A stretch of DNA of 64,000 bases, taken from Halanaerobium kushneri (lineage in GTDB: Bacteria; Bacillota; Halanaerobiia; Halanaerobiales; Halanaerobiaceae). The translations under genes were made by a program, and so were the position numbers. A model generated the notes under the pieces. The model did no database searches. It saw only the letters and a program-made list of their open reading frames with translations, and was not told the origin of the DNA. Below, one piece after another: positions 1 to 64,000 of the stretch. Location of the stretch: the NCBI RefSeq assembly GCF_900156285.1, contig NZ_FTNC01000004.1, forward strand, positions 1 through 64,000. Reading direction: 5' to 3'. The first letter of the stretch is position 1; each line of letters opens with the position of its first letter.

Positions 1-122
1 AAAAGCTGATGGGACTTGATTTATACCAGGTAGGCCTGGGAGAAAAGATAGAAGGCTACTTTAAAGAAATGATAGCAGGAGAAGGAGCAGTTAGAAAAAC
101 TCTAAATAAGTACCTTCTCTAG
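1..122 (+). CDS. C-terminal end of a dehydrogenase, probably mannitol dehydrogenase/fructuronate reductase family (5' end outside window)
   Basis: An open frame enters from the left edge (first full codon at base 3) and stops with TAG at 120-122, giving 39 residues. The tail contains LYQVGLGEKIEGYF followed by IAGEGAVRKTL. I recall this kind of ending in long-chain mannitol dehydrogenase/fructuronate reductase proteins, which oxidise or reduce sugar alcohols and hexuronates with NAD(H). That assignment is from memory of the family and rests on very little sequence. A terminator follows directly, so this is the last gene of its operon. Confidence 0.4.
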   Translation, partial: KLMGLDLYQVGLGEKIEGYFKEMIAGEGAVRKTLNKYLL

Positions 123-152
123 TCAGAATAGCTAAATCTAATACGATAATTG

Positions 153-187
153 AGGAGTCTGATTAATTATAATCAGGCTCCTTTTTA
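153..187 (+). terminator. Rho-independent terminator
   Basis: A 13-bp stem with one G-T pair (153-165 with 170-182) and a very short loop is followed directly by a run of T. It ends the operon entering from the left. Confidence 0.8.
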
Positions 188-280
188 AATATTAATTTCT
201 TAATTTGCTTCAATTATCAGGGTTAGTATGTTATATTAGTTTTAAACTGAAAAACTAAAAATTACAGAAGGTGATTGAGA

Positions 281-1090
281 TTGGTTGAAAATAATATCTT
301 GGAGATTAAAAACTTAAATTATCGTAAAGACGAATATGACTATTTAAAGGATTTTAAAATGGAAGTTGAAAATAAAAGTATTCATTCAGTTTTATTTCAG
401 AATGAAGAGAGTAAAAACAAATTACTGGAATTTATAAGGGGAGAAAGCAAAACTGCTCAGGGACGTTTGATATTTAAGGATAGAGAAATTGGACAAGAGA
501 AACTGCAGAAACTTAAAAAAGAAACTATTTATTTTATTAATCGTTATTCTGCTCTCAATCCGGAAAAAGATCCCCTCGGAATTTTTAAATTTAATAAAAA
601 AGGTGAAAAAGAAAATAGGTCGACAGTTTTTCCGGAAATGACAGTTGCTGAAAACATATTTTTTGGCAGAGAACCACTAAAGAAATTTTTGTTTTTTAAG
701 TCAATTGATAATCAAAAAATGTTTGAGGAGACTCTGAAATTACTGGGCCTGCTGGATGTAGAAATTTATCCGAAACAGAAAATGTTAGAATTAAGCCCAC
801 TTAAAAAACAGCTGGTAGAACTCTTGAAAGCTTTATCCCTGGGAGCAGAGCTTATCATTATTGATCAGGCAGTGGTGGAATTGAATGCCAGAGACAAAGA
901 GATATTTTTTAGTTTTATGCAGGAGTTAAAGCAAAAAGATTTTACAATTATTTATTTTACTAAAGAAATAGAAGAAGTATTTAATACATCGGATACAGTG
1001 ACTGTATTAAAAGATGGCAGGAATAATGGAACCCAAAAGGTTGCAAACTTAGAATATAATCAGCTGGCCCTGATGTTAATGGGTCGATAG
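281..1090 (+). CDS. Degenerate ABC-transporter ATPase-like protein (sugar-type), probably catalytically dead
   Basis: About 269 residues with the overall plan of one nucleotide-binding domain of a sugar-type (RbsA/MglA-like) ABC ATPase. The catalytic motifs are eroded. Where Walker A should be there is LFQNEESKNKLLEF, with no GxxGxGKS. The signature position reads LSPLKKQLVELLKAL instead of LSGGQ-type. Walker B reads LIIIDQAVVEL, with Q in place of the catalytic E. FPEMTVAENIFFGRE and the late TVTVLKDGR stretch keep the family look. I chose TTG 281 because AGGTG at 268-272 is correctly spaced from it; TTG 275 is too close. It sits 40 bp before the AEC transporter gene. It may be a regulatory or structural paralogue; ATP hydrolysis is unlikely. 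Confidence 0.6.
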   Translation: MVENNILEIKNLNYRKDEYDYLKDFKMEVENKSIHSVLFQNEESKNKLLEFIRGESKTAQGRLIFKDREIGQEKLQKLKKETIYFINRYSALNPEKDPLGIFKFNKKGEKENRSTVFPEMTVAENIFFGREPLKKFLFFKSIDNQKMFEETLKLLGLLDVEIYPKQKMLELSPLKKQLVELLKALSLGAELIIIDQAVVELNARDKEIFFSFMQELKQKDFTIIYFTKEIEEVFNTSDTVTVLKDGRNNGTQKVANLEYNQLALMLMGR

Positions 1091-1129
1091 ACTTATAGAA
1101 TTTTATTTTCAAAAAGAGGAGTTTGATTA

Positions 1130-2056
1130 ATGACTGATTTTTATCCGGTTTTAGAACAATTATTATTAATGGGAGTTTTAATTGCACTTGGTTTTTATTT
1201 GAATCGTGCAGGGAAAATTAAACAGGCTGCAGAAAATGGAATAGCCGAACTCACAATAGATATAGCCTTTCCTGCTTTGATTTTTACGAATATAGTTAAA
1301 GATTTTGATTTTAGTATGCTGAGACAGTATTTAATTGTACCTATTTCAGCTTTAATAATTACTGTAATTTCAATTTTAATAATTTTTGTTATTACCCGCA
1401 GCCGGGGTTATTCTCGCAGAGAACAGGAAGAATTTGCCTTTGTCTCTGTCTTCAGCAATAATATTTTTGTAGGAGCACCAATTTGTCTGGCACTCTTTGG
1501 GGCTCAGGGACTAATTCTGGCGATTTTATACGATTTTGGAATGCAGTTGATTCTCTGGACTGTAGGTATCTGGCTTTTAAAAGATAGTGGTCAGAATGCA
1601 GAAAGTCATTTTTTAGCAAATATATTTTCACCTCCAATTGTAGGGCTTTTGCTTGGTCTGCTGGTAGTTTTCAGTGGTTTTAAAATGCCACAATCTGTAA
1701 TAAATATAACTGATAGTATTGGAGCAATTACCGTTCCTCTGGCTATGATTTTTATTGGACTGCAGCTTGCTAAAAACACTTTTGCTGAAGTTATGGCAAA
1801 TAAAAAGGTTTATCTGCTTTCATCACTCAGGCTTTTGCTTTTTCCAGCTTTAGTTTATCTGGGGTTAGGGATATTTCCGATTCAACCCTTATTAAGAAGT
1901 GTAATGACAATCCTGGCGGCAATGCCTGTTTTTGCCAGTTCTTCTGTAATTATGGAAAAGTACGGACATAAAAGTGATTTTGCCTCAGCTGCAATTTTTG
2001 CAACCATAGTTTTTATGGCATTTACTCTGCCTTTATTTATCTGGTTAACTGTTTAA
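1130..2056 (+). CDS. AEC (auxin efflux carrier) family transporter
   Basis: A 308-residue integral membrane protein, almost entirely hydrophobic helices. It has the two-half layout of the AEC family, with about five membrane segments either side of a charged central stretch. FSNNIFVGAPICLALFG in the first half and the related AMPVFASSSVIMEKYG near the C-terminus are the positions where the family carries its broken-helix NxxF/P motifs. Members export or import carboxylates such as malate, or amino acids; the substrate here cannot be told. AGAGGAG lies upstream of ATG 1130. A LacI-type regulator follows within 50 bp and may control it. Confidence 0.8.
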   Translation: MTDFYPVLEQLLLMGVLIALGFYLNRAGKIKQAAENGIAELTIDIAFPALIFTNIVKDFDFSMLRQYLIVPISALIITVISILIIFVITRSRGYSRREQEEFAFVSVFSNNIFVGAPICLALFGAQGLILAILYDFGMQLILWTVGIWLLKDSGQNAESHFLANIFSPPIVGLLLGLLVVFSGFKMPQSVINITDSIGAITVPLAMIFIGLQLAKNTFAEVMANKKVYLLSSLRLLLFPALVYLGLGIFPIQPLLRSVMTILAAMPVFASSSVIMEKYGHKSDFASAAIFATIVFMAFTLPLFIWLTV

Positions 2057-2057
2057 T

Positions 2058-2073
2058 TTGAAAGCATTTTCAA
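2058..2073. promoter_or_regulatory. cre-like / LacI-family operator palindrome
   Basis: TTGAAAGCATTTTCAA has perfect 6-bp arms (TTGAAA/TTTCAA) around a GCAT core. It matches the catabolite-responsive-element consensus TGWAARCGYTNWCA at all but one position (A for G in the central CG). It lies 33 bp upstream of the LacI-family start codon, so it is a plausible autoregulatory or CcpA-type site. No activity is shown. Confidence 0.5.
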
Positions 2074-2105
2074 AAAAGAATATAATTAATACGAGGTGAA
2101 AGATA

Positions 2106-3137
2106 GTGGTTTCTATAAATGATGTAGCAGAAAAGGCAAATGTATCAATATCTACTGTATCGAGAGTGATTAATCAAAATGCTAATGTTTCACGTGAAAA
2201 GGAAGAAGCAGTTTTAAAGGCTGTTGATGAACTTGATTATATTCCAAATGGTTTGGCTCAGGGATTGGTAACTAAAAAAAGCAAATCGATTGGTGTTTTA
2301 ATTGCTGATATCGCTAATCTTTATTATTCTTATCTGGTCAAAAGTATAGAGAAAGAACTTCGGGCTGCCGGATATTATGCAGTGATTGGCAACACTGAGT
2401 GGGATGGAAAAAGAGAAAAAGAATATGTGAGACATTTAATGCAGCGGCAGGTCGATGGTTTTATTCTGGCTTCAACTTCTTTAACCTCTTCTTATTTAGA
2501 GCAGTTATTAGAAAAGGATATTCCCCTGGTAGTATTAGATCGCGAAATTAAATCAGATAAGATAGATAAAATAAGAATTGATGATTATAAAGGTGGTTAT
2601 CAGGCTGCAGAACACTTACTGGAATGCAGGTATAATTATTTTGTTCACCTCCAGGGAGCCGATTTTACAGCTACTGCGGCTGATCGTGCTCGCGGCTTTA
2701 AAGATTGTATGCAGGATAATGGTATTGATCATTCTAATTATAAAGTTATTTCTTCATCTTTTGTCGAATCCGAAGCAGCTCAAGATATTGCTCAGTTTTT
2801 GGATTCAAATAATATTAAAGATAAGCGCCCCGGGATTTTTGCTGCCAATGATGCAGCTGCTTTTGGGGTTTTAAAAGAACTAAAAAAGAGGGGGATAAAA
2901 GTTCCCGAGCAGGCGGGAGTTGTTGGTTTTGATAATGTTAATTTTGCTGAATATTCAAGCCCGGCTCTAACAACTATCAGCAGGCCAATTGATGAAATCG
3001 GAAAAATTTCCGCCAGAACGTTACTGAAGAGACTAAATATGAATGAAAATGAAAAGATAACAGAAAAGGATATAACTCTTGCCGTAAAATTAATAAGGAG
3101 AGAGAGTACGGCCAAAATATCGGAGGAGAAACTATGA
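2106..3137 (+). CDS. LacI-family transcriptional regulator
   Basis: 343 residues. An N-terminal helix-turn-helix (INDVAEKANVSISTVSRVIN, residues 4-23) and hinge are followed by a periplasmic-binding-protein-like ligand domain. That domain ends with the usual VVGFDNVNFAEYSSPALTTI and RPIDEIG segments. Translation starts at GTG 2106 after GAGGTGA. Such proteins bind palindromic operators and are released or recruited by a sugar or a phosphoprotein; the effector is unknown. The stop overlaps the start of the next gene (ATGA), so it is translationally coupled to the HD-GYP protein. A palindrome at 2058-2073 may be its own operator. Confidence 0.9.
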   Translation: MVSINDVAEKANVSISTVSRVINQNANVSREKEEAVLKAVDELDYIPNGLAQGLVTKKSKSIGVLIADIANLYYSYLVKSIEKELRAAGYYAVIGNTEWDGKREKEYVRHLMQRQVDGFILASTSLTSSYLEQLLEKDIPLVVLDREIKSDKIDKIRIDDYKGGYQAAEHLLECRYNYFVHLQGADFTATAADRARGFKDCMQDNGIDHSNYKVISSSFVESEAAQDIAQFLDSNNIKDKRPGIFAANDAAAFGVLKELKKRGIKVPEQAGVVGFDNVNFAEYSSPALTTISRPIDEIGKISARTLLKRLNMNENEKITEKDITLAVKLIRRESTAKISEEKL

Positions 3138-5332
3138 TGAATTTTCTGAAGGAAGAAAAGAAAATAATTTTTATATATATTTTACTTGGCTTTGCCTGGA
3201 TTTATTTCTCCGACACTTTACTTTATAAGCTGGCCGGTAACTCAGAAGTTTTTCGGATTCTGCAGTCCTTTAAAGGCACCTTTTATGTCCTGGCGACTGC
3301 TGTTTTACTTTACTTATTGATTAAACGCTATGTTGATAATTTAAAGGAGCAGAAAGAAGAGCTAAATGCTTTAAATGAAGAACTAACAGCTTATAATGAA
3401 GAGCTTTTAGCGATGAATGAGGAGCTGGACCAATCACTGGATGAGTTAAATGAAATGAATGGAAAATTTATTTCGATGATTAATCTGGTTTCGGATCTAG
3501 ATAAACAGAATAATCTGGATCAGGATCAGTTTCTATCACGTTTATTAAAACAGGCGGTTAAAATTGTGCCGGAAGCTGATTATGGTAAAGTATATTTGAT
3601 TGAAGATGGAGTCTGCAGATTTATAGATGCTGTCGGCCATGATATTGAAATTTTAAAAAATCTAAAGATTGATCAGAAAAGCTTATTTCATTATGACGAA
3701 AGAGGTATTTTTACTTCTGAGCAGTATTCAATAAATTTAGATAAGATTCCGCGCAAATACCAGAAAGATTTTAAAAAGGCCTTAAAAGAAATTAAAGATT
3801 CACTTTTTATTAATATTGAAGTTAATGAAAAAGTTGTCGGTAGAATTTCACTTGATATTGCCGCAGCCAGCAGTGCTGAATTTAGAGATACAACTAAAAA
3901 AGTGCTGCAGTCTTTTGCTATGTTAGCTTCTTCCTTTTTTGCTTTTAAGCGTTTTGATAAACTACAGGGTAAATTTACAAAAGAATTAATTTCATCAATA
4001 ATTAGGATTTTAGAAATTTATGATAGTTATACCAAGGGACATTCTGAAAATGTCGCCAATCTTGCGGCCAATGTTGCGGAAAAAATGGGGCTTTCTCGTA
4101 AAATGGTGGTTGATACTTACTGGGCCGGGATGGTTCATGATATAGGAAAACTTCTGGTTCCAGTAAATGTTCTCAATAAAAAAGGAAAGTTAACTGAAGA
4201 GGAATATCAGTTGATAAAAAAACATCCTCTCTGGGGAAGTCAGGCTCTCGCGAATTCTGCAGTTTTAAAACACATTTCAAAATATATTTTATATCATCAT
4301 GAACGTTGGGATGGCAATGGTTATCCGGAGGGAATAGAGGACAAAGAAATCCCGCTGGTTTCTCAAATTATTGCTGTTGCTGATTCCTGGGATGCAATGA
4401 GATCCGAGCGTTCTTATAGAAAACCCTTGAGTAAAGAAGAAGCGATAGCTGAGATTGAAAACAATAAGGGGAGCCAGTTTTCGCCTGAGGTTGCTGATCG
4501 ATTTTTAGAGCTTGTTTCAACAAGTGATTTTTCTATTAAAAAGACCGCTCTAGATTCCAGCAGTGGTCCGGATTCTGTTACTCTTAATGAAGATTATTTT
4601 GAATATCTTTTTGAAGAAAGTGCGGAAGGAATTGTAGTACTGGACAGCAAATTTAGAATAATAAAAAGTAATAAGTATTTTTTGGATATGTTCGATTATA
4701 AACGATATGAGGTTTTAGATAAGCATATTAAGGATGTTGTTGTACCGGGAGAGAAAAGCAAGGAGACTGATAGATTTATTGAACTTGTTAAAAATGGAGA
4801 AAGAGTTAATGCCCGAACATTTAGAGAAAATAGCAGTGGAGAAAAAGTTGAAGTATCTGTTCAGGGATTTCCTATTTCTTTAGCTCAAGGCAAAACAGGA
4901 TACTATATAATTTATCAGGATATTAGTGAATTTAAAGATTTAGAAAGAAAATATTTTAACTCACAGCAGAAATACAGAGCTTTATTTGAAAATGAAGATA
5001 TTATCATTTTGATTATTGATCCTGAAACCGGGCAAATAATTGATGCCAATCCAGCAGCTGAGAACTTTTATGACTGGAATAAAGCTGAGCTTAAATCAAA
5101 AAAAATATCAGAGATCAATGTTTTGAGTCCTGCTGAAGTAAAGGCGGAGATGAGAAATGCCAGAGCAAATGATAAGAATAGATTTTTATTTAAGCATCGA
5201 TTAGCTTCGGGTGAGATTAAAAAGGTTGAAGTTTACAGTCAGCCAATTAAATTTGAAGAAAAAGAATATTTATATTCTATAGTTCATGAACTTAAAAGCA
5301 AAGAGGCCAAGAAATTAGAACTTATTAACTAA
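3134..5332 (+). CDS. Membrane HD-GYP cyclic-di-GMP phosphodiesterase-type protein with GAF and two PAS domains
   Basis: 732 residues. Two membrane helices (about 11-28 and 47-65) lead into a strongly heptad-patterned coiled coil (about 68-112). A GAF-like region (about 118-270) and the HD-GYP domain (about 285-465) follow, then two PAS domains (about 487-605 and 610-725). HD is at residues 334-335 (VHDIGK) and the full HHERWDGNGYPEG motif starts at 387, so the metal and substrate residues are present. The family hydrolyses cyclic-di-GMP or cyclic GAMP. PAS domains after the HD-GYP domain are less usual than before it. ATG 3134 overlaps the LacI stop codon. Confidence 0.9.
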   Translation: MMNFLKEEKKIIFIYILLGFAWIYFSDTLLYKLAGNSEVFRILQSFKGTFYVLATAVLLYLLIKRYVDNLKEQKEELNALNEELTAYNEELLAMNEELDQSLDELNEMNGKFISMINLVSDLDKQNNLDQDQFLSRLLKQAVKIVPEADYGKVYLIEDGVCRFIDAVGHDIEILKNLKIDQKSLFHYDERGIFTSEQYSINLDKIPRKYQKDFKKALKEIKDSLFINIEVNEKVVGRISLDIAAASSAEFRDTTKKVLQSFAMLASSFFAFKRFDKLQGKFTKELISSIIRILEIYDSYTKGHSENVANLAANVAEKMGLSRKMVVDTYWAGMVHDIGKLLVPVNVLNKKGKLTEEEYQLIKKHPLWGSQALANSAVLKHISKYILYHHERWDGNGYPEGIEDKEIPLVSQIIAVADSWDAMRSERSYRKPLSKEEAIAEIENNKGSQFSPEVADRFLELVSTSDFSIKKTALDSSSGPDSVTLNEDYFEYLFEESAEGIVVLDSKFRIIKSNKYFLDMFDYKRYEVLDKHIKDVVVPGEKSKETDRFIELVKNGERVNARTFRENSSGEKVEVSVQGFPISLAQGKTGYYIIYQDISEFKDLERKYFNSQQKYRALFENEDIIILIIDPETGQIIDANPAAENFYDWNKAELKSKKISEINVLSPAEVKAEMRNARANDKNRFLFKHRLASGEIKKVEVYSQPIKFEEKEYLYSIVHELKSKEAKKLELIN

Positions 5333-5413
5333 ATTTTATTTAGAATTATTTATTTATCAAACAAGGATTTTTTTAGCAAATAGAGAATTATATAATTACA
5401 GGAGGTCGATATT

Positions 5414-5875
5414 ATGAGAAAAATTCTGGTAGCTGTTGATGGTTCTAAAAGTGCACAGAAAGCTGCAAAAAGGGCTGCCGATCTTGCTCAGGATGTAGGG
5501 GCTGAAGTAACTTTGATTCATGTTTATACCGAGTCCGCTCAGATTCCAGTTAACCAGTTCAACGAAGTGGCCTCTTATCTATCTGCAGAAACAATGGAGG
5601 AGATTATGTCTCAGCAGGAAGATACAATTAAGGAAAAGAGGCAAAAAATTCTGGATGAGGATGCTGAGTTTTTTCAGGATAAGGGAATCAAACCAGATAA
5701 AGTACTTCTACACGGTGATCCAGCAGATGAAGTCTGTGATTATGCGGAGAAAAATAAATTTGACCTGATTGTTGTTGCTGACAAGGGTCATGGTAAAGTA
5801 GAGAGGTTTTTGCTGGGCAGTATTAGTGATAAAATTGTCAGACATGCCAGAACTTCAGTAATGGTTGTTAAGTAA
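5414..5875 (+). CDS. Universal stress protein, UspA family
   Basis: A 153-residue single-domain UspA fold. It starts with KILVAVDGSKSAQKAAKRA and ends with VVADKGHGKVERFLLGSISDKIVRHARTSVMVVK; this is the ATP-binding G-2X-G-9X-GS arrangement of nucleotide-binding Usp proteins. GGAGG lies at the expected distance from ATG 5414. It appears monocistronic: 80 bp separate it from the HD-GYP gene and two hairpins follow. Its client process is not visible. Confidence 0.9.
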   Translation: MRKILVAVDGSKSAQKAAKRAADLAQDVGAEVTLIHVYTESAQIPVNQFNEVASYLSAETMEEIMSQQEDTIKEKRQKILDEDAEFFQDKGIKPDKVLLHGDPADEVCDYAEKNKFDLIVVADKGHGKVERFLLGSISDKIVRHARTSVMVVK

Positions 5876-5890
5876 ACTGTAAACGAAAAA

Positions 5891-5937
5891 CTTGATGTCA
5901 GGTAATTTAGTTTTGATATCAAATACCTGGCATCAAG
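5891..5937. other. Long imperfect hairpin without a T tract
   Basis: CTTGATGTCAGGTA (5891-5904) pairs with TACCTGGCATCAAG (5924-5937), 14 bp with one G-T. A second small palindrome (TTGATATCAA, 5913-5922) lies in the loop. No T run follows, so this is either an RNA-stabilising 3' end of the usp transcript or a DNA site; a proper terminator follows at 5974. Confidence 0.5.
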
Positions 5938-5973
5938 TCTAATTACAACCTCAAAAATTAAATATTTGATGCT

Positions 5974-5998
5974 AAACCTCTTTAAAAGGAGGTTTTTC
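5974..5998 (+). terminator. Rho-independent terminator after usp
   Basis: AAACCTC (5974-5980) pairs with GAGGTTT (5989-5995) and is followed by T residues. It separates the usp transcript from the oxidoreductase gene. Confidence 0.65.
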
Positions 5999-6057
5999 TA
6001 ATTAGGATTAATAAGATCAAAATGAGTTGAAAAATTATCTTATAAGGAGAAAAAATT

Positions 6058-7068
6058 ATGAAAGAATCTGAAAAACAAATTAAAATGAAAAAAGTTAAAT
6101 GGGGAATTATAGGTTGTGGAGATGTTACCGAGAGAAAAAGTGGCCCAGCACTACAAAAAATAGAAGATTCGTCCCTGGTGGCGGTTATGAGAAGAACAGG
6201 GGAGCTTGCCAGAGATTATGCGCGTCGGCATCAGGTTCCGCGCTGGTATGATAGAGCAGAAGATTTAATTAATGATCCAGAAGTTAATGCTGTTTATGTT
6301 GCTACACCACCCTCTACTCACAGAAAATATACTATTATGGCAGCTAAAGCAGGATTGCCCGTTTATGTAGAAAAACCAATGGCCAGAAATTATACAGAAG
6401 CTCAGGAAATGATTAAAGTCTGTAAAGAAAATAATGTGCAGCTCCATGTAGCTTATTACAGAAGAGCAATGCCCAGATTCTTAAAAATCAAAGAAATTAT
6501 AGAGCAGGGTAAAATTGGAGATGTTAGAACAGTAAATATCAGACTGGCTCAACCAGTCGAAGAAGCAGAAAAAGATGAGGCAAATTTACCCTGGAGAGTT
6601 CTACCTGAAATTGCCGGGGGAGGAAAATTCTTAGACCTGGCCGCACATACTTTAGATTTATTTGATTATTATTTTGGTCCAATAGAGCAGGCTTCCGGTT
6701 TCGCTGCTAATCAGGCTGGCTACTATCCGGCTGAAGATAGTGTGGTAATGAGCTTTAAATTTGAAAATGGAATACAGGGAATTGGCAGCTGGACATTTAA
6801 TGGCTATCATGATCTGGACCAGAATGAAATTATAGGAAACAAAGGACGCCTAATCTTTTCCTCTTTTAGTGAAGAGCCAATTATTTTAGAAAATGAAAAA
6901 GGCCATCAGGAAATAGAGTTTTCCTACCCCGAACATGTTCAGCAGCCACTTTTAACAAAAGTAGTTGCCAGTCTTTTAGGAAAAGGAGAGTCACCTTCTA
7001 CAGGAGAAAGTGCTGCCAGAACTACCGAGATTATGGATCAAATTATAGCAGATTATTATAGAGATTAA
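6058..7068 (+). CDS. Gfo/Idh/MocA-family NAD(P)-dependent oxidoreductase
   Basis: 336 residues. An N-terminal Rossmann fold carries VKWGIIGCGDVTERKSGPAL (dinucleotide-binding GxGxx) and VYVATPPSTHRKY. The family motif YVEKPMARN follows at about 103-111, where the lysine contributes to catalysis. The C-terminal alpha/beta domain includes GGGKFLDLAAHTLDLFDYYFG, whose histidine is also typical. These enzymes oxidise or reduce sugars, inositols or related polyols; the substrate cannot be deduced. AAGGAG favours ATG 6058, but ATG 6085 would also give a complete Rossmann start. It stands alone between two terminators. Confidence 0.88.
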   Translation: MKESEKQIKMKKVKWGIIGCGDVTERKSGPALQKIEDSSLVAVMRRTGELARDYARRHQVPRWYDRAEDLINDPEVNAVYVATPPSTHRKYTIMAAKAGLPVYVEKPMARNYTEAQEMIKVCKENNVQLHVAYYRRAMPRFLKIKEIIEQGKIGDVRTVNIRLAQPVEEAEKDEANLPWRVLPEIAGGGKFLDLAAHTLDLFDYYFGPIEQASGFAANQAGYYPAEDSVVMSFKFENGIQGIGSWTFNGYHDLDQNEIIGNKGRLIFSSFSEEPIILENEKGHQEIEFSYPEHVQQPLLTKVVASLLGKGESPSTGESAARTTEIMDQIIADYYRD

Positions 7069-7123
7069 AAAAGTGGAGAGAATAATAAAATATAGAAAAA
7101 TAATATATTCAAATAAATTTTTT

Positions 7124-7155
7124 AACAGCTTCCCTCTGGGAGGCTGTTTTTTTTA
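7124..7155 (+). terminator. Rho-independent terminator
   Basis: ACAGCTTCCC pairs with GGGAGGCTGT (7125-7147, one G-T) and is followed by eight T. It closes the oxidoreductase transcript. Confidence 0.85.
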
Positions 7156-7248
7156 AAACTTATAGCTGGTTAAGAAAAAAAGTCTTATGGATGGAATTTT
7201 GGGTAAAAAATTTTGGATAAAAGACTGGATATAATCTGAGCTTTCAGC

Positions 7249-7303
7249 TTGACTTTATAAACTATTAGCAGTATAATAATTTTATCGAACGACGGGTCGG
7301 TCA
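7249..7303 (+). promoter_or_regulatory. Sigma-A promoter with TetR-type operator at the start site (module 1)
   Basis: TTGACT (7249-7254) and TATAAT (7273-7278) are separated by 18 bp. Just downstream, GAACGACGGGTCGGTC (7288-7303) is a 16-bp dyad with 12 of 16 positions symmetric. It looks like the GACCGACC/GGTCGGTC operators of some TetR-family repressors. It covers the expected start point, so repression by the following TetR protein is likely. This is inference from position and symmetry. Confidence 0.6.
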
Positions 7304-7320
7304 AAAAAGGAGGAAAATTT

Positions 7321-7905
7321 ATGACACCTAAACTGGTGGACACTGATCAGAGAAAAAGAGAAATAATAGAAGCAACTATTTTTGTATTATCAGAAAAAGG
7401 AATCAAAGATATCAGAATAACTGATATCGCAAAAAAGTTAGATCTGGGTAAGAGCACAATTTATGAGTATTTTAAAAACAAGGATGATTTATTAAAACAA
7501 TCTTTCGAATTTTTTCTGCAGGAGCTTTATATACCAGAAGCAAATGAAAAATATTCGTTTTTGGAGGAGTTAAACTATATACTTGACAGATATTTAAAGC
7601 ATACAGATCAAGAGTTAAAACAATTTAATGTGATTATAGATATATTTTTTGCCAGTATTAAAGGTGATTTTAAAGAATTTGATTTTGTATTTAATGATTA
7701 TATTAACTATATGGTTGAAAAAATTAAAAAAGATCAGCAAGCAGGCCTGATCAGGAAAGAAGTTAATCCCCAGGCAGCAGTTTCCTGGATTGGTGCCACT
7801 CTTGATGGTCTGGGAATTCAGCTGATTATGAGAGACGAATTTAATGGTGAGGAAATTTTCTCTTCTTTTTTAGAAGCAGTTGAGCTTTATTTAAAAAATA
7901 AATAA
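7321..7905 (+). CDS. TetR/AcrR-family regulator (module 1)
   Basis: 194 residues. The N-terminal DNA-binding domain contains IREITDIAKKLDLGKSTIYEYF-type sequence (ITDIAKKLDLGKSTIYEYFK, about residues 36-55), followed by a variable helical ligand domain. AAGGAGG lies upstream of ATG 7321. The next gene, an RND/MMPL transporter, begins 26 bp after its stop, and a TetR-like dyad sits on its own promoter. The simplest reading is a ligand-relieved repressor of the whole transporter operon. The ligand is unknown; given the operon content it may be a lipid or amphiphile. Confidence 0.9.
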   Translation: MTPKLVDTDQRKREIIEATIFVLSEKGIKDIRITDIAKKLDLGKSTIYEYFKNKDDLLKQSFEFFLQELYIPEANEKYSFLEELNYILDRYLKHTDQELKQFNVIIDIFFASIKGDFKEFDFVFNDYINYMVEKIKKDQQAGLIRKEVNPQAAVSWIGATLDGLGIQLIMRDEFNGEEIFSSFLEAVELYLKNK

Positions 7906-7931
7906 TTTAGTTTTAATTAGAGGTGTAAAAT

Positions 7932-10586
7932 ATGAGAGATAAACTATTTAATTATCTGGCCAATACAATTATCAAAAAACCTAAGACTATTTTAATCATT
8001 ACCGCACTTGTTACAATAGTATTATTATTATTTTCATTTAACCTTAACCTGGAGTTAAGCTGGGTTGGTTTGGCCCCTAAAGGTGATCCTTCTCAAACTG
8101 AATTCCGGAAAATTGTAGATAATTATCCTTCGGCCAGTAAAATGTATGTAACTGTAGAAGATAAAGGTGGAGATTTAGAATCAGCAGCAAAAATTGCAGC
8201 TGAAAATCTGGAAAAACTGCAGTATGTAAAACGGGTAGATTATCGTGTAAATATGGATTATTTGCTTGATAATGGCCTTCTGCTCTATGAGTCTGATAAT
8301 TTAAATAACATAACTGATATTTTAAAAAATCCGAATCTAACCGGCTTTATAACAAACTTGAATGACCTTTATGAAAAAGAATATAAGGGTAATAGTAGTG
8401 GTATTGAAGATGATAAGCAGGAGATGGTCAGAACCTTAAGGGGCTTAGATTATTTTCTTCAGTTAGCTGATCGATCATTGACTCAGAATATTAAATCTGA
8501 AGAGATGGATAAAGGGGTTAAGAGATTGCTTGTTGGAGATCCCTATCTGAGTTCCATCAAAGGAGATACTTTATTAATGACTGTACAGCCTACTTTTGGA
8601 GCTCTGGATTATAATAAACTGAAGCCAGGTGTAGGTGCCATTGCAGAGGAGTTGAAAAAGATAGAAAAAGAGTATCCAGGATTTAAATATGGATTAACTG
8701 GAATGCATGTAATTGCCAGAGATGAAATGGAAAGCACAACCCGAGATTCAACTCTGGCCATGATAATAGGTCTGATTCTGGTCCTAATAATTTTAATAGC
8801 AGCTTTTAAAATGTGGTTATCACCCCTTTTGGCAGCAGTTCCTTTAATTGTTGGTATAATCTGGGATATGGGATTGACTTCTATATTTATTGGTAGATTA
8901 AATATTTTTACTGTTTTTACAGCTGCCATGTTGATTGGACTGGGGATTGATTTTTCTGTTCATATTTTGAGTGGATTTACAGAAGCTCGCAGTAAAGATT
9001 ATTCTTTAGAGGATTCTGTGCATTTTACTTTAGAGAAGGTAGGTCCTGGTATACTTACTGGTGCTTTAACTACTGCTGCAGCTTTCTTTACCCTGACAAT
9101 TAGCTCACTTGGTTTTTTAGTTGAGCTGGGTTTGATTATGGGAATGGGAATTTTGAGCATTATGCTGGCAGTTTTCCTAATCTTACCTGCATTATTATTT
9201 CTAAGAGATGGAAGCAAATCTTCCACGGTCAAAAAGGGTAATTATCCTGTAATTGGTAAAATAGCCGGCTGGTCCAGAAAATGGAGATATCCTGTTTTAG
9301 CTATAGTATTACTAATCCTTATTTTTTCAGCCTGGCAGGGAACTATGGTTGACTTTTATTTGAGTATCAAAAAAATCGAACCAGAAGGACTGGAATCGAT
9401 AAAAGTAATGGATGATATTGCTGATAAATTCAATATGAGCAATGATGCAGTTCTGTATACCACTGATAATTTAAAGAAAACTTATCAGCTGGCAGAAGAA
9501 ATAAAAGACCAGCCCCAGGTTGAAAGAGTAAGTGCAATTACCGAATACCTGCCTCCATCAGATATACAGCAGCAGAGATTGAAAAATTTAACTGCTGTTA
9601 ATCAAATGCTTAAAAGGAGACCGGGCTATCAAAAAACGGATATAAACAATTTAATTACTCAGTTAAAAAGGTTAGAAAATAATTTGATTGAAATTGGTCA
9701 GCTTTCTTATATGTCCGGGATAGATGAGGTAGTAAATGTTACAGATAAAATCACAGGTTTGCCCGGGAATCCAGGAATATTATCAAATTTTATAAGTAAA
9801 CTGGAAGCTGAAAAATATCAACAGCAAAAATTAAATGATTTTGTCAGCAGTTTTTATGATAGTTTCAGTGAAAATAGTGGAAAAATGGAAATCAAGAGTG
9901 AGCTTACAGTAAATGATTTACCGGCAGATATAAAATCACAATTTATAAGTGCAGATGGCAGTTCATATCTTAATTCAGTTTATGCTAAAGGAAACCTGTG
10001 GGACAGAATAAAAAAACCTTTTGGCAGCAGGTTTATTCACATGCTGAGAGAAAAAGTGCCCCGGGTTACAGGTACCCCAATTTTTATGCGGGTCTTATAT
10101 GATCAGGTTAGTAAGGAGGTAACAGAAGCAGTTTTCTTAATTGCTGTTACACTGTTGTTACTGTTATTTTTCCATTTCCGGTCATTCAAAGAAGCTTTTA
10201 TTGCCTTTTTACCTCTCATTTCAGCTCTTACAGTAACAATGGGACTCATAAAAATTCTAAATGTTAACCTGGATATTTTTAGTGTGCTTGCTTTTCCCTT
10301 AATTATTGGAATTGGGATTGATGATGGTGTTCATGTGATTCACCGTTTAAATATTAGTGATCAGGATATGCAGACAGTATTTAGCAGTGTTGGACGAGCT
10401 ATTTTACTTACCACTCTGACAACGATGGCATCATTTGGTTCTTTGATGATTGCTCAATATCAGGCTATATATCGTCTGGGAGTGACCCTGTTTATTGGAG
10501 TTGCCTTCTGTTTTATTATGACTTTAATTATTATTCCGGCTTTATTAACTAATAAAAATAAAATTAATGAAAGTGAGGAGAATTAA
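7932..10586 (+). CDS. RND-superfamily MMPL-type exporter (module 1)
   Basis: 884 residues. The protein is an internal duplication with a membrane helix, a large periplasmic loop and five helices in each half. The equivalent intramembrane acidic motifs are visible in both halves: LIGLGIDFSVHILSGF and LIIGIGIDDGVHVIHRL. This is the MMPL/HpnN branch of RND proteins, whose members move lipids such as hopanoids or mycolates from the inner membrane using the proton gradient. A LolA-like gene starts 2 bp after its stop and an outer-membrane barrel follows, so the cargo is probably handed across the periplasm. No membrane-fusion protein or TolC is present. Confidence 0.88.
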   Translation: MRDKLFNYLANTIIKKPKTILIITALVTIVLLLFSFNLNLELSWVGLAPKGDPSQTEFRKIVDNYPSASKMYVTVEDKGGDLESAAKIAAENLEKLQYVKRVDYRVNMDYLLDNGLLLYESDNLNNITDILKNPNLTGFITNLNDLYEKEYKGNSSGIEDDKQEMVRTLRGLDYFLQLADRSLTQNIKSEEMDKGVKRLLVGDPYLSSIKGDTLLMTVQPTFGALDYNKLKPGVGAIAEELKKIEKEYPGFKYGLTGMHVIARDEMESTTRDSTLAMIIGLILVLIILIAAFKMWLSPLLAAVPLIVGIIWDMGLTSIFIGRLNIFTVFTAAMLIGLGIDFSVHILSGFTEARSKDYSLEDSVHFTLEKVGPGILTGALTTAAAFFTLTISSLGFLVELGLIMGMGILSIMLAVFLILPALLFLRDGSKSSTVKKGNYPVIGKIAGWSRKWRYPVLAIVLLILIFSAWQGTMVDFYLSIKKIEPEGLESIKVMDDIADKFNMSNDAVLYTTDNLKKTYQLAEEIKDQPQVERVSAITEYLPPSDIQQQRLKNLTAVNQMLKRRPGYQKTDINNLITQLKRLENNLIEIGQLSYMSGIDEVVNVTDKITGLPGNPGILSNFISKLEAEKYQQQKLNDFVSSFYDSFSENSGKMEIKSELTVNDLPADIKSQFISADGSSYLNSVYAKGNLWDRIKKPFGSRFIHMLREKVPRVTGTPIFMRVLYDQVSKEVTEAVFLIAVTLLLLLFFHFRSFKEAFIAFLPLISALTVTMGLIKILNVNLDIFSVLAFPLIIGIGIDDGVHVIHRLNISDQDMQTVFSSVGRAILLTTLTTMASFGSLMIAQYQAIYRLGVTLFIGVAFCFIMTLIIIPALLTNKNKINESEEN

Positions 10587-10587
10587 G

Positions 10588-11361
10588 ATGAAAATAGCAA
10601 AAAAAATTATTAATTTAAGTATTCTAGCAGCTTTAATGATTATAATTGCTGTCAGTATTGTTAATGCAGCAAATATAACAGGTCAGGAGATTATAGATAA
10701 GGCAGAAGATAATATGGATTATGGTAATTATCAGAGCCAGGCTCAGATGACAATCCACACAACCGGTGGAGATAAAAGAGAACTTAAAATGGAGATCCGG
10801 GGTGAAGGAACTGAAAAATCAATTATGAAATATTATGAGCCTGCCCGGATAGAAGGAGTAACTTTTCTTTTTATCAAAGATGATATCTGGTCTTTCTTTC
10901 CGAGAACAGGAAGAGTTAGACATTTAGCTGCATCTACCAAAAATCAAAAAATGATGGGAAGTTCTTTTAGTTATGATGATTTTAGCAGTGAAGCTTTTGA
11001 AGATTACAGCGTGAAATTAATTGGAAACGAAAAAATGCTGGGAGAAGAGTGTTATAAAGTTGAAGGTCAGGCTAAAAGTGATGAGGCAGCATATGATGGC
11101 TTTACAGCCTGGGTTACAGAAGGAGATTTTCGACTGCTTAAAGTTAATTATTTTAAAGCTGGAGAAAAGATAAAGGTGATGACCATCGAAACTTTTATGA
11201 AGGTAAACGGGAAATTAAGGCCCAAAAAAATTACAATGAAAGATTTAAATGAAGATAATCAGACTGTTTTTGAGTATATAGAAATTGAAACTGGAGTTAA
11301 CTTTAGACCTAATTATTTTAATAAGAGAAATTTAGAGAGAATTTCTAAAAGCCAACTTTAA
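10588..11361 (+). CDS. LolA-like outer-membrane lipoprotein-sorting/lipid carrier protein (module 1)
   Basis: About 257 residues. A signal peptide (MKIAKKIINL... cut near VNAA) precedes a LolA/LppX-like half-barrel domain. DDIWSFFPRTGRVRHL followed by MMGSSFSYDDFSSEAF is the family's characteristic central segment. I start at ATG 10588 (GTGAGGAG upstream) rather than the upstream GTG overlapping the RND gene. Proteins of this group carry lipid-anchored cargo through the periplasm in a hydrophobic cavity. It belongs to the operon TetR-RND-LolA-barrel. The homologue in module 2 (16631-17428) has the same central motif. Confidence 0.82.
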   Translation: MKIAKKIINLSILAALMIIIAVSIVNAANITGQEIIDKAEDNMDYGNYQSQAQMTIHTTGGDKRELKMEIRGEGTEKSIMKYYEPARIEGVTFLFIKDDIWSFFPRTGRVRHLAASTKNQKMMGSSFSYDDFSSEAFEDYSVKLIGNEKMLGEECYKVEGQAKSDEAAYDGFTAWVTEGDFRLLKVNYFKAGEKIKVMTIETFMKVNGKLRPKKITMKDLNEDNQTVFEYIEIETGVNFRPNYFNKRNLERISKSQL

Positions 11362-11391
11362 AATTTATATAAGGAGGAGGCCTGATTTTCA

Positions 11392-12594
11392 ATGAAAAAA
11401 ATAATATCTATTCTATTTATATTAATATTAATATCGGTGGTTTCTTATCCAGTTCTGGCGGTAGATTTTTCTTATGGAGGGCAGTTCGATAGTTATCTGG
11501 AAAGGAAGAATAATAATTATAATTTTGCTAATGAGCTTAAGTTAAAATTTGATTTAGGCAGCTTTAATTATAATGGACATCTGGAAGGAGCTTTGATTAA
11601 TCAAGATAGTAAATTTGCCAATCTGAGCCAGTTTTCTCCCGATAATGAAGTTAAATTAGATAAAGCCTATCTTGATTTCTGGTTTGCTTCTGGTGAACTT
11701 AAGCTTGGAAAACAGAGGATTGCCTGGGGTTCTGGTTATTTTTTTAATCCAACTGATATAATAAATCCGCTTAAGGAAGATAATAAAAGCGAAATAAATC
11801 CCCGTCAGAGTACAGACAGCATTTTTGGCAGCTATTATCTGGGCAAAGGGGCGCTGCAGGGAGTTATAGTAACTGATTTTCAGCCTTTAGGACCTGACAA
11901 CAATGATCAAGCAGCAGAGGTGGCCCGGTCAATTAATCCCGCTCTGGATGGGAGTGTAGTTTTACCACAAGATTTTAGCGATGAGCTCGAATATGGATTG
12001 AGGTACACAACAGTTATTAATTATTACGATTTTTCTCTCATGTATTATCAGGGAAGAGAGGACTATCCAGTTGTATCTGCTTTTGAAAGTAACAATACTC
12101 CTCCTGAGGTCATTTTTAGTTATCCGGAAAAAGAAACTTTTGGACTTGATCTTTCTGGCACCCTTGCCGGGGGAGAAATAGGAGTCTGGGTTGAAGCAGC
12201 ATATACTAATCCAGATATTGGGCATAATTATTTACAATCGATCATTGGTCTGGACTATACCTACCAAAATGGTCTTCATCTGCTTGGTGAGTATTATAGA
12301 GATGAAAGTTTAAGTAATTTTATACCCGGTCAGGAGGTAAAGACTAAAGATTTTTTGGGCTTAGAAAGTGATTATAATTTAACTGATCTGCTGAAAATTA
12401 CAGGAAGTTTATTGACGCCGTTTAATTCCGATTTTTATCTTTTAAATGGAGAGTTAAATTATTCGATGGCCCAGAATGTCGAGTTAAAAGCAGGATTTAA
12501 TCAACCAATAAATGAGGAAGGAACAATTTTTGAGAATAATGACTTATTTCCGGCTGAAGATAATCTTTATTTAGAGCTTTCCTATTATTTTTAG
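11392..12594 (+). CDS. Outer-membrane beta-barrel protein, DUF1302/porin-like (module 1)
   Basis: 400 residues. A cleavable signal peptide (ends near PVLAVDF) is followed by alternating hydrophobic/polar beta strands. The C-terminus LYLELSYYF ends in an aromatic residue, typical of barrels inserted by the Bam machinery. LKLGKQRIAWGSGYFFNPTD (about residues 102-121) matches the barrel of module 2 (LGRQPISWSYGALINPVD), so the two are homologous. AGGAGG lies upstream of ATG 11392. It is the last gene of module 1 and is the likely outer-membrane acceptor or exit for whatever the RND/LolA pair moves. Confidence 0.8.
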   Translation: MKKIISILFILILISVVSYPVLAVDFSYGGQFDSYLERKNNNYNFANELKLKFDLGSFNYNGHLEGALINQDSKFANLSQFSPDNEVKLDKAYLDFWFASGELKLGKQRIAWGSGYFFNPTDIINPLKEDNKSEINPRQSTDSIFGSYYLGKGALQGVIVTDFQPLGPDNNDQAAEVARSINPALDGSVVLPQDFSDELEYGLRYTTVINYYDFSLMYYQGREDYPVVSAFESNNTPPEVIFSYPEKETFGLDLSGTLAGGEIGVWVEAAYTNPDIGHNYLQSIIGLDYTYQNGLHLLGEYYRDESLSNFIPGQEVKTKDFLGLESDYNLTDLLKITGSLLTPFNSDFYLLNGELNYSMAQNVELKAGFNQPINEEGTIFENNDLFPAEDNLYLELSYYF

Positions 12595-12603
12595 TAAAGA
12601 TAT

Positions 12604-12664
12604 TTGACAAAGTGAAATTAAAAGAATATAATGTGACTACAAAGTCATATGACTTAAAAGTCAT
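12604..12664 (+). promoter_or_regulatory. Perfect sigma-A promoter with palindromic operator (module 2)
   Basis: TTGACA (12604-12609), 17 bp, then TATAAT (12627-12632) is an exact consensus promoter. AAGTCATATGACTT (12642-12655) is a perfect 14-bp palindrome at the expected transcription start, and another half-site AAGTCAT follows at 12658-12664. A consensus promoter with a palindrome at +1 is expected to be silent unless derepressed. The TetR protein encoded next is the obvious candidate repressor. Confidence 0.75.
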
Positions 12665-12728
12665 AATAAATCTGAAAATTTATTTTTATTAAACTCTGGC
12701 AAATATTTAGGAAAAAGAAGGTGGACAA

Positions 12729-13367
12729 ATGCCTAAACAAACTTTTTTTAATTTGAACAGCTCCAAACAGAATAGAATTATTGACGCAGCTATAGCAGAG
12801 TTTGGGGCTCACCCTTATTTAAAGACGAGCATTAATAGAATAATAAAAAAAGCAGATATATCTAAAGGTAGTTTTTATCAGTACTTTAATAATAAAAAAG
12901 ACCTCTATAAGTATGTAATTGATCAGGTTTCAGATGCTAAAATGAAGTTTTTGGGAGAAAAACTGCAAAATTATCAGCAGTTAGAATTTTTTGAGCTGCT
13001 CAGAGAGCTTTTTATAGCCGGAATTCAATTTAGAAAAAACTTTCCCCGTTATTCGGAAATTGGTGATCGGGTTTTAAACAGCAGTAATAAAGATTTAAAA
13101 AATGAACTTTATGCTGAGAGCAAACCAAAAAGCAATGATTTCTTTGAAAAACTCTTACTAAAAGCTGTTCAGGAAGGAAAAATTGACCCAGAGATTGATA
13201 TAAAATTCACAGCATTTATGCTAACTGAATTTTCGGTCAGCATAGTAAATTATTTTTTTGAGACTCATGACACTGATAATGTAGATGAAATTATGAATTA
13301 TGTAGATAAAATGCTCTATATCATGAAAAATGGTATAGCAAAGGGGGATAAAAATGTCACTAATTAA
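12729..13367 (+). CDS. TetR/AcrR-family regulator (module 2)
   Basis: 212 residues. The helix-turn-helix region is TSINRIIKKADISKGSFYQYF (about 33-53), with a KKDLYKYV helix after it. The C-terminal domain is diverged and unlike that of the module 1 regulator apart from general fold. It overlaps the following ABC ATPase gene by 14 bp, so the repressor and the transporter are made together. Upstream lies a consensus promoter with a 14-bp palindrome that it probably binds. Confidence 0.9.
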   Translation: MPKQTFFNLNSSKQNRIIDAAIAEFGAHPYLKTSINRIIKKADISKGSFYQYFNNKKDLYKYVIDQVSDAKMKFLGEKLQNYQQLEFFELLRELFIAGIQFRKNFPRYSEIGDRVLNSSNKDLKNELYAESKPKSNDFFEKLLLKAVQEGKIDPEIDIKFTAFMLTEFSVSIVNYFFETHDTDNVDEIMNYVDKMLYIMKNGIAKGDKNVTN

Positions 13368-14043
13368 GTTAACAGGCCTGGAAAAAATTTATCAGCAGGG
13401 AAAAATTGAGGTACCTGCTTTAAGAGGAATAGATATGGAGATTGAGTCAGGAGAGTTTACAACTATTTTTGGTCCCTCTGGTTCTGGAAAAACTACTCTG
13501 CTAAATATGATTGGCTGTCTTGATAAGTCCACAGCGGGCGAAATTATTTTTGATGGACATTCAATTAATGACTTAGATAATAAAGAATTGGCAGAAGTTA
13601 GGCGTTATAATTTAGGCTTTGTATTTCAGAGTTATAATTTAATTCCAGTTTTAACTGCTTTTGAAAATGTAGAATTTGCAATTAGATTAATAGATAAGCA
13701 CAGTAAAAAAGAAAGAAAAGATAAGGTGATGTCACTTTTAGAAGAGGTTGGACTTGGAGATATGGCCCACAGACGGCCAAATGAACTTTCTGGAGGACAA
13801 AAACAGAGAGTAGCCATTGCCAGAGCTTTAATAAAGGAACCTAAACTTGTTCTGGCAGATGAACCAACCGCCAATCTGGATTCGGAAACCAGTCAAGAAG
13901 TTTTAGAACTGATGAAAGAAATGAATGAAGAACTTAACACAACTTTTATTTTTTCAACTCATGATCCTCAGGTAATGGATTATGCTCGCCGTTTAATTGA
14001 GATTAAGGATGGAAAAATCAGCAAAGATCAGAGGAGGGATTAG
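13354..14043 (+). CDS. ABC transporter ATPase, LolD/MacB type (module 2)
   Basis: 229 residues with all motifs intact: Walker A GPSGSGKTTLLN (about 39-50), Q-loop FVFQSYNLIPVLTAFENV, signature ELSGGQKQRVAIARAL (about 146-161), Walker B LVLADEPTANLDSETS, and the H-loop STHDPQVM. This is the short ATPase class that pairs with FtsX-like permeases (LolD, MacB-N). These couple ATP hydrolysis to a mechanical pull on periplasmic or membrane substrates. The start overlaps the TetR gene, and two permeases follow. Confidence 0.95.
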   Translation: MSLIKLTGLEKIYQQGKIEVPALRGIDMEIESGEFTTIFGPSGSGKTTLLNMIGCLDKSTAGEIIFDGHSINDLDNKELAEVRRYNLGFVFQSYNLIPVLTAFENVEFAIRLIDKHSKKERKDKVMSLLEEVGLGDMAHRRPNELSGGQKQRVAIARALIKEPKLVLADEPTANLDSETSQEVLELMKEMNEELNTTFIFSTHDPQVMDYARRLIEIKDGKISKDQRRD

Positions 14044-14045
14044 TG

Positions 14046-15281
14046 ATGTTTTTTCTCAGGATGGCGTTTAAAAATTTAACACGTCATAAAAGAAGAACTA
14101 TCATCACAGCTCTGATAATTGCCTTTGCAATTTTAATCTATGTAATGACAGATGGCTTAATGTTAGGAATGACTGAGATGTCATTTGATAACATTATTAA
14201 TTTAGAAAGCGGTCATCTGCAGGTTGTAGATCAGAACTACTGGGAAGATAGAAAAGAACTGCCCTTAAAAAATTTAATCACTCCCTCAGCAGAGCTGGAA
14301 GCTGAAATAAAAAAAACAGCCGGCTATGTCGCAATGACAAAAAGGCTAAAGTTTGCTGTTAATTTAAATAATGGCATAGATGAGTTACCCGTTACTGGAG
14401 TTGGGATTGATTTGGGCCAGGATGATAAAGTTTTTGAATTACAAAACTACCTGGTCGAGGGTAGGATGCCGGAAGCAGACAGCAGTGAGATTATCATGGG
14501 AGCAAAGCTGGCCGAATTAATGGATTTTAAAACAGGAGATTATGCTGTAATGCTGATTAGAACCGAGGAGAAAACCTTCAATACAATTGACGGAGAAATT
14601 GTAGGTCTTTTTAATACACCTCATCCAAGTCTGAATGAAAGCAATGTTTTTTTACCTCTATCTACGGCCCAGGATCGTTTAAATACAAAGGGTAAAATAA
14701 GTCATTATGCAGTTAGACTAAGTGATCAAAATCAGGCTCTTACTGCTGCAGAAGAGTTAAGTACAAGATTGGAAGCTCCTTTGCAAGCATATTCCTGGAA
14801 GGATGCGGCTAAAAGTCTGGTAACAATGATTGAAATGCAGGATATTGAAACTCAGGTTGTTCTGGCAGTAATTCTTACCCTGGCTGCAGTAGGAATAATT
14901 AATACTGTTATTCTATCTGCTCTGGAGCGAATGGAAGAACTGGGAATGATGAAAGCTCTGGGTATGCACGAGAGAGAAATTGTATATACTTTTATGGGAG
15001 AAGCTGCTGGTATAGGAGTAATCGGTGGAATAATGGGAATTATTATGGGGATCATCGGCCTCAGTATTTTTAATATTAATGGAATTGATATTTCAACAAT
15101 TACGGCAGGAGGAGATATGACCTACGGTTTTCCTTTAAGTGGAACTATTTATGCTGGCTGGGAAATTAGTTCATTTATCTTTGTTTTTATTTATGGAATT
15201 ATCGTTTCAGTTCTGGCAAGTATTTTCCCTGCCCTATGGGCTGCGCGCAAAGACCCTGTAAAAGCAATTTATCACCGCTAA
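14046..15281 (+). CDS. FtsX-like ABC permease (LolC/LolE/MacB type), first subunit (module 2)
   Basis: About 411 residues. One N-terminal membrane helix (MAFKNLTRHKRRTIITALII...) is followed by a large periplasmic MacB-PCD-like domain (about 45-270). Three C-terminal helices of the FtsX domain then follow, with ERMEELGMMKALGMHEREIVY before the second. This 4-helix layout is that of LolC/E and MacB. AGGAGG (14032-14037) fits ATG 14046 better than GTG 14043. It probably forms a heterodimer with the next gene product on the ATPase dimer. Confidence 0.9.
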   Translation: MFFLRMAFKNLTRHKRRTIITALIIAFAILIYVMTDGLMLGMTEMSFDNIINLESGHLQVVDQNYWEDRKELPLKNLITPSAELEAEIKKTAGYVAMTKRLKFAVNLNNGIDELPVTGVGIDLGQDDKVFELQNYLVEGRMPEADSSEIIMGAKLAELMDFKTGDYAVMLIRTEEKTFNTIDGEIVGLFNTPHPSLNESNVFLPLSTAQDRLNTKGKISHYAVRLSDQNQALTAAEELSTRLEAPLQAYSWKDAAKSLVTMIEMQDIETQVVLAVILTLAAVGIINTVILSALERMEELGMMKALGMHEREIVYTFMGEAAGIGVIGGIMGIIMGIIGLSIFNINGIDISTITAGGDMTYGFPLSGTIYAGWEISSFIFVFIYGIIVSVLASIFPALWAARKDPVKAIYHR

Positions 15282-15293
15282 GGAGGTTAGGAA

Positions 15294-16544
15294 ATGAAAT
15301 TTTTAATAAGTATTGCTTTCAAAAATATGTTTAGAAATAAATTAAGAACTGTAGTTTCTATCCTGGCTATTGCCTTTGCAGTAATGGTAATTGTTTTTAC
15401 CAGGGGATTGATTGATGGGATGATCGAAGATACTTACTCACTCTATATTCATTATGACACCGGCCATATAAAAATTATTGATCAAGAATACGAACAAAAA
15501 GAAAAATTGCTGTCTTTAAATTATACGGTTAATGGATTGGAAAATAAATCACTATCAGAAATGGAATCTGACTTAAGTGATCTTGATGGAATTGAAATGG
15601 TAGTTCCCCGCTTAAAATTCGGGGCAGCAGTAAGTACTGAAGAAGAACTGGTACAGATGCTGGCCTGGGGAGTTGACGGAAAAAAAGAACTTAAATTTAC
15701 AAATATTGGTCGAGAATTAAGTCGAGGTAGAATGGTTGAGTCTGGCAAAAGAGAGGTTGTGATGGGGACAGCCTTACTGGATAAAATAAATAAAACTGTT
15801 GGCGAAAAAGTGACAATGGTTTATACTACAGCCTTTAGTTCTTTTCAGGGAGCAACCTTTGAGATTGTTGGAGAGATAAAAAGTAATCTTCCTTTATTAA
15901 ATGAACAGGTTGTGTTTATGCCAATTGATACAGCAAGACAGCTGCTTTATTTAAATGACGAAAGTACAGAACTGCTTTTAGTTACTGCAGATAGAGATCA
16001 GGTTAATAATTACCTTCCTGCTGTCAGAAATTATTTAGATCAGAATGGGGGAGAGCGTTATCTTGCTCAAAGCTGGAGAAGTGGTAATACATTTATTCAG
16101 CTTTTAGAAGTGAGTGAGAAAATTTATAATTTTATCTATTTATTCCTGGTTCTGCTGTCATCAATTGTAGTTATTAATACACTGGTAATGATAGTTAAAG
16201 AAAGAACTCAGGAAATAGGTATGATGAGTGCCCTGGGATTAAAAAGCCGAGAAATCCTGGAGCTATTTCTTCTCGAAGGTTCTGCCATGGCAGTGATCGG
16301 AAGTTTTTTGGGAGCACTGGGCGGAGGTTTAATAAATTATTATTTATCCGGAGTTGGTTTTGATTACAGTGCAGCTTTTGAAGACATTGATGTTTTAATG
16401 AATCCAATTATTTATCCAACATTTAAAATTGAACACATGATTTTTGCCTTTGTTATCGGAGTAGTTGTGACAACTTTAACTGCGATTATTCCGGCCAGAA
16501 GAGCTGCTAAATTGGAGCCAACAGAGGCACTGCGCGAAATTTAA
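15294..16544 (+). CDS. FtsX-like ABC permease, second subunit (module 2)
   Basis: 416 residues with the same plan as its neighbour. It starts ISIAFKNMFRNKLRTVVSIL, has a periplasmic domain, and then carries ERTQEIGMMSALGLKSREILELFLLEG and two further helices. It ends IIPARRAAKLEPTEALREI, the classic end of LolC/E and MacB permeases. The two permeases are clearly paralogous, so the transporter is a LolCE-like heterodimer. It starts 12 bp after the first permease, preceded by AAGGAGG. Substrates of the family are lipoproteins, peptides and other amphiphiles. Confidence 0.9.
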   Translation: MKFLISIAFKNMFRNKLRTVVSILAIAFAVMVIVFTRGLIDGMIEDTYSLYIHYDTGHIKIIDQEYEQKEKLLSLNYTVNGLENKSLSEMESDLSDLDGIEMVVPRLKFGAAVSTEEELVQMLAWGVDGKKELKFTNIGRELSRGRMVESGKREVVMGTALLDKINKTVGEKVTMVYTTAFSSFQGATFEIVGEIKSNLPLLNEQVVFMPIDTARQLLYLNDESTELLLVTADRDQVNNYLPAVRNYLDQNGGERYLAQSWRSGNTFIQLLEVSEKIYNFIYLFLVLLSSIVVINTLVMIVKERTQEIGMMSALGLKSREILELFLLEGSAMAVIGSFLGALGGGLINYYLSGVGFDYSAAFEDIDVLMNPIIYPTFKIEHMIFAFVIGVVVTTLTAIIPARRAAKLEPTEALREI

Positions 16545-16560
16545 TAAGTATAAATCTATT

Positions 16561-16595
16561 CTTTGTTTTATAACGTTTTATAACTTAGAACAAAG
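16561..16595. other. Inverted repeat in the permease-LolA intergenic gap
   Basis: CTTTGTT (16561-16567) pairs with AACAAAG (16589-16595), with a smaller TTATAA/TTATAA repeat inside. No T tract follows. It may modulate expression of the two distal genes of module 2. Weak evidence. Confidence 0.3.
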
Positions 16596-16630
16596 CTAAA
16601 TATTAATTGATTTAGAAAGGGGTCAAAATA

Positions 16631-17428
16631 ATGTTTGCCTATTTAAAGAAACGTAATTATATTAATCTAAAAACCATATTAATTGCTGCGCTGGTTTCTG
16701 CTATCCTGGTTAGTATTAATCTGTCTGCTGCCGCTCAAACTACTGCCGCTCAAAATCTGTCTGCAGATGAGATAATCAATCGCCGAGATGAAAATGAATA
16801 TGTAATTACTGCTTATTCGGAGGCAGAAATGATTATTAAAAATAGCGGTAGATCTCAGACCAAGACTATGCGCAGCTGGCAGGATAAAGAAAACGCTCTG
16901 GCAGAATTTACAAACCCGCGTGATCGAGGCACTAAATTTTTAAAAAGAGGTGACGATCTCTGGATGTTCTTTCCTCAGGCAGAAGATCTGGTTAAGATTT
17001 CAGGTCATATGCTGGAACAGGGAATGATGGGAAGTGACTTTTCCTATCAGGATATGCTGGAATCAGATAAATTAACAGACCTGTATAATTTTAAGCTTCT
17101 TGGAGAAGAAGAATATGAAGGCAGGACGGCTTATAAACTTGAAGGTGTAAAAGTACCGGGTAAAGAAGTCAGCTATTACAGAAGGGTAGTCTGGATTGAT
17201 AAGGAAAGATTTGTTGGTTTAAAGGAAGACCTTTATGCCGAAAGTGGTAGATTGCTCAAGGAGGCAAGAGTTCTGGAGGTGGAAGAAATAGAAGGACGCT
17301 GGTATCCGGTGCATATGGTAATGGAAAATAAACTGCGCCAGAATACAAGTACTGAATTTATTGTCAGGGAAATTGAATTTAACCCGGATTTGCCGGATAA
17401 TATTTTTACTCTCGAAAGATTACGCTAA
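16631..17428 (+). CDS. LolA-like outer-membrane lipoprotein-sorting/lipid carrier protein (module 2)
   Basis: 265 residues. A signal segment (hydrophobic residues about 14-33, cut near SAAAQT) precedes a LolA/LppX-like domain. DDLWMFFPQAEDLVKI followed by MLEQGMMGSDFSYQDM is the same central segment as in the module 1 protein at 10588-11361. The first 35 residues differ, with a longer basic N-terminus. GAAAGGGG lies upstream of ATG 16631. Following two LolCE-like permeases, it is the natural periplasmic acceptor of their substrate, as LolA is for LolCDE, though it is not the housekeeping LolA by any evidence here. Confidence 0.82.
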   Translation: MFAYLKKRNYINLKTILIAALVSAILVSINLSAAAQTTAAQNLSADEIINRRDENEYVITAYSEAEMIIKNSGRSQTKTMRSWQDKENALAEFTNPRDRGTKFLKRGDDLWMFFPQAEDLVKISGHMLEQGMMGSDFSYQDMLESDKLTDLYNFKLLGEEEYEGRTAYKLEGVKVPGKEVSYYRRVVWIDKERFVGLKEDLYAESGRLLKEARVLEVEEIEGRWYPVHMVMENKLRQNTSTEFIVREIEFNPDLPDNIFTLERLR

Positions 17429-17500
17429 ATAAGAAGCAGCCTGATTTAAAAATCAAAATTAATCTGCCAGACAACGTTATAAGGATGGTGATGGAAGAAG

Positions 17501-18592
17501 ATGAAATTTTTAAATAGTAGATATAGTATATTTTTAATAATATTTGTTATTATAATAGCTATACTCTCGGTTCCAGTAACAGCTGCAGATATTGGGGGAA
17601 AGGCCAGTCTAATCAGTAATTTTACTTATCTTGATTCAGAACTGGATAATAATCTGACTGCAGAATTGGAGCTGGAATGGTTTTTACCCTATGATTTTCC
17701 TCTTAATATTCAGAACAGAGCTGTTATTTCTCTAGCAGAAGCGAGAGAAGATAACTTTGAGCTCTGGTTTAAAAAATTATATTTAAAAGAAAAGCTGGGT
17801 CCTTTTGATCTCAGCCTTGGTAGGCAGCCGATTTCCTGGTCTTATGGTGCTTTAATTAATCCCGTTGATTACAGTCTGGGAGCCGAAAATTTAGAGGAAG
17901 AAAGCAGAGCCAAATTTGTTGATGGTATAGAGTTATATTATCCTATTAATTGGGGAAGTGGTCTGACTTTTGTTGCTTCCAATCTTGAAAATCAAAAAGA
18001 CCATAAATGGGCTTTGAGAGGAAGAACCACTTTTAAAGGCTATGATTTAAGTCTCAGTTATGTTAACACCCCTGTAGAAGCTGCGGCGGATCTGGAGCGT
18101 TATGGTTTAACTGCGAAAGGTGATCTGGGTCCAGTTGGTATTTATGGGGCTTATGGTCTCTGGCAGAGTGATGAGATTGATTATAAAATTTATCAGCTTG
18201 GTACAGATTATAGTTATCATTATCTGGCCGGAAGTCAGCTCTATCTGCAGGCAGAATATTTAAGACTTGAAGGCTTGGAAGGAGATATTTCTGCTTTTGA
18301 CTTATTTAGCCTGGAATCATCAACAGCTGCAGCGAACAGTTCAGATATCAAAAGCAGTTTAGATTTTATTAACACTAATTTAAGTTATGAGATTGACGAA
18401 TTCTCCTCGATTGGAATAATGACTGTGAGTTATTTAGATGATGGCAGCACTTTATTTATTCCTAATTACAGTTACCTTTTTAGCAGCAACCTACTACTTG
18501 AACTGCGGGGCAGTCTTGCCGCCGGTAGTGAAGGAGAGATTTTGGGTGGAGATGCTAAAGGTCTAGAAATTAATTTAAGTTATACTTTTTAA
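17501..18592 (+). CDS. Outer-membrane beta-barrel protein (module 2)
   Basis: 363 residues. A signal peptide (ends near PVTAADIG) precedes a beta-rich body. The end GLEINLSYTF, with a terminal phenylalanine, is the usual barrel signature. LSLGRQPISWSYGALINPVD is shared with the barrel of module 1 (GKQRIAWGSGYFFNPTD). It is the last gene of the TetR-ABC-LolA-barrel unit. The likely role is accepting or releasing the LolA-bound cargo at the outer membrane. Its own function is not characterised. Confidence 0.78.
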   Translation: MKFLNSRYSIFLIIFVIIIAILSVPVTAADIGGKASLISNFTYLDSELDNNLTAELELEWFLPYDFPLNIQNRAVISLAEAREDNFELWFKKLYLKEKLGPFDLSLGRQPISWSYGALINPVDYSLGAENLEEESRAKFVDGIELYYPINWGSGLTFVASNLENQKDHKWALRGRTTFKGYDLSLSYVNTPVEAAADLERYGLTAKGDLGPVGIYGAYGLWQSDEIDYKIYQLGTDYSYHYLAGSQLYLQAEYLRLEGLEGDISAFDLFSLESSTAAANSSDIKSSLDFINTNLSYEIDEFSSIGIMTVSYLDDGSTLFIPNYSYLFSSNLLLELRGSLAAGSEGEILGGDAKGLEINLSYTF

Positions 18593-18630
18593 AAACGTAC
18601 ACGCACCGTGAACCTGTCAGTTTATGTCGG
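18593..18630 (+). repeat. 38-nt palindromic intergenic repeat, copy A
   Basis: This copy begins 1 bp after the stop codon of the module 2 barrel gene. It aligns without gaps to copies at 20694-20731 (minus), 28935-28972, 29072-29109 and 50593-50630. Shared positions include AAACnTAC, the central CCGTG, ACC and the TTTnTGTCG end. It shares ACCTGTCAGTTT with the copy at 28935. Confidence 0.65.
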
Positions 18631-18813
18631 TTAAAGTAGAAATTAATTTAATTGTTTTTGGCAAAATTTTTTCCTCCCTCTGTCAATTGGTCTAATTATG
18701 TTTTATAATAAAATAAAGAGGATAATTAAATCGAGATTTATTCGAGCAGCTAAATCTTTTTGGCTAATTCTTTGCTCAGATAATGAAGTCAAGCTGTTTA
18801 GGGGCTGATATTT

Positions 18814-19221
18814 ATGAAAAAGAAAGTTATTGATAAGATAATCAAAATTGCCAGAGAAAATAATGAAATTAAAGCTGTTTATCTTTTTGGCTCTCAGGCT
18901 AAGAATCAAGCCAGTGTAAATAGCGATATAGATATTGCGATACTTCTACAGGATAATTATACTGAAAAAAGTGGAGAAATTAAAGTTGAGATTTACGAAG
19001 AGTTAATTAAAGCTGGACTTGATAATATAGATTTAGTTATTTTAAACAAGGCATCAGCCCTTTTAAAATATGAAGTTGTAAAAGAAAATTATCTGCTCTA
19101 TAAAAAAGAAGATTTTGATGCAGCTTCCTATCAATCTCTAGCAATTAGAAAGTACCTTGATTTTGAGTATTATTTGAAAAAAAATCAGCAGAAGTTTAAG
19201 GAGAGAATTTTAAATGGTTAA
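18814..19221 (+). CDS. MNT-type minimal nucleotidyltransferase (MntA-like antitoxin)
   Basis: 135 residues of the MNT fold. VYLFGSQAKNQASVNSDIDI (about 25-44) holds the GSx(10)DxD metal and nucleotide motif, and a later NIDLVILNKA strand supplies the third acidic position. In known HepT-MntA pairs this enzyme AMPylates the HEPN RNase HepT and so neutralises it. It overlaps the HepT-like gene by 8 bp, the usual coupling of such pairs. Here the antitoxin comes first. Confidence 0.85.
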   Translation: MKKKVIDKIIKIARENNEIKAVYLFGSQAKNQASVNSDIDIAILLQDNYTEKSGEIKVEIYEELIKAGLDNIDLVILNKASALLKYEVVKENYLLYKKEDFDAASYQSLAIRKYLDFEYYLKKNQQKFKERILNG

Positions 19222-19630
19222 AAAAGAGATAATTTTGGAAAGATCTCAAAAGTGTAATGAATATCTTAAACAGCTGGGAAAAATAGTAAAAGATATAGAA
19301 TTTAAAGAATTTAATAATAATCCACTTCTGTATGGAAGTGCCGAAAGATTTTTGCATCTATCAATTGAAGCATTAATTGATATTGGGAATCATATAGTTT
19401 CAGATGATGACCTGGGTAGGGTTAATGTTTATAAAGATATTGCTGTAATTTTGGCAGAAAATAATTATCTAAATGAAGAGGAAAAAGAGCTATTTATTCG
19501 TATAATTGCTTTTAGAAATATCTTAGTTCATGACTATATGGATTTAGATAGAAATGTAATTTTTAATTTATTAAAAAATAATTTAAATGATATTCGAGGA
19601 CTTTTGAAATCATATTTGAATTTAGTTTGA
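19214..19630 (+). CDS. HepT-like HEPN RNase toxin (DUF86)
   Basis: 138 residues, all-helical. The HEPN catalytic motif RNILVH is at residues 101-106 (R-x4-H), followed by DYMDLD. The upstream stretch SIEALIDIGNHIV is typical of the DUF86/HepT family. Members are metal-independent RNases that attack tRNA or mRNA and are silenced by the partner nucleotidyltransferase. AAGGAG precedes ATG 19214, which lies inside the MNT gene. Both catalytic residues are present, so this pair should be functional. Confidence 0.85.
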   Translation: MVKKEIILERSQKCNEYLKQLGKIVKDIEFKEFNNNPLLYGSAERFLHLSIEALIDIGNHIVSDDDLGRVNVYKDIAVILAENNYLNEEEKELFIRIIAFRNILVHDYMDLDRNVIFNLLKNNLNDIRGLLKSYLNLV

Positions 19631-19677
19631 TTTAGCTTCGGAAAGAATTTATTTCTATATTAAAAGAGGTGAAAAAA

Positions 19678-19983
19678 ATGAAAAAACTTTATCGTTCTCG
19701 CGAAAACAGAAAGGTCGGAGGAGTCTGTGGTGGAATAGCAGAATACTTTGGTTTTGATCCAACTCTGGTTCGTTTGGGAGCAATTGTTCTGATTTTTATC
19801 TGGGGTGCAGGTCTTTTGGCCTATATTGTGGCCTGGGCCATCATTCCCGAAAGACCAGCTCACATCGATGTTGAATATGATGTCAGCTCAGAGCCAGTAC
19901 ACAAAGACCAGCAGCAGGATAAAAGTGAGGCTGATCAGAATAACGGCACTCATGATGATGATCCAAAATACTATGATATTTAG
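19678..19983 (+). CDS. PspC-domain membrane protein
   Basis: About 101 residues. KLYRSRENRKVGGVCGGIAEYFGFDP and LVRLGAIVLIF form the PspC domain, with one membrane helix (about 38-60) and the typical AWAIIPERP end. A short hydrophilic Asp/His-rich tail follows. PspC proteins sense or relieve envelope stress. I use ATG 19678, with AGAGG 10 bp upstream, rather than the upstream GTG 19669 that would overlap the ribosome-binding site. A terminator follows. Confidence 0.88.
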   Translation: MKKLYRSRENRKVGGVCGGIAEYFGFDPTLVRLGAIVLIFIWGAGLLAYIVAWAIIPERPAHIDVEYDVSSEPVHKDQQQDKSEADQNNGTHDDDPKYYDI

Positions 19984-19991
19984 CAGCAAAA

Positions 19992-20018
19992 AACTCCAGC
20001 TTAGCGGCTGGAGTTTTC
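19992..20018. terminator. Rho-independent terminator, probably used from the PspC side
   Basis: AACTCCAGC pairs with GCTGGAGTT around a short loop, with TTTT after it on the plus strand and an A run before it. The stem includes the last codons of the broken hepT on the minus strand. Confidence 0.7.
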
Positions 20019-20262
20019 GATATTTTTGAGGTGATTTTCAATTTTTCTAATGTATTTTTGGTAACTATTTATAGTCTTTTGAATATTTTTATAGACTATT
20101 TTATCATCAATTTCTTCATATTCATAGACAAGTCTGTTTCTCAATCCAGCAGAAGGTGCGATCTCTTCAGCAAACTTTTGATCTACGATCTGACTCTTCC
20201 AGCTGGCCCAGATATTCTATCATTTTATTTAATTTTCGGCGCACGATGAGTGGGTCTGTCAT
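20001..20262 (-). pseudogene. Broken HepT-like HEPN gene (internal deletion and frameshift)
   Basis: Reading the minus strand from ATG 20262 (AGAGGAG upstream) gives MTDPLIVRRKLNKMIEYLGQ, a normal HepT start, but the frame stops after about 31 codons. The other frame then resumes with FAEEIAPSAGLRNRLVYEYE and runs to TAA at 20001. Relative to a normal HepT of about 135-140 residues, roughly 50-60 central codons are missing. The catalytic motif reads RNRLVY, with Tyr in place of the essential His. So the gene is triply damaged: frameshift, deletion and active-site loss. It follows an intact MNT gene, overlapping by 38 bp. Confidence 0.75.
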
Positions 20263-20668
20263 TATTTTTGCTCCTCTCTAAAAAATCTTCAATAAATTTT
20301 TTATCAAGTTGATAAAAAATGAGGGCATCGTTATGTTCAGCAGCTGCCTTAACCTGGAAATTTTCAAAAAGATTTTCCTCAGACTGATAAAGTAATTTTC
20401 CCTCAGAAGCTACTTTAAATTTAATTAAGGGATCAGCGTGATTTAATAAAACCAGATCAACAGGTCGCAGGTCAAAGATTTTAGAAATAGAATAAAGCAC
20501 ATGATCCTGATTTTTCTTTAAAGAACTCTCTTTTTTCACTTTAACTGCCAGATCAATATCACTATTCTCATTAAAGTTTTCTTCTCCATATGAGCCAAAT
20601 AAGACAAGCAGTTGCAGCTCATAATTTTTAAGAATTTCCCTTATTTTATTAATTTTATCTTCTTCCAT
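20225..20668 (-). CDS. MNT-type nucleotidyltransferase (orphaned antitoxin)
   Basis: 147 residues from ATG 20668, chosen because a GGGGAG sits 8 bp upstream. LLVLFGSYGEENFNENSDID carries the GSx(10)DxD motif and LRPVDLVLLNHADPLIKFKV the third acidic strand. The protein appears complete. Its HepT partner, directly downstream, is a pseudogene, so this is an antitoxin without a working cognate toxin. It might cross-protect against the intact HepT at 19214. Confidence 0.82.
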   Translation of the reverse strand: MEEDKINKIREILKNYELQLLVLFGSYGEENFNENSDIDLAVKVKKESSLKKNQDHVLYSISKIFDLRPVDLVLLNHADPLIKFKVASEGKLLYQSEENLFENFQVKAAAEHNDALIFYQLDKKFIEDFLERSKNNDRPTHRAPKIK

Positions 20669-20693
20669 AAATACATCTCCCCCTCCGCATAAA

Positions 20694-20731
20694 ACGACAT
20701 AAATCGGGTGGTACACGGCATCTGTAAGTTT
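20694..20731 (-). repeat. 38-nt palindromic intergenic repeat, copy B
   Basis: Read on the minus strand this copy matches the copy at 50593-50630 at 31 of 38 positions, including the unbroken run TGCCGTGTACCACCCGA. It lies between the small gene after the helicase and the MNT gene, touching the last codon of the former. Confidence 0.75.
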
Positions 20732-20924
20732 AAAAATCACTTTCCGGAAAAATTTCGTGCAGCCGATTTTTGAAGTCAGCCGGAGCATAGTTCTGGTAAT
20801 TTTCCACAAGCTGCATCACTTCTTCTAACTGCTGATCACTGATTTCTCCCTTTTCATTGAGCCGGCGGTAGGCGTTGGCAAAAGAAAGTACAAGTTTTAG
20901 ATCTAGACTGTCCAGATTAGCCAT
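20730..20924 (-). CDS. Small protein of unknown function, coupled to the replicative helicase gene
   Basis: 64 residues, rich in acidic residues and predicted helical (SLDLKLVLSFANAYRRLNEK, then ISDQQLEEVMQLVENYQNY). Its ATG lies 8 bp inside the end of the helicase gene, so translation is probably coupled. I do not recognise the family. The even helix pattern and the overlap argue that it is real rather than a chance frame. It might be a small partner of the replication proteins, which is only an inference from position. Confidence 0.55.
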   Translation of the reverse strand: MANLDSLDLKLVLSFANAYRRLNEKGEISDQQLEEVMQLVENYQNYAPADFKNRLHEIFPESDF

Positions 20925-22299
20925 GAGGAATCGTTCCTTCCAGAGATAGATTTTCGGGATCAACAAAACGAATAAACTCTTCTTCAAAAAATAGTTTGAT
21001 TGAGCCTGTTTGACCGGTACGCTGTTTGGCGATAATAATATCTGTGTCACTTTCGGTACCTTCGGCTTCAGCCTCTTCGCGAGCCTTAGCAGAGGTGTGA
21101 GCATGACGGTAGAGGAAGATAACTCCATCGGCAACCTCTTCAATATTACCGGAATCTCTTAAATCAGAAAGCACAGGCCTTTTATCCTGGCGGCTGGTAA
21201 AACTACGAGAAATCTGAGAAATTAAAATTACCGGGATATCAAGTTCCGAAGCCAGGTTTCTCAGCTGCAGAACAATCTGACCGACTGCTCGCGAAGTGTT
21301 CTGAGCATGCTCTTCCGGCAGCTGAATCATCTGTAAGTAATCAATTACTGCCAGATCAAGCCCATCCATTTGAGCCTTAAACTTACGCAGTCGAGCTCTA
21401 ATTTGTGCAGTATTTAAACCACGCTCATCAGAAATCATTAAAGGAAGTTCGTGTAGATTATCAAGTGCTTTAGAAACCCGCTGATCTTCTTCATCATTGG
21501 TTTCCCCCTGGGTATACTTCCAGGCATTAACCTGTGATTCCTGAACAACCATTCTGTCTACAACCTCAGTTGCATCCATCTCCAGGGACATAATTGCTAC
21601 TTTTGCCTTTCGTTTAAGCACATTTTTAGCAATATTGATTGCAAAGGCTGTTTTACCCATTGAAGTGGAAGCAGCAATAACTGTCAGGTGACCCCGTTTA
21701 AACCCTCCTATTAAATTATCAAGAGAAATAAAACCGCTTCTAAGCCCCACATCAGCTTTTTTATGCTTGCGGTCCATATAGTTGGAAAATGACTCCATCA
21801 GGACCTCTTCCATATTATAGATGTGTTTTTCTAAGTCGTTACTTTCATTTGTTGCCTGAAAAATAATCTCCTGAGCCCGGGCTTGATAGTCATCAATAGT
21901 CAGATCGTTAGCCTCAGTCAGCTCCTTTAACTTATTGGAAGCCCTTTTTAAGAGTGAGCGCTGATAATCCTTTTTAATTAAATCAATAGTTGGATTCAGC
22001 TCATCAACTGTATTGAAACCTGAGGTCAGGCGTTCGATAATTTCTTCTGCTTCATCAACTGCGTTCTGGCTCTGTAAATCTATTAAAAGTTTTGTTCTCG
22101 AAATCTGGTTATCCTGCTGATACTGTTTTAAAAGCTGGTCAAAAATGATTTGAGCCTGGGGATCCAGAAAATGCTTAACCTCGAGCAGGTCAGCAACCTC
22201 ATCAATTTTATCAGGGTACTGCAGCAGGATGCCTAAAAGTTGATATTCATTTTTATTGTATCGGTCATCTTTGCGCTGGTTCTGTACTTCAACTGCCAT
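20917..22299 (-). CDS. dnaB: Replicative DNA helicase (DnaB family; DnaC in Bacillus naming)
   Basis: 460 residues. The N-terminal DnaB domain (NEYQLLGILLQYPDKIDEVA, about 18-110) and linker precede the RecA-like helicase domain. Walker A is ASTSMGKTAFAINIA (about 210) and Walker B is LAVIDYLQMI. The late segment LILISQISRS-type (PVILISQISRSFTSRQDKRP), SGNIEEVADGVIFLYR and KQRTGQTGSIKLFF completes the motif set. It is the hexameric fork helicase. It starts 2 bp after the loader gene, in the order DnaD-like, DnaI-like, helicase, as expected for a Firmicutes-type initiation set. Confidence 0.93.
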   Translation of the reverse strand: MAVEVQNQRKDDRYNKNEYQLLGILLQYPDKIDEVADLLEVKHFLDPQAQIIFDQLLKQYQQDNQISRTKLLIDLQSQNAVDEAEEIIERLTSGFNTVDELNPTIDLIKKDYQRSLLKRASNKLKELTEANDLTIDDYQARAQEIIFQATNESNDLEKHIYNMEEVLMESFSNYMDRKHKKADVGLRSGFISLDNLIGGFKRGHLTVIAASTSMGKTAFAINIAKNVLKRKAKVAIMSLEMDATEVVDRMVVQESQVNAWKYTQGETNDEEDQRVSKALDNLHELPLMISDERGLNTAQIRARLRKFKAQMDGLDLAVIDYLQMIQLPEEHAQNTSRAVGQIVLQLRNLASELDIPVILISQISRSFTSRQDKRPVLSDLRDSGNIEEVADGVIFLYRHAHTSAKAREEAEAEGTESDTDIIIAKQRTGQTGSIKLFFEEEFIRFVDPENLSLEGTIPHG

Positions 22300-22301
22300 A
22301 A

Positions 22302-23324
22302 TCAGGCCTCCTGTTGTTCTTCAATTTTTTTAACTCTAACATTACCTGCCAGTTCTAAATACTTGTTCATTTCTAAAAGTCTCTGAAAAATACGCTCTCC
22401 CATAACCGGAAAACGATTTTTTAAATTTTTAATAGAATAATTTGTTGATAAAATAATTGGTTTTTCCTCTCTATAGCGGCGATCTATAATTTGATAAAGG
22501 GTAGAAGAGGCAAACTCAGTTGCTTTTTCGGTACCCAGGTCATCAATTAATAATACCGGTATCTGCTGGACAGTACTTAAAATTTGCTTTTCATCAGTTT
22601 CAGGATTATTCTGATTGTAAGTGCTTCTAATCTGCTGTAAAAGATCAGAATAAACAATATAACGGAACTGAATTCCACGATCAATAAGAGCATTAGCAAT
22701 ACAGCCGAGAAGATATGACTTACCACTGCCAATAGGGCCTTCAATAATTAAGCCTCTACTGATTCCATCAGCATTATATTTCTGAACAAAAGAAGAGGCC
22801 AGACTGTAAATTTTCTGGGCATTTTCCCGGTAATTCATTCCGCTGTCTGTCATCAGATCAGTTTCATAATAGTTAAGATTTGCATTAGCGAAAGTTGCAT
22901 TCTGTAAATGACGGGGCAAATTACCATTCTGCTGTTTGCGCTGCCTTAAATCATTTTTGGCACAGCTGCAGATTAAATACTGATTATTTCGATAGATACG
23001 TCCGGTATCATGGCACTTCTCGCAGTCCCAGTCCGGTTCCTTATAATCAAGTGGTATATCATGTTTTTTTAAAAGTGCGTGGTAATGAGCTTCCAGACTC
23101 TCAATTTCCTTTTTTAATTCCGAAATTGAATTATCTTCAGGGTCTTCCTTATTAAAAAGACCAACTTTTAACATCTTATATTCGCGCTTAAGGGAATTTA
23201 AATAACTGTATGCCTGTTCAACATCAGGATACTCCCTGTGAATACGGTCTATTCTTTTTTCTGCTTCCATATATTTTTCTCTGGCCTTACCCTGATATTT
23301 ATTTGAATTAAACTGTAGTGGCAT
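22302..23324 (-). CDS. Helicase loader / primosomal AAA+ ATPase (DnaI/DnaC-like)
   Basis: About 340 residues from ATG 23324, where AAAGGGGA lies correctly upstream; the frame is open 33 bp further but without a ribosome-binding site. A coiled N-terminal part is followed by a cysteine cluster (CEKCHDTG... ICSCAKN, about 114-136), matching the zinc-binding domain of DnaI. The AAA+ domain has Walker A GPIGSGKSYLLG, Walker B VLLIDDLGTEK and sensor STNYSIKNL. DnaI loads the replicative helicase, which is encoded immediately downstream. Confidence 0.9.
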   Translation of the reverse strand: MPLQFNSNKYQGKAREKYMEAEKRIDRIHREYPDVEQAYSYLNSLKREYKMLKVGLFNKEDPEDNSISELKKEIESLEAHYHALLKKHDIPLDYKEPDWDCEKCHDTGRIYRNNQYLICSCAKNDLRQRKQQNGNLPRHLQNATFANANLNYYETDLMTDSGMNYRENAQKIYSLASSFVQKYNADGISRGLIIEGPIGSGKSYLLGCIANALIDRGIQFRYIVYSDLLQQIRSTYNQNNPETDEKQILSTVQQIPVLLIDDLGTEKATEFASSTLYQIIDRRYREEKPIILSTNYSIKNLKNRFPVMGERIFQRLLEMNKYLELAGNVRVKKIEEQQEA

Positions 23325-23338
23325 TTTTGATCCCCTTT

Positions 23339-23376
23339 CCAAATTTTGTTCAGGCACCGTTTACCAAGGTGAAAAA
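23339..23376. repeat. Possible diverged copy F of the palindromic repeat
   Basis: AGGCACCGTTTACC here resembles the AGGTGCCGTGTACC core of the repeat family, but the flanks do not align. It lies between the loader and DnaD-like genes. This may be a decayed copy or chance. Confidence 0.25.
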
Positions 23377-23414
23377 TTCCATCCATTTAAACGATAACTG
23401 CAAGTACACAAAAT

Positions 23415-24536
23415 TTACTCCTTGTATTTATCAAAATCTATAAAAAAGTCTTTCCATTTATAGCTGTCTTCATCATCTTTTTCGTTCTTCTTTTTATTTT
23501 TAGCTTTATCTTTTTTAGTTTTCTGCTTTTTAGCCCCAGAATCAGATTCAGCCTGATCTCTGCTGTCAGCCTCAGCTGCTTTGCCATCCATTTCTTTTTG
23601 CAGCCAGCGGCGAAAATCTGCCAGATTATTGATTCCAAGTTCCTTAATTGGGTTGATAAAATTATCTTCAACATATTTCAAAGAAGGCTGTCCATCTCTT
23701 TTGCGGCGGACTGCCTCTCTAATTGCAGCCAGTGCCAGTTCTTTACTTAAGGCCTGTTCCCCACTGAGCCAGTTCTGAAAAGTTTTCAGCTGAGCTGTAT
23801 TAGAAGAAAAGGATCTGATTCCATAGGCCCGGGCAAGTTCTTTGGTTTCGCGATGCAGCTTATCCTGCTGCTGCAGCTTTTCGTAGGTAGTGATTTCTTC
23901 CTGATACCAGCTGTCAATAATTGCCTTCAGATAAGCATAGGCTCCCTGAAGGTGGTCAGTTGCCCCCTGCCTCTTGAGCCACTTATCAACTCTACGCACC
24001 AGTTCTTTGAGCATTTTTGCTTCAAAATCATTAAGCCAGCTTTTTATTTCTTCTCGACGGTGAATATTTCTACTGGCTGGTGGGAGAAAAGAAATTAAAG
24101 CTGCCGCAATTTCATTTTTAGAGGCAGAATTACTGTTAATCAGCTGTTTTCTGATTTCCGCCCCAGCAGTAGAGCTCTCCTCTACCACCTTTTTATTTTC
24201 ATTCTTTTTTAGAACTGCTTCTAAATTTAGAAAACAGCGAAAAAAGTTATTCTCCTCAGCTGGTTTCTGGTTGATAACTCCAGTTCTGGCTAGCCCTTTG
24301 AGAGCAGATTTTAAAAATTCAATCTCCATCCCCAGAGCCCCAGCAGCCAGAGGGAGTTCAATTTCAATTTCGCTGGCTTCTTTGCGATGAGTGAGAAGAT
24401 AAAGCAAAACCTTTGTCTCACTGCCAGAAAACTGGCGCAGAAAACCTTTTTCGATTAAACTGTCACCTAAAGTTAAAAGCTGTCTGCTGTCAGCTTCACT
24501 TAGATCTAACGTTTTTTTATAGTAATTAGTATTCAT
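23415..24536 (-). CDS. DnaD-like replication initiation/primosome protein
   Basis: 373 residues. The N-terminal half looks like a winged-helix module (SGSETKVLLYLLTHRKEASEIEIELPLAAGALGM in pieces, about 40-75). The centre (about 150-250) is helical, with LNDFEAKMLKELVRRVDKWL. The C-terminal tail is very lysine-rich (KKQKTKKDKAKNKKKNEKDD, about 335-355) and ends in an aromatic stretch, WKDFFIDFDKYKE. DnaD proteins recruit loader and helicase to the origin or stalled forks. The assignment rests on domain look plus the helicase-loader operon; sequence motifs alone are weak. Confidence 0.7.
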   Translation of the reverse strand: MNTNYYKKTLDLSEADSRQLLTLGDSLIEKGFLRQFSGSETKVLLYLLTHRKEASEIEIELPLAAGALGMEIEFLKSALKGLARTGVINQKPAEENNFFRCFLNLEAVLKKNENKKVVEESSTAGAEIRKQLINSNSASKNEIAAALISFLPPASRNIHRREEIKSWLNDFEAKMLKELVRRVDKWLKRQGATDHLQGAYAYLKAIIDSWYQEEITTYEKLQQQDKLHRETKELARAYGIRSFSSNTAQLKTFQNWLSGEQALSKELALAAIREAVRRKRDGQPSLKYVEDNFINPIKELGINNLADFRRWLQKEMDGKAAEADSRDQAESDSGAKKQKTKKDKAKNKKKNEKDDEDSYKWKDFFIDFDKYKE

Positions 24537-24845
24537 TTTATCACCATTTGCCCTTCAAAAATTTAACACTTACATTTATTATATCAGATCTCAGAGATTT
24601 TTTAAGAAAAAATCCAATAAATTTATCAGCTGCAGTTAATAATTATATGTGTTATTTAGTTAAAATTCAACAGTCAGGCAGGAGACTTATCTTGACAGCA
24701 ACCACTGCATCTGCTAATATTAAACTGAAAAAAAGAGAATAGAGATATTATTGGCTGTTCAGCAGCTAAATTGCTGAAATAAGCCTGATATTTATTTTAA
24801 AAGAAATTTAATCTAATTTTGAAAAAAAAGAGAGGGAGATTATTT
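24537..24845. promoter_or_regulatory. Divergent intergenic region between the replication cluster and purB
   Basis: 309 bp without a credible gene. A TATAAT on the minus strand (24578-24583) could serve the DnaD-like operon. Towards purB, a hairpin with TTCAGCA (24758-24764) and TGCTGAA (24772-24778), flanked by GGCT/AGCC, lies in the likely leader. It has no T tract. I see no known riboswitch or PurR box. Confidence 0.35.
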
Positions 24846-26141
24846 ATGCTTTCAAGGTACAGCCGGGCAGAGATGGAGAATGTCTGGAGTGAGGAGAGAA
24901 AATATGAGATCTGGCTTGAGATTGAAATTGCTATTTTAAAGGCCAGAGCTGAGCTTAAGGAAATTCCAGTTAGTGCAGCTGAGAAGGTTGAGCAGGAAGC
25001 AGAGGTTGATTTAGCCAGGATAAAAGAAATTGAAGCAGAAACTCGTCATGATATGATTGCTTTTATTGAAGGAATCTCTGAGAATCTGGGTGAGGAATCG
25101 CGTTTTATTCATGAAGGAGTTACTTCTTCCGATATTAAAGATACAGCCCGGGCAATGCAGATGCAGCAGGCCTGTCAGCTGATTATAGAAGATTTAAGAA
25201 GTCTAAAAAACACTCTGGGCCAAAAAGCTCTGGCCGACAAAGATACAATTATGGTCGGCAGAACACATGGAGTTCATGCAGAGCCCATTACCTGGGGACT
25301 TAAGGTTTTAAACTGGTATCAGGAGATCGAGCGGCAGATTACCCGTTTTGAACAGCTGGAAGATATTGTAGCGGTAGGACAGATCTCCGGTGCGGTTGGA
25401 ACTTTTGCTACTATTGAACCGGCAGTAGAAGAGAGGGTCTGTGAGCTTCTGGGGCTTAAAAATTCAAAGGTTAGTTCTCAGATTCTGCAGCGGGATCGGC
25501 ATGCTGATTTTATCGAAAGAATTGCCCTGGCTGCTGCTTCTATAGAAAAATTTGCAACTGAAATTAGAAACCTGCAGCGGACAGATATTCTCGAGGTTGA
25601 AGAAGGTTTTCGCAAGGGACAGAAAGGTTCATCTGCCATGCCGCATAAAAAAAATCCTATTGTCTGTGAACGTTTAAGTGGTCTGGCCCGGGTAATCCGC
25701 GGTAATGTGGTTCCGGCTTTAGAAAATGTAAGCCTCTGGCATGAAAGAGATTTAACTCATTCTTCAGTTGAACGGGTTATACTGCCTGATAGTGCAGTAC
25801 TGCTCGATTACATGCTGCATAAGTTTAAAGGAGTAATGGAGGAGTTAGTAGTCAATGAGGATAATATGAAGCTCAATCTGGAGAAGACTCTAGGTCTGAC
25901 TTTTTCTCAGCGCTTAATGCTGGCCTTAGTGGAAAAGGGACTGCGCCGAGAAGACGCCTATGAGCTGGCCCAGAGAAATGCAATGACTGCCTGGGAAGAA
26001 AAGAAAGATTACAGAAAGCTGATTGCCGCTGATCAGGAAATTAGAGAATATTTAAATGAGAAAGAACTTGATCAGATTTTCGACTGGCAGGTTTATTTAA
26101 AAAACATTGATCGGGTTTTTGCGCGGACAGGATTAATTTAA
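24846..26141 (+). CDS. purB: Adenylosuccinate lyase
   Basis: About 431 residues. It starts MLSRYSRAEMENVWSEERKY, the standard PurB N-terminus, at ATG 24846 after GAGGGAGAT. The signature loop KGSSAMPHKKNPIVCERLSG, the catalytic TSSDIKDTARAMQ region and MVGRTHGVHAEPITWGLK are all present. It cleaves SAICAR to AICAR and adenylosuccinate to AMP, both with release of fumarate. It is followed by purA and purD, so the local genes cover IMP-to-AMP conversion plus an early purine step. Confidence 0.96.
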   Translation: MLSRYSRAEMENVWSEERKYEIWLEIEIAILKARAELKEIPVSAAEKVEQEAEVDLARIKEIEAETRHDMIAFIEGISENLGEESRFIHEGVTSSDIKDTARAMQMQQACQLIIEDLRSLKNTLGQKALADKDTIMVGRTHGVHAEPITWGLKVLNWYQEIERQITRFEQLEDIVAVGQISGAVGTFATIEPAVEERVCELLGLKNSKVSSQILQRDRHADFIERIALAAASIEKFATEIRNLQRTDILEVEEGFRKGQKGSSAMPHKKNPIVCERLSGLARVIRGNVVPALENVSLWHERDLTHSSVERVILPDSAVLLDYMLHKFKGVMEELVVNEDNMKLNLEKTLGLTFSQRLMLALVEKGLRREDAYELAQRNAMTAWEEKKDYRKLIAADQEIREYLNEKELDQIFDWQVYLKNIDRVFARTGLI

Positions 26142-26327
26142 GGATGCATATTCACTTTATTTTTGTTAAACTATAGTTAAGAGCTAAGAAGTTAGTATTT
26201 AATAGTCCTTAACTCAGATAAAGGAGAACTGCTGGAGAGAACAATATTTAATATTTAATTAAAATATTTTAGTAAAACAGTAGAGCTGAAAAGATTAAAT
26301 TAAAGAATAAGTGAGGAGAGAATTTAA

Positions 26328-27599
<1,272 letters not shown>

Positions 27600-27622
27600 A
27601 TAAAAGACGAGGAGGATCGGTT

Positions 27623-28915
27623 ATGAAGGTATTAATAGTAGGAAATGGAGGCAGAGAACATGCCTTAGCCTGGAAGCTATATCAGAGCGAAAAAGTAGAT
27701 AAAATCTACGCTGCTCCAGGTAATGATGGAATGTTAGAAATTGCAGAAAGAGTTGATATAGAAACAGATGAGATAGAATCCCTGGCCAATTTTGCTCGTG
27801 AAAATGAAATTGGAATGACTGTTGTTGGTCCGGAAGAGCCACTGGTGGCAGGGATAGTTGATTATTTTGTTGAGCGTGATTTGCCGATATTTGGACCTAA
27901 AAAACAGGCAGCACTGCTGGAAGGTAGTAAAGCTTTTGCCAAAGAAATTTTAAATAAATACAATATTCCAACCGGAGAGTACGAAGTTTTTACTGATCCG
28001 GACTCTGCTCTAAACTATCTTGAAAATGCTGAATATCCTCTTGTAGTTAAGGCTAATGGCCTGGCAGGTGGGAAGGGAGTAATTGTTGCTTCTAATTACC
28101 AGAATGCTCAGGATGCGGTTTCCAGAATTATGGAGGATAAGGCATTTGGTGATGCGGGTGACAGAATTGTAGTAGAGGATTTCATTGAAGGAGAAGAAGT
28201 TTCTATTTTTGCTCTGACAGATGGCCAGACTATTCTTCCTGTAACCAGTACCAGAGAGCATAAGGCAGTTTTTGAGGGAGAAGAGGGGCCGAATACTGGT
28301 GGTATGGGATCATATTCTCCTTCCCCCTATGTAGATGCAGAAGTAATGGATCAGATCTGTCGTGAGATCTTAAGACCGACCCTTCATGCTTTAAACAGTG
28401 AAGGGATTGATTACCGGGGTGTGATGCATGTTGGGATTATTCTGACCGAAAATGGTCCGGAAGTAATTGATTACAATGCGCGTTTTGGAGATCCAGAAAC
28501 TCAGGTTATTATGCCGCTGCTGGCAGAAGATCTGCTGGAGCTGATGCAGATGACCAATGATGTAAAATTAAAATATAAAAAAGAGATTAATGTTTATGGC
28601 AGTGATGCAGTCTGTGTGATTCTTGCTGCCGCTGGTTATCCTCTAACTTATGAGACAGGTTATGAGATTAAAGGATTAGAAAATCTTAAGCATCATGATG
28701 ATCTAATTGTTTTTCATTCTGGGACCAGGCTTGAAGATGGGAAATATTACACTGATGGTGGCAGAGTTCTCGGAATGACAGCAGTTGGAGAAGGAATCTT
28801 AAGCGTTATTGATTCTGTTTACAATTATATTAATGAGGTAGAGTTTAAAGACATGCATTACAGAACTGATATTGGTTTTACTATCTCAGAGGTGCCTGAA
28901 AACTCAGTTGAGTAA
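27623..28915 (+). CDS. purD: Phosphoribosylamine-glycine ligase (GAR synthetase)
   Basis: 430 residues. It begins VLIVGNGGREHALAWKL and contains the ATP-grasp signature VVKANGLAGGKGVIVAS and later FNARFGDPETQ-type sequence (YNARFGDPETQVIMPLL). It makes glycinamide ribonucleotide, the second committed step of purine synthesis. It starts 23 bp after purA and is probably cotranscribed. A strong hairpin, copy E of the repeat family, follows 15 bp after the stop codon. Confidence 0.97.
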   Translation: MKVLIVGNGGREHALAWKLYQSEKVDKIYAAPGNDGMLEIAERVDIETDEIESLANFARENEIGMTVVGPEEPLVAGIVDYFVERDLPIFGPKKQAALLEGSKAFAKEILNKYNIPTGEYEVFTDPDSALNYLENAEYPLVVKANGLAGGKGVIVASNYQNAQDAVSRIMEDKAFGDAGDRIVVEDFIEGEEVSIFALTDGQTILPVTSTREHKAVFEGEEGPNTGGMGSYSPSPYVDAEVMDQICREILRPTLHALNSEGIDYRGVMHVGIILTENGPEVIDYNARFGDPETQVIMPLLAEDLLELMQMTNDVKLKYKKEINVYGSDAVCVILAAAGYPLTYETGYEIKGLENLKHHDDLIVFHSGTRLEDGKYYTDGGRVLGMTAVGEGILSVIDSVYNYINEVEFKDMHYRTDIGFTISEVPENSVE

Positions 28916-28929
28916 TTTAGACAAAAAAT

Positions 28930-28972
28930 AACAAAAACCGACAGGTGCTGCGTACCTGTCAGTTTTTGTTGA
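28930..28972 (+). repeat. 38-nt palindromic repeat, copy E, forming a terminator-like hairpin
   Basis: AACAAAAACCGACAGGT pairs with ACCTGTCAGTTTTTGTT, 17 bp with one C-A mismatch, around GCTGCGT. Positions 28935-28972 align with the other copies of the family. The A-rich 5' arm and T-rich 3' arm would let it end purD transcription in either direction. Confidence 0.75.
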
Positions 28973-28993
28973 TATTTGCAGCAGAGATAGAGC

Positions 28994-29022
28994 TTGCATT
29001 TGTCTCCTGGAGTCGGTATAAT
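28994..29022 (+). promoter_or_regulatory. Promoter of cysE
   Basis: TTGCAT (28994-28999), 17 bp, TATAAT (29017-29022). Transcription would start near 29029, placing repeat copy D inside the 5' untranslated region of cysE. Confidence 0.55.
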
Positions 29023-29063
29023 AAACTTGAGTATGGAACTTATATTTTTATTTTAATAGATGG

Positions 29064-29110
29064 TTCGACAAAAACTTACAAGTACCGGGTACCCATCGGT
29101 TCTTGTCGAA
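29064..29110 (+). repeat. 38-nt palindromic repeat, copy D, in the cysE leader
   Basis: A perfect 8-bp outer inverted repeat TTCGACAA (29064-29071)/TTGTCGAA (29103-29110) encloses the family core (29072-29109) with GTACCGGGTAC inside. It ends 5 bp before the cysE ribosome-binding site AGGAGG, so its RNA hairpin could affect translation. It is in the same orientation as copy E, 100 bp upstream. Confidence 0.75.
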
Positions 29111-29127
29111 TTCAGGAGGTAAAATTT

Positions 29128-29784
29128 ATGTTTAAAAGATTAAAATGCGATATTAATGCAGTTTTTGATAGAGATCCAGCAGCTGATAATCTGCTGGAGG
29201 TTATCCTGGCTTATTCAGGCTTGCACGCTCTGCTTTTTCACCGTTTTTCGCACTGGCTTTACAGTAAGGGATTAAGAACGATCCCCCGTCTTATTTCCCA
29301 GCTTTCTCGTTTTTTGACTGGAATTGAAATTCATCCAGGAGCAGAAATTGGCTGTGGATTTTTTATTGATCATGGTATGGGGGTAGTAATTGGTGAGACA
29401 ACTGAGATTGGTGATAACGTAACTCTTTATCAGGGAGTGACTCTGGGAGGAACAGGTAAAGAACGTGGCAAACGTCACCCTACTATAGGGAACAATGTAG
29501 TGATTGGCGCTGGAGCTAAAGTGCTTGGTTCAATTAAAATTGGTGATGATGCTAAAATTGGTGCTGGCTCGGTTGTTTTAAAAGATGTGTAGGAAAATTC
29601 CACGGTTGTCGGTATTCCCGGACGAGTTGTAACCCGTGATGGCCGAAGAGTTCATCCGGAACGCGATTTAGAACATGCTGATCTTCCAGATCCAATTCGG
29701 GATAAACTGCGCGAATTGGAAGCAGATTTTTCAAAACTAAAAAAAGAAATTTTAACCAGTGATTCATTTGAAGATGTCGGTTAA
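29128..29784 (+). pseudogene. cysE: Serine O-acetyltransferase with an in-frame amber codon
   Basis: ATG 29128 after AGGAGG. The left-handed beta-helix acetyltransferase is well kept: [33 protein letters not shown] and [23 protein letters not shown] at 29590-29592 (codon 155) stops the frame. Translation in the same frame continues with ENSTVVGIPGRVVTRDGRRV and 40 more residues to TAA 29784, giving 219 codons, near the normal length. The stop falls at the position that is usually Pro in VPxxSTVVG. The product makes O-acetylserine for the CysK encoded at 36171. The truncated form lacks the last coil and tail that contribute to the active site and to CysK binding. It could be a nonsense mutation, a sequence error or amber read-through. 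Confidence 0.85.
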
Positions 29785-29820
29785 AATTGAGAGTTTAAAA
29801 TTTAATATAAATATTACAGA

Positions 29821-29853
29821 TGACAGTTTCCCTCAGGGAGCTGTCATTTTTTT
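29821..29853 (+). terminator. Rho-independent terminator after cysE
   Basis: ATGACAG and CTGTCAT pair, with TCCCT/AGGGA continuing the stem, and seven T follow. It separates cysE from the ATPase-TOPRIM cassette. Confidence 0.85.
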
Positions 29854-29940
29854 CTTGCTGTGATATAATAAAATTACTGAATTATAATTTTAATTAAATT
29901 TGGGAATTATTCTGCTTTGTTATTTAGGAGGAAGAGCGAA

Positions 29941-31218
29941 ATGGGTATCAAAAAAATTAAGGTTTCAAACTTTAAAAGTTTTAAGGAACTGGAAGTTAAT
30001 TTAAAACAATTTAATGTTTTTGTGGGAGCTAATGCGGCCGGAAAGTCCAGCTTTATTCAAATATTTGATTTTATTAGAGATATAATTCGCAGTGGCTTAA
30101 GCAATGCTATTTCAATGCAGGGGGGAGTTGAATATCTAAGAAATATTAATATTGGAGATCAGGAGCCCCTTAAGGTAGAGATTATTTTTGATCGCCCCAA
30201 TATACAGAAGATTGAAAAAGAAAATAATGATAATCTACTCTGTCGAGAAGCTTATGAAAGCAAATATCAATTCAAAATTGATTTTAATGGTGAAGATTAT
30301 ATAGTTAAAGAGGATCAATTAACTCTTAAATTTAAATACCATGAGATTGAAAAGAAAAACCAAATAGCTGAGAAAACTAGAAGACAAAAGGAAATGGGAG
30401 AAGTTATTCTCACATTGTTGAAAGAAGATAATAATCTAGATATTAAAATTGATAAAGATACTTTAAAAACAGATCAGATTAAAATTAATAAAGACAATAT
30501 ATTACCTTCATTTGTAGAAGAAATTAGCCTTTCTGATAAGGAATTGATTTTAGAGACCCCATTTGCTTTTATTATTGAGCGCTCACTTAAAGAAATTTTA
30601 GGTGGTATTTCAATTTACAATATTAATCCCTTATTATCTAAAAAAGCAACTCCTATAACTGGTAAGGCAGAATTAGAAGAAGATGGGGAAAATCTGGCCA
30701 TAGTATTAAAAAATATAATTGAAAATCCAGAAAAGGCAAGGAAATTTTCTAATATAGTTAAAGATATTCTTCCTTTTGTCAAGAATATTGATATTGAAAA
30801 ATTTGCTGATAAATCATTACTTTTCAAATTAAAAGAAGAATATTCCCAAAAAGATTATATTCCAGCTTCAATTCTTTCTGATGGAACTATAAGTACAATT
30901 GCTTTAATAATCGCCCTTTATTTTGAAGAGAAAAAAATTGCAATAATAGAAGAGCCTGAAAGAAATATTCATCCTCATCTTATTTCTAAATTGGTAGATA
31001 TGTTCATTGATGCATCAAAACATAAACAGATTTTGATAACCACTCATAATCCAGAGTTGATCAAGTACATTGATTTGCAGGATTTATTTTTGGTTCATCG
31101 TGATACAAGTGGATTTTCTAAAATTACCAAACCCGTAGAAAATAAAGAAGTTAAAATATTTCTTGAAAATGACATGGGAATAGATGATTTGTATATACAA
31201 AATTTACTGGAGGTGTAG
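29941..31218 (+). CDS. AAA/SMC-like ATPase (AAA_21/OLD-type), first gene of a two-gene cassette
   Basis: About 425 residues from ATG 29941 (AGGAGG upstream). The N-terminus IKKIKVSNFKSFKELEVNLK and Walker A GANAAGKSSF (G29-) are typical of OLD/RecF-like ATPases. After a charged helical insert come the signature-like ILSDGTISTIALIIALYF and Walker B KIAIIEEPERNIHPHLISKL, with the acidic EE intact. ITTHNPELIKYI is the H-loop. No nuclease domain is fused. A TOPRIM-like gene starts 2 bp after its stop. Such ATPase plus TOPRIM pairs (for example AriA/AriB of PARIS, RloA/RloB) act against phages. Confidence 0.82.
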   Translation: MGIKKIKVSNFKSFKELEVNLKQFNVFVGANAAGKSSFIQIFDFIRDIIRSGLSNAISMQGGVEYLRNINIGDQEPLKVEIIFDRPNIQKIEKENNDNLLCREAYESKYQFKIDFNGEDYIVKEDQLTLKFKYHEIEKKNQIAEKTRRQKEMGEVILTLLKEDNNLDIKIDKDTLKTDQIKINKDNILPSFVEEISLSDKELILETPFAFIIERSLKEILGGISIYNINPLLSKKATPITGKAELEEDGENLAIVLKNIIENPEKARKFSNIVKDILPFVKNIDIEKFADKSLLFKLKEEYSQKDYIPASILSDGTISTIALIIALYFEEKKIAIIEEPERNIHPHLISKLVDMFIDASKHKQILITTHNPELIKYIDLQDLFLVHRDTSGFSKITKPVENKEVKIFLENDMGIDDLYIQNLLEV

Positions 31219-31220
31219 TT

Positions 31221-31748
31221 TTGTATAAACAATTATATATCCTAGTTGAAGGAAATGACGATGAAAGATTTTTTAGAGAGATAATCATGCCTTTATTTGA
31301 AAATGATTATGATAATATTGCCATCTGGCAATACGCCCAGCAGAAATATAAAAAAATCAAAAAGTTTATTAAAAGTATTAATTCAATGGAGGCAGATTAT
31401 TTTTTGGTGGGAGATTTGGATGAAAATAGTTGTGTGACTGAAAAAAAAGAGAAGATTTTAGAGGCTTTTGGAAATGTTTCTCTTAAAAAAATCATTGTTG
31501 TTATAAAAGAAATTGAGAGTTGGTATCTTGCTGGATTGGATCAAAAAACAAGTTCAAATATTGGTATCCATAATTTTGAGGATACAAATGATTTATTTAA
31601 AGAGGATTTTAATGAATTATTAGAGACAAAATATGATTCTAGAATTGATTTTATGCAGGAAATTATAAAGGTATTTTCAATTAAAGTTGCATTAGAAAAA
31701 AATAATTCGTTTAGATATTTTTTCAATAAATTTATTAATATAAATTAA
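31221..31748 (+). CDS. TOPRIM-like protein, second gene of the ATPase cassette
   Basis: 175 residues from TTG 31221, with GGAGGTG 6-8 bp upstream. YILVEGNDDERFF (E10) and FLVGDLDENS (DxD near residue 65) fit the Glu and Asp-x-Asp positions of a TOPRIM fold. VVIKEIESWYLAGLD resembles the KEIExW strand of small OLD/DUF4276-like TOPRIM proteins. Such domains cut DNA or RNA, or act in topoisomerase-like chemistry, using two metals. The tight spacing after the ATPase argues for one functional unit. The exact family is uncertain. Confidence 0.65.
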   Translation: MYKQLYILVEGNDDERFFREIIMPLFENDYDNIAIWQYAQQKYKKIKKFIKSINSMEADYFLVGDLDENSCVTEKKEKILEAFGNVSLKKIIVVIKEIESWYLAGLDQKTSSNIGIHNFEDTNDLFKEDFNELLETKYDSRIDFMQEIIKVFSIKVALEKNNSFRYFFNKFININ

Positions 31749-31773
31749 ATCACTTAAAATGGGGGAATTAAAA

Positions 31774-32892
31774 ATGCAAAAGAGGAAGCTTGGGAAAACT
31801 GGATTGGAAATTAGTTTACTGGGATTTGGAGGATTTCATTTAATAGAAATTCCTGCCGATCAGGCTGCTAACTTATTAAATACCTATTTAGATAGAGGAG
31901 GTAATTATCTTGAGACTGCGGCTTCTTATGGTGATGGGGAATCAGAAAAGAAGATAGGAGAAATTGTAAAGCAAAGAAGAGATGAGATTATACTTGCCAG
32001 CAAAACTGGTGTTAGAGATGCTAAAGGAGCAATGGAGGAAATAGATCGGAGCTTAAAAAACCTGCAGACAGATCATCTTGACATTATTTTTATGCATGGT
32101 GTTGGTGATCAGGACGATTTAAATGATATATTAAAACCGGGCGGTTCACTGGAAGCAGCTAAAAAGGCAAAAGAAATGGGAAAGGTAAAACATATCGGAA
32201 TTACTGGACATGGACAGCCTGATGTTTTAATTGAAGCTTTAAAAACAGGTGAATTTGAAGTAATGATGACACTTTTCAACTATTTTGATAAATTCAACTT
32301 CCCTAAATTAGAAGCGGAATTGCTGCCTCTGGTTAAAGAAAAAAACATTGGTACTCTCTGCATGAAACCACTTGCGGATGGATTTTTATGGCAGAACGTG
32401 GAAGATGCTTTTCGTTATGTTTTTTCTTTGCCTGTAGATGCTGTAGTGACAGGAATGAATAATAGAGAAATGCTTGAAATGGATTTAAAACTGGCAGAGG
32501 AGTTTGAGCCAATGAATGAGGCTGAAAAAGAAGAATTGTTCGCTAATGCTGAGGAACTGGGAGATTATATCTGTCGTCAGTGTGATAGCTGCAGTGTATC
32601 GCAAAAATTTGGAGAAAATATTAAAGATGTATTTAGAATGGAAGGCTATTTTGATCGTCAGATGTATGATGGCAGGCCCAGAAATCCTGCTGAATATGCC
32701 CTGAGAGATCGTCTCCGTTTCTGGTTTGGCGATAGGGAACTGGCAGAAGAAAGATATAAGAAGCTGGATCTTAGTGCGGCAGATTTATTGGGAAAAACGG
32801 CTGAATTTAAAGCCTGTAAGTATGGTCTTGATCTAAAAAACAAGCTGGAGATAGTTGATTATAAACTGGGCGAAAGTGATATAATGAATTAG
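31774..32892 (+). CDS. Aldo/keto reductase with C-terminal iron-sulfur-like extension
   Basis: About 372 residues from ATG 31774, which has GGGGGA upstream; the nearby ATG 31759 would overlap that site. The TIM-barrel start QKRKLGKTGLEISLLGFGGF and the catalytic Asp-Tyr-Lys-His set can be followed: NYLETAASYGDGESEKKIG, ILASKTG and IIFMHG. The C-terminal extension holds CRQCDSC, a half of the cluster motif seen in the ferredoxin-containing AKR group (COG1453), with few further cysteines. An oxidoreductase of unknown substrate. Confidence 0.85.
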   Translation: MQKRKLGKTGLEISLLGFGGFHLIEIPADQAANLLNTYLDRGGNYLETAASYGDGESEKKIGEIVKQRRDEIILASKTGVRDAKGAMEEIDRSLKNLQTDHLDIIFMHGVGDQDDLNDILKPGGSLEAAKKAKEMGKVKHIGITGHGQPDVLIEALKTGEFEVMMTLFNYFDKFNFPKLEAELLPLVKEKNIGTLCMKPLADGFLWQNVEDAFRYVFSLPVDAVVTGMNNREMLEMDLKLAEEFEPMNEAEKEELFANAEELGDYICRQCDSCSVSQKFGENIKDVFRMEGYFDRQMYDGRPRNPAEYALRDRLRFWFGDRELAEERYKKLDLSAADLLGKTAEFKACKYGLDLKNKLEIVDYKLGESDIMN

Positions 32893-32904
32893 AATAGAGT
32901 TAAC

Positions 32905-32934
32905 AAAAAGCCCAGCTTTCAGGCTGGGCTTTTC
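32905..32934. terminator. Terminator between the aldo/keto reductase and the convergent DUF362 gene
   Basis: AAAGCCCAGC pairs with GCTGGGCTTTT. A on one side and T on the other make it usable from both strands. Confidence 0.85.
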
Positions 32935-32988
32935 TAAAGATTAATATAAAGCCGATTTTACACGACAGCTGTATATTATCTGCATATT

Positions 32989-34092
32989 TTATAAAGAGAC
33001 TAATTCATATTCTTTACTGCCCATTCCAATTTCTGCAGCATAATCAATCTGTCTAACTCCACCATCAGTATTTGGATGAACTGCTTTAAACTTATTTTCT
33101 CCCGGCTTCAAATCACGATCTTCAAGCATTCCTTTAGGCTCAGCCTGATTAACCAGATCTAAAGAGGCCTGCTCCAGAGCGACCGGATCTTTTGAAGCCA
33201 GAATACCAATATCATTAACAATTGGACGATCACTCCAGCCGGCACAATCACAGTCAGGTGAAACATTAGTAATGAAATTAATATAAACATTTTTTCTATC
33301 CTTTACAATTCCATAAGTAAATTCAACCTGACGCTCTTCCATACCTTCACTGGTTGACTCCCATTCTACAGAAATTGCATCTGTTGGGCAAGTGACAACG
33401 CATTCCCCACAACCAATACAAATTTCATGATCAATATAACTTTCATCTTCATTAATGATAATACAGTTTTCTGGACAGTGTTTGACACACTTCATACATT
33501 TAATACATTCTGATTCGGTAATTTCAGGTAGAACTGCCGAATGCATCATCTGCTTTCCAGCTCGACTGCCCAGTCCCATTCCAATATTTTTAAAAGTTCC
33601 TCCAAAACCAGCCAGTTCATGACCTTTAAAATGAGCAAGACTAATTAAAACATCTGCCTCCAGTACTTCCGAAGCAATACGAACATTATCAAAATGCTTA
33701 AGATTAACTTCAACTTCAGTAGAGCCTTTACCTTTTAGCCCATCTGCAATAATAATTGGTGCCTGGACGGTAGCATAACCAAATCCATTTCCGATGGCTG
33801 AGTTTAGGTGATCTACAGAATTGGACCTTTGTCCACTGTAGAGAGTATTAGCATCAGTCAAAAATGGTTTTCCTTTTAATTTCTTTGCAATTTGAACAAT
33901 TTCGCGGGTAAAAACCGGTCTAATAAAAGCTGTATTTCCGGGTTCTCCAAAATGTTGTTTAATTGCCACAAAATCATCTTTCTCAATTAATTCGTGAAAA
34001 CCTGCCTTATAAAACAATTTCCCCAATTTTTTAACCATACTTTCACTATTCGTTGTTGATTTCATATCGGCAATATAAACTTTGCTTGCCAT
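32989..34092 (-). CDS. DUF362 protein with two [4Fe-4S] clusters
   Basis: 367 residues. The DUF362 body (MASKVYIADMKSTTNSESMV, then DFVAIKQHFGEPGNTAFIRP) is interrupted at about 188-240 by two ferredoxin-type motifs, CIKCMKCVKHCPENCI and CIGCGECVVTCPTDAI. The remainder includes NISPDCDC-like (NVSPDCDCAGWSDRPIVNDIGI). These are widespread in anaerobes and are thought to transfer electrons; no reaction is established. GGGGAG lies upstream on the minus strand. Read away from the membrane protein and EAL-HDOD genes, which precede it on the same strand. Confidence 0.88.
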   Translation of the reverse strand: MASKVYIADMKSTTNSESMVKKLGKLFYKAGFHELIEKDDFVAIKQHFGEPGNTAFIRPVFTREIVQIAKKLKGKPFLTDANTLYSGQRSNSVDHLNSAIGNGFGYATVQAPIIIADGLKGKGSTEVEVNLKHFDNVRIASEVLEADVLISLAHFKGHELAGFGGTFKNIGMGLGSRAGKQMMHSAVLPEITESECIKCMKCVKHCPENCIIINEDESYIDHEICIGCGECVVTCPTDAISVEWESTSEGMEERQVEFTYGIVKDRKNVYINFITNVSPDCDCAGWSDRPIVNDIGILASKDPVALEQASLDLVNQAEPKGMLEDRDLKPGENKFKAVHPNTDGGVRQIDYAAEIGMGSKEYELVSL

Positions 34093-34139
34093 AAAAAATC
34101 TCCCCTTTCAAATAAAATTGAATTGTAAAGTCAGTGTTT

Positions 34140-34661
34140 TTAATTAGCTGATTGTATTTTGTCATTTACTTTAATGGCAGTTTTGCTGCCCAGGAGTCCC
34201 AGACAGTAGATTGTAATTCCAATTATAATTAAAAGCCAGCTCGAATTTTCACTCAGCAGTTTGTAGCCCAGTAAAAATTCACTTAAAATTATAAAACTAA
34301 TAAAACCATAAAACGGGAAAAAAGCAGTGGAGAAAACAATTTCAGTCTTTCTCTTATATTTTTTAAAAATATAAGAAGTGATTTCTGTCAAAATTCCTGC
34401 ACTCAAAATAGCTATTCCCATAAATACAGTAATGAAACTCATCATTATAGCAAAAAGAAGTGATAGAATAAGAATAACTCCATTTTTATTTATTTTTATT
34501 AAAGGAAAAGTATACATAAAGGCCAAAAATGGCGCCATCATAATAAATTTTGAGCCGGGTAAAGGTAGAATATAAGAAGAAAAATAAAAAATAAAACCTA
34601 AGACAATAATTAAGGCAACTGTAATTCCCATCAAAGAAATTTCTCTATTTTTAAAATGCAT
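34140..34661 (-). CDS. Small integral membrane protein, possibly an ECF-transporter substrate subunit
   Basis: 173 residues with five or six hydrophobic helices and an N-terminal MHFKNREISLMGITVALIIV. Size, helix number and the LPLPGSKFIMMAPFLAFM region resemble S components of energy-coupling-factor vitamin transporters. No diagnostic motif is visible and no EcfA/T genes are nearby, so this is a guess at the class. AGGAG lies upstream of its ATG. It follows the EAL-HDOD gene by 21 bp on the minus strand. Confidence 0.5.
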   Translation of the reverse strand: MHFKNREISLMGITVALIIVLGFIFYFSSYILPLPGSKFIMMAPFLAFMYTFPLIKINKNGVILILSLLFAIMMSFITVFMGIAILSAGILTEITSYIFKKYKRKTEIVFSTAFFPFYGFISFIILSEFLLGYKLLSENSSWLLIIIGITIYCLGLLGSKTAIKVNDKIQSAN

Positions 34662-34682
34662 AAATCTCTCCTCACAGTTAAA

Positions 34683-35912
34683 TTATTTCTGTTTTTTGAT
34701 TAAGACGCCCATTGTTTCATAAGCAAAATCAACTGCCTTAAGGTATTTGTTATAAAGTTTTTTTGGATCAAGCTGATTTTTTCTTTCTATTAAGGCAACC
34801 TGGTCCCATTTAACTCGCTCAAAAGCAATAACAAGATTTAAGATTTCTCCCATTACACCTTCTCTGATTAAAATTGCTTCTTTTATTTCTTCTGTCAGAG
34901 CTGTTTCCTCCATAATTTTTGCCATAGATCTATTTAAAAAGGCATCCAACATGGAAAAAATCCCCATTGTAAAAAGGTCTTCGCTTTTATCAGCTGCGTT
35001 AAATTCTTCAGCAAGCGATTCGGCAAATTTAGCTCGGGTTAGTGTATTAACAAAGAGAATATTTGGTTTATCATCTTTTAAACCATTAATTAAGTAGAGA
35101 AGACTCCATTTTTTAAGACCTTTAACGCCAAGTAAAGCAGAAGCCTGTTTAATTGAAGCCACATTATAGCCATAAGAAGCTGAGTTAATAGTTTTTAAAA
35201 GGCTAAAAGACATAGAAATGTCATTTTTTATAAGTTTTTCTATTTTGTCGAAATCGACATCTGCTTTATTTAACTCCTTTAAAACATTAAGATAATTTAT
35301 TTTATAACCTGGAGTTCCACTATCATTTACCATGTCAGCTTTTGTAAAGAAAACCCCCTGAAAATAATCAAAGCCGGCTGCTTTTGCTTCTTTAAATTGA
35401 TGGTGTTCATCGATATTTTGGGCCAGAAATTTTATTTGCGAAGAGTTTTTATTCCTTATAGTTTCTATAAAACTTCTGTGCTCGGTTTTAGAAGCCTTTT
35501 TATAATCAATTTTGATAATATCTGCATACTCATAAAGGTTAACAGCTGGATTTTTTACTGATTGATTTAAAATAAGCAGACAGCCGTTATCTTTTAATTT
35601 TTTGATTGTATTGATTATCTCATTTTTCAGCTTAATATCTTCCGAAATTTCAATACCTAGATTATCTTTTGAGACAAGTTGAGGTACTTCACTCTGGATC
35701 AAATCAGCATTAAAATGAATAAAAACTTTTTTGCCATCAGCGAGATTGCTGTTTTCAAAGAACTTAATATCATCGCTAATTTCTTCTATAAAAAGCTTTG
35801 AGTTTTCTGATAGACCTTTTTCTTCAATAGAATTTTTGAAGATGATCTCATAAGCAAATACTTCTTGATTGGAGTCGAGAACTGGCTTTCTGGCAGCAAT
35901 ATATTTTCCCAT
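34683..35912 (-). CDS. EAL-like plus HDOD signalling protein (YuxH type)
   Basis: 409 residues. The N-terminal half is an EAL fold without the EAL motif: the first strand reads VFAYEIIFKNSIEE. IIKIDYKKASKTEHR and LAQNIDEHHQFKEAKAAGFD with YFQGVFF correspond to later EAL strands. So c-di-GMP hydrolysis is unlikely. The C-terminal half (about 205-395) is an HDOD domain with FSLLKTINSASYG and IKQASALLGVKGLKKW. Such proteins act as signalling adaptors, often in motility or c-di-GMP networks. Two HD-GYP proteins are encoded elsewhere in the window. Confidence 0.85.
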   Translation of the reverse strand: MGKYIAARKPVLDSNQEVFAYEIIFKNSIEEKGLSENSKLFIEEISDDIKFFENSNLADGKKVFIHFNADLIQSEVPQLVSKDNLGIEISEDIKLKNEIINTIKKLKDNGCLLILNQSVKNPAVNLYEYADIIKIDYKKASKTEHRSFIETIRNKNSSQIKFLAQNIDEHHQFKEAKAAGFDYFQGVFFTKADMVNDSGTPGYKINYLNVLKELNKADVDFDKIEKLIKNDISMSFSLLKTINSASYGYNVASIKQASALLGVKGLKKWSLLYLINGLKDDKPNILFVNTLTRAKFAESLAEEFNAADKSEDLFTMGIFSMLDAFLNRSMAKIMEETALTEEIKEAILIREGVMGEILNLVIAFERVKWDQVALIERKNQLDPKKLYNKYLKAVDFAYETMGVLIKKQK

Positions 35913-36037
35913 TTGATATCACTCTCTTTTTGAAATTATTTTATATACTTAATATTCCCTGCTTAAATAATTATTGGTAAAATAAAAGCTTTAAAATACC
36001 GTTAATGTAAATTATACACTAAAAACTATAATTTTAC

Positions 36038-36074
36038 AAAAAAAATAGCCCGGTAGGTTGGGGGTCCTCCGGGC
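36038..36074 (-). terminator. Rho-independent terminator of cysK
   Basis: On the minus strand GCCCGGAGG pairs with CCTACCGGGC around a C-rich loop and is followed by TATTTTTTTT. It lies about 100 bp after the cysK stop. Confidence 0.85.
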
Positions 36075-36170
36075 CTTTCACAGGGGAAATTCTTCTATAT
36101 CAAATTATCGGGGTAAACTTTATTAAAAAAACAAAAAATCGACAAAATTTATATTAGATATTAATTATTA

Positions 36171-37082
36171 TTAGGCAAAAATTCCAGTAGAAAGATATCG
36201 CTCACCTGTATCAGGAGCAATAACAACAATTCTTTTTTCTTTGCCAACTTCTTTTGCCAGTTTGAGGGCAGCCGCAACTGCAGCACCAGTCGAAATACCA
36301 GCAAAGATACCTTCTTTTGCTGCTAAGTCCTTAGCGGTTGCAAATGCTTCTTCATTTGTTACCTTTTCAACTCGATCAATTATCTCAGTATTTAAAACTT
36401 CAGGTATAAAACCTGCTCCTATACCCTGAATCTTATGTGAACCGGGTTTATCTCCAGAGATAACAGCAGAATTTTCAGGTTCAACAGCTACCACCTGCAG
36501 GTTATTAATTCTTTCTTTTAGTTTTTCGCCTGTACCAGTAATTGTGCCACCAGTTCCTACACCGGCAACCAGATAATCAATTTTAGCTTCTGTTTCAGTA
36601 ATTATTTCCTGAGCCGTTGTTTGGCGATGAATATCAGGATTAGCAGGGTTTTTAAACTGTGAGAGAATAAATCCATCTCGTTCAGCTGCAATTTCCTCTG
36701 CTTTTGAGATAGCACCTTTCATACCTCCAGATGCTGGAGTCAGCACTAATTCTGCTCCATAAGCTTTAAGCATCTGTCTTCTTTCCTGACTCATTGACTC
36801 AGGCATTGTCAGCACAACTTTATATCCTCTGGCAGCTCCAACCATAGCTATTCCTATTCCTGTGTTTCCACTTGTTGGCTCTACTAAAACACCACCAGGT
36901 TTAATCTTACCTGATTTTTCAGCTTCTTTTATCATATTAAGAGCTATTCTATCTTTAACACTGCCACCAGGATTGAAACTTTCGAGCTTGAGTACAACCT
37001 CAGCAGAATCTTCGCCAACTAAATTATTCAATCTGACTAAAGGGGTGTTGCCTATTAATTCAGTTACATTATTATAAATCAT
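36171..37082 (-). CDS. cysK: Cysteine synthase (O-acetylserine sulfhydrylase)
   Basis: 303 residues. MIYNNVTELIGNTPLVRLNN opens the standard PLP fold. ESFNPGGSVKDRIALNMI carries the PLP lysine (about K43) and PTSGNTGIGIAMVGA the phosphate and substrate loop. VAGVGTGGTITGTGEKLK binds the PLP phosphate and GISTGAAVAAALKLAK follows near the end. It condenses O-acetylserine with sulfide to give cysteine. Its partner enzyme CysE is encoded at 29128 but carries an amber codon. It has a consensus promoter embedded in a large dyad (37145-37183). Confidence 0.96.
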   Translation of the reverse strand: MIYNNVTELIGNTPLVRLNNLVGEDSAEVVLKLESFNPGGSVKDRIALNMIKEAEKSGKIKPGGVLVEPTSGNTGIGIAMVGAARGYKVVLTMPESMSQERRQMLKAYGAELVLTPASGGMKGAISKAEEIAAERDGFILSQFKNPANPDIHRQTTAQEIITETEAKIDYLVAGVGTGGTITGTGEKLKERINNLQVVAVEPENSAVISGDKPGSHKIQGIGAGFIPEVLNTEIIDRVEKVTNEEAFATAKDLAAKEGIFAGISTGAAVAAALKLAKEVGKEKRIVVIAPDTGERYLSTGIFA

Positions 37083-37144
37083 AAGTACCTCCCAAAACTT
37101 TTAGATAAAACTTTTTTAAAGTTGAGCACTTTACTTTGATTTAT

Positions 37145-37183
37145 ATTATAATATAGTATAGTAATACTGTCAACTATATTATA
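37145..37183 (-). promoter_or_regulatory. Consensus cysK promoter embedded in nested inverted repeats
   Basis: On the minus strand TTGACA (37173-37168), 17 bp, TATAAT (37150-37145) is a perfect promoter. It is covered by an 11-bp perfect inverted repeat, TATAATATAGT (37147-37157) and ACTATATTATA (37173-37183), and by an inner repeat AGTAT/ATACT (37155-37168). A repressor bound here would block polymerase. Rrf2-family regulators such as CymR or IscR are the usual cysteine regulators of Firmicutes; that link is inference. Confidence 0.65.
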
Positions 37184-37228
37184 AAAAAAGAATATAGTTT
37201 TATGTTTCTAGCTGAGATAGTAATAATT

Positions 37229-37256
37229 TTGACATTTTTTTCAAAAAAGGTATAAT
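37229..37256 (+). promoter_or_regulatory. Promoter of the YvlD-like gene
   Basis: TTGACA (37229-37234), 16 bp, TATAAT (37251-37256), about 93 bp upstream of ATG 37350. The leader between contains nothing else recognisable. Confidence 0.65.
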
Positions 37257-37349
37257 GTAATTATCATAGAAATATGTATATAGGTTAAGTGATAGAGTCA
37301 TTATTTAAAAATAATATTTAATCTAATTGTTAAACGAGGAGGAATTAAA

Positions 37350-37691
37350 ATGTCTCATTTCTTTGCAAAAGTTTTTTCGACCATGGTAGCTCTATTAGTG
37401 GCTGCTTATTTACTGCCCGGTATTACAGTTACCGGAGTCTGGGCCGGCTTTTTTGCAGCTGTTGTCTTAGGGTTTGTCAATGGATTTATTAGACCTATTT
37501 TTACTATTTTGACAATACCGTTTACAATTCTTACTTTTGGATTGTTCTTACTGGTGATAAATGCAATTATGCTTTCTTTAACTTCTGTTTTAGTGCCCGG
37601 TTTTGCAGTCAGCGGCTTCTTTTCGGCTTTGATTGCTTCTATTATTGTAAGTTTTGTATCGAGCATCCTGCACAATATGTTTGAAGAGTAA
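37350..37691 (+). CDS. YvlD-like membrane protein (phage holin family 4 superfamily, PF04020)
   Basis: 113 residues with four hydrophobic helices. LVAAYLLPGITVTGVWAGFF, ALVLGFVN-type (AVVLGFVNGFIRPIFTILTI) and PFTILTFGLFLLVINAIML are the family hallmarks. The name comes from distant similarity to phage holins; bacterial members are chromosomal and linked to envelope stress. GAGGAGG precedes ATG 37350. It is followed 47 bp later by a secreted protein gene. Confidence 0.85.
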   Translation: MSHFFAKVFSTMVALLVAAYLLPGITVTGVWAGFFAAVVLGFVNGFIRPIFTILTIPFTILTFGLFLLVINAIMLSLTSVLVPGFAVSGFFSALIASIIVSFVSSILHNMFEE

Positions 37692-37738
37692 TTAACAATT
37701 TTTAAGTTTAAAATGGGATAGTGTCAGGAGGTTTAGAA

Positions 37739-38386
37739 ATGAAAAAAACAGCAGCAATTTTTATATTTATAACTTTAATTATATTTACAGTTAGTGGAGC
37801 TGCTTTAGCTGATCAGATTGAACTTCAGAGTGGGGAAAAATTGAGGGGAGAGGTCCAGAATGAAACTCTGGGCCTGCAGACAGATTATGCGAAATTAAAC
37901 TTGCAAAAACAATATATAAGTAAAATTGATCGAGAAGTTAGAAATGAAACGGAAATCTTTGTTTTAAGAGCTTCAGAAAACAACAGATTCAGCGGTCAGC
38001 TGCTTGCAGATATTAGATTTATGGTTAATGGTTCTGAGAGAGTTTTTACAGTTTCGGATATTAAAAGTGTTGATTTTTCTACTAACAGTTCCTTTAATGC
38101 TAATAAAGATATTTCAGTTAGTTTAAGGAATGGCGATTTCTTCTTTGCCAGTACAGTAGAAAATGCAATCAGTATTAATACTTCTCTAGGGAGCCCACTA
38201 AATATCAACTATAGTAATCTGACATCGATTGAGTATTTAAGTGGAGAGAAGACCTATTTAATAAAGCGCAAAAACTCTTCAGATATTAAATCAAATTTAC
38301 AGGGTCAAAAAATAATTGTCTGGCCTGCGGCTGCCGAAATTGTTGAGCTTAGATTTGATCATGTAAGTAAGATTAATTTTAATTAA
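37739..38386 (+). CDS. Secreted protein of unknown function
   Basis: About 215 residues from ATG 37739 after AGGAGG. A signal peptide (MKKTAAIFIFITLIIFTVSG, cut near ALAD) precedes a beta-rich body. It opens with QIELQSGEKLRGEVQNETLG, which resembles the small beta domains found in bacterial proteins with 'GEKLxGxV' strands. The pattern of a short polar strand and SxDF-like turn recurs (IKSVDFSTNSSFN, LTSIEYLSGEKTY, VSKINFN), suggesting three repeats of about 65 residues. I do not recognise a family with confidence. Confidence 0.55.
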   Translation: MKKTAAIFIFITLIIFTVSGAALADQIELQSGEKLRGEVQNETLGLQTDYAKLNLQKQYISKIDREVRNETEIFVLRASENNRFSGQLLADIRFMVNGSERVFTVSDIKSVDFSTNSSFNANKDISVSLRNGDFFFASTVENAISINTSLGSPLNINYSNLTSIEYLSGEKTYLIKRKNSSDIKSNLQGQKIIVWPAAAEIVELRFDHVSKINFN

Positions 38387-38486
38387 CCACTAATTATAAA
38401 TTGTCGAATTTTGATTCTTGAAAAAAAGAAACTTTTGTAATAAAATTATAATAATATAAATCAAGTTTATAATAGGAGGAATTTGA

Positions 38487-40232
38487 ATGGAGAATGAGCC
38501 GCCGGAAGATTATTACAGTGAATACGAAATCGATTTACGAGAATACATAATGCTTTTATGGAATAATAAATTTTTTATTGGTTCTCTGGTGATTATTGCT
38601 ATATTGATAGCATTTGCTTACAGTACTTTTATTATTGAGCCAGTATATGAGGCCAAGTCAACACTGCTGATTTTAACTCCGAGATATACAACTTCTCTGG
38701 AGGTAGAATCTTTTTCTATAGATACCTATAGAAATTTAGCAACTACTGATTCTATAAAACAAAAGGTTATCAATGATTTGGATTTGAGAAATGAGAGTGG
38801 AGAAAGATATAGTGCTGATCAATTAGATGGCATGATGAGTATTGAAATTCTAGCTTCTGAGGAAAATGATAATGGAGATGCACCTTTAATAGAACTTAGA
38901 GTTAAAAACAGGGATCCTGAACTGGCTGCTAACATTGCTAATGCCTGGGCAAAAAATTTTATAAAAGATAGTCGAGAAATTAGAAAAAATGAAGTGATAG
39001 AGGTTGCTACGGTTATCCAGGAACAATTTAAAGACACGGAAGAAAAACTAAACAATTTAAAATCAGATTTATTGGCTTTTAGTAAAGAGAATCGATTAGG
39101 GTTATTAAGACAAAGACTTAGTAATAGAGAAAATAAGTTAAACGAAAATAATAAGAAAATACTGGATCTGGAAAAAACTATTGGCGCAAAAAAGGCAAGG
39201 TACAAAATTATTATTTCTCAGTTAGATAAAATGGAAAAGGATGGGAAGTGGATTGGAGAATTAAGAAACGAAGTTAATATAGGAAACAATTATGGTTTAT
39301 TAAAAGTTAAAGATCAGTTCTTAAATTATCAGGAGAAATTAAAGAATTTTAATCAGGAGAATGATCTTAATTTAATACAGGAAGAAATTAAATCTGCAAG
39401 AAATAATATTACCAAGTACCAGAATAGAATATCAGAATTAAAAAATAAAATGGTAAATTTAAGAGAAGAAAATCAAAATCTGAATGAGGTATTAGGAGAA
39501 GAAGACTCTCGTTGGATAGTTAATAGAAGTATAGACAACAATACACTTTGGGAGAATATTTTATCAGAAAAAGAACTTAATTTATTAAAAAAATTAAAGT
39601 TAGAAGATGAAATTGTAAATCCTATTTACAAAAAAGCCAAGAATAATTTAACTGATAATCGTGTTATATTAAAAAAGATTCCAACCTTAATAAAATATTA
39701 CAATAGCCAGATTGAGAATGAAAACAATAGATTAAAAAAATTAAACGAAGAATATTATGGTCTTGAATTAATTAAGAATAATATTAGTAATAATTTATCA
39801 ATGTATAGAGATTCCTATAATAGTTTTGCTAAGAGATATGAAGATTTAGTTAATAAAAAGGTGAATTTAGAACTTGAATTAGAAGAAATAAGTGCTGAAT
39901 TGGCATACTACCGTAAAGATGAAAGTAAATTAACTTCAGAAATTAAAGAAATGCAGAATCAGTTATGGGAAGCGGAGAATGAAAAGTCTTTACTTGAACA
40001 AAGAATAAAAGATGTAAAAAATACTTATAGTTCTTTAGCTTCTAGAGTCGAAGAAGCTAGGATTACAGAAGCACAAAGGACAAGTGATGTTAAGTTTTAT
40101 GCGGAAGCAGTAACACCTTCGAAACCTCTTGGAAATAATAGTAAACTTAATATGGCTATAGCAGCTGTTTTAGCACTTATGCTTGCAGTTTTTATAGTAT
40201 TCTTTAGAGAGTTTATGAAAGAACATAACTAA
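38487..40232 (+). CDS. Wzz/chain-length-determinant-like protein with long coiled coil
   Basis: 581 residues. The cytoplasmic N-terminus YSEYEIDLREYIMLLWNNKF leads into membrane helix 1 (about 33-52) and a Wzz domain. A coiled coil of about 400 residues (roughly 170-550) follows, then a C-terminal helix (MAIAAVLALMLAVFIVFFRE). The two-helix arrangement is that of polysaccharide co-polymerases, which set polymer length. No Tyr-kinase domain is present. A shorter paralogue follows at 40425 with nearly the same ends. GGAGG precedes ATG 38487. Confidence 0.82.
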   Translation: MENEPPEDYYSEYEIDLREYIMLLWNNKFFIGSLVIIAILIAFAYSTFIIEPVYEAKSTLLILTPRYTTSLEVESFSIDTYRNLATTDSIKQKVINDLDLRNESGERYSADQLDGMMSIEILASEENDNGDAPLIELRVKNRDPELAANIANAWAKNFIKDSREIRKNEVIEVATVIQEQFKDTEEKLNNLKSDLLAFSKENRLGLLRQRLSNRENKLNENNKKILDLEKTIGAKKARYKIIISQLDKMEKDGKWIGELRNEVNIGNNYGLLKVKDQFLNYQEKLKNFNQENDLNLIQEEIKSARNNITKYQNRISELKNKMVNLREENQNLNEVLGEEDSRWIVNRSIDNNTLWENILSEKELNLLKKLKLEDEIVNPIYKKAKNNLTDNRVILKKIPTLIKYYNSQIENENNRLKKLNEEYYGLELIKNNISNNLSMYRDSYNSFAKRYEDLVNKKVNLELELEEISAELAYYRKDESKLTSEIKEMQNQLWEAENEKSLLEQRIKDVKNTYSSLASRVEEARITEAQRTSDVKFYAEAVTPSKPLGNNSKLNMAIAAVLALMLAVFIVFFREFMKEHN

Positions 40233-40257
40233 AGATAACTAAATAATCATTAAGAAG

Positions 40258-40312
40258 AAGTCTCTTTTCTTTTAAGTTGTTTTTTATAACTTAAGAAAAG
40301 AGACTTTTTAGT
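40258..40312 (+). terminator. Strong terminator between the two Wzz-like genes
   Basis: GTCTCTTTTCTT and AAGAAAAGAGAC form the lower stem, AAGTT/AACTT the upper, and TTTTT follows. The two paralogues are therefore probably transcribed separately. Confidence 0.85.
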
Positions 40313-40424
40313 TTTAAATTTGTGATGAAAGTTTGAAAATTCCAAAAACAGATTGTTTTATTTTGTAAAATAATGTAGAATAATAATTAGGAGGCTAAAA
40401 TATAATTTGTGGGGAGCGATATAG

Positions 40425-41258
40425 ATGAATAGTGAAGGAAATAATAACCACCAGATGTATTATGATGAATATGAAATTGATTTAAGAGAATATATACTTC
40501 TTTTGTGGGATAATAAATTTTTTATAGGCGGGCTTGTAATACTGGCTGTTATAGCTGCTTTTTTGTTCAGCACTTTTTTTATTGCTCCGACTTATCAGAC
40601 TCAGGCCAGAATACAGCTTTCCAATTATGAAGGTTTATACAGTAACCCTGATACCGCTGTACAACTTTTAAGCAGCACTGATTTAATGCAGAAAGTAATG
40701 GCAGCAGAAAATATAGATTTGACAGCTGCTCAATTAAATTCCTATATTAATAACAACTTGAATATCAGTCAAATAAGTAATACTTCAATTATTACAATAA
40801 CAGTAAAAAATAATGAGCCTCAATTAACTCAAAATATTGCAGAGGGTTTAATTAGTAACTTTGAAGCAGACTCTAATAAATATTTTGAAAATAAATTAAA
40901 AAATGATAGGGAATATATTTCTGCTCTTAAAACTGATCTAAAAGATCTAAGTTCTGATCTGAAAAGAAATCAAAACTTAATTCAAGAAAGTAGAGAAAAG
41001 GGAGAAAGTGAGGTTGCTTCCTTATTAATTCAGGAAAATTCTTCTCTTCAGGATTCACGGCTGGAGTTAAGAAGAGAAATTGAGGAAAGAGAATCAGAAC
41101 TTGAAAACTTTTATCCACTGGAAGTTTTAGATGCACCATACTTGCCTGAAAATCCGACTAGTCCGAACATAAAGTTGAATGTTGCAATTGCAGCAGTGCT
41201 GGCCCTAATGCTGGCAGTATTTATAATCTTCTTTAGAGAATTTATGAAAGAAGAATAG
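40425..41258 (+). CDS. Short Wzz-like chain-length determinant
   Basis: 277 residues, half the length of its upstream paralogue. The N-terminus YDEYEIDLREYILLLWDNKF and C-terminus NVAIAAVLALMLAVFIIFFR are nearly identical to those at 38487, while the middle is a normal Wzz periplasmic domain with only a short coiled coil (about 165-230). A PENPTSPNIKLN segment before the second helix is the usual proline-rich Wzz motif. It probably controls chain length of a surface polysaccharide. A UDP-glucose dehydrogenase gene lies nearby at 42881. Confidence 0.87.
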   Translation: MNSEGNNNHQMYYDEYEIDLREYILLLWDNKFFIGGLVILAVIAAFLFSTFFIAPTYQTQARIQLSNYEGLYSNPDTAVQLLSSTDLMQKVMAAENIDLTAAQLNSYINNNLNISQISNTSIITITVKNNEPQLTQNIAEGLISNFEADSNKYFENKLKNDREYISALKTDLKDLSSDLKRNQNLIQESREKGESEVASLLIQENSSLQDSRLELRREIEERESELENFYPLEVLDAPYLPENPTSPNIKLNVAIAAVLALMLAVFIIFFREFMKEE

Positions 41259-41286
41259 AAAACTTAATTAAAAGCGAACATATTAA

Positions 41287-41325
41287 AACCCCGGTAGAAA
41301 TTTAAATTTTAATTTCTCCGGGGTT
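41287..41325. terminator. Bidirectional terminator between convergent wzz-like and gshA-like genes
   Basis: AACCCCGG and CCGGGGTT, continued by AGAAATT/AATTTCT, form a stem with A and T flanks usable from both strands. Confidence 0.8.
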
Positions 41326-41332
41326 AAATTAT

Positions 41333-42592
41333 TTAATTCAAGATACACCAGCTTAAAGCTTTCTTTTTACCCTGCTGTATATTATTTAAAGTTTTAAATT
41401 TTGGACGCCCATAATTTAAATAAAGGTTCTTAAACTCCTTAATATATTCTAATTCAGCGGGCGCTGCTACTTTTTCGGCTCTTTTAAAGAGCTCTGTGGT
41501 TAATGATTCTAGCTTCTGGTTTTCTTGAGAATTAATTACTTTATTTTTAAATTGCAGAAATTCCTGCTGATTGTAATTTAAAGACTGCTGATAATAATAA
41601 TCAAGATTATCCTGATTATAAAAGATAGCTTTTAATAACGCGGCAAAGGCAAAATTATAGGGATAGGGCAGAGCATCAGCGGATCTAATTTCTATGTATT
41701 TTTTAGTCCTGATATCCGGAAAAACCATTGAAAGAAAATGGTCAATAGTTTCTGCTTTATCGTTTTCCATAAGCTCTTTAATTTTAGTCGAACCACTGTA
41801 AGCTAAATTACCTTCTTCTAAGTTTATAATTGCAGGGGTATTAAGTATATATTCTGCATAATCTCTGTAACCAAACTCTTTATCAAAAACGCCTTTAATA
41901 ATGCCAGAACGCTCACTGTCACAGTTGGCCCAGATTGTCTCTCTAATGCTTGAGGATGCTGCTGTTTTCCCCTCAAAAAAAGGAGTGTTGTCAAAAAGAT
42001 AGTAGACCAGGGGAGTTAAAAAATAGCCAACTCTAAATTTTTTAATGTAATCTAGTTCATTAACATAATCAATATTCATCTGGACAGAGGCAGTACCTTT
42101 CATCATATTGTGAGCATACTTACCGGTGCCTTTAAAGTATTTGTACATTAAGTCATAACGTTTTTTTGGCAGCAGAGGTAGATCTTTAATTGAACTTTCC
42201 GGTTGATAACCGAGAACAGCCAGTTTTTGACTTCTGCTATTTAAAATTTCTTTGATTTCTTCTATAAAACTTAGATAAATTTCTTTAGTCTGCTCTAAAT
42301 CAGCAAAGGGAATAATGCTCAATTCAAGCTGGCCACCTGGTTCCAGGGTTACAGACCGTTGTTTATCAGTAAGTCCAATTAAATTTTCACCTTCAAAGAC
42401 CTTTTCCCAGTTTCCTTTACTTAACTGTTTCAGCAAAGATTCAATTCCCTGCTCTTCTGAATATTTAACAGCAGTTAAATCTTCTTTTAAAATGAGATGT
42501 TCAAATTCCATTCCGACTTTGTGATTTTCTTTTTTACTTTCAGCTTCTTTAAAATAAATTGCAAAACTTTCGATCTGTTTTTGGTAGTCCAT
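41333..42592 (-). CDS. Glutamate-cysteine ligase, GCS2 type
   Basis: 419 residues. HKVGMEFEHLILKED (about 24-38) supplies the first metal-binding glutamates. TLEPGGQLELSIIPFADLEQ (about 81-100) is the family motif, and TASVQMNIDY and KKYIEIRSADALPYPYNFAF complete the active-site set. It forms gamma-glutamylcysteine, the first step of glutathione or related thiols. No glutathione synthetase is in the window. A strict anaerobe carrying this enzyme may use gamma-glutamylcysteine itself or another low-molecular-weight thiol. The C-terminal GKKKALSWCIL ends the protein. Confidence 0.85.
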   Translation of the reverse strand: MDYQKQIESFAIYFKEAESKKENHKVGMEFEHLILKEDLTAVKYSEEQGIESLLKQLSKGNWEKVFEGENLIGLTDKQRSVTLEPGGQLELSIIPFADLEQTKEIYLSFIEEIKEILNSRSQKLAVLGYQPESSIKDLPLLPKKRYDLMYKYFKGTGKYAHNMMKGTASVQMNIDYVNELDYIKKFRVGYFLTPLVYYLFDNTPFFEGKTAASSSIRETIWANCDSERSGIIKGVFDKEFGYRDYAEYILNTPAIINLEEGNLAYSGSTKIKELMENDKAETIDHFLSMVFPDIRTKKYIEIRSADALPYPYNFAFAALLKAIFYNQDNLDYYYQQSLNYNQQEFLQFKNKVINSQENQKLESLTTELFKRAEKVAAPAELEYIKEFKNLYLNYGRPKFKTLNNIQQGKKKALSWCILN

Positions 42593-42880
42593 AACTGATC
42601 CTTTCTTTTTATTATTTATATAATTTGATAGCTTTTTTAACCTAAAATGTCAGCATTTAGTTAGCTGTTCAGCCGTAATTAAGTTGATTGCTTTACTTAT
42701 ATATACTATTATAACTTAAATTTGCTTTTCCTGCATTTAATTATAAAAAATATTGCTTAAGTTATTAGCTGACGGAAATTGTCGAGCTTTTTGTTTGAAT
42801 CTCAGAACTGTTTATAATAAAATTAAAGTTGATAAATTATTCATCAATTATAAAATTTACATACAGGGGAGAATGATAAT
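42593..42880. other. Divergent intergenic region upstream of ugd
   Basis: 288 bp between two divergently read genes. A possible ugd promoter (TTGTTT, 16 bp, TATAAT ending near 42820) is visible. I see no gene, repeat copy or riboswitch in it. Confidence 0.35.
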
Positions 42881-44047
42881 ATGAAAATCACAGTAGCAGG
42901 GGCTGGATATGTGGGGCTGTCCAATGCAGTTTTGCTTGCTCAGAATCATGAGGTAACAGCAGTCGATGTCTTAGAAGAAAAAGTGGAAATGATCAATAGA
43001 AGAAAGTCGCCGATTGTTGATCCAGAGCTTGAAGACTATCTAGAAAATAAAGAACTTGATTTAAAGGCAACCACTGATGCGCTTAAAGCATATCGGGAGG
43101 CTGATTATGTAATAATTGCTACCCCAACTAACTATGATCCGGATCAGAATTATTTTAATACCAGAACTGTAGAAGCTGTTGTGGCTAATGTACTTTCCTT
43201 TAACGAAGATGCCGTGATGATTATTAAATCAACTGTACCGGTTGGTTATACTAAAGAACTGCGGGAAAAATTTGATACAGAAAATATTATATTTTCCCCG
43301 GAATTTTTGAGGGAAGGTAAGGCACTTTATGATAATCTTTATCCCTCTCGCATTATTGTTGGAGAACAGTCTCAAAGGGCCCAGGAATTTGCTAATCTTT
43401 TAGTTGAAGGTGCTGAAAAAGAAGATATTTCAGTCTTGTTTACGGATTCCACCGAAGCAGAAGCGATAAAACTGTTTGCTAATACCTATCTTGCAATGCG
43501 GGTAGCTTTTTTTAATGAACTCGATACCTATGCTGAGGTCAGGGATTTAGACAGTAAACAGATTATTGAAGGGGTCGGCCTGGATCCTCGCATAGGAGAT
43601 CATTATAATAATCCTTCTTTTGGTTATGGAGGCTACTGTTTACCAAAAGATACTAAACAGCTGCTTGCTAATTATGAGAATGTACCCAATAATATTATGC
43701 AGGCCATTGTAGATGCCAACCGAACCAGGAAAGATCATATTGCTGAGATGATAATTAAACAGCAGCCGGAAAAGGTAGGGATTTATCGTCTGACCATGAA
43801 GAAAAACTCTGATAATTTTAGACAGTCATCTGTGCAGGGAGTAATGAAACGCATCAAGGCAAAGGGAATTGAAGTAGTAGTATATGAGCCTGCCCTGGAG
43901 GCCGATCAGTTTTATAGATCACGAGTAATAAATGACTTAGCTGAATTTAAAGCTGAATCAGAAATCATTGTTGCCAACAGAATGGCTGCCGAGTTAGATG
44001 ATGTTGAGGAAAAAGTTTATACCAGAGATTTATTTAATAATAATTAA
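42881..44047 (+). CDS. ugd: UDP-glucose/GDP-mannose 6-dehydrogenase
   Basis: 388 residues. The Rossmann start [20 protein letters not shown] is followed by [18 protein letters not shown], with [20 protein letters not shown] and the catalytic loop [20 protein letters not shown] containing the nucleophilic Cys. The sequence is closest in pattern to the short UDP-glucose dehydrogenases that use UDP-sugar rather than GDP-mannose, but this is not decisive. It supplies UDP-glucuronate for surface polysaccharide, consistent with the nearby Wzz-like proteins. Confidence 0.92.
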
Positions 44048-44061
44048 GCTGCAGTTTTTAA

Positions 44062-44105
44062 CCACCCGGATTAAGTCATATTTTTGACTCAAAACGGGTG
44101 GCTTT
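44062..44105 (+). terminator. Terminator after ugd
   Basis: CCACCCG and CGGGTGG enclose an inner AGTCA/TGACT stem, and CTTTTGTTT follows. Also positioned to stop the convergent gene at 44144. Confidence 0.75.
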
Positions 44106-44143
44106 TGTTTCTCAGAGCTTTCTGCAGCTAGTAAAATAAATTC

Positions 44144-44623
44144 TTAAAACTCTATCCCTCCGGTAGTTATAATACCCGCATCTCCAAAAGGAACTAAATC
44201 CAGACGGAAAGGTTCTCTTCTTAAGCCAATACTGAAAACTGCCCCGGGAAAAGTTGTCATTTGATGCATCCAGGTAGTATATTTTCCGTTTTCATCATCA
44301 TAACCATCGACTATACCATAGGTAAATTTAGCTGTAAACTCTGTGCTGCCAATTGAGAACAGATGGTAGTTTGTTCCCCGGTAAATATAAATTGTGTCCT
44401 GGTCATAGCTGTTTTTGAAAAAGGCAATACCATCTAAGTCATTATTGGCATAGTGTCTTTCCAGTCCAATGAGATGCTGCTGGTTATTCTGATAGTCTCT
44501 TTGATTGAAATGCTGGGTAAAAAAACTTGTCTGCAGGTAATAGTTTTCTATTTCAGCTGCAGCAGCAGGAGCTGCCAGGATTAAAATAATTAATCCAGTC
44601 AGGATCAAGATTTTAAGCCGCAT
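44144..44623 (-). CDS. Small secreted protein, probably an 8-stranded outer-membrane barrel
   Basis: 159 residues. A signal peptide (cut near APAAAAE) precedes a beta-rich body. YYLQTSFFTQHFNQRDYQNN, LIGLERHYANNDLDGIAFFK and TIYIYRGTNYHLFSI have the alternating pattern of barrel strands. The end TTGGIEF has a terminal aromatic residue. The HLIGLE-NSYxQ-T-YIYRG arrangement resembles small outer-membrane enzymes and channels, but I cannot name the family. AGGAGG precedes ATG 44623. It lies 36 bp after the DUF2330-like gene on the same strand and is probably cotranscribed with it. Confidence 0.6.
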   Translation of the reverse strand: MRLKILILTGLIILILAAPAAAAEIENYYLQTSFFTQHFNQRDYQNNQQHLIGLERHYANNDLDGIAFFKNSYDQDTIYIYRGTNYHLFSIGSTEFTAKFTYGIVDGYDDENGKYTTWMHQMTTFPGAVFSIGLRREPFRLDLVPFGDAGIITTGGIEF

Positions 44624-44659
44624 TAAGATACCTCCTCTAAATTTTTAGAGGTTTAAAAT

Positions 44660-46003
44660 TTACCTGTCTTCCAGCCAGAAGCGAGTTCTAGAGTTGTTTA
44701 AATTTCCTTCACTGCTTAGAGCAATACCACTGTACGGCTTCCAGCCTACAATTTCCGTTACATAAAAGACATCTTTAATTTCTACCATGACCGGCATCCT
44801 GTCTATTGGGTCACGCATAGAAATATTTGCACTTTTACTTCTGTACCCTTTTATTTTAACAGATTTTCCTTCAGCTGCAAAATTTGTGAGCAAATTTCCC
44901 TCTGCAGCATTAAATAGCACATGTCCCTTTACTGAAGGAGCCATCCAGGGATACATTCTGCTGCCCATTCTCATTTCAACTTTACCTTCAATTGTCTCAA
45001 TTGCTTTTTTACTTTGATAAGGATAATCCTGATCTACCCTATAATCCAGATAGGTGGTACCCTGATAAACAATTTTATTTTCTAATAATGCCCCCAGATT
45101 TTGATCAACTAACAAGTCCTGGTTAAAGTTTGCCAGATCATCTTTAATGACCCAATTTAAAAGTTTAATATCTTTGGTTTCCTGTTTCAGCTGATCAATA
45201 TCATCAATAAAGAGGTCGGCTATAGATGTTGAAATATAAGCGCTTTCTCCATAAGTCAAATTAACAGCTGGTGTCATTTCTGTAATTTGATTTTTGCTAA
45301 TTCCATTGTAATTAACGAGATTTTGATCAGTTAAAATCAGAAGGCTGATTTCGCTGATTCCGCGGTCAGATTTTGTAATTTCTAGAGGATAATATAGTTC
45401 ATCTGTTTTAAATTGATAGGAAACAGCCTCGTTAATTTTGGGATCAGGTCCAACTTCAACAGTGTCAAAAACAAAGTAGTTGTAGCCGCGATTGATATAG
45501 TTATTGATTGTGTTTTTAAGTTCTCTGGGAATGACTGGATTTTGTTCGCCTTTTTCTTGCAGGTAGTCATTAACCCAGCTGACAAAGTAATTTTGATTTA
45601 AAACTTTTACAACCGTAATATCGTGGGAGCCAATTACTATTTCTTCTTTTATTTCGGCAGCAGGAGCTTCCGTTTCGGTGCTCCTCAGGACTGGCTGTCT
45701 CAAATCGTTAAAGACTTCCTGAAAAACAAATTCATTGGCTCGTCTTAAGACATCACGACTGGATTTCTTGACTTCAGGCTCGGCCGGTAAAGGTAATACC
45801 TGCAGTACCTTTGTTGCTTTAGAAGCATATAATTCGGTTGATAAAATTAAAATTTCTTCATCCCCGTTCCAGGCAATTAGAGCATCCTGGGCTGGCTCAA
45901 AAATTTGCACTCCTTCAATAAAGGGGATAGAGCCTCTGTCTGCAAAAGCGCCTGTAGAAACTAATAGTAAAAAGATAAATAATAGAATAATGGTTTTTTT
46001 CAA
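44660..46003 (-). CDS. Secreted DUF2330-like protein
   Basis: About 447 residues from TTG 46003, which has GAGGAGGGA upstream; the frame is open further but without a ribosome-binding site. A signal peptide (LKKTIILLFIFLLLVSTGAF) precedes QDALIAWNGDEEILILSTEL and VLQVLPLPAEPEVKK. This matches the start of DUF2330 proteins, exported domains of unknown function. The centre and C-terminus (GLLxx strands, YPWMAPSVKGHVLFNAAEGN) are beta-rich and without a recognised motif. It is followed by a barrel-like gene in the same operon. Confidence 0.6.
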   Translation of the reverse strand: MKKTIILLFIFLLLVSTGAFADRGSIPFIEGVQIFEPAQDALIAWNGDEEILILSTELYASKATKVLQVLPLPAEPEVKKSSRDVLRRANEFVFQEVFNDLRQPVLRSTETEAPAAEIKEEIVIGSHDITVVKVLNQNYFVSWVNDYLQEKGEQNPVIPRELKNTINNYINRGYNYFVFDTVEVGPDPKINEAVSYQFKTDELYYPLEITKSDRGISEISLLILTDQNLVNYNGISKNQITEMTPAVNLTYGESAYISTSIADLFIDDIDQLKQETKDIKLLNWVIKDDLANFNQDLLVDQNLGALLENKIVYQGTTYLDYRVDQDYPYQSKKAIETIEGKVEMRMGSRMYPWMAPSVKGHVLFNAAEGNLLTNFAAEGKSVKIKGYRSKSANISMRDPIDRMPVMVEIKDVFYVTEIVGWKPYSGIALSSEGNLNNSRTRFWLEDR

Positions 46004-46143
46004 GATTATCCCTCCTCTAATTCTCATATGATATACTTCTCCAACTATAGATTTTTTTCCTGCCTGCAGCAACAAAATTTATAGAGACTTAGCCTGTTAA
46101 TATTCAGTTTTTGTGATATAATTGCAAGAGAGAGGTGACAAAT

Positions 46144-46818
46144 ATGGACTTATTTACTCTAGCAGCCCCAATTTTTGATCTGGCTATGAAAATATCAGGA
46201 CATGAGAAAGTTTTAGTCGAGCTGGGAAATAGGATAAAAAAAGATGAGTTAAAAAGACATTCCAGTGACAGGCAAAATAGCTTTAATTTAAATCAGACAG
46301 CAGACAGCTCTGAACAGGAATTGGAAGCTGAACAGCCAGAAATTAAGTTGCTTGATCTGGGAGGAGGAACAGGAGAACTTGTTAGATATCTGCCCGGGAA
46401 CATTACAGTTACAATTGCTGACCCTTCGCAGGCCATGCTCGCTGAGGGGAGGAAAAAAGATTTTAAACAGCAGGTTAACCATGTGCTGGCCGATGGTGCT
46501 GATCTGCCATTTGACAGTGATTCTTTTGATTACCTGACAATTTCTGATGCACTGCATCACTTTCGCAGAGTGGATTCTGCTTTAAATGAAGCAGCAAGGG
46601 TGCTCAAACCGGGAGGAAAACTATATATATTAGAATTTGATCCAACTACCTTTTTTACCAGAGTTATTATTTTTTTCGAAAAATTGGCTGGAGAGCCGGT
46701 TAATTTTTATCAGCCAGAAAAACTGACCGAAATGCTGGCTCGAAATGAGCTCAAAATAGAGCATCAATATCTCAATAAATCCCTCTATATTATTACTGCA
46801 AAAAAACGGCTTAAATAA
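46144..46818 (+). CDS. Class I SAM-dependent methyltransferase (UbiE-like)
   Basis: About 224 residues from ATG 46144, with AGAGAGGTGA upstream. LLDLGGGTGELVRYLPGNIT is SAM motif I. IADPSQAMLAEGRKK and LADGADLPFDSDSFDYLTIS are motifs II and III, and HFRRVDSALNEAARVLKPGG completes the fold. A stretch of about 30 polar residues (SSDRQNSFNLNQTADSSEQE) is inserted before motif I. The substrate is unknown. It stands alone between the DUF2330-like gene (divergent) and the PFOR gene. Confidence 0.88.
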   Translation: MDLFTLAAPIFDLAMKISGHEKVLVELGNRIKKDELKRHSSDRQNSFNLNQTADSSEQELEAEQPEIKLLDLGGGTGELVRYLPGNITVTIADPSQAMLAEGRKKDFKQQVNHVLADGADLPFDSDSFDYLTISDALHHFRRVDSALNEAARVLKPGGKLYILEFDPTTFFTRVIIFFEKLAGEPVNFYQPEKLTEMLARNELKIEHQYLNKSLYIITAKKRLK

Positions 46819-46910
46819 AGTAAAATCAAGGCATCTTGAATAGTGCGCTTATTTAAAGAATTCTAATAATTTCGAATACCGGAAAATGGTCAATAAAAGA
46901 TGTGAAATAT

Positions 46911-46939
46911 TTGACAGCAGAATTGTAAAGTATTATACT
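46911..46939 (+). promoter_or_regulatory. Strong promoter of the PFOR gene
   Basis: TTGACA (46911-46916), 17 bp, TATACT (46934-46939), 55 bp before the start codon, followed by AGGAGGG. Consistent with a highly expressed central metabolic enzyme. Confidence 0.75.
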
Positions 46940-46993
46940 TAAAGAGGAAATAAATAATAAAAATTTACCTTATTAATAGGAGGGAAAGTTATA

Positions 46994-49900
46994 ATGGCAA
47001 AACAAATGAAGACCATGGATGGAAACACTGCTGCAGCTCATGTGGCTTATGCATTTACAGACGTAGCAGCTATCTATCCTATTACTCCTTCATCTCCAAT
47101 GGCTGAATTAGTTGACGCATGGAGTGCTAATGGTCGTAAAAATATTTTCGGCCAGGAAGTAAAGTTGACTGAAATGCAGTCTGAGGGAGGAGCATCTGGT
47201 GCAGTACATGGTTCCTTGGTGGCAGGAGCTTTGACAACTACTTTCACAGCTTCTCAGGGATTATTATTGATGCTGCCTAATATGTATAAGATTGCCGGAG
47301 AACAGTTGCCCGGAGTTTTTCATGTTAGTGCACGTACTGTTGCTACACATGCTCTATCGATCTTTGGTGATCACTCTGATGTAATGGCTGCCCGTCAAAC
47401 AGGTACAGCTATGTTAGCTTCCGGAAGTGTTCAGGAAGTTATGGACTTAGCTGGTGTTGCTCATCTGGCATCTATTAAATCAAGTTTACCATTCGTACAT
47501 TTCTTTGATGGTTTTAGAACCTCTCATGAATATCAAAAAATAGAGGTTATGGATTATGATGATCTGGAAGGATTGGTTGATTACGGAAAGATCAGTGAAT
47601 TCAGACACAGAGCATTAAATCCTGAACGCCCTGTAACAATGGGTACAGCTCAAAACCCAGATATTTTCTTCCAGGCGCGTGAAGCTTGTAATAGTTTCTA
47701 TGATGCAGTTCCGGATATTGTAGAAGAATATATGCAGGAAATTTCAGAATTGACAGGTAGAGAATATCATCCATTTAACTATGTAGGTGCAGAAGATGCT
47801 AAATATGTAGTAGTGGCTATGGGTTCTGTAACAGATACTATCGAAGAAACTGTTAAGTACTTAGTAGATCAAGGAGAAAAAGTTGGTCTGATTAAAGTAA
47901 GATTATATCGTCCATTCTCCGAAAAATACTTCATGAAGGCTCTTCCAGAAACTGCTGAGAAGATTGCTGTATTAGATAGAACTAAAGAACCTGGTGCAGT
48001 AGGGGAACCACTTTATGAAGATGTAAGATCATTATTCTACGATCACGAAAAGCGCCCTGTTATAGTTGGCGGACGCTACGGTTTAAGTTCTAAGGATACT
48101 ACTCCTACACAGATTAACGCTGTATTTGAGAATCTTAGAAAAGATGAGCCAAAAGATCACTTTACAATTGGAATTAAAGATGATGTTACAAATACGAATC
48201 TTGAACTTACAAAACATATTAATACTTCTCCAGAAGGTACAGTTCGCTGCAAGTTCTGGGGTCTTGGTTCTGACGGTACTGTTGGAGCTAACAAAAATGC
48301 GATCAAGATTATTGGTGACAATACAGATAAATATGCTCAGGCATACTTCTCTTATGACTCCAAAAAATCTGGTGGTGTAACTGTTTCTCACTTAAGATTT
48401 GGTGATGAGCCAATTAAGTCAACTTACTTAATTGATCAAGCAGATTATGTTGCCTGCCATAACGAATCTTATGTAGATAAGTTTGATATGGTTGAAGATC
48501 TACATGATGGCGGAAACTTTGTACTTAACTGTACCTGGTCAGCTGATGAGCTGGACGAAAATCTTCCTGCGAAAATGAAAAAGTATATTGCTGATCATAA
48601 CATTAATCTCTACACAATTAATGCTGTAGATATTGCTCAGGAAGTTGGTTTAGGACAGAGAATCAATATGGTAATGCAGACTGCTTTCTTTAAAGTAGCT
48701 GACATTATTCCTGTTGATGAAGCTGTTGAATATCTAAAAGAAGCTATTCAAAAATCTTATGGTCATAAAGGTGATAAGATTGTTGAAATGAATAATAAAG
48801 CAGTAGATAAGGCTCTAGATGCATTAGTTAAAATTGATGTACCAGCCGAATGGTCTAGTGCTGAAACTGCTGAGAAGGAAGAGGAAGAAGACGTGCCAGA
48901 ATTTGTTAAGAATGTACTTAAGGTTGTTAATGCACAAAAAGGTGATGAATTACCTGTAAGCACATTTATTGGCCGTGAAGATGGACACTTCCCTCCAGGA
49001 CTTTCTAAATACGAAAAACGTGGTATTGCAATTAATGTACCTGACTGGTTAAGTGACAAATGTATTCAGTGTAACCAGTGTTCATTAGCATGTCCACATG
49101 CTGTAATTAGACCTTTCTTATTAGATGAAGAAGAAGCTGCAAACGCTCCAGAAGGATTTGAAACTCTTGATGCTCGCGGTAAACAGCTGGAAGGATTGCA
49201 GTATAAGATTCAGGTAAGCCCTTATGATTGTACAGGTTGTGGTGTTTGTGCTGATGTTTGTCCTGTTGATGCATTAGAGATGACTCCTTTTGCAGAAATG
49301 GTAGAAAAAGATGCAGACAACTGGGATTATGCTATTAACGAAATTTCTATTAAGGATGACTTAATGGATCCTGTTAATATCAAAGGTAGTCAGTTCCAGG
49401 AACCACTACTTGAGTTCCACGGTGCTTGTGCAGGTTGTGGAGAAACAGCTTATGCTAAATTGGTAACTCAGTTATTTGGAGACAGAATGCTGATTGCTAA
49501 CGCTACAGGTTGTTCTTCAATCTGGGGTGGATCTGCTCCTGTATCTGTTTACTCTACTAACCCAGAAGGCCACGGACCAGCCTGGGCCAACTCCTTATTT
49601 GAGGATAACGCCGAGTATGGTTATGGTATGTATCTGGCTAATGAGCAGATTAGAGCTAAGATTGCTGACCTGATGGAAGAAGCAATTGAGCTTGATTTAG
49701 ATTCAGAACTAACAGAGCTAATGAAAGAAATGTTAGATAACTATAATGACGGCGAGAAAACTAAAGAAATCAAGAAGAAAATGATGCCTTTACTCGCTAA
49801 GTACAGTGAAAACGAAGTAATTGCTGAGATTGTTGACCGTAAAGAGTTTATTACTAAGAAATCTCAGTGGATTATTGGTGGAGACGGCTGGGCTTATGAT

Positions 49901-50524
49901 ATCGGTTACGGAGGATTAGACCACGTTATCGCTTCTGGTGATGATGTAAATGTATTAATCTTTGATACAGAGGTTTATTCTAACACCGGTGGACAGTCCT
50001 CTAAAGCTACTCCTACTGCTGCAGCTGCTAAGTTCGCTGCTTCTGGTAAGAAGATTAAGAAGAAGGACTTAGGACAGATGGCTATGACTTATGGTTATGT
50101 TTATGTTGCTCAGATTTCTCTGGGTGCCAACATGAACCAGGCAATCAAAGCTATCGCAGAAGCTGAAGCATATGATGGACCTTCCATCATTATCGCTTAT
50201 GCTCCCTGTATTTCACATGGACTCAAAAAAGGTATGGGCTGTAGTGTTAGTCAGGAGAAAGATGCAGTTAAATCTGGATACTGGCACCTATTCCGCTTCA
50301 ACCCAGATCTTAAAGAAGAAGGAAAGAATCCATTTAGTCTGGATTCCAAAGAACCTACTGAAAGCTTCAGAGACTTTATTCTTAGTGAGGTACGTTTCTC
50401 CTCTCTACAGAAGACATTCCCTGAAATTGCAGAGGATCTCTTTGAAAAATCTGAACAGGATGCAAAAGAACGCTATCAGTCTTACAAGAGACTTGAGCAG
50501 GCTTATGCTCCTGAAGAAGAGTAA
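46994..50524 (+). CDS. nifJ: Pyruvate:ferredoxin (flavodoxin) oxidoreductase, single-chain
   Basis: 1176 residues, the usual length. The N-terminal domain starts MKTMDGNTAAAHVAYAFTDV and contains YPITPSSPMAELVDAW. The ferredoxin domain carries CIQCNQCSLACPHAVIRP (about 690) and CTGCGVCADVCPVDALEM (about 745). The thiamine domain has EFHGACAGCGETAYAKL and NATGCSSIWGGSAP. IFDTEVYSNTGGQSSKATPT is the TPP/Mg loop. It converts pyruvate and CoA to acetyl-CoA, CO2 and reduced ferredoxin. It indicates a fermentative anaerobe. The codon use looks more optimised than in neighbours (many CTT/GGT/GCT), in line with its promoter. Confidence 0.98.
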   Translation: MAKQMKTMDGNTAAAHVAYAFTDVAAIYPITPSSPMAELVDAWSANGRKNIFGQEVKLTEMQSEGGASGAVHGSLVAGALTTTFTASQGLLLMLPNMYKIAGEQLPGVFHVSARTVATHALSIFGDHSDVMAARQTGTAMLASGSVQEVMDLAGVAHLASIKSSLPFVHFFDGFRTSHEYQKIEVMDYDDLEGLVDYGKISEFRHRALNPERPVTMGTAQNPDIFFQAREACNSFYDAVPDIVEEYMQEISELTGREYHPFNYVGAEDAKYVVVAMGSVTDTIEETVKYLVDQGEKVGLIKVRLYRPFSEKYFMKALPETAEKIAVLDRTKEPGAVGEPLYEDVRSLFYDHEKRPVIVGGRYGLSSKDTTPTQINAVFENLRKDEPKDHFTIGIKDDVTNTNLELTKHINTSPEGTVRCKFWGLGSDGTVGANKNAIKIIGDNTDKYAQAYFSYDSKKSGGVTVSHLRFGDEPIKSTYLIDQADYVACHNESYVDKFDMVEDLHDGGNFVLNCTWSADELDENLPAKMKKYIADHNINLYTINAVDIAQEVGLGQRINMVMQTAFFKVADIIPVDEAVEYLKEAIQKSYGHKGDKIVEMNNKAVDKALDALVKIDVPAEWSSAETAEKEEEEDVPEFVKNVLKVVNAQKGDELPVSTFIGREDGHFPPGLSKYEKRGIAINVPDWLSDKCIQCNQCSLACPHAVIRPFLLDEEEAANAPEGFETLDARGKQLEGLQYKIQVSPYDCTGCGVCADVCPVDALEMTPFAEMVEKDADNWDYAINEISIKDDLMDPVNIKGSQFQEPLLEFHGACAGCGETAYAKLVTQLFGDRMLIANATGCSSIWGGSAPVSVYSTNPEGHGPAWANSLFEDNAEYGYGMYLANEQIRAKIADLMEEAIELDLDSELTELMKEMLDNYNDGEKTKEIKKKMMPLLAKYSENEVIAEIVDRKEFITKKSQWIIGGDGWAYDIGYGGLDHVIASGDDVNVLIFDTEVYSNTGGQSSKATPTAAAAKFAASGKKIKKKDLGQMAMTYGYVYVAQISLGANMNQAIKAIAEAEAYDGPSIIIAYAPCISHGLKKGMGCSVSQEKDAVKSGYWHLFRFNPDLKEEGKNPFSLDSKEPTESFRDFILSEVRFSSLQKTFPEIAEDLFEKSEQDAKERYQSYKRLEQAYAPEEE

Positions 50525-50561
50525 TAAAATAGCTTAAAAATAAATAAAAGAGCAAGGATAA

Positions 50562-50592
50562 AAGACCAGCGGGACGCCGCTGGTCTTTTTTT
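50562..50592 (+). terminator. Terminator of the PFOR gene
   Basis: AAGACCAGCG pairs with CGCTGGTCTT around GGACGC-type bases and is followed by TTTTTT. The next element is repeat copy C, which begins 1 bp later. Confidence 0.92.
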
Positions 50593-50630
50593 TAACGTAC
50601 TGGTGCCGTGTACCACCCGAGTTTTGTCTT
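50593..50630 (+). repeat. 38-nt palindromic repeat, copy C, upstream of the Y1 transposase
   Basis: It contains TGCCGTGTACCACCCGA, shared exactly with copy B, and aligns without gaps to copies A, D and E. It lies between the PFOR terminator and the transposase gene, 114 bp before the transposase start. Confidence 0.75.
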
Positions 50631-50744
50631 ATTATGTCGAAAAGATAAGCGGATAAATTTTTTAATTAAATTGTAAAAATATTGAAATTATATAAATAAA
50701 AGTATATAATTAAACTGAAGCAAAAAAATAGAAGGGTGGTATTT

Positions 50745-51278
50745 ATGGTGCGCAAAAGAAGAGTCTGGTATCCTGGAGCAAAGTATCATATTACCTGTAG
50801 GGGGAATAAAAAAAGAACAATTTTTTTAGACAGGATTGATTTTAAAATATATATTAATATAATTAAAGAAATAAATAATAAATATCCATTTGTAATTCTA
50901 AGCTATTGTTTGATGCCTAACCATGTTCACCTGCATCTTAGAACTGAAGATATAGAAATCTGGAAAATTATGCAGGCTATTAACTGGCGTTATGCGCGTT
51001 ATTTTAACGAAAGATATAATACAGTAGGCCATGTATTCCAGGGTCGATATGGCTCAAAGATAATAGAAAATAATTACTACAATTTAATTGTAAATCGTTA
51101 TATTCATCTCAATCCGGTTAAAGATCAACTGGTCTTAAACCCCAAAGATTATCGCTGGAGCAGTTACAGGATCTATTTAGGAGAAGAAAAAAGTGAGTTA
51201 GTTAAAGAAGAGGAGATTCTAAACTATTTTGCTGGTGAAAGAAGTTTATATAATAAATTCATTATGGAATTTATTTAA
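50745..51278 (+). CDS. HUH/Y1 transposase of the REP-associated (RAYT/COG1943) type
   Basis: 177 residues from ATG 50745 (AAGGG at a good distance). The HUH motif is in YCLMPNHVHLHLR (about 70-82). RYIHLNPVKDQLVLNPKDYR contains the presumed catalytic tyrosine region, and YRWSSYRIYLG follows; HITCRGNKKRTIFLDRIDFK opens the domain. This is the domestic branch of IS200/IS605-like transposases, which move or maintain short palindromic repeats and lack flanking insertion-sequence ends. Its own repeat copy lies 114 bp upstream. The gene appears complete. Confidence 0.85.
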   Translation: MVRKRRVWYPGAKYHITCRGNKKRTIFLDRIDFKIYINIIKEINNKYPFVILSYCLMPNHVHLHLRTEDIEIWKIMQAINWRYARYFNERYNTVGHVFQGRYGSKIIENNYYNLIVNRYIHLNPVKDQLVLNPKDYRWSSYRIYLGEEKSELVKEEEILNYFAGERSLYNKFIMEFI

Positions 51279-51306
51279 GCCTTCAAACAATTTTACAAAG
51301 AAAAAA

Positions 51307-51342
51307 GGCTATTGAAATTTAATCAATAGCCCGCTGTTTTTA
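51307..51342 (+). terminator. Terminator after the transposase gene
   Basis: GGCTATTGA pairs with TCAATAGCC, and GCTGTTTTT follows. It may serve both the transposase and, from the other side, the convergent gene. Confidence 0.65.
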
Positions 51343-51384
51343 AAGATTTGAATAGTTTAGCTTTTTTGAAATTAATTTTAAATT

Positions 51385-51873
51385 CTAATTACCTTTACCA
51401 GGATTATTGCCTTTTCCCTTTCCAGAATTATTACCATTAACGGGATTCTTGTATTTGCCTTTAGCTTTTCCTTTTCCAGGATGATTATTTTGCATATAGT
51501 TATGAATCATATTTGAGAGACCTTGACCGGTCCAATCTTCATTATTTGCCTTGTAGGCTTTAATCCTTTGAGCCAGACCGCGACCAAAATTATCTCCATT
51601 ATAATTTTCATCATAGTCTCCATCATAATCGTCTTCAAATTCATCGTTATTATCTTCTAATTCTCCCAGAATTATTTTAATCATTCCCAGATCAATTTCT
51701 CCATAAATATCTACCATAGTGGTTAATTCATCTTTTAAGATAGTTTTTTGTTCCACTGTTAAGTCTAAATCATAGTCATTTAGATCAATATAGTCATCTT
51801 CAGCTGCCAGCAGTGGCAATGATAATGTGAGTATAATGATTAATACTGAAGTTGCAATTATTTTCATATTCAT
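51385..51873 (-). CDS. Secreted acidic protein with Gly-Lys/Asn-rich tail
   Basis: 162 residues. A signal peptide (cut near LAAED) is followed by a very acidic region (EDDYIDLNDYDLDLTVEQ and FEDDYDGDYDENYNGDN). The C-terminal 40 residues are basic and built from GK/NPGKG/NNSGKGKG units. Between them is a helical segment, GQGLSNMIHNYMQNNHPGKG. The charge flip from acidic core to basic tail suggests a cell-surface or polymer-binding role. I do not recognise it. AGGGAGG lies upstream of ATG 51873; ATG 51867 is an alternative. Confidence 0.6.
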   Translation of the reverse strand: MNMKIIATSVLIIILTLSLPLLAAEDDYIDLNDYDLDLTVEQKTILKDELTTMVDIYGEIDLGMIKIILGELEDNNDEFEDDYDGDYDENYNGDNFGRGLAQRIKAYKANNEDWTGQGLSNMIHNYMQNNHPGKGKAKGKYKNPVNGNNSGKGKGNNPGKGN

Positions 51874-52077
51874 AGTTTTACCTCCCTTACAAAATTATTC
51901 AGTTTATCTTATTTTTAATATAACACTAATTGAGCTTTAACTCAAATAATGGAGTGGTTTGTTGTTGATTTTACTAAATTCAAATCAGAATTAAATTATT
52001 ATAATTTAATTATTAAAGGATTGAAAATTATTATGCAGAATATAATATATAGATAGAAACTTATGGAGGTGAAGCTT

Positions 52078-52506
52078 TTGATTTTAAATTGGACAGGTGT
52101 CTTTCGTCTTATATTAGCTGCTATTATGGCAGCGTTAATCGGCTATGATAGAGAAAAGCAAAATAAAGCTGCAGGTATTAGAACAAATGTTATTGTTGCT
52201 GTTATTTCCTGTGTTATTATGATACTTTCAGTTGAAGTCGCAGAATCTAGTGGTTCATTAAGTGGTGTTCAGGGTGATCCAGCTCGGCTGGCAGCACAGG
52301 TTGTAAGTGGCATTGGATTTTTGGGAGCGGGTACTATTTTGAAACAGGAAGACAAAATTGAAGGCCTAACAACAGCAGCCAGCCTGTGGGGAGTTGCAGG
52401 TCTGGGTCTTGCGGTAGGCTATGGGTTATATGATATTTCGATAGCTGCAACTTTAATTATTTTTATTAGCTTAAGAGTAGCCCCTTCAGTTAAGAGACGG
52501 GTTTAG
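52078..52506 (+). CDS. MgtC/SapB-family membrane protein
   Basis: About 142 residues from TTG 52078, chosen because GGAGGTGA at 52065 is ideally placed. Four hydrophobic helices carry the family segments AALIGYDREKQNKAAGIRTN, VVSGIGFLGAGTILKQEDKI and GLTTAASLWGVAGLGLAVGY. Members modulate membrane energetics and acid or low-magnesium tolerance; some are just membrane proteins of unknown role. The C-terminal cytoplasmic ACT-like domain of longer MgtC proteins is absent. Confidence 0.9.
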   Translation: MILNWTGVFRLILAAIMAALIGYDREKQNKAAGIRTNVIVAVISCVIMILSVEVAESSGSLSGVQGDPARLAAQVVSGIGFLGAGTILKQEDKIEGLTTAASLWGVAGLGLAVGYGLYDISIAATLIIFISLRVAPSVKRRV

Positions 52507-52569
52507 TAACTGTTTACTAAACTTATGGAATTTTAATTGTTATTATTAAAGAGAAAAGATGGTATTTTT

Positions 52570-53115
52570 GTGAAGAAAAAGTATTTTACTTTATTAATTA
52601 TACTAGTGTTGGGTGGCTTAATTTTAGCTGCCTGCAGTAATGGCAGCAGTCCTTCTTTGAGAGGAAAAGTTTATTATAATAACACAGATTCCATGGTTTA
52701 TAATGCTGAGGTTTTACTTGATGGTCAGGTAAGAGATAAGACTGATTATTATGGTGAGTTTTATATTACCGGTTTGGAAAAAGACAGTTATACTTTAAGA
52801 ATTAGAAAAAAAGATGCTATTGAAGATTATGTAGAAACAGTTTATCCAAATGTTAATAATAATTTAATTATTAATGCTGTTCCGGTGGCAGATACAACAA
52901 TAATTAACGGTCAGGTCAATATAAGTAATAGAACAGAATATGAGGCATCAGGGATAAATAGTTCCAGTAATTTAAGATCTGCCTCTAATTTTAAAGATTT
53001 CAGTAAAGCAAAGATTGTTCAGGATGAAATAATTGTTAAATATGATAATTCAACTGTAACCAGTGCTTCAAATACGGTAAAAGAAGTTCAGGGATTAAAT
53101 ATTGCGAAAAAATAA
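52570..53115 (+). CDS. Lipoprotein subtilase, N-terminal part (interrupted by frame change)
   Basis: From GTG 52570 the frame encodes a lipoprotein signal peptide with lipobox LAAC (residues 18-21). A beta-sandwich domain of carboxypeptidase-regulatory type follows (about 30-100, LRGKVYYNNT... LDGQVRDKTDYYGEFYITGL), then the first strands of a propeptide (DEIIVKYDNSTVTSASNTVK). It stops at TAA 53113-53115, immediately after an A6 run (53107-53112). The downstream frame carries the rest of the propeptide and the protease. The ribosome-binding site is weak and an upstream TTG is possible. Treat it with the following entry as one gene. Confidence 0.75.
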   Translation: MKKKYFTLLIILVLGGLILAACSNGSSPSLRGKVYYNNTDSMVYNAEVLLDGQVRDKTDYYGEFYITGLEKDSYTLRIRKKDAIEDYVETVYPNVNNNLIINAVPVADTTIINGQVNISNRTEYEASGINSSSNLRSASNFKDFSKAKIVQDEIIVKYDNSTVTSASNTVKEVQGLNIAKK

Positions 53116-53174
53116 ATAGAGGCAGTGGTGACCTGGTTAAATTTAAAATACCAGCCGGAAAAACAGTTGAAGAA

Positions 53175-54548
53175 ATGATAGATTACTTTTCTAGTCAGCC
53201 TGGAATAGAATATGCTGAGCCCAATTACTATGTTTATGTCCAGTCTATTCCAAATGATGAGCGATATGACGAATTTGATTCCAATAATAATCGTAGCATA
53301 ATTCAGTGGGGCTCAATATCTACAAATCTTGAAGCAGCCTGGGATGAACAAAAATATAGCAGTTCAGTTACTGTAGCTGTTCTTGACTCCGGAATTATAC
53401 CAGATCATGAAGATTTACAGGCTAATATATCTGGAGGAGCAAATTTGGTTGGTGATAGTGGTGGAAATACTGATCCTAGAAATTATACTGCTAATACAGA
53501 TATAAGAGACAGAACAACTCAAGCCGATGGCGGAAGTCATGGTACTCATGTTGCAGGAATAATTGGAGCTTTAACTAATAATACTACGGGAGTAGCCGGA
53601 GTTAGCTGGGGTATAAACTTAATGCCGGTAAAAGTTTTAGATGATACTCAAAGTGGAAATACTTTTGACGTGGCAGAAGGAATTTACTATGCTGTTGATA
53701 ATGATGCTGATGTTTTAAATATGAGCCTTGGTGCTGATTTAGATTCCAACAATCTTCCTACTCATTTGACAGAAGCGGTTGAATTTGCTGATAGTAGGGA
53801 TAAAATTCTAATAGGAGCATCTGGAAATAATGGATCTAGTTCAGTATTATATCCTGCTGCTTATCCAGAAGTGATAGCAGTAGGCGCTGTAGACATTAAC
53901 AATCAGCAGGCAAGTTATTCAAATTATGGTTCAAACTTAGATGTAGTAGCACCCGGTGGAGATTTTGATGTTGACACTGGTATTTTAAGCACCTGGGGAT
54001 ATTTTGAAAATGGAACTTTTTATACAAATGAATATACAGAAATGGAAGGAACTTCAATGTCAGCTGCTTATGTTAGTGGTGCAGCAGCTTTATTGCTAGA
54101 AGCAGGAGTTAGTCCTGAAAATGTAAGGAGAAGATTAACTTCCACAGCTGTTGATTTAGGTGCTGAAGGTAAAGATTCTGAATATGGTTATGGAATGATT
54201 GATATTTATGGAGCATTATTAAATCAAAAAATAGGAGCCCCCTATGTATTTGCAGCCACTGAAAACAATGGGACTTTGATTATTGAGAGTAATTCAACCC
54301 GAATGAATAGTGATGGCAGTTATTCTTTAGCGGATAGAATTATTGGAGATTATTATATGGTTGCCTGGAGAGACATCAATGATAATTTTGAGATTGACGG
54401 AGGAGATTATTTTGGTATAACGGATGCAGCGGAATATTATAATCCAGGTGCAGTTTATGATAATCAGGATATAGACATGTATTATGTGACCTCAAGCTCT
54501 TCTGCTGCTTCATTAAGTGTAGAAGGTATTGAAAAATTAAGAAACTAA
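53175..54548 (+). CDS. Lipoprotein subtilase (peptidase S8), catalytic part
   Basis: In the -1 frame the reading continues from base 53112 as INRGSGDLVKFKIPAGKTVE and on through EMIDYFSSQPGIEYAEPNYY, the standard end of a subtilase propeptide. The catalytic domain follows: D71 (VAVLDSGI), H122 (GGSHGTHVAGIIGAL), oxyanion N218 (SGNNGSS) and S294 (GTSMSAAYVSGAAALL), all intact, numbered from ATG 53175. A C-terminal beta domain of about 120 residues (GTLIIESNSTRMNSDG... ) ends the protein. ATG 53175 has only a poor ribosome-binding site and would lack most of the propeptide. The protease gene is followed by a BsuPI-domain gene. Confidence 0.82.
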   Translation: MIDYFSSQPGIEYAEPNYYVYVQSIPNDERYDEFDSNNNRSIIQWGSISTNLEAAWDEQKYSSSVTVAVLDSGIIPDHEDLQANISGGANLVGDSGGNTDPRNYTANTDIRDRTTQADGGSHGTHVAGIIGALTNNTTGVAGVSWGINLMPVKVLDDTQSGNTFDVAEGIYYAVDNDADVLNMSLGADLDSNNLPTHLTEAVEFADSRDKILIGASGNNGSSSVLYPAAYPEVIAVGAVDINNQQASYSNYGSNLDVVAPGGDFDVDTGILSTWGYFENGTFYTNEYTEMEGTSMSAAYVSGAAALLLEAGVSPENVRRRLTSTAVDLGAEGKDSEYGYGMIDIYGALLNQKIGAPYVFAATENNGTLIIESNSTRMNSDGSYSLADRIIGDYYMVAWRDINDNFEIDGGDYFGITDAAEYYNPGAVYDNQDIDMYYVTSSSSAASLSVEGIEKLRN

Positions 54549-54567
54549 CCTAAAGGAGGAGTCTAAA

Positions 54568-55353
54568 TTGAGAAAAGAAATTAAAATTATATTTTTAGCA
54601 ATGGCTATTGCAGCAATATTTTCAATTTCAGTTTCTGCTCAGATTCGAGTAGAAAATAGAACTATAGACTTTGATCTTATTCCAGACCAAATAACTGCGG
54701 ATACTTATTTGCCGATTGAAAAACTGGTGGATGCTGGATTATTTGAGGTTGATAAAGTCAGCAACAATCGTTATATTGTTCTAAAAAATAATAATTATTA
54801 TATTTTACAAAATAATCAGCAGTTGGTTAGATCCAATTTAAGGAATAGAAATTTAAAATATGCACCTGTTGTTATCAATCAGCATTTTTTGGTTTCGGTA
54901 GAATTTTTGGAAGGGTTTTTAAATTTTAATGTGAGAGTAGAAAAAGGTTTAACAATGCCGGACAGGATTGGGCGAGATGATCAGATAGAAGAAAATCTTC
55001 GTTTGCGCGTTTATTTAAATGATGATGAGTTTAGAATTTATGATAAACTACAGCTAAGTATTGAGATTATGAATACTGGCAGAGATGATATTAATCTGCG
55101 TTTTAACTCAGCACAGAAATATAACATTTATATCAAAAATAGATTTGGTAGGGTTCTTTATTCTTGGGCATCAGATAAAATATTTTCTCAAGCAGTACAG
55201 AATATTGAGATTGAAGGTAGAGATTCTCTGAGTTTTGAAGAAGAAATAGATTTAAACCAGTTTAGAGAAGGAAGATATTATGTTGAGGTAGAAATTACAG
55301 CAGCTAATTATGATTTTGATCCTGTAGAAAAAGAGTTCAAAATTGAGGATTAA
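54568..55353 (+). CDS. Secreted protein with copper-amine-oxidase-like N domain and BsuPI protease-inhibitor domain
   Basis: 261 residues from TTG 54568 after AAAGGAGGAG. A signal peptide (cut near VSAQIR) precedes a region like the Cu-amine-oxidase N-terminal domain of surface proteins (TADTYLPIEKLVDAGLFEVD, about 40-130). The C-terminal half (about 150-260), with LRVYLNDDEFRIYDKLQLSI and FSQAVQNIEIEGRDSLSFEE, matches the BsuPI intracellular proteinase-inhibitor fold. It starts 19 bp after the subtilase. BsuPI inhibits Bacillus subtilisin-like ISP-1, so a role as inhibitor or chaperone of the neighbouring protease is attractive but unproven. Confidence 0.72.
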   Translation: MRKEIKIIFLAMAIAAIFSISVSAQIRVENRTIDFDLIPDQITADTYLPIEKLVDAGLFEVDKVSNNRYIVLKNNNYYILQNNQQLVRSNLRNRNLKYAPVVINQHFLVSVEFLEGFLNFNVRVEKGLTMPDRIGRDDQIEENLRLRVYLNDDEFRIYDKLQLSIEIMNTGRDDINLRFNSAQKYNIYIKNRFGRVLYSWASDKIFSQAVQNIEIEGRDSLSFEEEIDLNQFREGRYYVEVEITAANYDFDPVEKEFKIED

Positions 55354-55384
55354 TAATTTTATATTTTCGATGGGGTAATAATAT

Positions 55385-58300
55385 ATGGTTAAAAACAAAG
55401 TTAAATTAATTGATAAATATATTATTAAGGAGGTCAGCTGTCCCTTTGTTTTAGGGGTTTTTATAGTTACTGTGATTTTAATTGGTAATTATTTTTTTCA
55501 GCTGACTGACTTAATAATTGTTAAGAAGGTACCCGTTCCGCTTGTTTTACAACTTTTAGCTTATAAGATTCCCTCAGTAATGGTAGAAACCTTTCCAATT
55601 GCAGTTTTATTTGCGACCATGACCGGAATTGGTCGACTAAATAGAGAAAATGAGATTACTGCTATTCGGATGGGAGGAGTTAGTATTTTTAGGCTTATTA
55701 TTCCCCTGTTGGTTATCGGGATTACGGTAAGTGGATTAACTTTGGTTTTAAATGAAGATGTGGTTCCCTGGGCCAATCATCGTGCAAATAATATTATTAG
55801 AGAAACAATATTAAAAGAGGCTATGCCTGAACCGGAGGCAGAAGTTTTTTTTAAAGGACCCCAGGGACGCCTTTTTTATGTGGAAAAATATGATAAAAAA
55901 GCAGGAGAACTGCATCGAGTTGTTATTTATGAGCTAAACCAGGGCCAGTTCCCGGAAGTTATTACAGCTGAGAGGGGAACAATTGAAGAAAATCGCTGGC
56001 TTTTAGATTCGGGAATTATTCATCAGTATGATGAGCAGGGTAAAATTGTTTTAGCTAGTAAATTTGAGGAGATGGAAATTCAGCTAACTGATGAGATGCA
56101 GGAGCTTTATGGTAGTCAGAAATCTCCATCAGAGATGAGCAGAGAGGAGCTGGGTAAAAGAATTGCCTTGTTTAAAAAAAGTGGAATTAATGTTGATTCA
56201 CTGCTGGTGGATTATCACTTAAAATTGGCTGAACCGCTGACCGCTTTGCTATTTGTGCTGATTAGTGTACCTTTAAGCTTGAGTGGTAAGGAAAGCAGAA
56301 CTCTAAATTTGATTTTTACAATTGTAATTGTGTTTTTATATTATGTGATTCTCTCCTTTAGTCGTTCCTTTGGTAAAAATTATATACTCCCTCCTCTTGT
56401 TGCTGCCTGGCTGCCCAATCTTATTTTTCTATTTCTGGGAGTTATCCTGCTGTTCTGGCGAGACTCCTGGCAGAAGATAATTAATAAAATCTTTAAAATT
56501 CTAGGAATTTCGACAGCAGTTTTTTTACTTCTTTTTATTTTGAATACGGATGGGCAGGCTGCAGATTTTCTGGTTAAGGCTGACTATTTAGACTATGATC
56601 AAAGTAGTGACTTTGTTAAAATCAAGGGTAATATTAACGGCAGTTATGGTCAATATTATTTAAAATCAGAAGATATAAAAATAGAGCTAGCTGATGGCAG
56701 TCAGACCAAACTAGAAAGAACAAAAAATCTAGAGCTGCTGCCGGGAGAGATTTCTGGCTGTGATTTTGGGCAGCCCCATTATTATTTTGACGCAGAACGG
56801 GTCATTATCAGACCGGGTGAGTATATTAAGATGTATAATATTATGTTCCGGGAATTAAACGGCAAACTCCCGCTTTTATACTGGCCTTATCTCTATATTT
56901 CTCTCAAACAGGAAAACAGTAACTTTGTTCCTGCCTTTGGCTATCATCAACAGCGGGGATGGTTTATCAAAACCAGGTATTTTTATAATAATCGCTTTGA
57001 TCTCCCCGGTAATTTTTATCTTGACCACTATACTATTTCTGGTACAGCAGGAGGAGTAAAACAGTATTTTATTAATAACAGCCGGCAAAAGGCCTATCTT
57101 TATTATTACAGCCAGCAGAATAAAACCGATCTTTCGGGTCTTTTCAACTGGGAAGCCGAATTATATCACGAAGCTAATCCCGGAAATTGGGAAGAAGATT
57201 TTTCTTATTTTTATCAGGACTATGATAATAAAATCGAAATAGATTCCGCACTTGACTTTTATTATAAAAAGGAGAGCCGCCGCAGCAGAATCAATTTTGA
57301 TTATGAGGAGCAGGATTATTTTGAAGCCAACAATCGTGATCAAAGAGATTACGGTTTTGATTTTTATTTTTATGATCGTTTTTTTGATAGTTTATCAACC
57401 AGATTAAATTATGATCGAGAATATTTTCGTGATCCTGAAGACGGACTTGAAAGAGAAATTAACAGAGAGCTGGATTTACGCTATAACCCGGGTGAAGGCT
57501 GGCGTAGTCGATTAAATTACTATAATGGAGAAAGAGAAAGTCCGGGAGAGTCTTTAAAGAGCAGAGAAGGTGGAGAATTTTCAATTTCTAAAAGAAGCGG
57601 CTATTATGACTTTGTTTTTTTAATGGAGCAGTATGCTCCCCGCTTAACAGAAGCTGATCAGGTTAAGTTTTCTCGTCTGCCGGAATTATCTCTGGAATAT
57701 AATCCTCCAGGACCTTTTTCTTATTTAGCTCAATTAGGTCGTTATTACGAAGATTTCAGTGGAATCGAAGCTTATCGTCTGCGGGGAGAAGCAAAATACA
57801 GTGATGGCTTTGTATTGCCACTAAACAGTTACTTGCGAGTGCTGCAAAAATTTAGCAGTAGTGGCTATCAGATTGAGGGAAGAGAAGATAATAGCATACC
57901 CGGGCAGCAGCAGTCAGCAACAGAACTAAGGCTGCGGACAAATTTAAGTCGTAATTTACGTTTGCGAAATAATTATAAATATCAGCAGCAGTGGGGCTAT
58001 ACGCCTTTTAACTTTGACGAAGGAGAAAAAGAAAATCAGATTGAAAATATGCTTGACTACAGAATTCTTCCCTATCTATATTTTAATCTGGAAAGTGGCT
58101 ATGACTTTCTGGATTATCAGTATCTGCCCCTGGAATTATATCTGAACTTAAATCCGACTGAAAATTGGGAACTTAAAATGGGTACCCGCTATGACTTAAA
58201 TAATATGATTTTTGATGATAATCTAATTTTTCATAGTGTCTACGAGGGGCAGCGCTGGGAACACAGGTTGGGACTGGAATATAATCTTAATACTTCTCAG

Positions 58301-58600
58301 CTTAGAGAAATTGACAATCAGTTAATTTATAAACTAGAAGGAGACTGGGGTTGGTATTTTGAAAGTAATTTAAGTTTTGATTATGATTATGACAGTCAGA
58401 TCAGTGAGGCCAATATTCAGCTAAATAAGAAGTTTCACTGTCGAGAGCTCAAATTCAGCTATGATTATCTTAAAGAGGAATTTACAGTTCAGTATGCGCT
58501 TGAGATTTTTCCAGCAGAACCTGTTGGTTTTACTAAAACTGAGGATGATTTGATTTTTGAATCCAGTATAGAGGATCGTCTTAAAAGTGGTGAACTGTAG
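55385..58600 (+). CDS. LptF/LptG-type permease fused in frame to an LptD-like outer-membrane barrel
   Basis: 1071 residues with no stop. Residues 1-360 are a YjgP/YjgQ (LptF/G) permease: DKYIIKEVSCPFVLGVFIVT, ENEITAIRMGGVSIFRLIIP, a periplasmic jellyroll, then HLKLAEPLTALLFVLISVPL and two more helices. Residues 363-391 look like a signal peptide (basic, then FKILGISTAVFLLLFILN, GQA-A). Residues 392 onward are LptD-like: an OstA-type N domain (VKADYLDYDQSSDFVKIKGN), the hallmark PHYYFDAERVIIRPGEYIKM plus PLLYWPYLYISL, then a long barrel. No ATG, GTG or TTG lies in frame at the junction. With six helices before it, the internal signal peptide would enter the membrane in the right orientation. 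Confidence 0.85.
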   Translation: MVKNKVKLIDKYIIKEVSCPFVLGVFIVTVILIGNYFFQLTDLIIVKKVPVPLVLQLLAYKIPSVMVETFPIAVLFATMTGIGRLNRENEITAIRMGGVSIFRLIIPLLVIGITVSGLTLVLNEDVVPWANHRANNIIRETILKEAMPEPEAEVFFKGPQGRLFYVEKYDKKAGELHRVVIYELNQGQFPEVITAERGTIEENRWLLDSGIIHQYDEQGKIVLASKFEEMEIQLTDEMQELYGSQKSPSEMSREELGKRIALFKKSGINVDSLLVDYHLKLAEPLTALLFVLISVPLSLSGKESRTLNLIFTIVIVFLYYVILSFSRSFGKNYILPPLVAAWLPNLIFLFLGVILLFWRDSWQKIINKIFKILGISTAVFLLLFILNTDGQAADFLVKADYLDYDQSSDFVKIKGNINGSYGQYYLKSEDIKIELADGSQTKLERTKNLELLPGEISGCDFGQPHYYFDAERVIIRPGEYIKMYNIMFRELNGKLPLLYWPYLYISLKQENSNFVPAFGYHQQRGWFIKTRYFYNNRFDLPGNFYLDHYTISGTAGGVKQYFINNSRQKAYLYYYSQQNKTDLSGLFNWEAELYHEANPGNWEEDFSYFYQDYDNKIEIDSALDFYYKKESRRSRINFDYEEQDYFEANNRDQRDYGFDFYFYDRFFDSLSTRLNYDREYFRDPEDGLEREINRELDLRYNPGEGWRSRLNYYNGERESPGESLKSREGGEFSISKRSGYYDFVFLMEQYAPRLTEADQVKFSRLPELSLEYNPPGPFSYLAQLGRYYEDFSGIEAYRLRGEAKYSDGFVLPLNSYLRVLQKFSSSGYQIEGREDNSIPGQQQSATELRLRTNLSRNLRLRNNYKYQQQWGYTPFNFDEGEKENQIENMLDYRILPYLYFNLESGYDFLDYQYLPLELYLNLNPTENWELKMGTRYDLNNMIFDDNLIFHSVYEGQRWEHRLGLEYNLNTSQLREIDNQLIYKLEGDWGWYFESNLSFDYDYDSQISEANIQLNKKFHCRELKFSYDYLKEEFTVQYALEIFPAEPVGFTKTEDDLIFESSIEDRLKSGEL

Positions 58601-58614
58601 AAAGGAGATAAGAT

Positions 58615-59286
58615 ATGCATACTTTTAGAATAAAAACAGCGCTTATTATTTTTATTTTAATTTTAACTTTTAGCATATTAATTCCTGCTCTGGCTCAGAA
58701 TAAGCAACCAGAGGAAGCAGAAACAGCAGTAGAGAGTGAGACTGTCTATATCAACGCATCAAGATTAGAATATCAGGAAGAAAAAACCCTTTTGAGTGGA
58801 GGAGTCAGAATTCAAAAAGGTGATACAATTATTAATGCCAGTCAGGGAGAGCTTTTTCGGGACCAACAAAAAATAGTTTTAAAAGAAGAAATTGCAGTAG
58901 AATATCCGGATGGTCGGGTTAAGTCCGAAAAATTAACTGTTTTTTTAGAAAATGAAGAATATATTTTCGAAGAGGCAGCAGTACTAAATTATCTGCTGTC
59001 TGATGGCAAAGAAATGGTGCTCTACAGTGATTACTTAAAAATAACTGGAGCCAATAAGTCTTTCATTGCTGAAAAGAATGTGGAAATTGATTATGATAAT
59101 CAAAAGTTTAGAGGGGATAAAGCAAATTATAATGGAGAAAGTGAAACAATGGAATTAACTGGCAATGTAGAGATTGAAGAAGGCAGAGACTGGGTTCGTA
59201 GTGATCGGGCCACCTTTAATTTAAAAGAAGGAGAAGAAGGTTATACTGCAGAAGGAAATGTTGAAATTAAAATGATACTCGACTAA
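58615..59286 (+). CDS. LptA/OstA-like periplasmic lipopolysaccharide-transport protein
   Basis: 223 residues. A signal peptide (IKTALIIFILILTFSILIPA, cut near ALAQ) and a short acidic linker precede repeated OstA beta strands (VYINASRLEYQEEKTLLSGG, VRIQKGDTIINASQGELF, NVEIDYDNQKFRGDKANYNG, MELTGNVEIEEGRDWVRSDR). The repeats fit an LptA bridge rather than the shorter LptC. It starts 14 bp after the permease-LptD gene, with GAAAGGAG before ATG 58615. It would span the periplasm between the permease and LptD. LptB is not in this window. Confidence 0.85.
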   Translation: MHTFRIKTALIIFILILTFSILIPALAQNKQPEEAETAVESETVYINASRLEYQEEKTLLSGGVRIQKGDTIINASQGELFRDQQKIVLKEEIAVEYPDGRVKSEKLTVFLENEEYIFEEAAVLNYLLSDGKEMVLYSDYLKITGANKSFIAEKNVEIDYDNQKFRGDKANYNGESETMELTGNVEIEEGRDWVRSDRATFNLKEGEEGYTAEGNVEIKMILD

Positions 59287-59355
59287 TTTAAATATTAAAA
59301 AATGAGGAAATTAAATTTGGCTGTTTTAATTGAGTTTTTTGAGGAGAGATGATAA

Positions 59356-60762
59356 ATGGGTGTTATTTTAACAATTCTATCAGCAGTATTAATGACAGCT
59401 GCTAATTATTATGGACACCTATATTTTTTGAGCTGGTTTGCTTTCCTGCCATTTTTTTACTACATCTATATTTATAGTCCGGAAATTAATTACCGGAAAA
59501 TTTTTTTAAGAGGGTGGAATCTTGGATTCTGGATTTTATTGTTATCAGCTAACTTTTTGTATTATTCTATTAAATTATATACATCAGCCGCTACTATAAC
59601 TATCATTCTGCTCTTAATTTTGCTTTTTTTAGTACTCTCTTTAATTTACGGGCTATTTTTTATGCTATATTTTTATCTGCAGCAGCAATTATTTGCAAAA
59701 AGATCACTTTCGGCATTTTTCTTTGCTGGCTGCTGGACTCTTTTTGAGCTGGTCCGTCATTATTTATTTTTCTTTTTTCCAATTGCGAATCCTGCCTATA
59801 CCCAGGCTGAGTTCTTAAGTTTTATTCAGCTGGCTGATGTTGGAGGGACCTGGCTTCTTACATTTATTTTGGTTTTTGCCAATGGACTAATTTTTCAGAT
59901 TATCTTTCAAAAAAAATTTAAAAAAGCAGTTATACTTGGGTTTTTACTTATTTTTATTTTTAGTTTTGCTAATTATAGCGAGCAGAGCTGGGGTTTCAGC
60001 AATAATGTTGACAGGGAAAAAATAGAAATCGGAATTATTACAAGTGAGATTGCACAGCAGAAAAAATGGAGTGCCGATCAGCTGCAGCGGAATATAGAAC
60101 TGACCTTAAATGCAGCTCCGAAATTGAACCGGGCCCGGCTTATTATAGCTCCCGAAACAAATCTGACCTTTGACTTTGAAGCTGATCATTATTACCGTCA
60201 GGAATTTTTAGCTAGGGTTGCTGCAGAGCTTAAAACTCCTATTCAAATTGGATCACTGGCGTCTAAAGATACTGGTAGTGGCCGCTATAATAGTTCCTAT
60301 CTGATTTCAAACAAGGGGAAAATCATTTCTCGTTATGATAAAAATTTACTTCTCTACTTTGGCGAAACCTATCCCTTTATTGATTTGCTGAATAAATATA
60401 CATCTTATAGTTTTTCATCTCTCAATGCAGGGGAAGAAAAAAAGATATTTGAATATCAAAATTTAAAGTGGGAAACTGTGATTTGTTCTGAGATATTATA
60501 TCCTGAGTATGTTAGATTAAATAGAGAAGAAGTAGATTTTATTGTAAATCAAACCAATGAGGCCTGGTTTCGGGAAAGCCAGCTGTTAAAAAATATAATG
60601 TGGCAGGCGGCTGTATTTAGAGCTGTTGAGAATCGAATACCGGTAATTAAGACAGGTAATAAATCTTATAATGGGATTATCTATCCTTCCGGTAATTATC
60701 AGCGAGTTGATTCCAGAGAAAATTATCATATACTTAATCTTGAGCTACAGCATGTTAAATGA
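59356..60762 (+). CDS. lnt: Apolipoprotein N-acyltransferase
   Basis: 468 residues. Six or more N-terminal membrane helices precede the CN-hydrolase domain. The Glu-Lys-Cys set is visible: RLIIAPETNLTF (Glu), ISRYDKNLLLYFGETYPF (Lys) and WETVICSEILYPEY (Cys). NQTNEAWFRESQLLKN and AVENRIPVIKTGN are the usual late segments. Lnt adds the third acyl chain to lipoproteins, a step linked to lipoprotein export by the Lol system. That fits a diderm with lipoprotein-type exporters and a lipoprotein protease nearby. GAGGAGAG precedes ATG 59356. Confidence 0.92.
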   Translation: MGVILTILSAVLMTAANYYGHLYFLSWFAFLPFFYYIYIYSPEINYRKIFLRGWNLGFWILLLSANFLYYSIKLYTSAATITIILLLILLFLVLSLIYGLFFMLYFYLQQQLFAKRSLSAFFFAGCWTLFELVRHYLFFFFPIANPAYTQAEFLSFIQLADVGGTWLLTFILVFANGLIFQIIFQKKFKKAVILGFLLIFIFSFANYSEQSWGFSNNVDREKIEIGIITSEIAQQKKWSADQLQRNIELTLNAAPKLNRARLIIAPETNLTFDFEADHYYRQEFLARVAAELKTPIQIGSLASKDTGSGRYNSSYLISNKGKIISRYDKNLLLYFGETYPFIDLLNKYTSYSFSSLNAGEEKKIFEYQNLKWETVICSEILYPEYVRLNREEVDFIVNQTNEAWFRESQLLKNIMWQAAVFRAVENRIPVIKTGNKSYNGIIYPSGNYQRVDSRENYHILNLELQHVK

Positions 60763-60825
60763 GGAATCCTGTTGTTTTAGATTCAAAGATGTTATAATAT
60801 AATTAGTAATAGCTATTTTTTGTAA

Positions 60826-61932
60826 GTGAAGGGAGGGATTAATATTTCTGCAGCAAAGAACAGTACATTCAAAATAATTGATTTAGAAACTGGAATGATA
60901 ACTGATGAAGAAGTTCGGAGCGAATTTGGTGGTGTCTTAATTCCACCAGGAACCAGATTGAACAGAAAATTAATTGATCAGTTAAAAGAAACTGATATTA
61001 CTGAAATTCAAATCAAAACCGCAGCAGCAATTGAAGCTGAAAAAGGTAAAAAAATAGTTGCCCGTGAGAAATACGAGCAGAACCTGGAAGATTTTTCTGA
61101 AGCCTATAAGAAGGCTTATTATATGAAAAAGGTTGATTTTAGAACTGTCAGGAGTTTGACCGAAGAAGCGGTCGAAATTTCTGAATATCTGGGTCTGGAA
61201 GATATTCTAAAAATCACCCGTGACATTGACAGATATACCTACTCACATTCATTACATGTTGGTATTTTAGCTAATAAATTTGGAAATTGGTTACATTTAA
61301 AAGAAAATAGGATTTATAATCTGACAACAGCTGCACTTCTTCATGACATAGGCAAGAGTCGAATTAAAAAAGAAATTATAACCCGACCTGATTCGCTGAC
61401 TGACGAAGAATATGAAGAAGTAAAAAAACACTCTGAATATGGATACAGACTGCTCAAAAAAAGTGGACGTTTTTCTAAAAGCATTATGGCCGGTGTTTTA
61501 ACTCACCATGAATGCTATCATGGTGGAGGTTATCCGCTGGGACTATCAGGTGAAGATATACCTTTATTTGGTCGAATAATTGCTATCTGCGATACCTTTG
61601 ATGCCCTGACAACTGATCGCCCTTATCAGAATTCCGTTTCTCCTTTTACAGCAGTTAAAATTATGGAAAAAGATTTTGATTCTTTTGATCACAGTCTTAA
61701 GATGCTTTTTGTTGAAAAAATCCCCTATTCCTTAATTGGTGATCGAGTAATTTTAAGCAATGGAAAACTGGCAAAGGTTGTATTTATAAATCCGGTTCAT
61801 CCGGAGGCACCAATTGTAAAAATTGGAGATGACTATCTTGACTTGAACAGCCAGAGTGAACTATACATTGAAAAATTAGTTAAAAATATGGAGCAGGCAG
61901 AAAAAATAAAGGAAGAAATTGAGCAGAACTAA
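60826..61932 (+). CDS. HD-GYP domain phosphodiesterase-type protein
   Basis: About 368 residues if started at GTG 60826. However GGAGGG (60832-60837) lies inside that reading, so the true start may be the rare ATT 60844. The N-terminal 100 residues (FKIIDLETGMITDEEVRSEF) are of the DUF3391-like kind seen in small HD-GYP proteins. HD is at residue 173 (LLHDIGKSRIKKEI). The HD-GYP motif reads HHECYHGGGYPLG, starting at 227, with His where Asp is usual. It follows lnt by about 60 bp with a TATAAT between (60793-60798). Confidence 0.85.
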   Translation: MKGGINISAAKNSTFKIIDLETGMITDEEVRSEFGGVLIPPGTRLNRKLIDQLKETDITEIQIKTAAAIEAEKGKKIVAREKYEQNLEDFSEAYKKAYYMKKVDFRTVRSLTEEAVEISEYLGLEDILKITRDIDRYTYSHSLHVGILANKFGNWLHLKENRIYNLTTAALLHDIGKSRIKKEIITRPDSLTDEEYEEVKKHSEYGYRLLKKSGRFSKSIMAGVLTHHECYHGGGYPLGLSGEDIPLFGRIIAICDTFDALTTDRPYQNSVSPFTAVKIMEKDFDSFDHSLKMLFVEKIPYSLIGDRVILSNGKLAKVVFINPVHPEAPIVKIGDDYLDLNSQSELYIEKLVKNMEQAEKIKEEIEQN

Positions 61933-61947
61933 AGTTGAGGCGATTCT

Positions 61948-63363
61948 ATGAATTTTTTATCTTTTTTACCAACTGGAATAATAATTTTAAATATAATTTT
62001 TATCATTCTTTTAATCTTTTTTGAACGAAAGGATCCGACTGCAACCTGGGCCTGGCTTTTAATTCTAACTCTAATTCCAGTTTTAGGTTTTATTCTTTAT
62101 CTTTTTTTAGGTCTAACACCCAAAAAAAGAAAGGTTTTTCAGCGGAAACAGGAAGACGAATTAAAAAAATATGACCGGCAATTGATTACTGCAGAATTAA
62201 AAAGAAGAATAAATCATTTTAAACATCTGGAACAGAGTATAATTCGGCTTGCATTTGAAAATGATCTTCCTGCAGGTATAGGTTGTAATCAGCTCGATAT
62301 TTATACCAGTGGTCGGGAAAAGTTTGATGATCTATTTGAAGATATAAAAAATGCTAAAGAATTTGTACATGCTAATTATTATATAATTAACAATGATCAG
62401 CTGGGAAATCAATTTATGCAGCTTTTAACAAAAAAGGCAGCAGAAGGTGTGGAGGTTAGATTACTTTATGATCGAATGGGATGCAGGAATCTTTCGCGTT
62501 ATGCAATTTTCGAACTGGAAGATGCTGGTGGAGAGGTAGTTTCTTTTGCTCCCTTTGTACTTGATATGAACTATCGTAATCATCGCAAAAATGTAGTTAT
62601 TGATGGTCAGATCGGCTATCTTGGAGGAATCAATATTGGAGACGAATATCTGGGTGAGAGCCGTAAATTTGGTGACTGGCGTGATACACATCTCCGTTTA
62701 AAAGGAGAGAGTGTCGACAGCCTTCAATATCGATTCCTTTTGGACTGGGATTTTGCTACCGGACATGATCTGCTTGGAGAACGCAAATACTTTCCTGACA
62801 AAGAATTTAAGGGGGATGTATCAGTCCAGATTGTCAGCAGTGGACCTGACTCTAAAGAAGCAGAGATTAAATCATTATTTCTGAAAATGATTTATGAGGC
62901 GGAAAAGTCAATTTATATTCAAACACCTTATTTTATTCCAGATCAATCTGTGCTGGAGGCTTTAAAACTTGCTGCTCGCTCTGGTGTTGATGTTAAAATT
63001 ATGATTCCTTATCGAGGAGATCATCCTTTTGTCTATTCAGCTAATAATTCATTTGTAGGTGAGCTGCTGGATGTTGGAGCCCGCTGTTACCATTATACAG
63101 AGGGGTTTCTGCACAGCAAGACGATCTGTATTGATAGTCGGGTGCTTTCCATCGGAACCACCAATATGGATGTCCGTAGTTTTAAGCTTAATTTTGAAAT
63201 CAATGCTTTTATTTATGACCCTGACGTTGCCAAGCAGCATGATCAAATTTTTATGGATGATTTAGAAAAATCAGAAGAAATAACAAGAGAAGTATATGAA
63301 AACAGAGGCTGGACAATGAAACTGAGGGAATCTGTTTCCAGGCTTTTATCTCCAATTTTATAA
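61948..63363 (+). CDS. cls: Cardiolipin synthase
   Basis: 471 residues. Two N-terminal membrane helices (ILNIIFIILLIFFERKDPTA and ILTLIPVLGFILYLFLGLTP) precede two phospholipase D motifs: HRKNVVIDGQIGYLGGINIG (about 211-230) and HSKTICIDSRVLSIGTTNMD (about 389-408), both HxKx4D. VRLLYDRMG and DVKIMIPYRGDHPF are typical linker segments. It joins two phosphatidylglycerols. It starts 15 bp after the HD-GYP gene and probably ends the envelope operon. Confidence 0.96.
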   Translation: MNFLSFLPTGIIILNIIFIILLIFFERKDPTATWAWLLILTLIPVLGFILYLFLGLTPKKRKVFQRKQEDELKKYDRQLITAELKRRINHFKHLEQSIIRLAFENDLPAGIGCNQLDIYTSGREKFDDLFEDIKNAKEFVHANYYIINNDQLGNQFMQLLTKKAAEGVEVRLLYDRMGCRNLSRYAIFELEDAGGEVVSFAPFVLDMNYRNHRKNVVIDGQIGYLGGINIGDEYLGESRKFGDWRDTHLRLKGESVDSLQYRFLLDWDFATGHDLLGERKYFPDKEFKGDVSVQIVSSGPDSKEAEIKSLFLKMIYEAEKSIYIQTPYFIPDQSVLEALKLAARSGVDVKIMIPYRGDHPFVYSANNSFVGELLDVGARCYHYTEGFLHSKTICIDSRVLSIGTTNMDVRSFKLNFEINAFIYDPDVAKQHDQIFMDDLEKSEEITREVYENRGWTMKLRESVSRLLSPIL

Positions 63364-63675
63364 TCTGCAGCCACCGGGCATGCAACCAATTTTTTTCCGA
63401 TAAATAGAAGCATTTGTGGATTTTTTAACTTTTAAAAGGTTTCTTTTTGCAGGAATATGAAAGATTTTGTAGAATAATATCTAATAACAACAATAATTAT
63501 GGGCTGGGATGAATGAGATTTGAAAAATTGATTTTTGACCAGTAATACTGAATTTAGGAAGAGAAATGGGCTTAGGCCTGTTTTAAGCCTGAACCAACAC
63601 TATTGAGTGTTGGTTTTTTCTATTTATTTACATTTTTTTCTATTAAACATACTAAATTGGGGGAGCTGGACATTA
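63364..63675. other. Intergenic region after cls
   Basis: 312 bp without a recognisable gene. The only clear element is the terminator at 63592-63620. A near-palindrome AGGCCTGTTTTAAGCCT lies just before it. No copy of the palindromic repeat was found here. Confidence 0.4.
63592..63620 (+). terminator. Rho-independent terminator
   Basis: AACCAACACT pairs with AGTGTTGGTT around a short loop and TTTTTT follows. Confidence 0.9.
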
Positions 63676-64000
63676 GTGAACAAATATGCAGCATTGAATC
63701 ATGAATTAAGCAAGCTATACAAAAACATATCTGGAAAGGGGCCTAAATATTTAAAAACAGATGCGGTTGAAAATATATTAATCATAAAAATTAACTGGTA
63801 TCCAGAAAAAATATTTAGTAATTTTACAACAAGTGATGGCCAAACTATCATTAAAAAAACATATAAACACATTTTTAGTAAATGGGGAGAAGAAGCAAAA
63901 GAAATTATTGAAGATGTTTTAAATTATAAAGTAACTGATTTTTATTATGATGAAAATATGGCGTTATCAGAAAACGAGAAAATTATAATTTTCTTATTAG
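63676..64000 (+). CDS. DUF2294-like protein, 3' end outside window
   Basis: From GTG 63676 (GGGGGAG upstream) 108 codons are open to the window edge. NHELSKLYKNISGKGPKYLK, VENILIIKINWYPEK, the KWGEEAKEIIEDVLNYKVTD region and YDENMALSENEKIIIFLL match the short DUF2294 family (GxGPxxxKT, TD...S...E.IIxFxL). Function unknown; the family often sits beside membrane or ion-transport genes. Only a GTG start is available, so the start is probable but not certain. Confidence 0.65.
   Translation, partial: MNKYAALNHELSKLYKNISGKGPKYLKTDAVENILIIKINWYPEKIFSNFTTSDGQTIIKKTYKHIFSKWGEEAKEIIEDVLNYKVTDFYYDENMALSENEKIIIFLL

Follow-up and report, generated by a model that had tools for sequence, protein, structure and literature searches.

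Does the single Y1 transposase gene that lies behind nifJ in Halanaerobium kushneri belong functionally with the short repeat found beside it, as in the REP/RAYT pairs of other bacteria? To answer this question, we analyzed a window of 64,000 nucleotides, which makes up the beginning of contig NZ_FTNC01000004.1, and compared the gene (hereafter RAYT-1) and the repeat with their counterparts in other genomes (genomes, contigs and loci are denoted G, C and L, respectively).

The reading frame of RAYT-1 starts with an ATG at 50745 and encodes 177 amino acids (180 if translation starts at an upstream GTG), in which a Pfam search found Y1_Tnp as the sole domain (E 9e-18) and no C-terminal HTH-like domain. 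The protein also matched the NCBIfam model for REP-associated tyrosine transposases (NF047646, E 8.8e-22), scoring 77.6 bits, just under the cut-off of 80. It harbors the motifs NHVH, FQ and YIHLNP, and residues H60, H62 and Y119 (numbered as in the window protein) are invariant across 16 homologues. The best PDB match of its AlphaFold (AF2) model (pLDDT 91.5) was 4er8, the E. coli TnpA-REP bound to a REP hairpin (TM 0.70/0.75), with the IS608 and ISDra2 transposases ranking below. An HUH motif, one catalytic tyrosine in Y---NP and a predicted TnpA-REP fold place RAYT-1 in the RAYT/TnpA-REP class 2, and its motif set is that of subclass 2.1, a putative assignment made by motif alone. The initial annotation had described a protein of the REP-associated type without insertion-sequence ends, and both parts of this description held: around RAYT-1 we saw no such ends, no tnpB and no second copy of the gene, which encodes the only Y1_Tnp protein of the 3.22 Mb genome (G000). 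The traits of IS200/IS605 elements (a Y---Q motif, IS ends and many near-identical copies) were not found in this single-copy, Y---NP-bearing gene. Its position after nifJ is common to six Halanaerobium species, and its dN/dS of ~0.07-0.15, where computable, indicates purifying selection. Thus, RAYT-1 is a low-copy, vertically inherited gene under purifying selection and not a moving insertion sequence.

Between nifJ and RAYT-1 lies a copy of the repeat (copy C, Table 1), which has an equivalent at the same place in other Halanaerobium genomes. Its core ends 115 bp before the ATG, matching the distance of 114 bp given initially. A promoter-like site separates the two, so that the repeat would fall outside the transposase transcript; the number of TTGAAA-TATAAT-like sites in the region was not above chance. 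A pattern scan did not return the nifJ terminator on the + strand and listed a weaker match on the - strand there.

Table 1. Features of the window discussed in the text (R1, repeat model score).
Feature	Position	Core	Strand	Evidence or remark
nifJ (pyruvate:ferredoxin oxidoreductase)	46994..50524		+	Invariably upstream of RAYT-1 within the genus
nifJ terminator, hairpin and T-run	50559..50593		+	Sequence; conserved across genomes; repeat starts directly after
Repeat copy C, candidate REP beside RAYT-1	50586..50640	50595-50629	+	R1 50.3 bits
Promoter-like TTGAAA-17-TATAAT	50682..50710		+	11/12 consensus matches; between copy C and RAYT-1
RAYT-1, HUH/Y1 TnpA-REP-like transposase	50745..51278		+	Pfam/NCBIfam, single copy, AF2 model, dN/dS
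Repeat copy after gene 17501-18592	18584..18640	18595-18629	+	R1 42.7 bits; orthologous copies in G009, G001
Repeat copy directly after stop codon of DnaB-like gene, before next gene's RBS	20685..20740	20695-20729	-	R1 51.3 bits; orthologues in G009, G005, G001, G004; decayed in G008
Palindromic repeat copy after PurD-like gene	28927..28981	28937-28971	+	R1 41.8 bits; orthologous place in G005 empty
Further repeat copy, same intergenic space	29063..29117	29074-29108	+	R1 41.2 bits; half-decayed in G008

The window contains five copies of the repeat, four of which were also recovered by a 22-nt pattern with up to 3 mismatches (0.02 expected in shuffles). Copies were counted with R1, a sequence-only model built from 11 copies and run on 22 genomes, merging overlapping hits and including secondary and degenerate ones down to ~17 bits; this gave 25 copies in G000, 25 in G001, 28 in G003, 20 in G004, 5 in G005, 32 in G009 and 2 in G014. 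In G008 and in G013 there was a single weak hit. The copies are intergenic, conserved in position between genomes and usually found right behind a stop codon. Only 9 of 132 fell inside predicted frames, and both cases in the window are artefacts of frames extended upstream. Inverted pairs less than ~150 bp apart, a trait of REPINs and BIMEs, occur in G000, G001, G003, G004, G005 and G009. In addition, 10-bp GTTTATGTNC-like direct repeat tracts run from terminators into the repeat and lie upstream of many type-ii copies (e.g., G009:C1:33884), and a parS-like string, TGTTTCACGTGA, is present at window positions 2169-2197 inside a LacI-type gene, which is probably a coincidence.

Each element combines a variable head, of which CAGGTGCCGTGTACC, CACGCACCGTGAACC and CACCTACCGTTTACT are examples, with a conserved tail, CCCGRWTTTTGTCGAA; what comes after the head reads CACCCGATTTATGTCG or TGTCGGTTTATGTCG, and a second TATGTCGAA is often found 10 bp further. 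The GT[AG]G foot of canonical REPs was not conserved at the edges of the aligned copies, where a GTCG/CGAC tail was conserved instead. In a DNA-fold test most single units formed weak hairpins (mean z -0.6 to -1.9). A small number of copies were near-perfect palindromes, reaching z -8.5, and the G014 units had z -4 to -5. Given this weak result overall, we rejected a conserved hairpin as the common denominator of the family. A T-box leader, considered for the likeness of CGGGTGGTACA to a T-box motif, was also rejected, as a search of the whole window gave no match to any Rfam family.

An alternative is that it is a host DNA-binding protein, rather than the transposase, that binds the repeats. 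The Spo0A box (TGTCGAA) is similar to the tail TTTTGTCGAA, many copies show an operator-like 10-bp phasing, TTTATGTC-N4-TATGTCGAA, and orthologous repeat positions are conserved. Nevertheless, of the 66 copies no more than 40 nt away from the 3' end of a gene, 58 are in sense orientation just past the stop codon and not at promoters, and the copies vanish or decay without the RAYT, track it in a second family and form clusters around RAYT genes that occupy different places in the chromosome (below), making a host-protein site very improbable.

The repeat family was present in all six genomes of the genus that carry RAYT-1 (G000, G001, G003, G004, G005 and G009; 5-32 copies), while among those lacking the gene there were 0 copies in G002, G006, G007, G010 and G011 and only decayed remnants in G008. 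By itself this co-occurrence is weak: the genomes with RAYT-1 possibly form a single clade, and the contrast may rest on very few gains and losses. In G014, from another family, the enzyme is 58% identical to RAYT-1, and a distinct version of the repeat flanks its gene on either side, an arrangement also seen in G001. The initial annotation had proposed a correlation of transposase and repeat across strains and a search for empty sites in relatives as checks; the former came out positive, both in Halanaerobium and in 159 genomes of another family, and the latter uncovered empty as well as decayed sites. In G008, nifJ is followed straight by the next gene, and degraded copies persist at several orthologous positions, e.g., as GCGTATACGCACCGGGAAGCACTC behind the DnaB-like gene and as an inverted pair, likewise degraded, on contig C22, a pattern suggesting that the enzyme was lost first and the repeats decayed afterwards. 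G006, G007, G010 and G011 showed no recognizable copy at any alignable orthologous site. The empty sites yielded no target-site rule, and no recent transposition event could be made out.

Repeat alleles were then compared between related genomes by a label-swap test on copies at orthologous positions. The heads at these positions were shared within a genome, i.e., they were genome-specific. For pairs whose RAYTs are 65-78% identical, nearly all tests gave a genome-specific signature (p 0.0003-0.06, in most cases the smallest value that the sample allows), as in G001-G009 (enzyme 65%, flanks 81%; p 0.004), G001-G004 (65% and 89%; p 0.004) and G000-G009 (77% and 86%; p 0.0003-0.001). For pairs with RAYT identities of 82-98% and similar flank divergence, no signature was observed (G003-G004, enzyme 82%, flanks 89%; G004-G009, 82% and 84%; G003-G009, 98% and 98%). 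The repeat sequence appears to follow the transposase allele better than it follows flanking divergence, which we regard as strong but not independent evidence, because each comparison comprises 6-17 pairs and the genomes are related. One explanation is that old copies are rewritten in place, another that each copy is selected to match the enzyme. G003 has 7% contamination, and some flanks suggest gene transfer or contamination. Separately, the flanks at G000:C33 ~13039 and G009:C3 ~100747 are 99-100% identical, where ~85% is usual, pointing to recent transfer or contamination.

The position and age of the copies could also be taken to mean that the repeats, once spread by the RAYT, are now kept only as 3'-UTR elements acting in mRNA stability or termination, the RAYT being a relic with another role: copies lie in sense orientation between stop codon and terminator, their shared positions are old and clearly recent insertions are few. 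Against this stand the species-specific homogenization that tracks the RAYT allele, the decay of repeats where the RAYT is missing, and the purifying selection on a RAYT with intact catalytic motifs, and so this scenario, if the least improbable of the three alternatives weighed here, is still very unlikely.

The copies were further found to gather around the gene. After neighbouring copies had been merged, they were over-represented on the RAYT-1 contig in G000 (p 1e-5), G009 (p 7e-6), G001 (p 1e-5) and G004 (p 0.007). As the RAYT-1 region is close to the end of two complete assemblies, it may lie near oriC, and we therefore took a paralogue, RAYT-2, as a control for the clustering. RAYT-2 (~53% identical) adjoins a UvrA-like gene in several genomes of Halanaerobium (L024, L025, L028, L032-L036) and is flanked by GTACCNGGTAC palindromes, which form a separate dispersed family, with 35-118 members in most RAYT-2 genomes and only 6-10 in G007 and G008. 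In the complete genome G006, 9 of the 22 GTACCNGGTAC loci lie within 40 kb of the RAYT-2 gene at 0.58 Mb (p 1e-7). Given these repeats at 0.58 Mb, and the Bacillaceae-type sets that cluster too, origin proximity was rejected as the cause of the clustering. The association of RAYT-2 with GTACCNGGTAC is imperfect, because G013 and the incomplete G002 have many palindromes and no detected RAYT-2. G000, which lacks RAYT-2, has 11 GTACCNGGTAC palindromes that may be relics.

Relatives of RAYT-1 outside the genus were examined in a set of 80 related loci from named genomes. Of these, 61 were scanned for TGTCGAA, which occurred near the gene 25 times against ~6 expected (p 8e-9); a stricter tail pattern gave few but enriched matches beside non-Halanaerobium RAYTs (4 near versus 2 far, p 5e-4). 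The units flanking the gene in Paucisalibacillus, Cerasibacillus, Pseudalkalibacillus, Metabacillus and Cytobacillus consist of GGTGCCTGTCAC or GGTGACAGGCACC and then a ACCCGAATTTTGTCGAA-like tail; a shorter unit, GGTG(C/A)CTGTCACTTGTCGAA, was found in Clostridium and in one MAG from Bacillaceae. Fourteen of 30 Bacillaceae-type loci have the gene adjoining members of the repeat family, and in several relatives the tail is dispersed through the genome, in up to 122 copies. Some Bacillus loci have GGGGAC/GGGGTC flanks, similar to GGGGWSAS, and some Bacillus and Clostridium RAYTs (L204, L214, L215, L218 and L221) have flanking GGGGACTGTCCC or GGGGTCTGACCCC repeats that resemble the published TIRYT motif.

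Among 159 genomes from the family to which Cerasibacillus belongs, 31 of the 39 with a close homologue (near-full-length, at least 51% identity) had 5 or more tail copies, compared with 7 of the 120 others (Fisher p 5e-19, a test that is not phylogeny-corrected and whose homologue classes were defined after the search, from E-values and identities). The exceptions are eight RAYT-bearing genomes with few tail copies and the seven that reach 5 copies without a close full-length homologue. Five of the genomes (G062, G084, G088, G117 and G119) were chosen because their copy places were listed, and each has 6-15 tail copies no further than 75 kb from the gene (p 4e-9 to 8e-16). In these genomes, 51 of the 55 near-gene tail copies are on the gene's strand, which could reflect gene orientation or strand-specific transposition.

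This recurrence bears on the possibility that gene and repeats were merely co-inherited in one clade, with no functional tie between them. The RAYT-1 genomes of Halanaerobium share the post-nifJ locus and look closely related, and their correlation may be a single event; yet the association is found again in the 159 genomes of another family, the tail is shared next to divergent RAYTs, the RAYT-centred clustering is repeated, and the repeats of G001 are unlike those of its close relative G004, in parallel to the difference between their RAYTs. Such confounding by lineage is the least probable of the alternatives.

Taken together, we conclude that RAYT-1 and its family of ~25 cognate repeats constitute a REP/RAYT-type pair, to which we assign a probability of roughly 0.86. 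It is supported by the co-occurrence, the decay without the gene, the allele tracking, the clustering, the TnpA-REP fold, the dN/dS and the tail beside relatives, while the weak hairpins, the absence of a GT[AG]G foot, a copy number low for REPs and the exceptions in the 159-genome set count against it. The suggestion of a REP-like system in Halanaerobiales is thereby upheld as to the pair and not as to the canonical form of the repeat, single units being mostly weakly palindromic and without the GTAG foot.

As to how such a pair would work, RAYT-1 may recognize the conserved tail (the complementary strand of which reads 5'-TTCGACAAAWYCGGG) together with a folded head on single-stranded DNA, the tail taking the place of GT[AG]G as the recognized tag. 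Judging from the fold and published work on TnpA-REP, it would cleave the single-stranded repeat via its tyrosine and place copies of single units or of inverted pairs in single-stranded targets close by, e.g., regions just downstream of stop codons and terminators. Copying or replacement at a low rate would keep the family uniform, and the repeats would decay without the protein. Binding, cleavage, strand choice and copying are all inferred here by analogy and from the model.

When compared with E. coli TnpA-REP and its REP/BIME repeats, the Halanaerobium system shares the HUH/Y1 fold (4er8), a single-copy gene, the Y---NP motif, a repeat beside the gene, inverted pairs, intergenic 3' positions and more repeats where the gene is present, the last being known from E. 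coli (PMC8049555). It differs in having the long tail CCCGRWTTTTGTCGAA in place of the GTAG foot, mostly weak hairpins, ~25 copies where E. coli has many more, and marked clustering around the gene. With IS200/IS605 TnpA it shares the modelled fold (PDB matches to ISDra2 and IS608) and, as would be expected, HUH/Y1 chemistry, whereas it has Y---NP instead of Y---Q, a single copy, vertical inheritance, no gene-carrying mobile unit and no tnpB.

The closest known group is TnpA-REP subclass 2.1, or TIRYT (Bertels group 1; PMC6006769, PMC3733652), the second largest subclass in a survey of TnpA-Y1 proteins (PMC6006769), with which RAYT-1 shares NHVH, FQ and Y[IV]HLNP (motifs of subclass 2.1; PMC6006769, Table 1) and inverted repeats flanking the gene in some members, here including G001. 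TIRYTs have GGGGWSAS inverted repeats and, for some, moderately abundant repeat families (PMC3733652); such inverted repeats were not seen at the Halanaerobium RAYT-1 locus, whose repeats do not fit GGGGWSAS, and RAYT-1, at ~180 aa, has no HTH domain found. Furthermore, a dispersed cognate repeat family is present here, whereas no REP-like sequences were reported near subclass 2.1 genes (PMC6006769). A word search of the main texts of PMC6006769 and PMC3733652 brought up no mention of Halanaerobium, Halanaerobiales or, by that name, Firmicutes, and the repeat strings gave no relevant paper among the matches listed in the open-licence literature, so that dispersed cognate repeats for a subclass-2.1-like branch are provisionally new within that literature. 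Tentatively, and at somewhat less than even odds, Halanaerobium and Bacillaceae may hold a separate class of REPs, with a long tail tag (TTCGACAAAWYCGGG) rather than GT[AG]G and short subclass-2.1-like transposases that copy mainly near their own gene and rewrite copies in place, such that repeats at fixed positions would change with the transposase allele. One subclass-2.1-like branch thus gains a dispersed repeat family whose tag is common to Halanaerobium and Bacillaceae, and as the repeats decayed or changed where the enzyme was lost or diverged, the action of RAYTs on their repeats, and the reason for which hosts retain the two, become directly testable in culturable bacteria.

Follow-up and report, generated by a model that had tools for sequence, protein, structure and literature searches.

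One uninterrupted gene of Halanaerobium kushneri joins an LptF/LptG-type permease, a protein of the inner membrane, to an LptD-like barrel, a protein of the outer membrane. We consider it likely that the product is a single precursor whose internal signal peptide is cut to yield an LptF and an LptD, that the two belong to a second Lpt line in the cell, and that the fusion originated through loss of a stop codon. One point against this explanation is the position of the signal peptide, which is unusual in following 360 residues of preceding protein. The gene lies in the window, by which we mean the whole stretch of 64,000 nucleotides that was analysed (contig NZ_FTNC01000004.1, positions 1 to 64,000), and its features and downstream neighbors are as follows.

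55385..58600, + strand: lptF-lptD fusion gene; 1071 codons plus stop, ATG start, single uninterrupted frame
55415..56452, + strand: LptF/LptG permease domain with six transmembrane helices (residues 11-356); PF03739, with Foldseek and VIA matches to LptF/LptG chains
56453..56506, + strand: cytoplasmic basic linker, or n-region of the signal peptide (residues 357-374); net positive in 30/30 fusions
56507..56542, + strand: h-region (hydrophobic core) of the internal signal peptide (residues 375-386); mean Kyte-Doolittle value 2.86 over 12 residues, and alignment
56543..56560, + strand: c-region with the predicted signal peptidase I site G-Q-A (390-392) before Ala393 (residues 387-392); AxA-type site in 30/30 fusions
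56561..58597, + strand: LptD-like part, a short OstA-like N-domain followed by a beta-barrel (residues 393-1071); profile, fold and motifs
56759..56761, + strand: codon of Cys459, presumed to supply the N-terminal half of a long-range disulfide; a cysteine in 22/22 homologues of the alignment
58439..58441, + strand: codon of Cys1019, presumed to supply the C-terminal half of that disulfide; a cysteine in 21/22 homologues of the alignment
58615..59286, + strand: second cassette gene, encoding an LptA/LptC-like protein of the periplasm that has a signal peptide; PF03968 1.3e-12, PF06835 2e-10
59356..60762, + strand: lnt, apolipoprotein N-acyltransferase, a neighbor probably outside the module; TIGR00546 3.3e-69

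The two halves of the fusion protein

The preliminary description of this locus had proposed a single frame with an Lpt permease in the first 360 or so residues, an LptD-like barrel in the last 680 or so, and a signal peptide between them at about residues 363-391. This architecture is confirmed: the frame of 1071 amino acids is free of stop codons, PF03739 spans residues 11-356, the barrel assignment of residues 393-1071 is supported by profile search and Foldseek, and a signal-peptide-like segment is found at about residues 359-392. The segments that had been singled out as conserved, PHYYF (with HYYF at residues 465-468) and PLLYWPYL (496-503), indeed fall in conserved, mostly invariant alignment columns.

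The permease half matches PF03739 with 337.7 bits (cut-off 27.9; E 1e-100) over model positions 1-351 of 353. Its fold is that of LptF/G in solved LptB2FG complexes, with VIA Z scores of 19-24 across residues 5-372; the rmsd to the LptF/G chains was 7-10 in the longest alignments and 2.6-3.0 over about 210-240 residues in several. In a Foldseek search with the model of the whole protein, the top rows were LptD and LptF/G chains. The AlphaFold models are of middling quality, the full-length one having a mean pLDDT of 67 with values below 50 at the junction, and the other a mean pLDDT of 73.7.

PF04453, the Pfam model for LptD, matched nothing across all 38 genomes of the order; this model is narrow, recognizing 2 of 14 controls, and is a detection model, not a biological definition. 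Given its silence, we name the protein LptD-like, a homologue outside that model, and base its identity on sequence profile, fold, motifs and context. When PDB sequences were searched with a profile built from 20 homologues, the best match was P. aeruginosa LptD (E 0.003), and the N-domain matched LptA. When a separate AlphaFold model of the barrel half was searched with Foldseek, the first 37 rows were all LptD (E 2e-17 to 8e-7), and the first unrelated barrel in the list had an E of 7e-6. The VIA-align Z score cannot tell LptD from TonB-type or other large barrels for this model, so support for the LptD fold is taken from Foldseek and sequence, by which residues 393-1071 are predicted to form an LptD barrel with an OstA-like N-domain.

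Assembly of E. coli LptD requires a disulfide between its N- and C-terminal parts. Here, Cys459 and Cys1019, conserved as listed above, are normally the sole cysteines of the LptD part, and the pair is shared by independent fusions and by the genome's core LptD; Cys459 aligns with a cysteine of P. aeruginosa LptD (8h1r). Presumably a single disulfide, Cys459-Cys1019, ties the N-terminal to the C-terminal region of the LptD part, and a conserved pair of this kind is the pattern expected of an exported, folded LptD.

One polypeptide across the junction

In the stretch that begins about 70 codons ahead of the junction and ends 60 codons beyond it, the only start codon is a TTG (codon 386), which lies within the hydrophobic core and has no Shine-Dalgarno sequence. 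The earlier statement that no usual start codon lies at the junction was thus nearly exact, this single TTG being the exception. Relatives L005 and L006 (84% identical) have no ATG, GTG or TTG there at all. In comparison with genome G016, residues 356-374 show zero nonsynonymous differences at about 0.9 synonymous differences per site, and the permease and barrel parts are likewise under purifying selection. The proposal that the barrel is made in one polypeptide with the permease is therefore upheld by the lack of a usable internal start, by constraint at the junction and by conservation in relatives.

If the barrel were instead made mainly from its own start codon within the frame, the fusion would be merely formal. 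The high-GC fused families f71, f46 and f80 do show several ATG, GTG or TTG codons near the junction, whereas the window gene offers within about 60 codons only the one TTG, in the h-region and lacking a ribosome site, and L005 and L006 offer none. The start-codon scan leads us to reject an internal start for the window gene, and we regard this explanation as highly improbable. An even lower probability, close to nil, attaches to the idea of an artefact or decaying gene, in which a missed stop codon or a sequencing error would have fused two genes. It could appeal to the fact that the genes do occur apart in related genomes, and otherwise to the oddity of the arrangement alone. However, the open frame is conserved across many independent assemblies and purifying selection spans the junction; a frame that stays open in 20 of 38 genomes, together with constraint on the linker, is due neither to chance nor to sequencing error, and the relatives carrying the same fusion refute this reading.

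A probable internal signal peptide

LptF/G proteins have six helices with the N and C ends both in the cytoplasm, and the linker that follows the permease can therefore begin a second export signal. In each of the 30 fusions examined, the linker carries a net positive charge, the hydrophobic core is strong, and an AxA-type site occurs within 14 residues; among 134 control helices, 68 have such a site (Fisher p 2e-8, which serves as a guide only since the rows are related). In the alignment many fusions carry VSA, VQA or ALA followed by an acidic residue, and the G-Q-A site of the window gene is less canonical than the VSA, VQA or ALA of most relatives. Separate LptD homologues have an ordinary N-terminal signal peptide at the corresponding place, and one gene for signal peptidase I (LepB) was found in this genome. 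The features of a Sec and signal peptidase I substrate, namely a positive n-region, a hydrophobic core and an AxA-type site, are all present in the fusion.

Signal peptidase I probably splits the precursor into LptF and LptD. The preliminary description had proposed such a cut, and the signal features of the fusions, the N-terminal signals of the separate homologues and the single LepB favor it, the cleavage itself being inferred from sequence; its suggestion of a fixed 1:1 ratio of permease to LptD holds for synthesis only. We envisage that the first six helices of the one precursor would enter the membrane as an LptF-type permease whose two ends face the cytoplasm, after which the basic linker and the short hydrophobic segment would serve as an ordinary, though internal, Sec signal peptide and signal peptidase I would cut after about residue 392. 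LptF would stay in the inner membrane, probably keeping the used signal peptide as a seventh helix, and would join LptB2 as a homodimer or with LptG. The LptD part would be freed into the periplasm, Cys459 and Cys1019 would pair, and BAM would insert the barrel into the outer membrane. The neighboring LptA/C-like protein would then bridge to LptD, and the cell would have a second Lpt line, not essential, in parallel with the core line.

Were the chain left uncut, it would form the covalent inner-to-outer-membrane tether that had also been raised, with the whole chain, for at least part of its life, anchored by the permease in the inner and by the barrel in the outer membrane. If true, this would fix the site where the trans-envelope bridge is built. 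The frame is continuous in 20 Halanaerobiales genomes as well as in other families, and cleavage is a reading of the sequence, which leaves room for such a tether; but the AxA-type site and the short h-region are conserved in all 30 fusions, and separate genes with N-terminal signal peptides exist, the state having switched repeatedly, so that the covalent link is dispensable. In addition, the approximately 100 residues from junction to barrel, much of which lie in the folded OstA-like domain, would hardly span the usual periplasm. A tether is thus disfavored, and we judge it highly improbable.

Distribution and origin of the fusion

A search of relatives, which the preliminary description had called for, found the same fusion in 20 of 38 genomes of the order; the permease is in a separate gene in 5 and absent in 12, and one copy is cut by a contig end. 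Relatives are therefore mixed, and not uniformly provided with separate genes and a start codon at that point, an arrangement that had been named as grounds for refutation. Fusion records include Halanaerobium saccharolyticum WC1, Halothermothrix sp. DTU029, Fuchsiella alkaliacetigena Z-7100 and Candidatus Frackibacter WG13. Outside the order and class, the fusion also occurs in families f46, f71 and f80. In the searched genomes of f46 and f71 the fused gene is the sole PF03739 match wherever any was found, and in f46 lptB lies downstream of the fusion, with an lptA-like gene between them in the one case detected. The genes have also come apart repeatedly; in genome G024 some 33 kb lie between permease and barrel.

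In a tree of 75 permease domains, a core LptG-like clade, which adjoins lptB in Halanaerobiales, stands apart from an LptF-like clade whose members mostly adjoin, or are fused to, lptD. Placing all fusions (with nested splits) in one clade was rejected (p-AU 0.004), which rules out a single fusion event with all fused rows in one clade. The tree requires at least two fusions, or one fusion and several later splits; one ancient fusion with many later splits may be the alternative to several fusions, and in some families the fused gene has split again. In Halobacteroidaceae MAGs, of a neighboring lineage, lptF and lptD share one frame with a gap of 12 nt, only stop codons standing between them, and the permease stop (TAG) overlaps the AGGAGG site of lptD. 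We infer that the fusion may have arisen through stop-codon loss between such tightly coupled, same-frame genes.

Some arrangements differ from these. In G027 (L028:1-1868), the C-terminal part of lptD lies just upstream of a separate lptF, the reverse of the usual order. G026 (L041:3258-5942) has a separate lptF with LptA/C-like genes on both sides, one more than elsewhere, and G076 (L075, G076:C8) has fused and separate LptF-type permeases together with a third PF03739 gene.

A second Lpt set and its possible cargo

The genome of H. kushneri also contains a core cluster, lpxD-lpxC-fabZ-lpxA-lpxI-lpxB-lptC-lptA-lptB-lptG, and about 8 kb beyond lptG a separate LptD-like protein of 591 aa (L034:16784-18559; G000 contig C5). 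As a core LptG and a separate LptD are present, the fusion with its LptA/C-like neighbor constitutes a second Lpt set. One lptB lies in the core cluster, and none adjoins the fusion in the window. Some genomes have the LptG type only, and in others only the fused type was detected; LptG-type and fused-type permeases are thus presumably each able to homodimerize.

In relatives an LptA/C-like gene adjoins the fusion or the split permease, and in same-genus genomes it is missing together with the fusion. Four genomes of the genus (G014, G015, G017 and G018) keep the flanks, with POR, MgtC ... lnt and, where covered, HD-GYP or cls, and lack the cassette. The fusion cassette is dispensable within the genus.

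The same precursor and cleavage could also serve a cargo other than LPS, another glycolipid or a lipoprotein, with the core LptG and LptD handling LPS. This is compatible with our preferred explanation, and we consider it possible though rather unlikely. Two permease/LptD pairs in one genome and a cassette that is dispensable within the genus point in this direction, as do the non-LPS roles of Lpt proposed elsewhere (PMC11784454) and lnt as the next gene. On the other hand, the presence of lnt is independent of the fusion, and in f46 the fusion that is the sole LptF/G detected adjoins lptA- and lptB-like genes, as expected of a general Lpt line. The position of lnt behind the cassette does not support a role in lipoprotein export, since genomes across the order have lnt-type genes whether or not they have the fusion, and only in some do the two adjoin.

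The window holds other features upstream of the cassette. An S8-type serine protease gene (52537-54548) is apparently broken between 53115 and 53175 into propeptide and catalytic frames, and the syntenic gene of G016 (L125) is one 605-aa frame. A frame at 50736-51278, between the POR and MgtC-like genes, resembles by eye a Y1/REP-type transposase, and 51385-51873 (- strand) encodes a small exported protein whose repeats are acidic (DDYDGDYDENY) and GKGN-rich.

Significance and comparison with known systems

An earlier survey (Antunes et al. 2016, PMC5007114) recorded a single LptF/G in Halanaerobiales and found no LptD there; the Veillonella LptD Vpar_0647 was found later by proteomics (PMC5491611). 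Our analysis supplies LptD candidates, both fused and separate core ones, for the order in which the survey had none. No description of an LptF-LptD fusion was found in the open-access literature searched, which is only part of all literature. The fusion shows that the proteins at either end of the LPS-export bridge, which normally are made separately and sit in opposite membranes, can be encoded as one precursor, and that this has happened repeatedly; the lptF-lptD linkage extends through a phylum of diderm Firmicutes. Families with the fusion as the sole LptF/G detected would be a test case for homodimeric permeases and fixed synthesis ratios, and likewise for cleavage at an internal signal peptide in a precursor with halves that end in different membranes.

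The fusion shares with LptF and LptG of LptB2FG(C) (PF03739; PDB 6mit, 5x5y) the entire permease domain, its fold and its topology. In contrast to them, it continues past helix six into a signal peptide and LptD, and its permease scores under the NCBIfam cut-offs of both LptF and LptG. With the LptD translocon (PDB 8h1r, 5iv9, 4q35) it has in common the OstA-like N-domain, the P-x-x-Y-x-P-Y motif region and one cysteine at either end of the mature protein, but here the protein is the C-terminal half of a permease fusion and is unmatched by PF04453. E. coli LptD has four cysteines, whereas the LptD part of the fusion has a single pair. FbcH of Bradyrhizobium japonicum is a precursor of cytochromes b and c1 that are separated at an internal signal sequence. 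Like FbcH, the fusion combines a polytopic inner-membrane protein and an exported partner in one chain with an internal signal; the two are non-homologous, and the partner in FbcH remains in the inner membrane whereas here it would go to the outer membrane. Finally, the Lpt set of diderm Firmicutes (PMC5007114, PMC5491611) comes from the same kind of envelope and comprises an lptC-lptA-lptB core with a single LptF/G, as does the core cluster of this genome. Compared with the survey (PMC5007114), however, there are here two LptDs and two LptF/Gs, one pair of which is fused.
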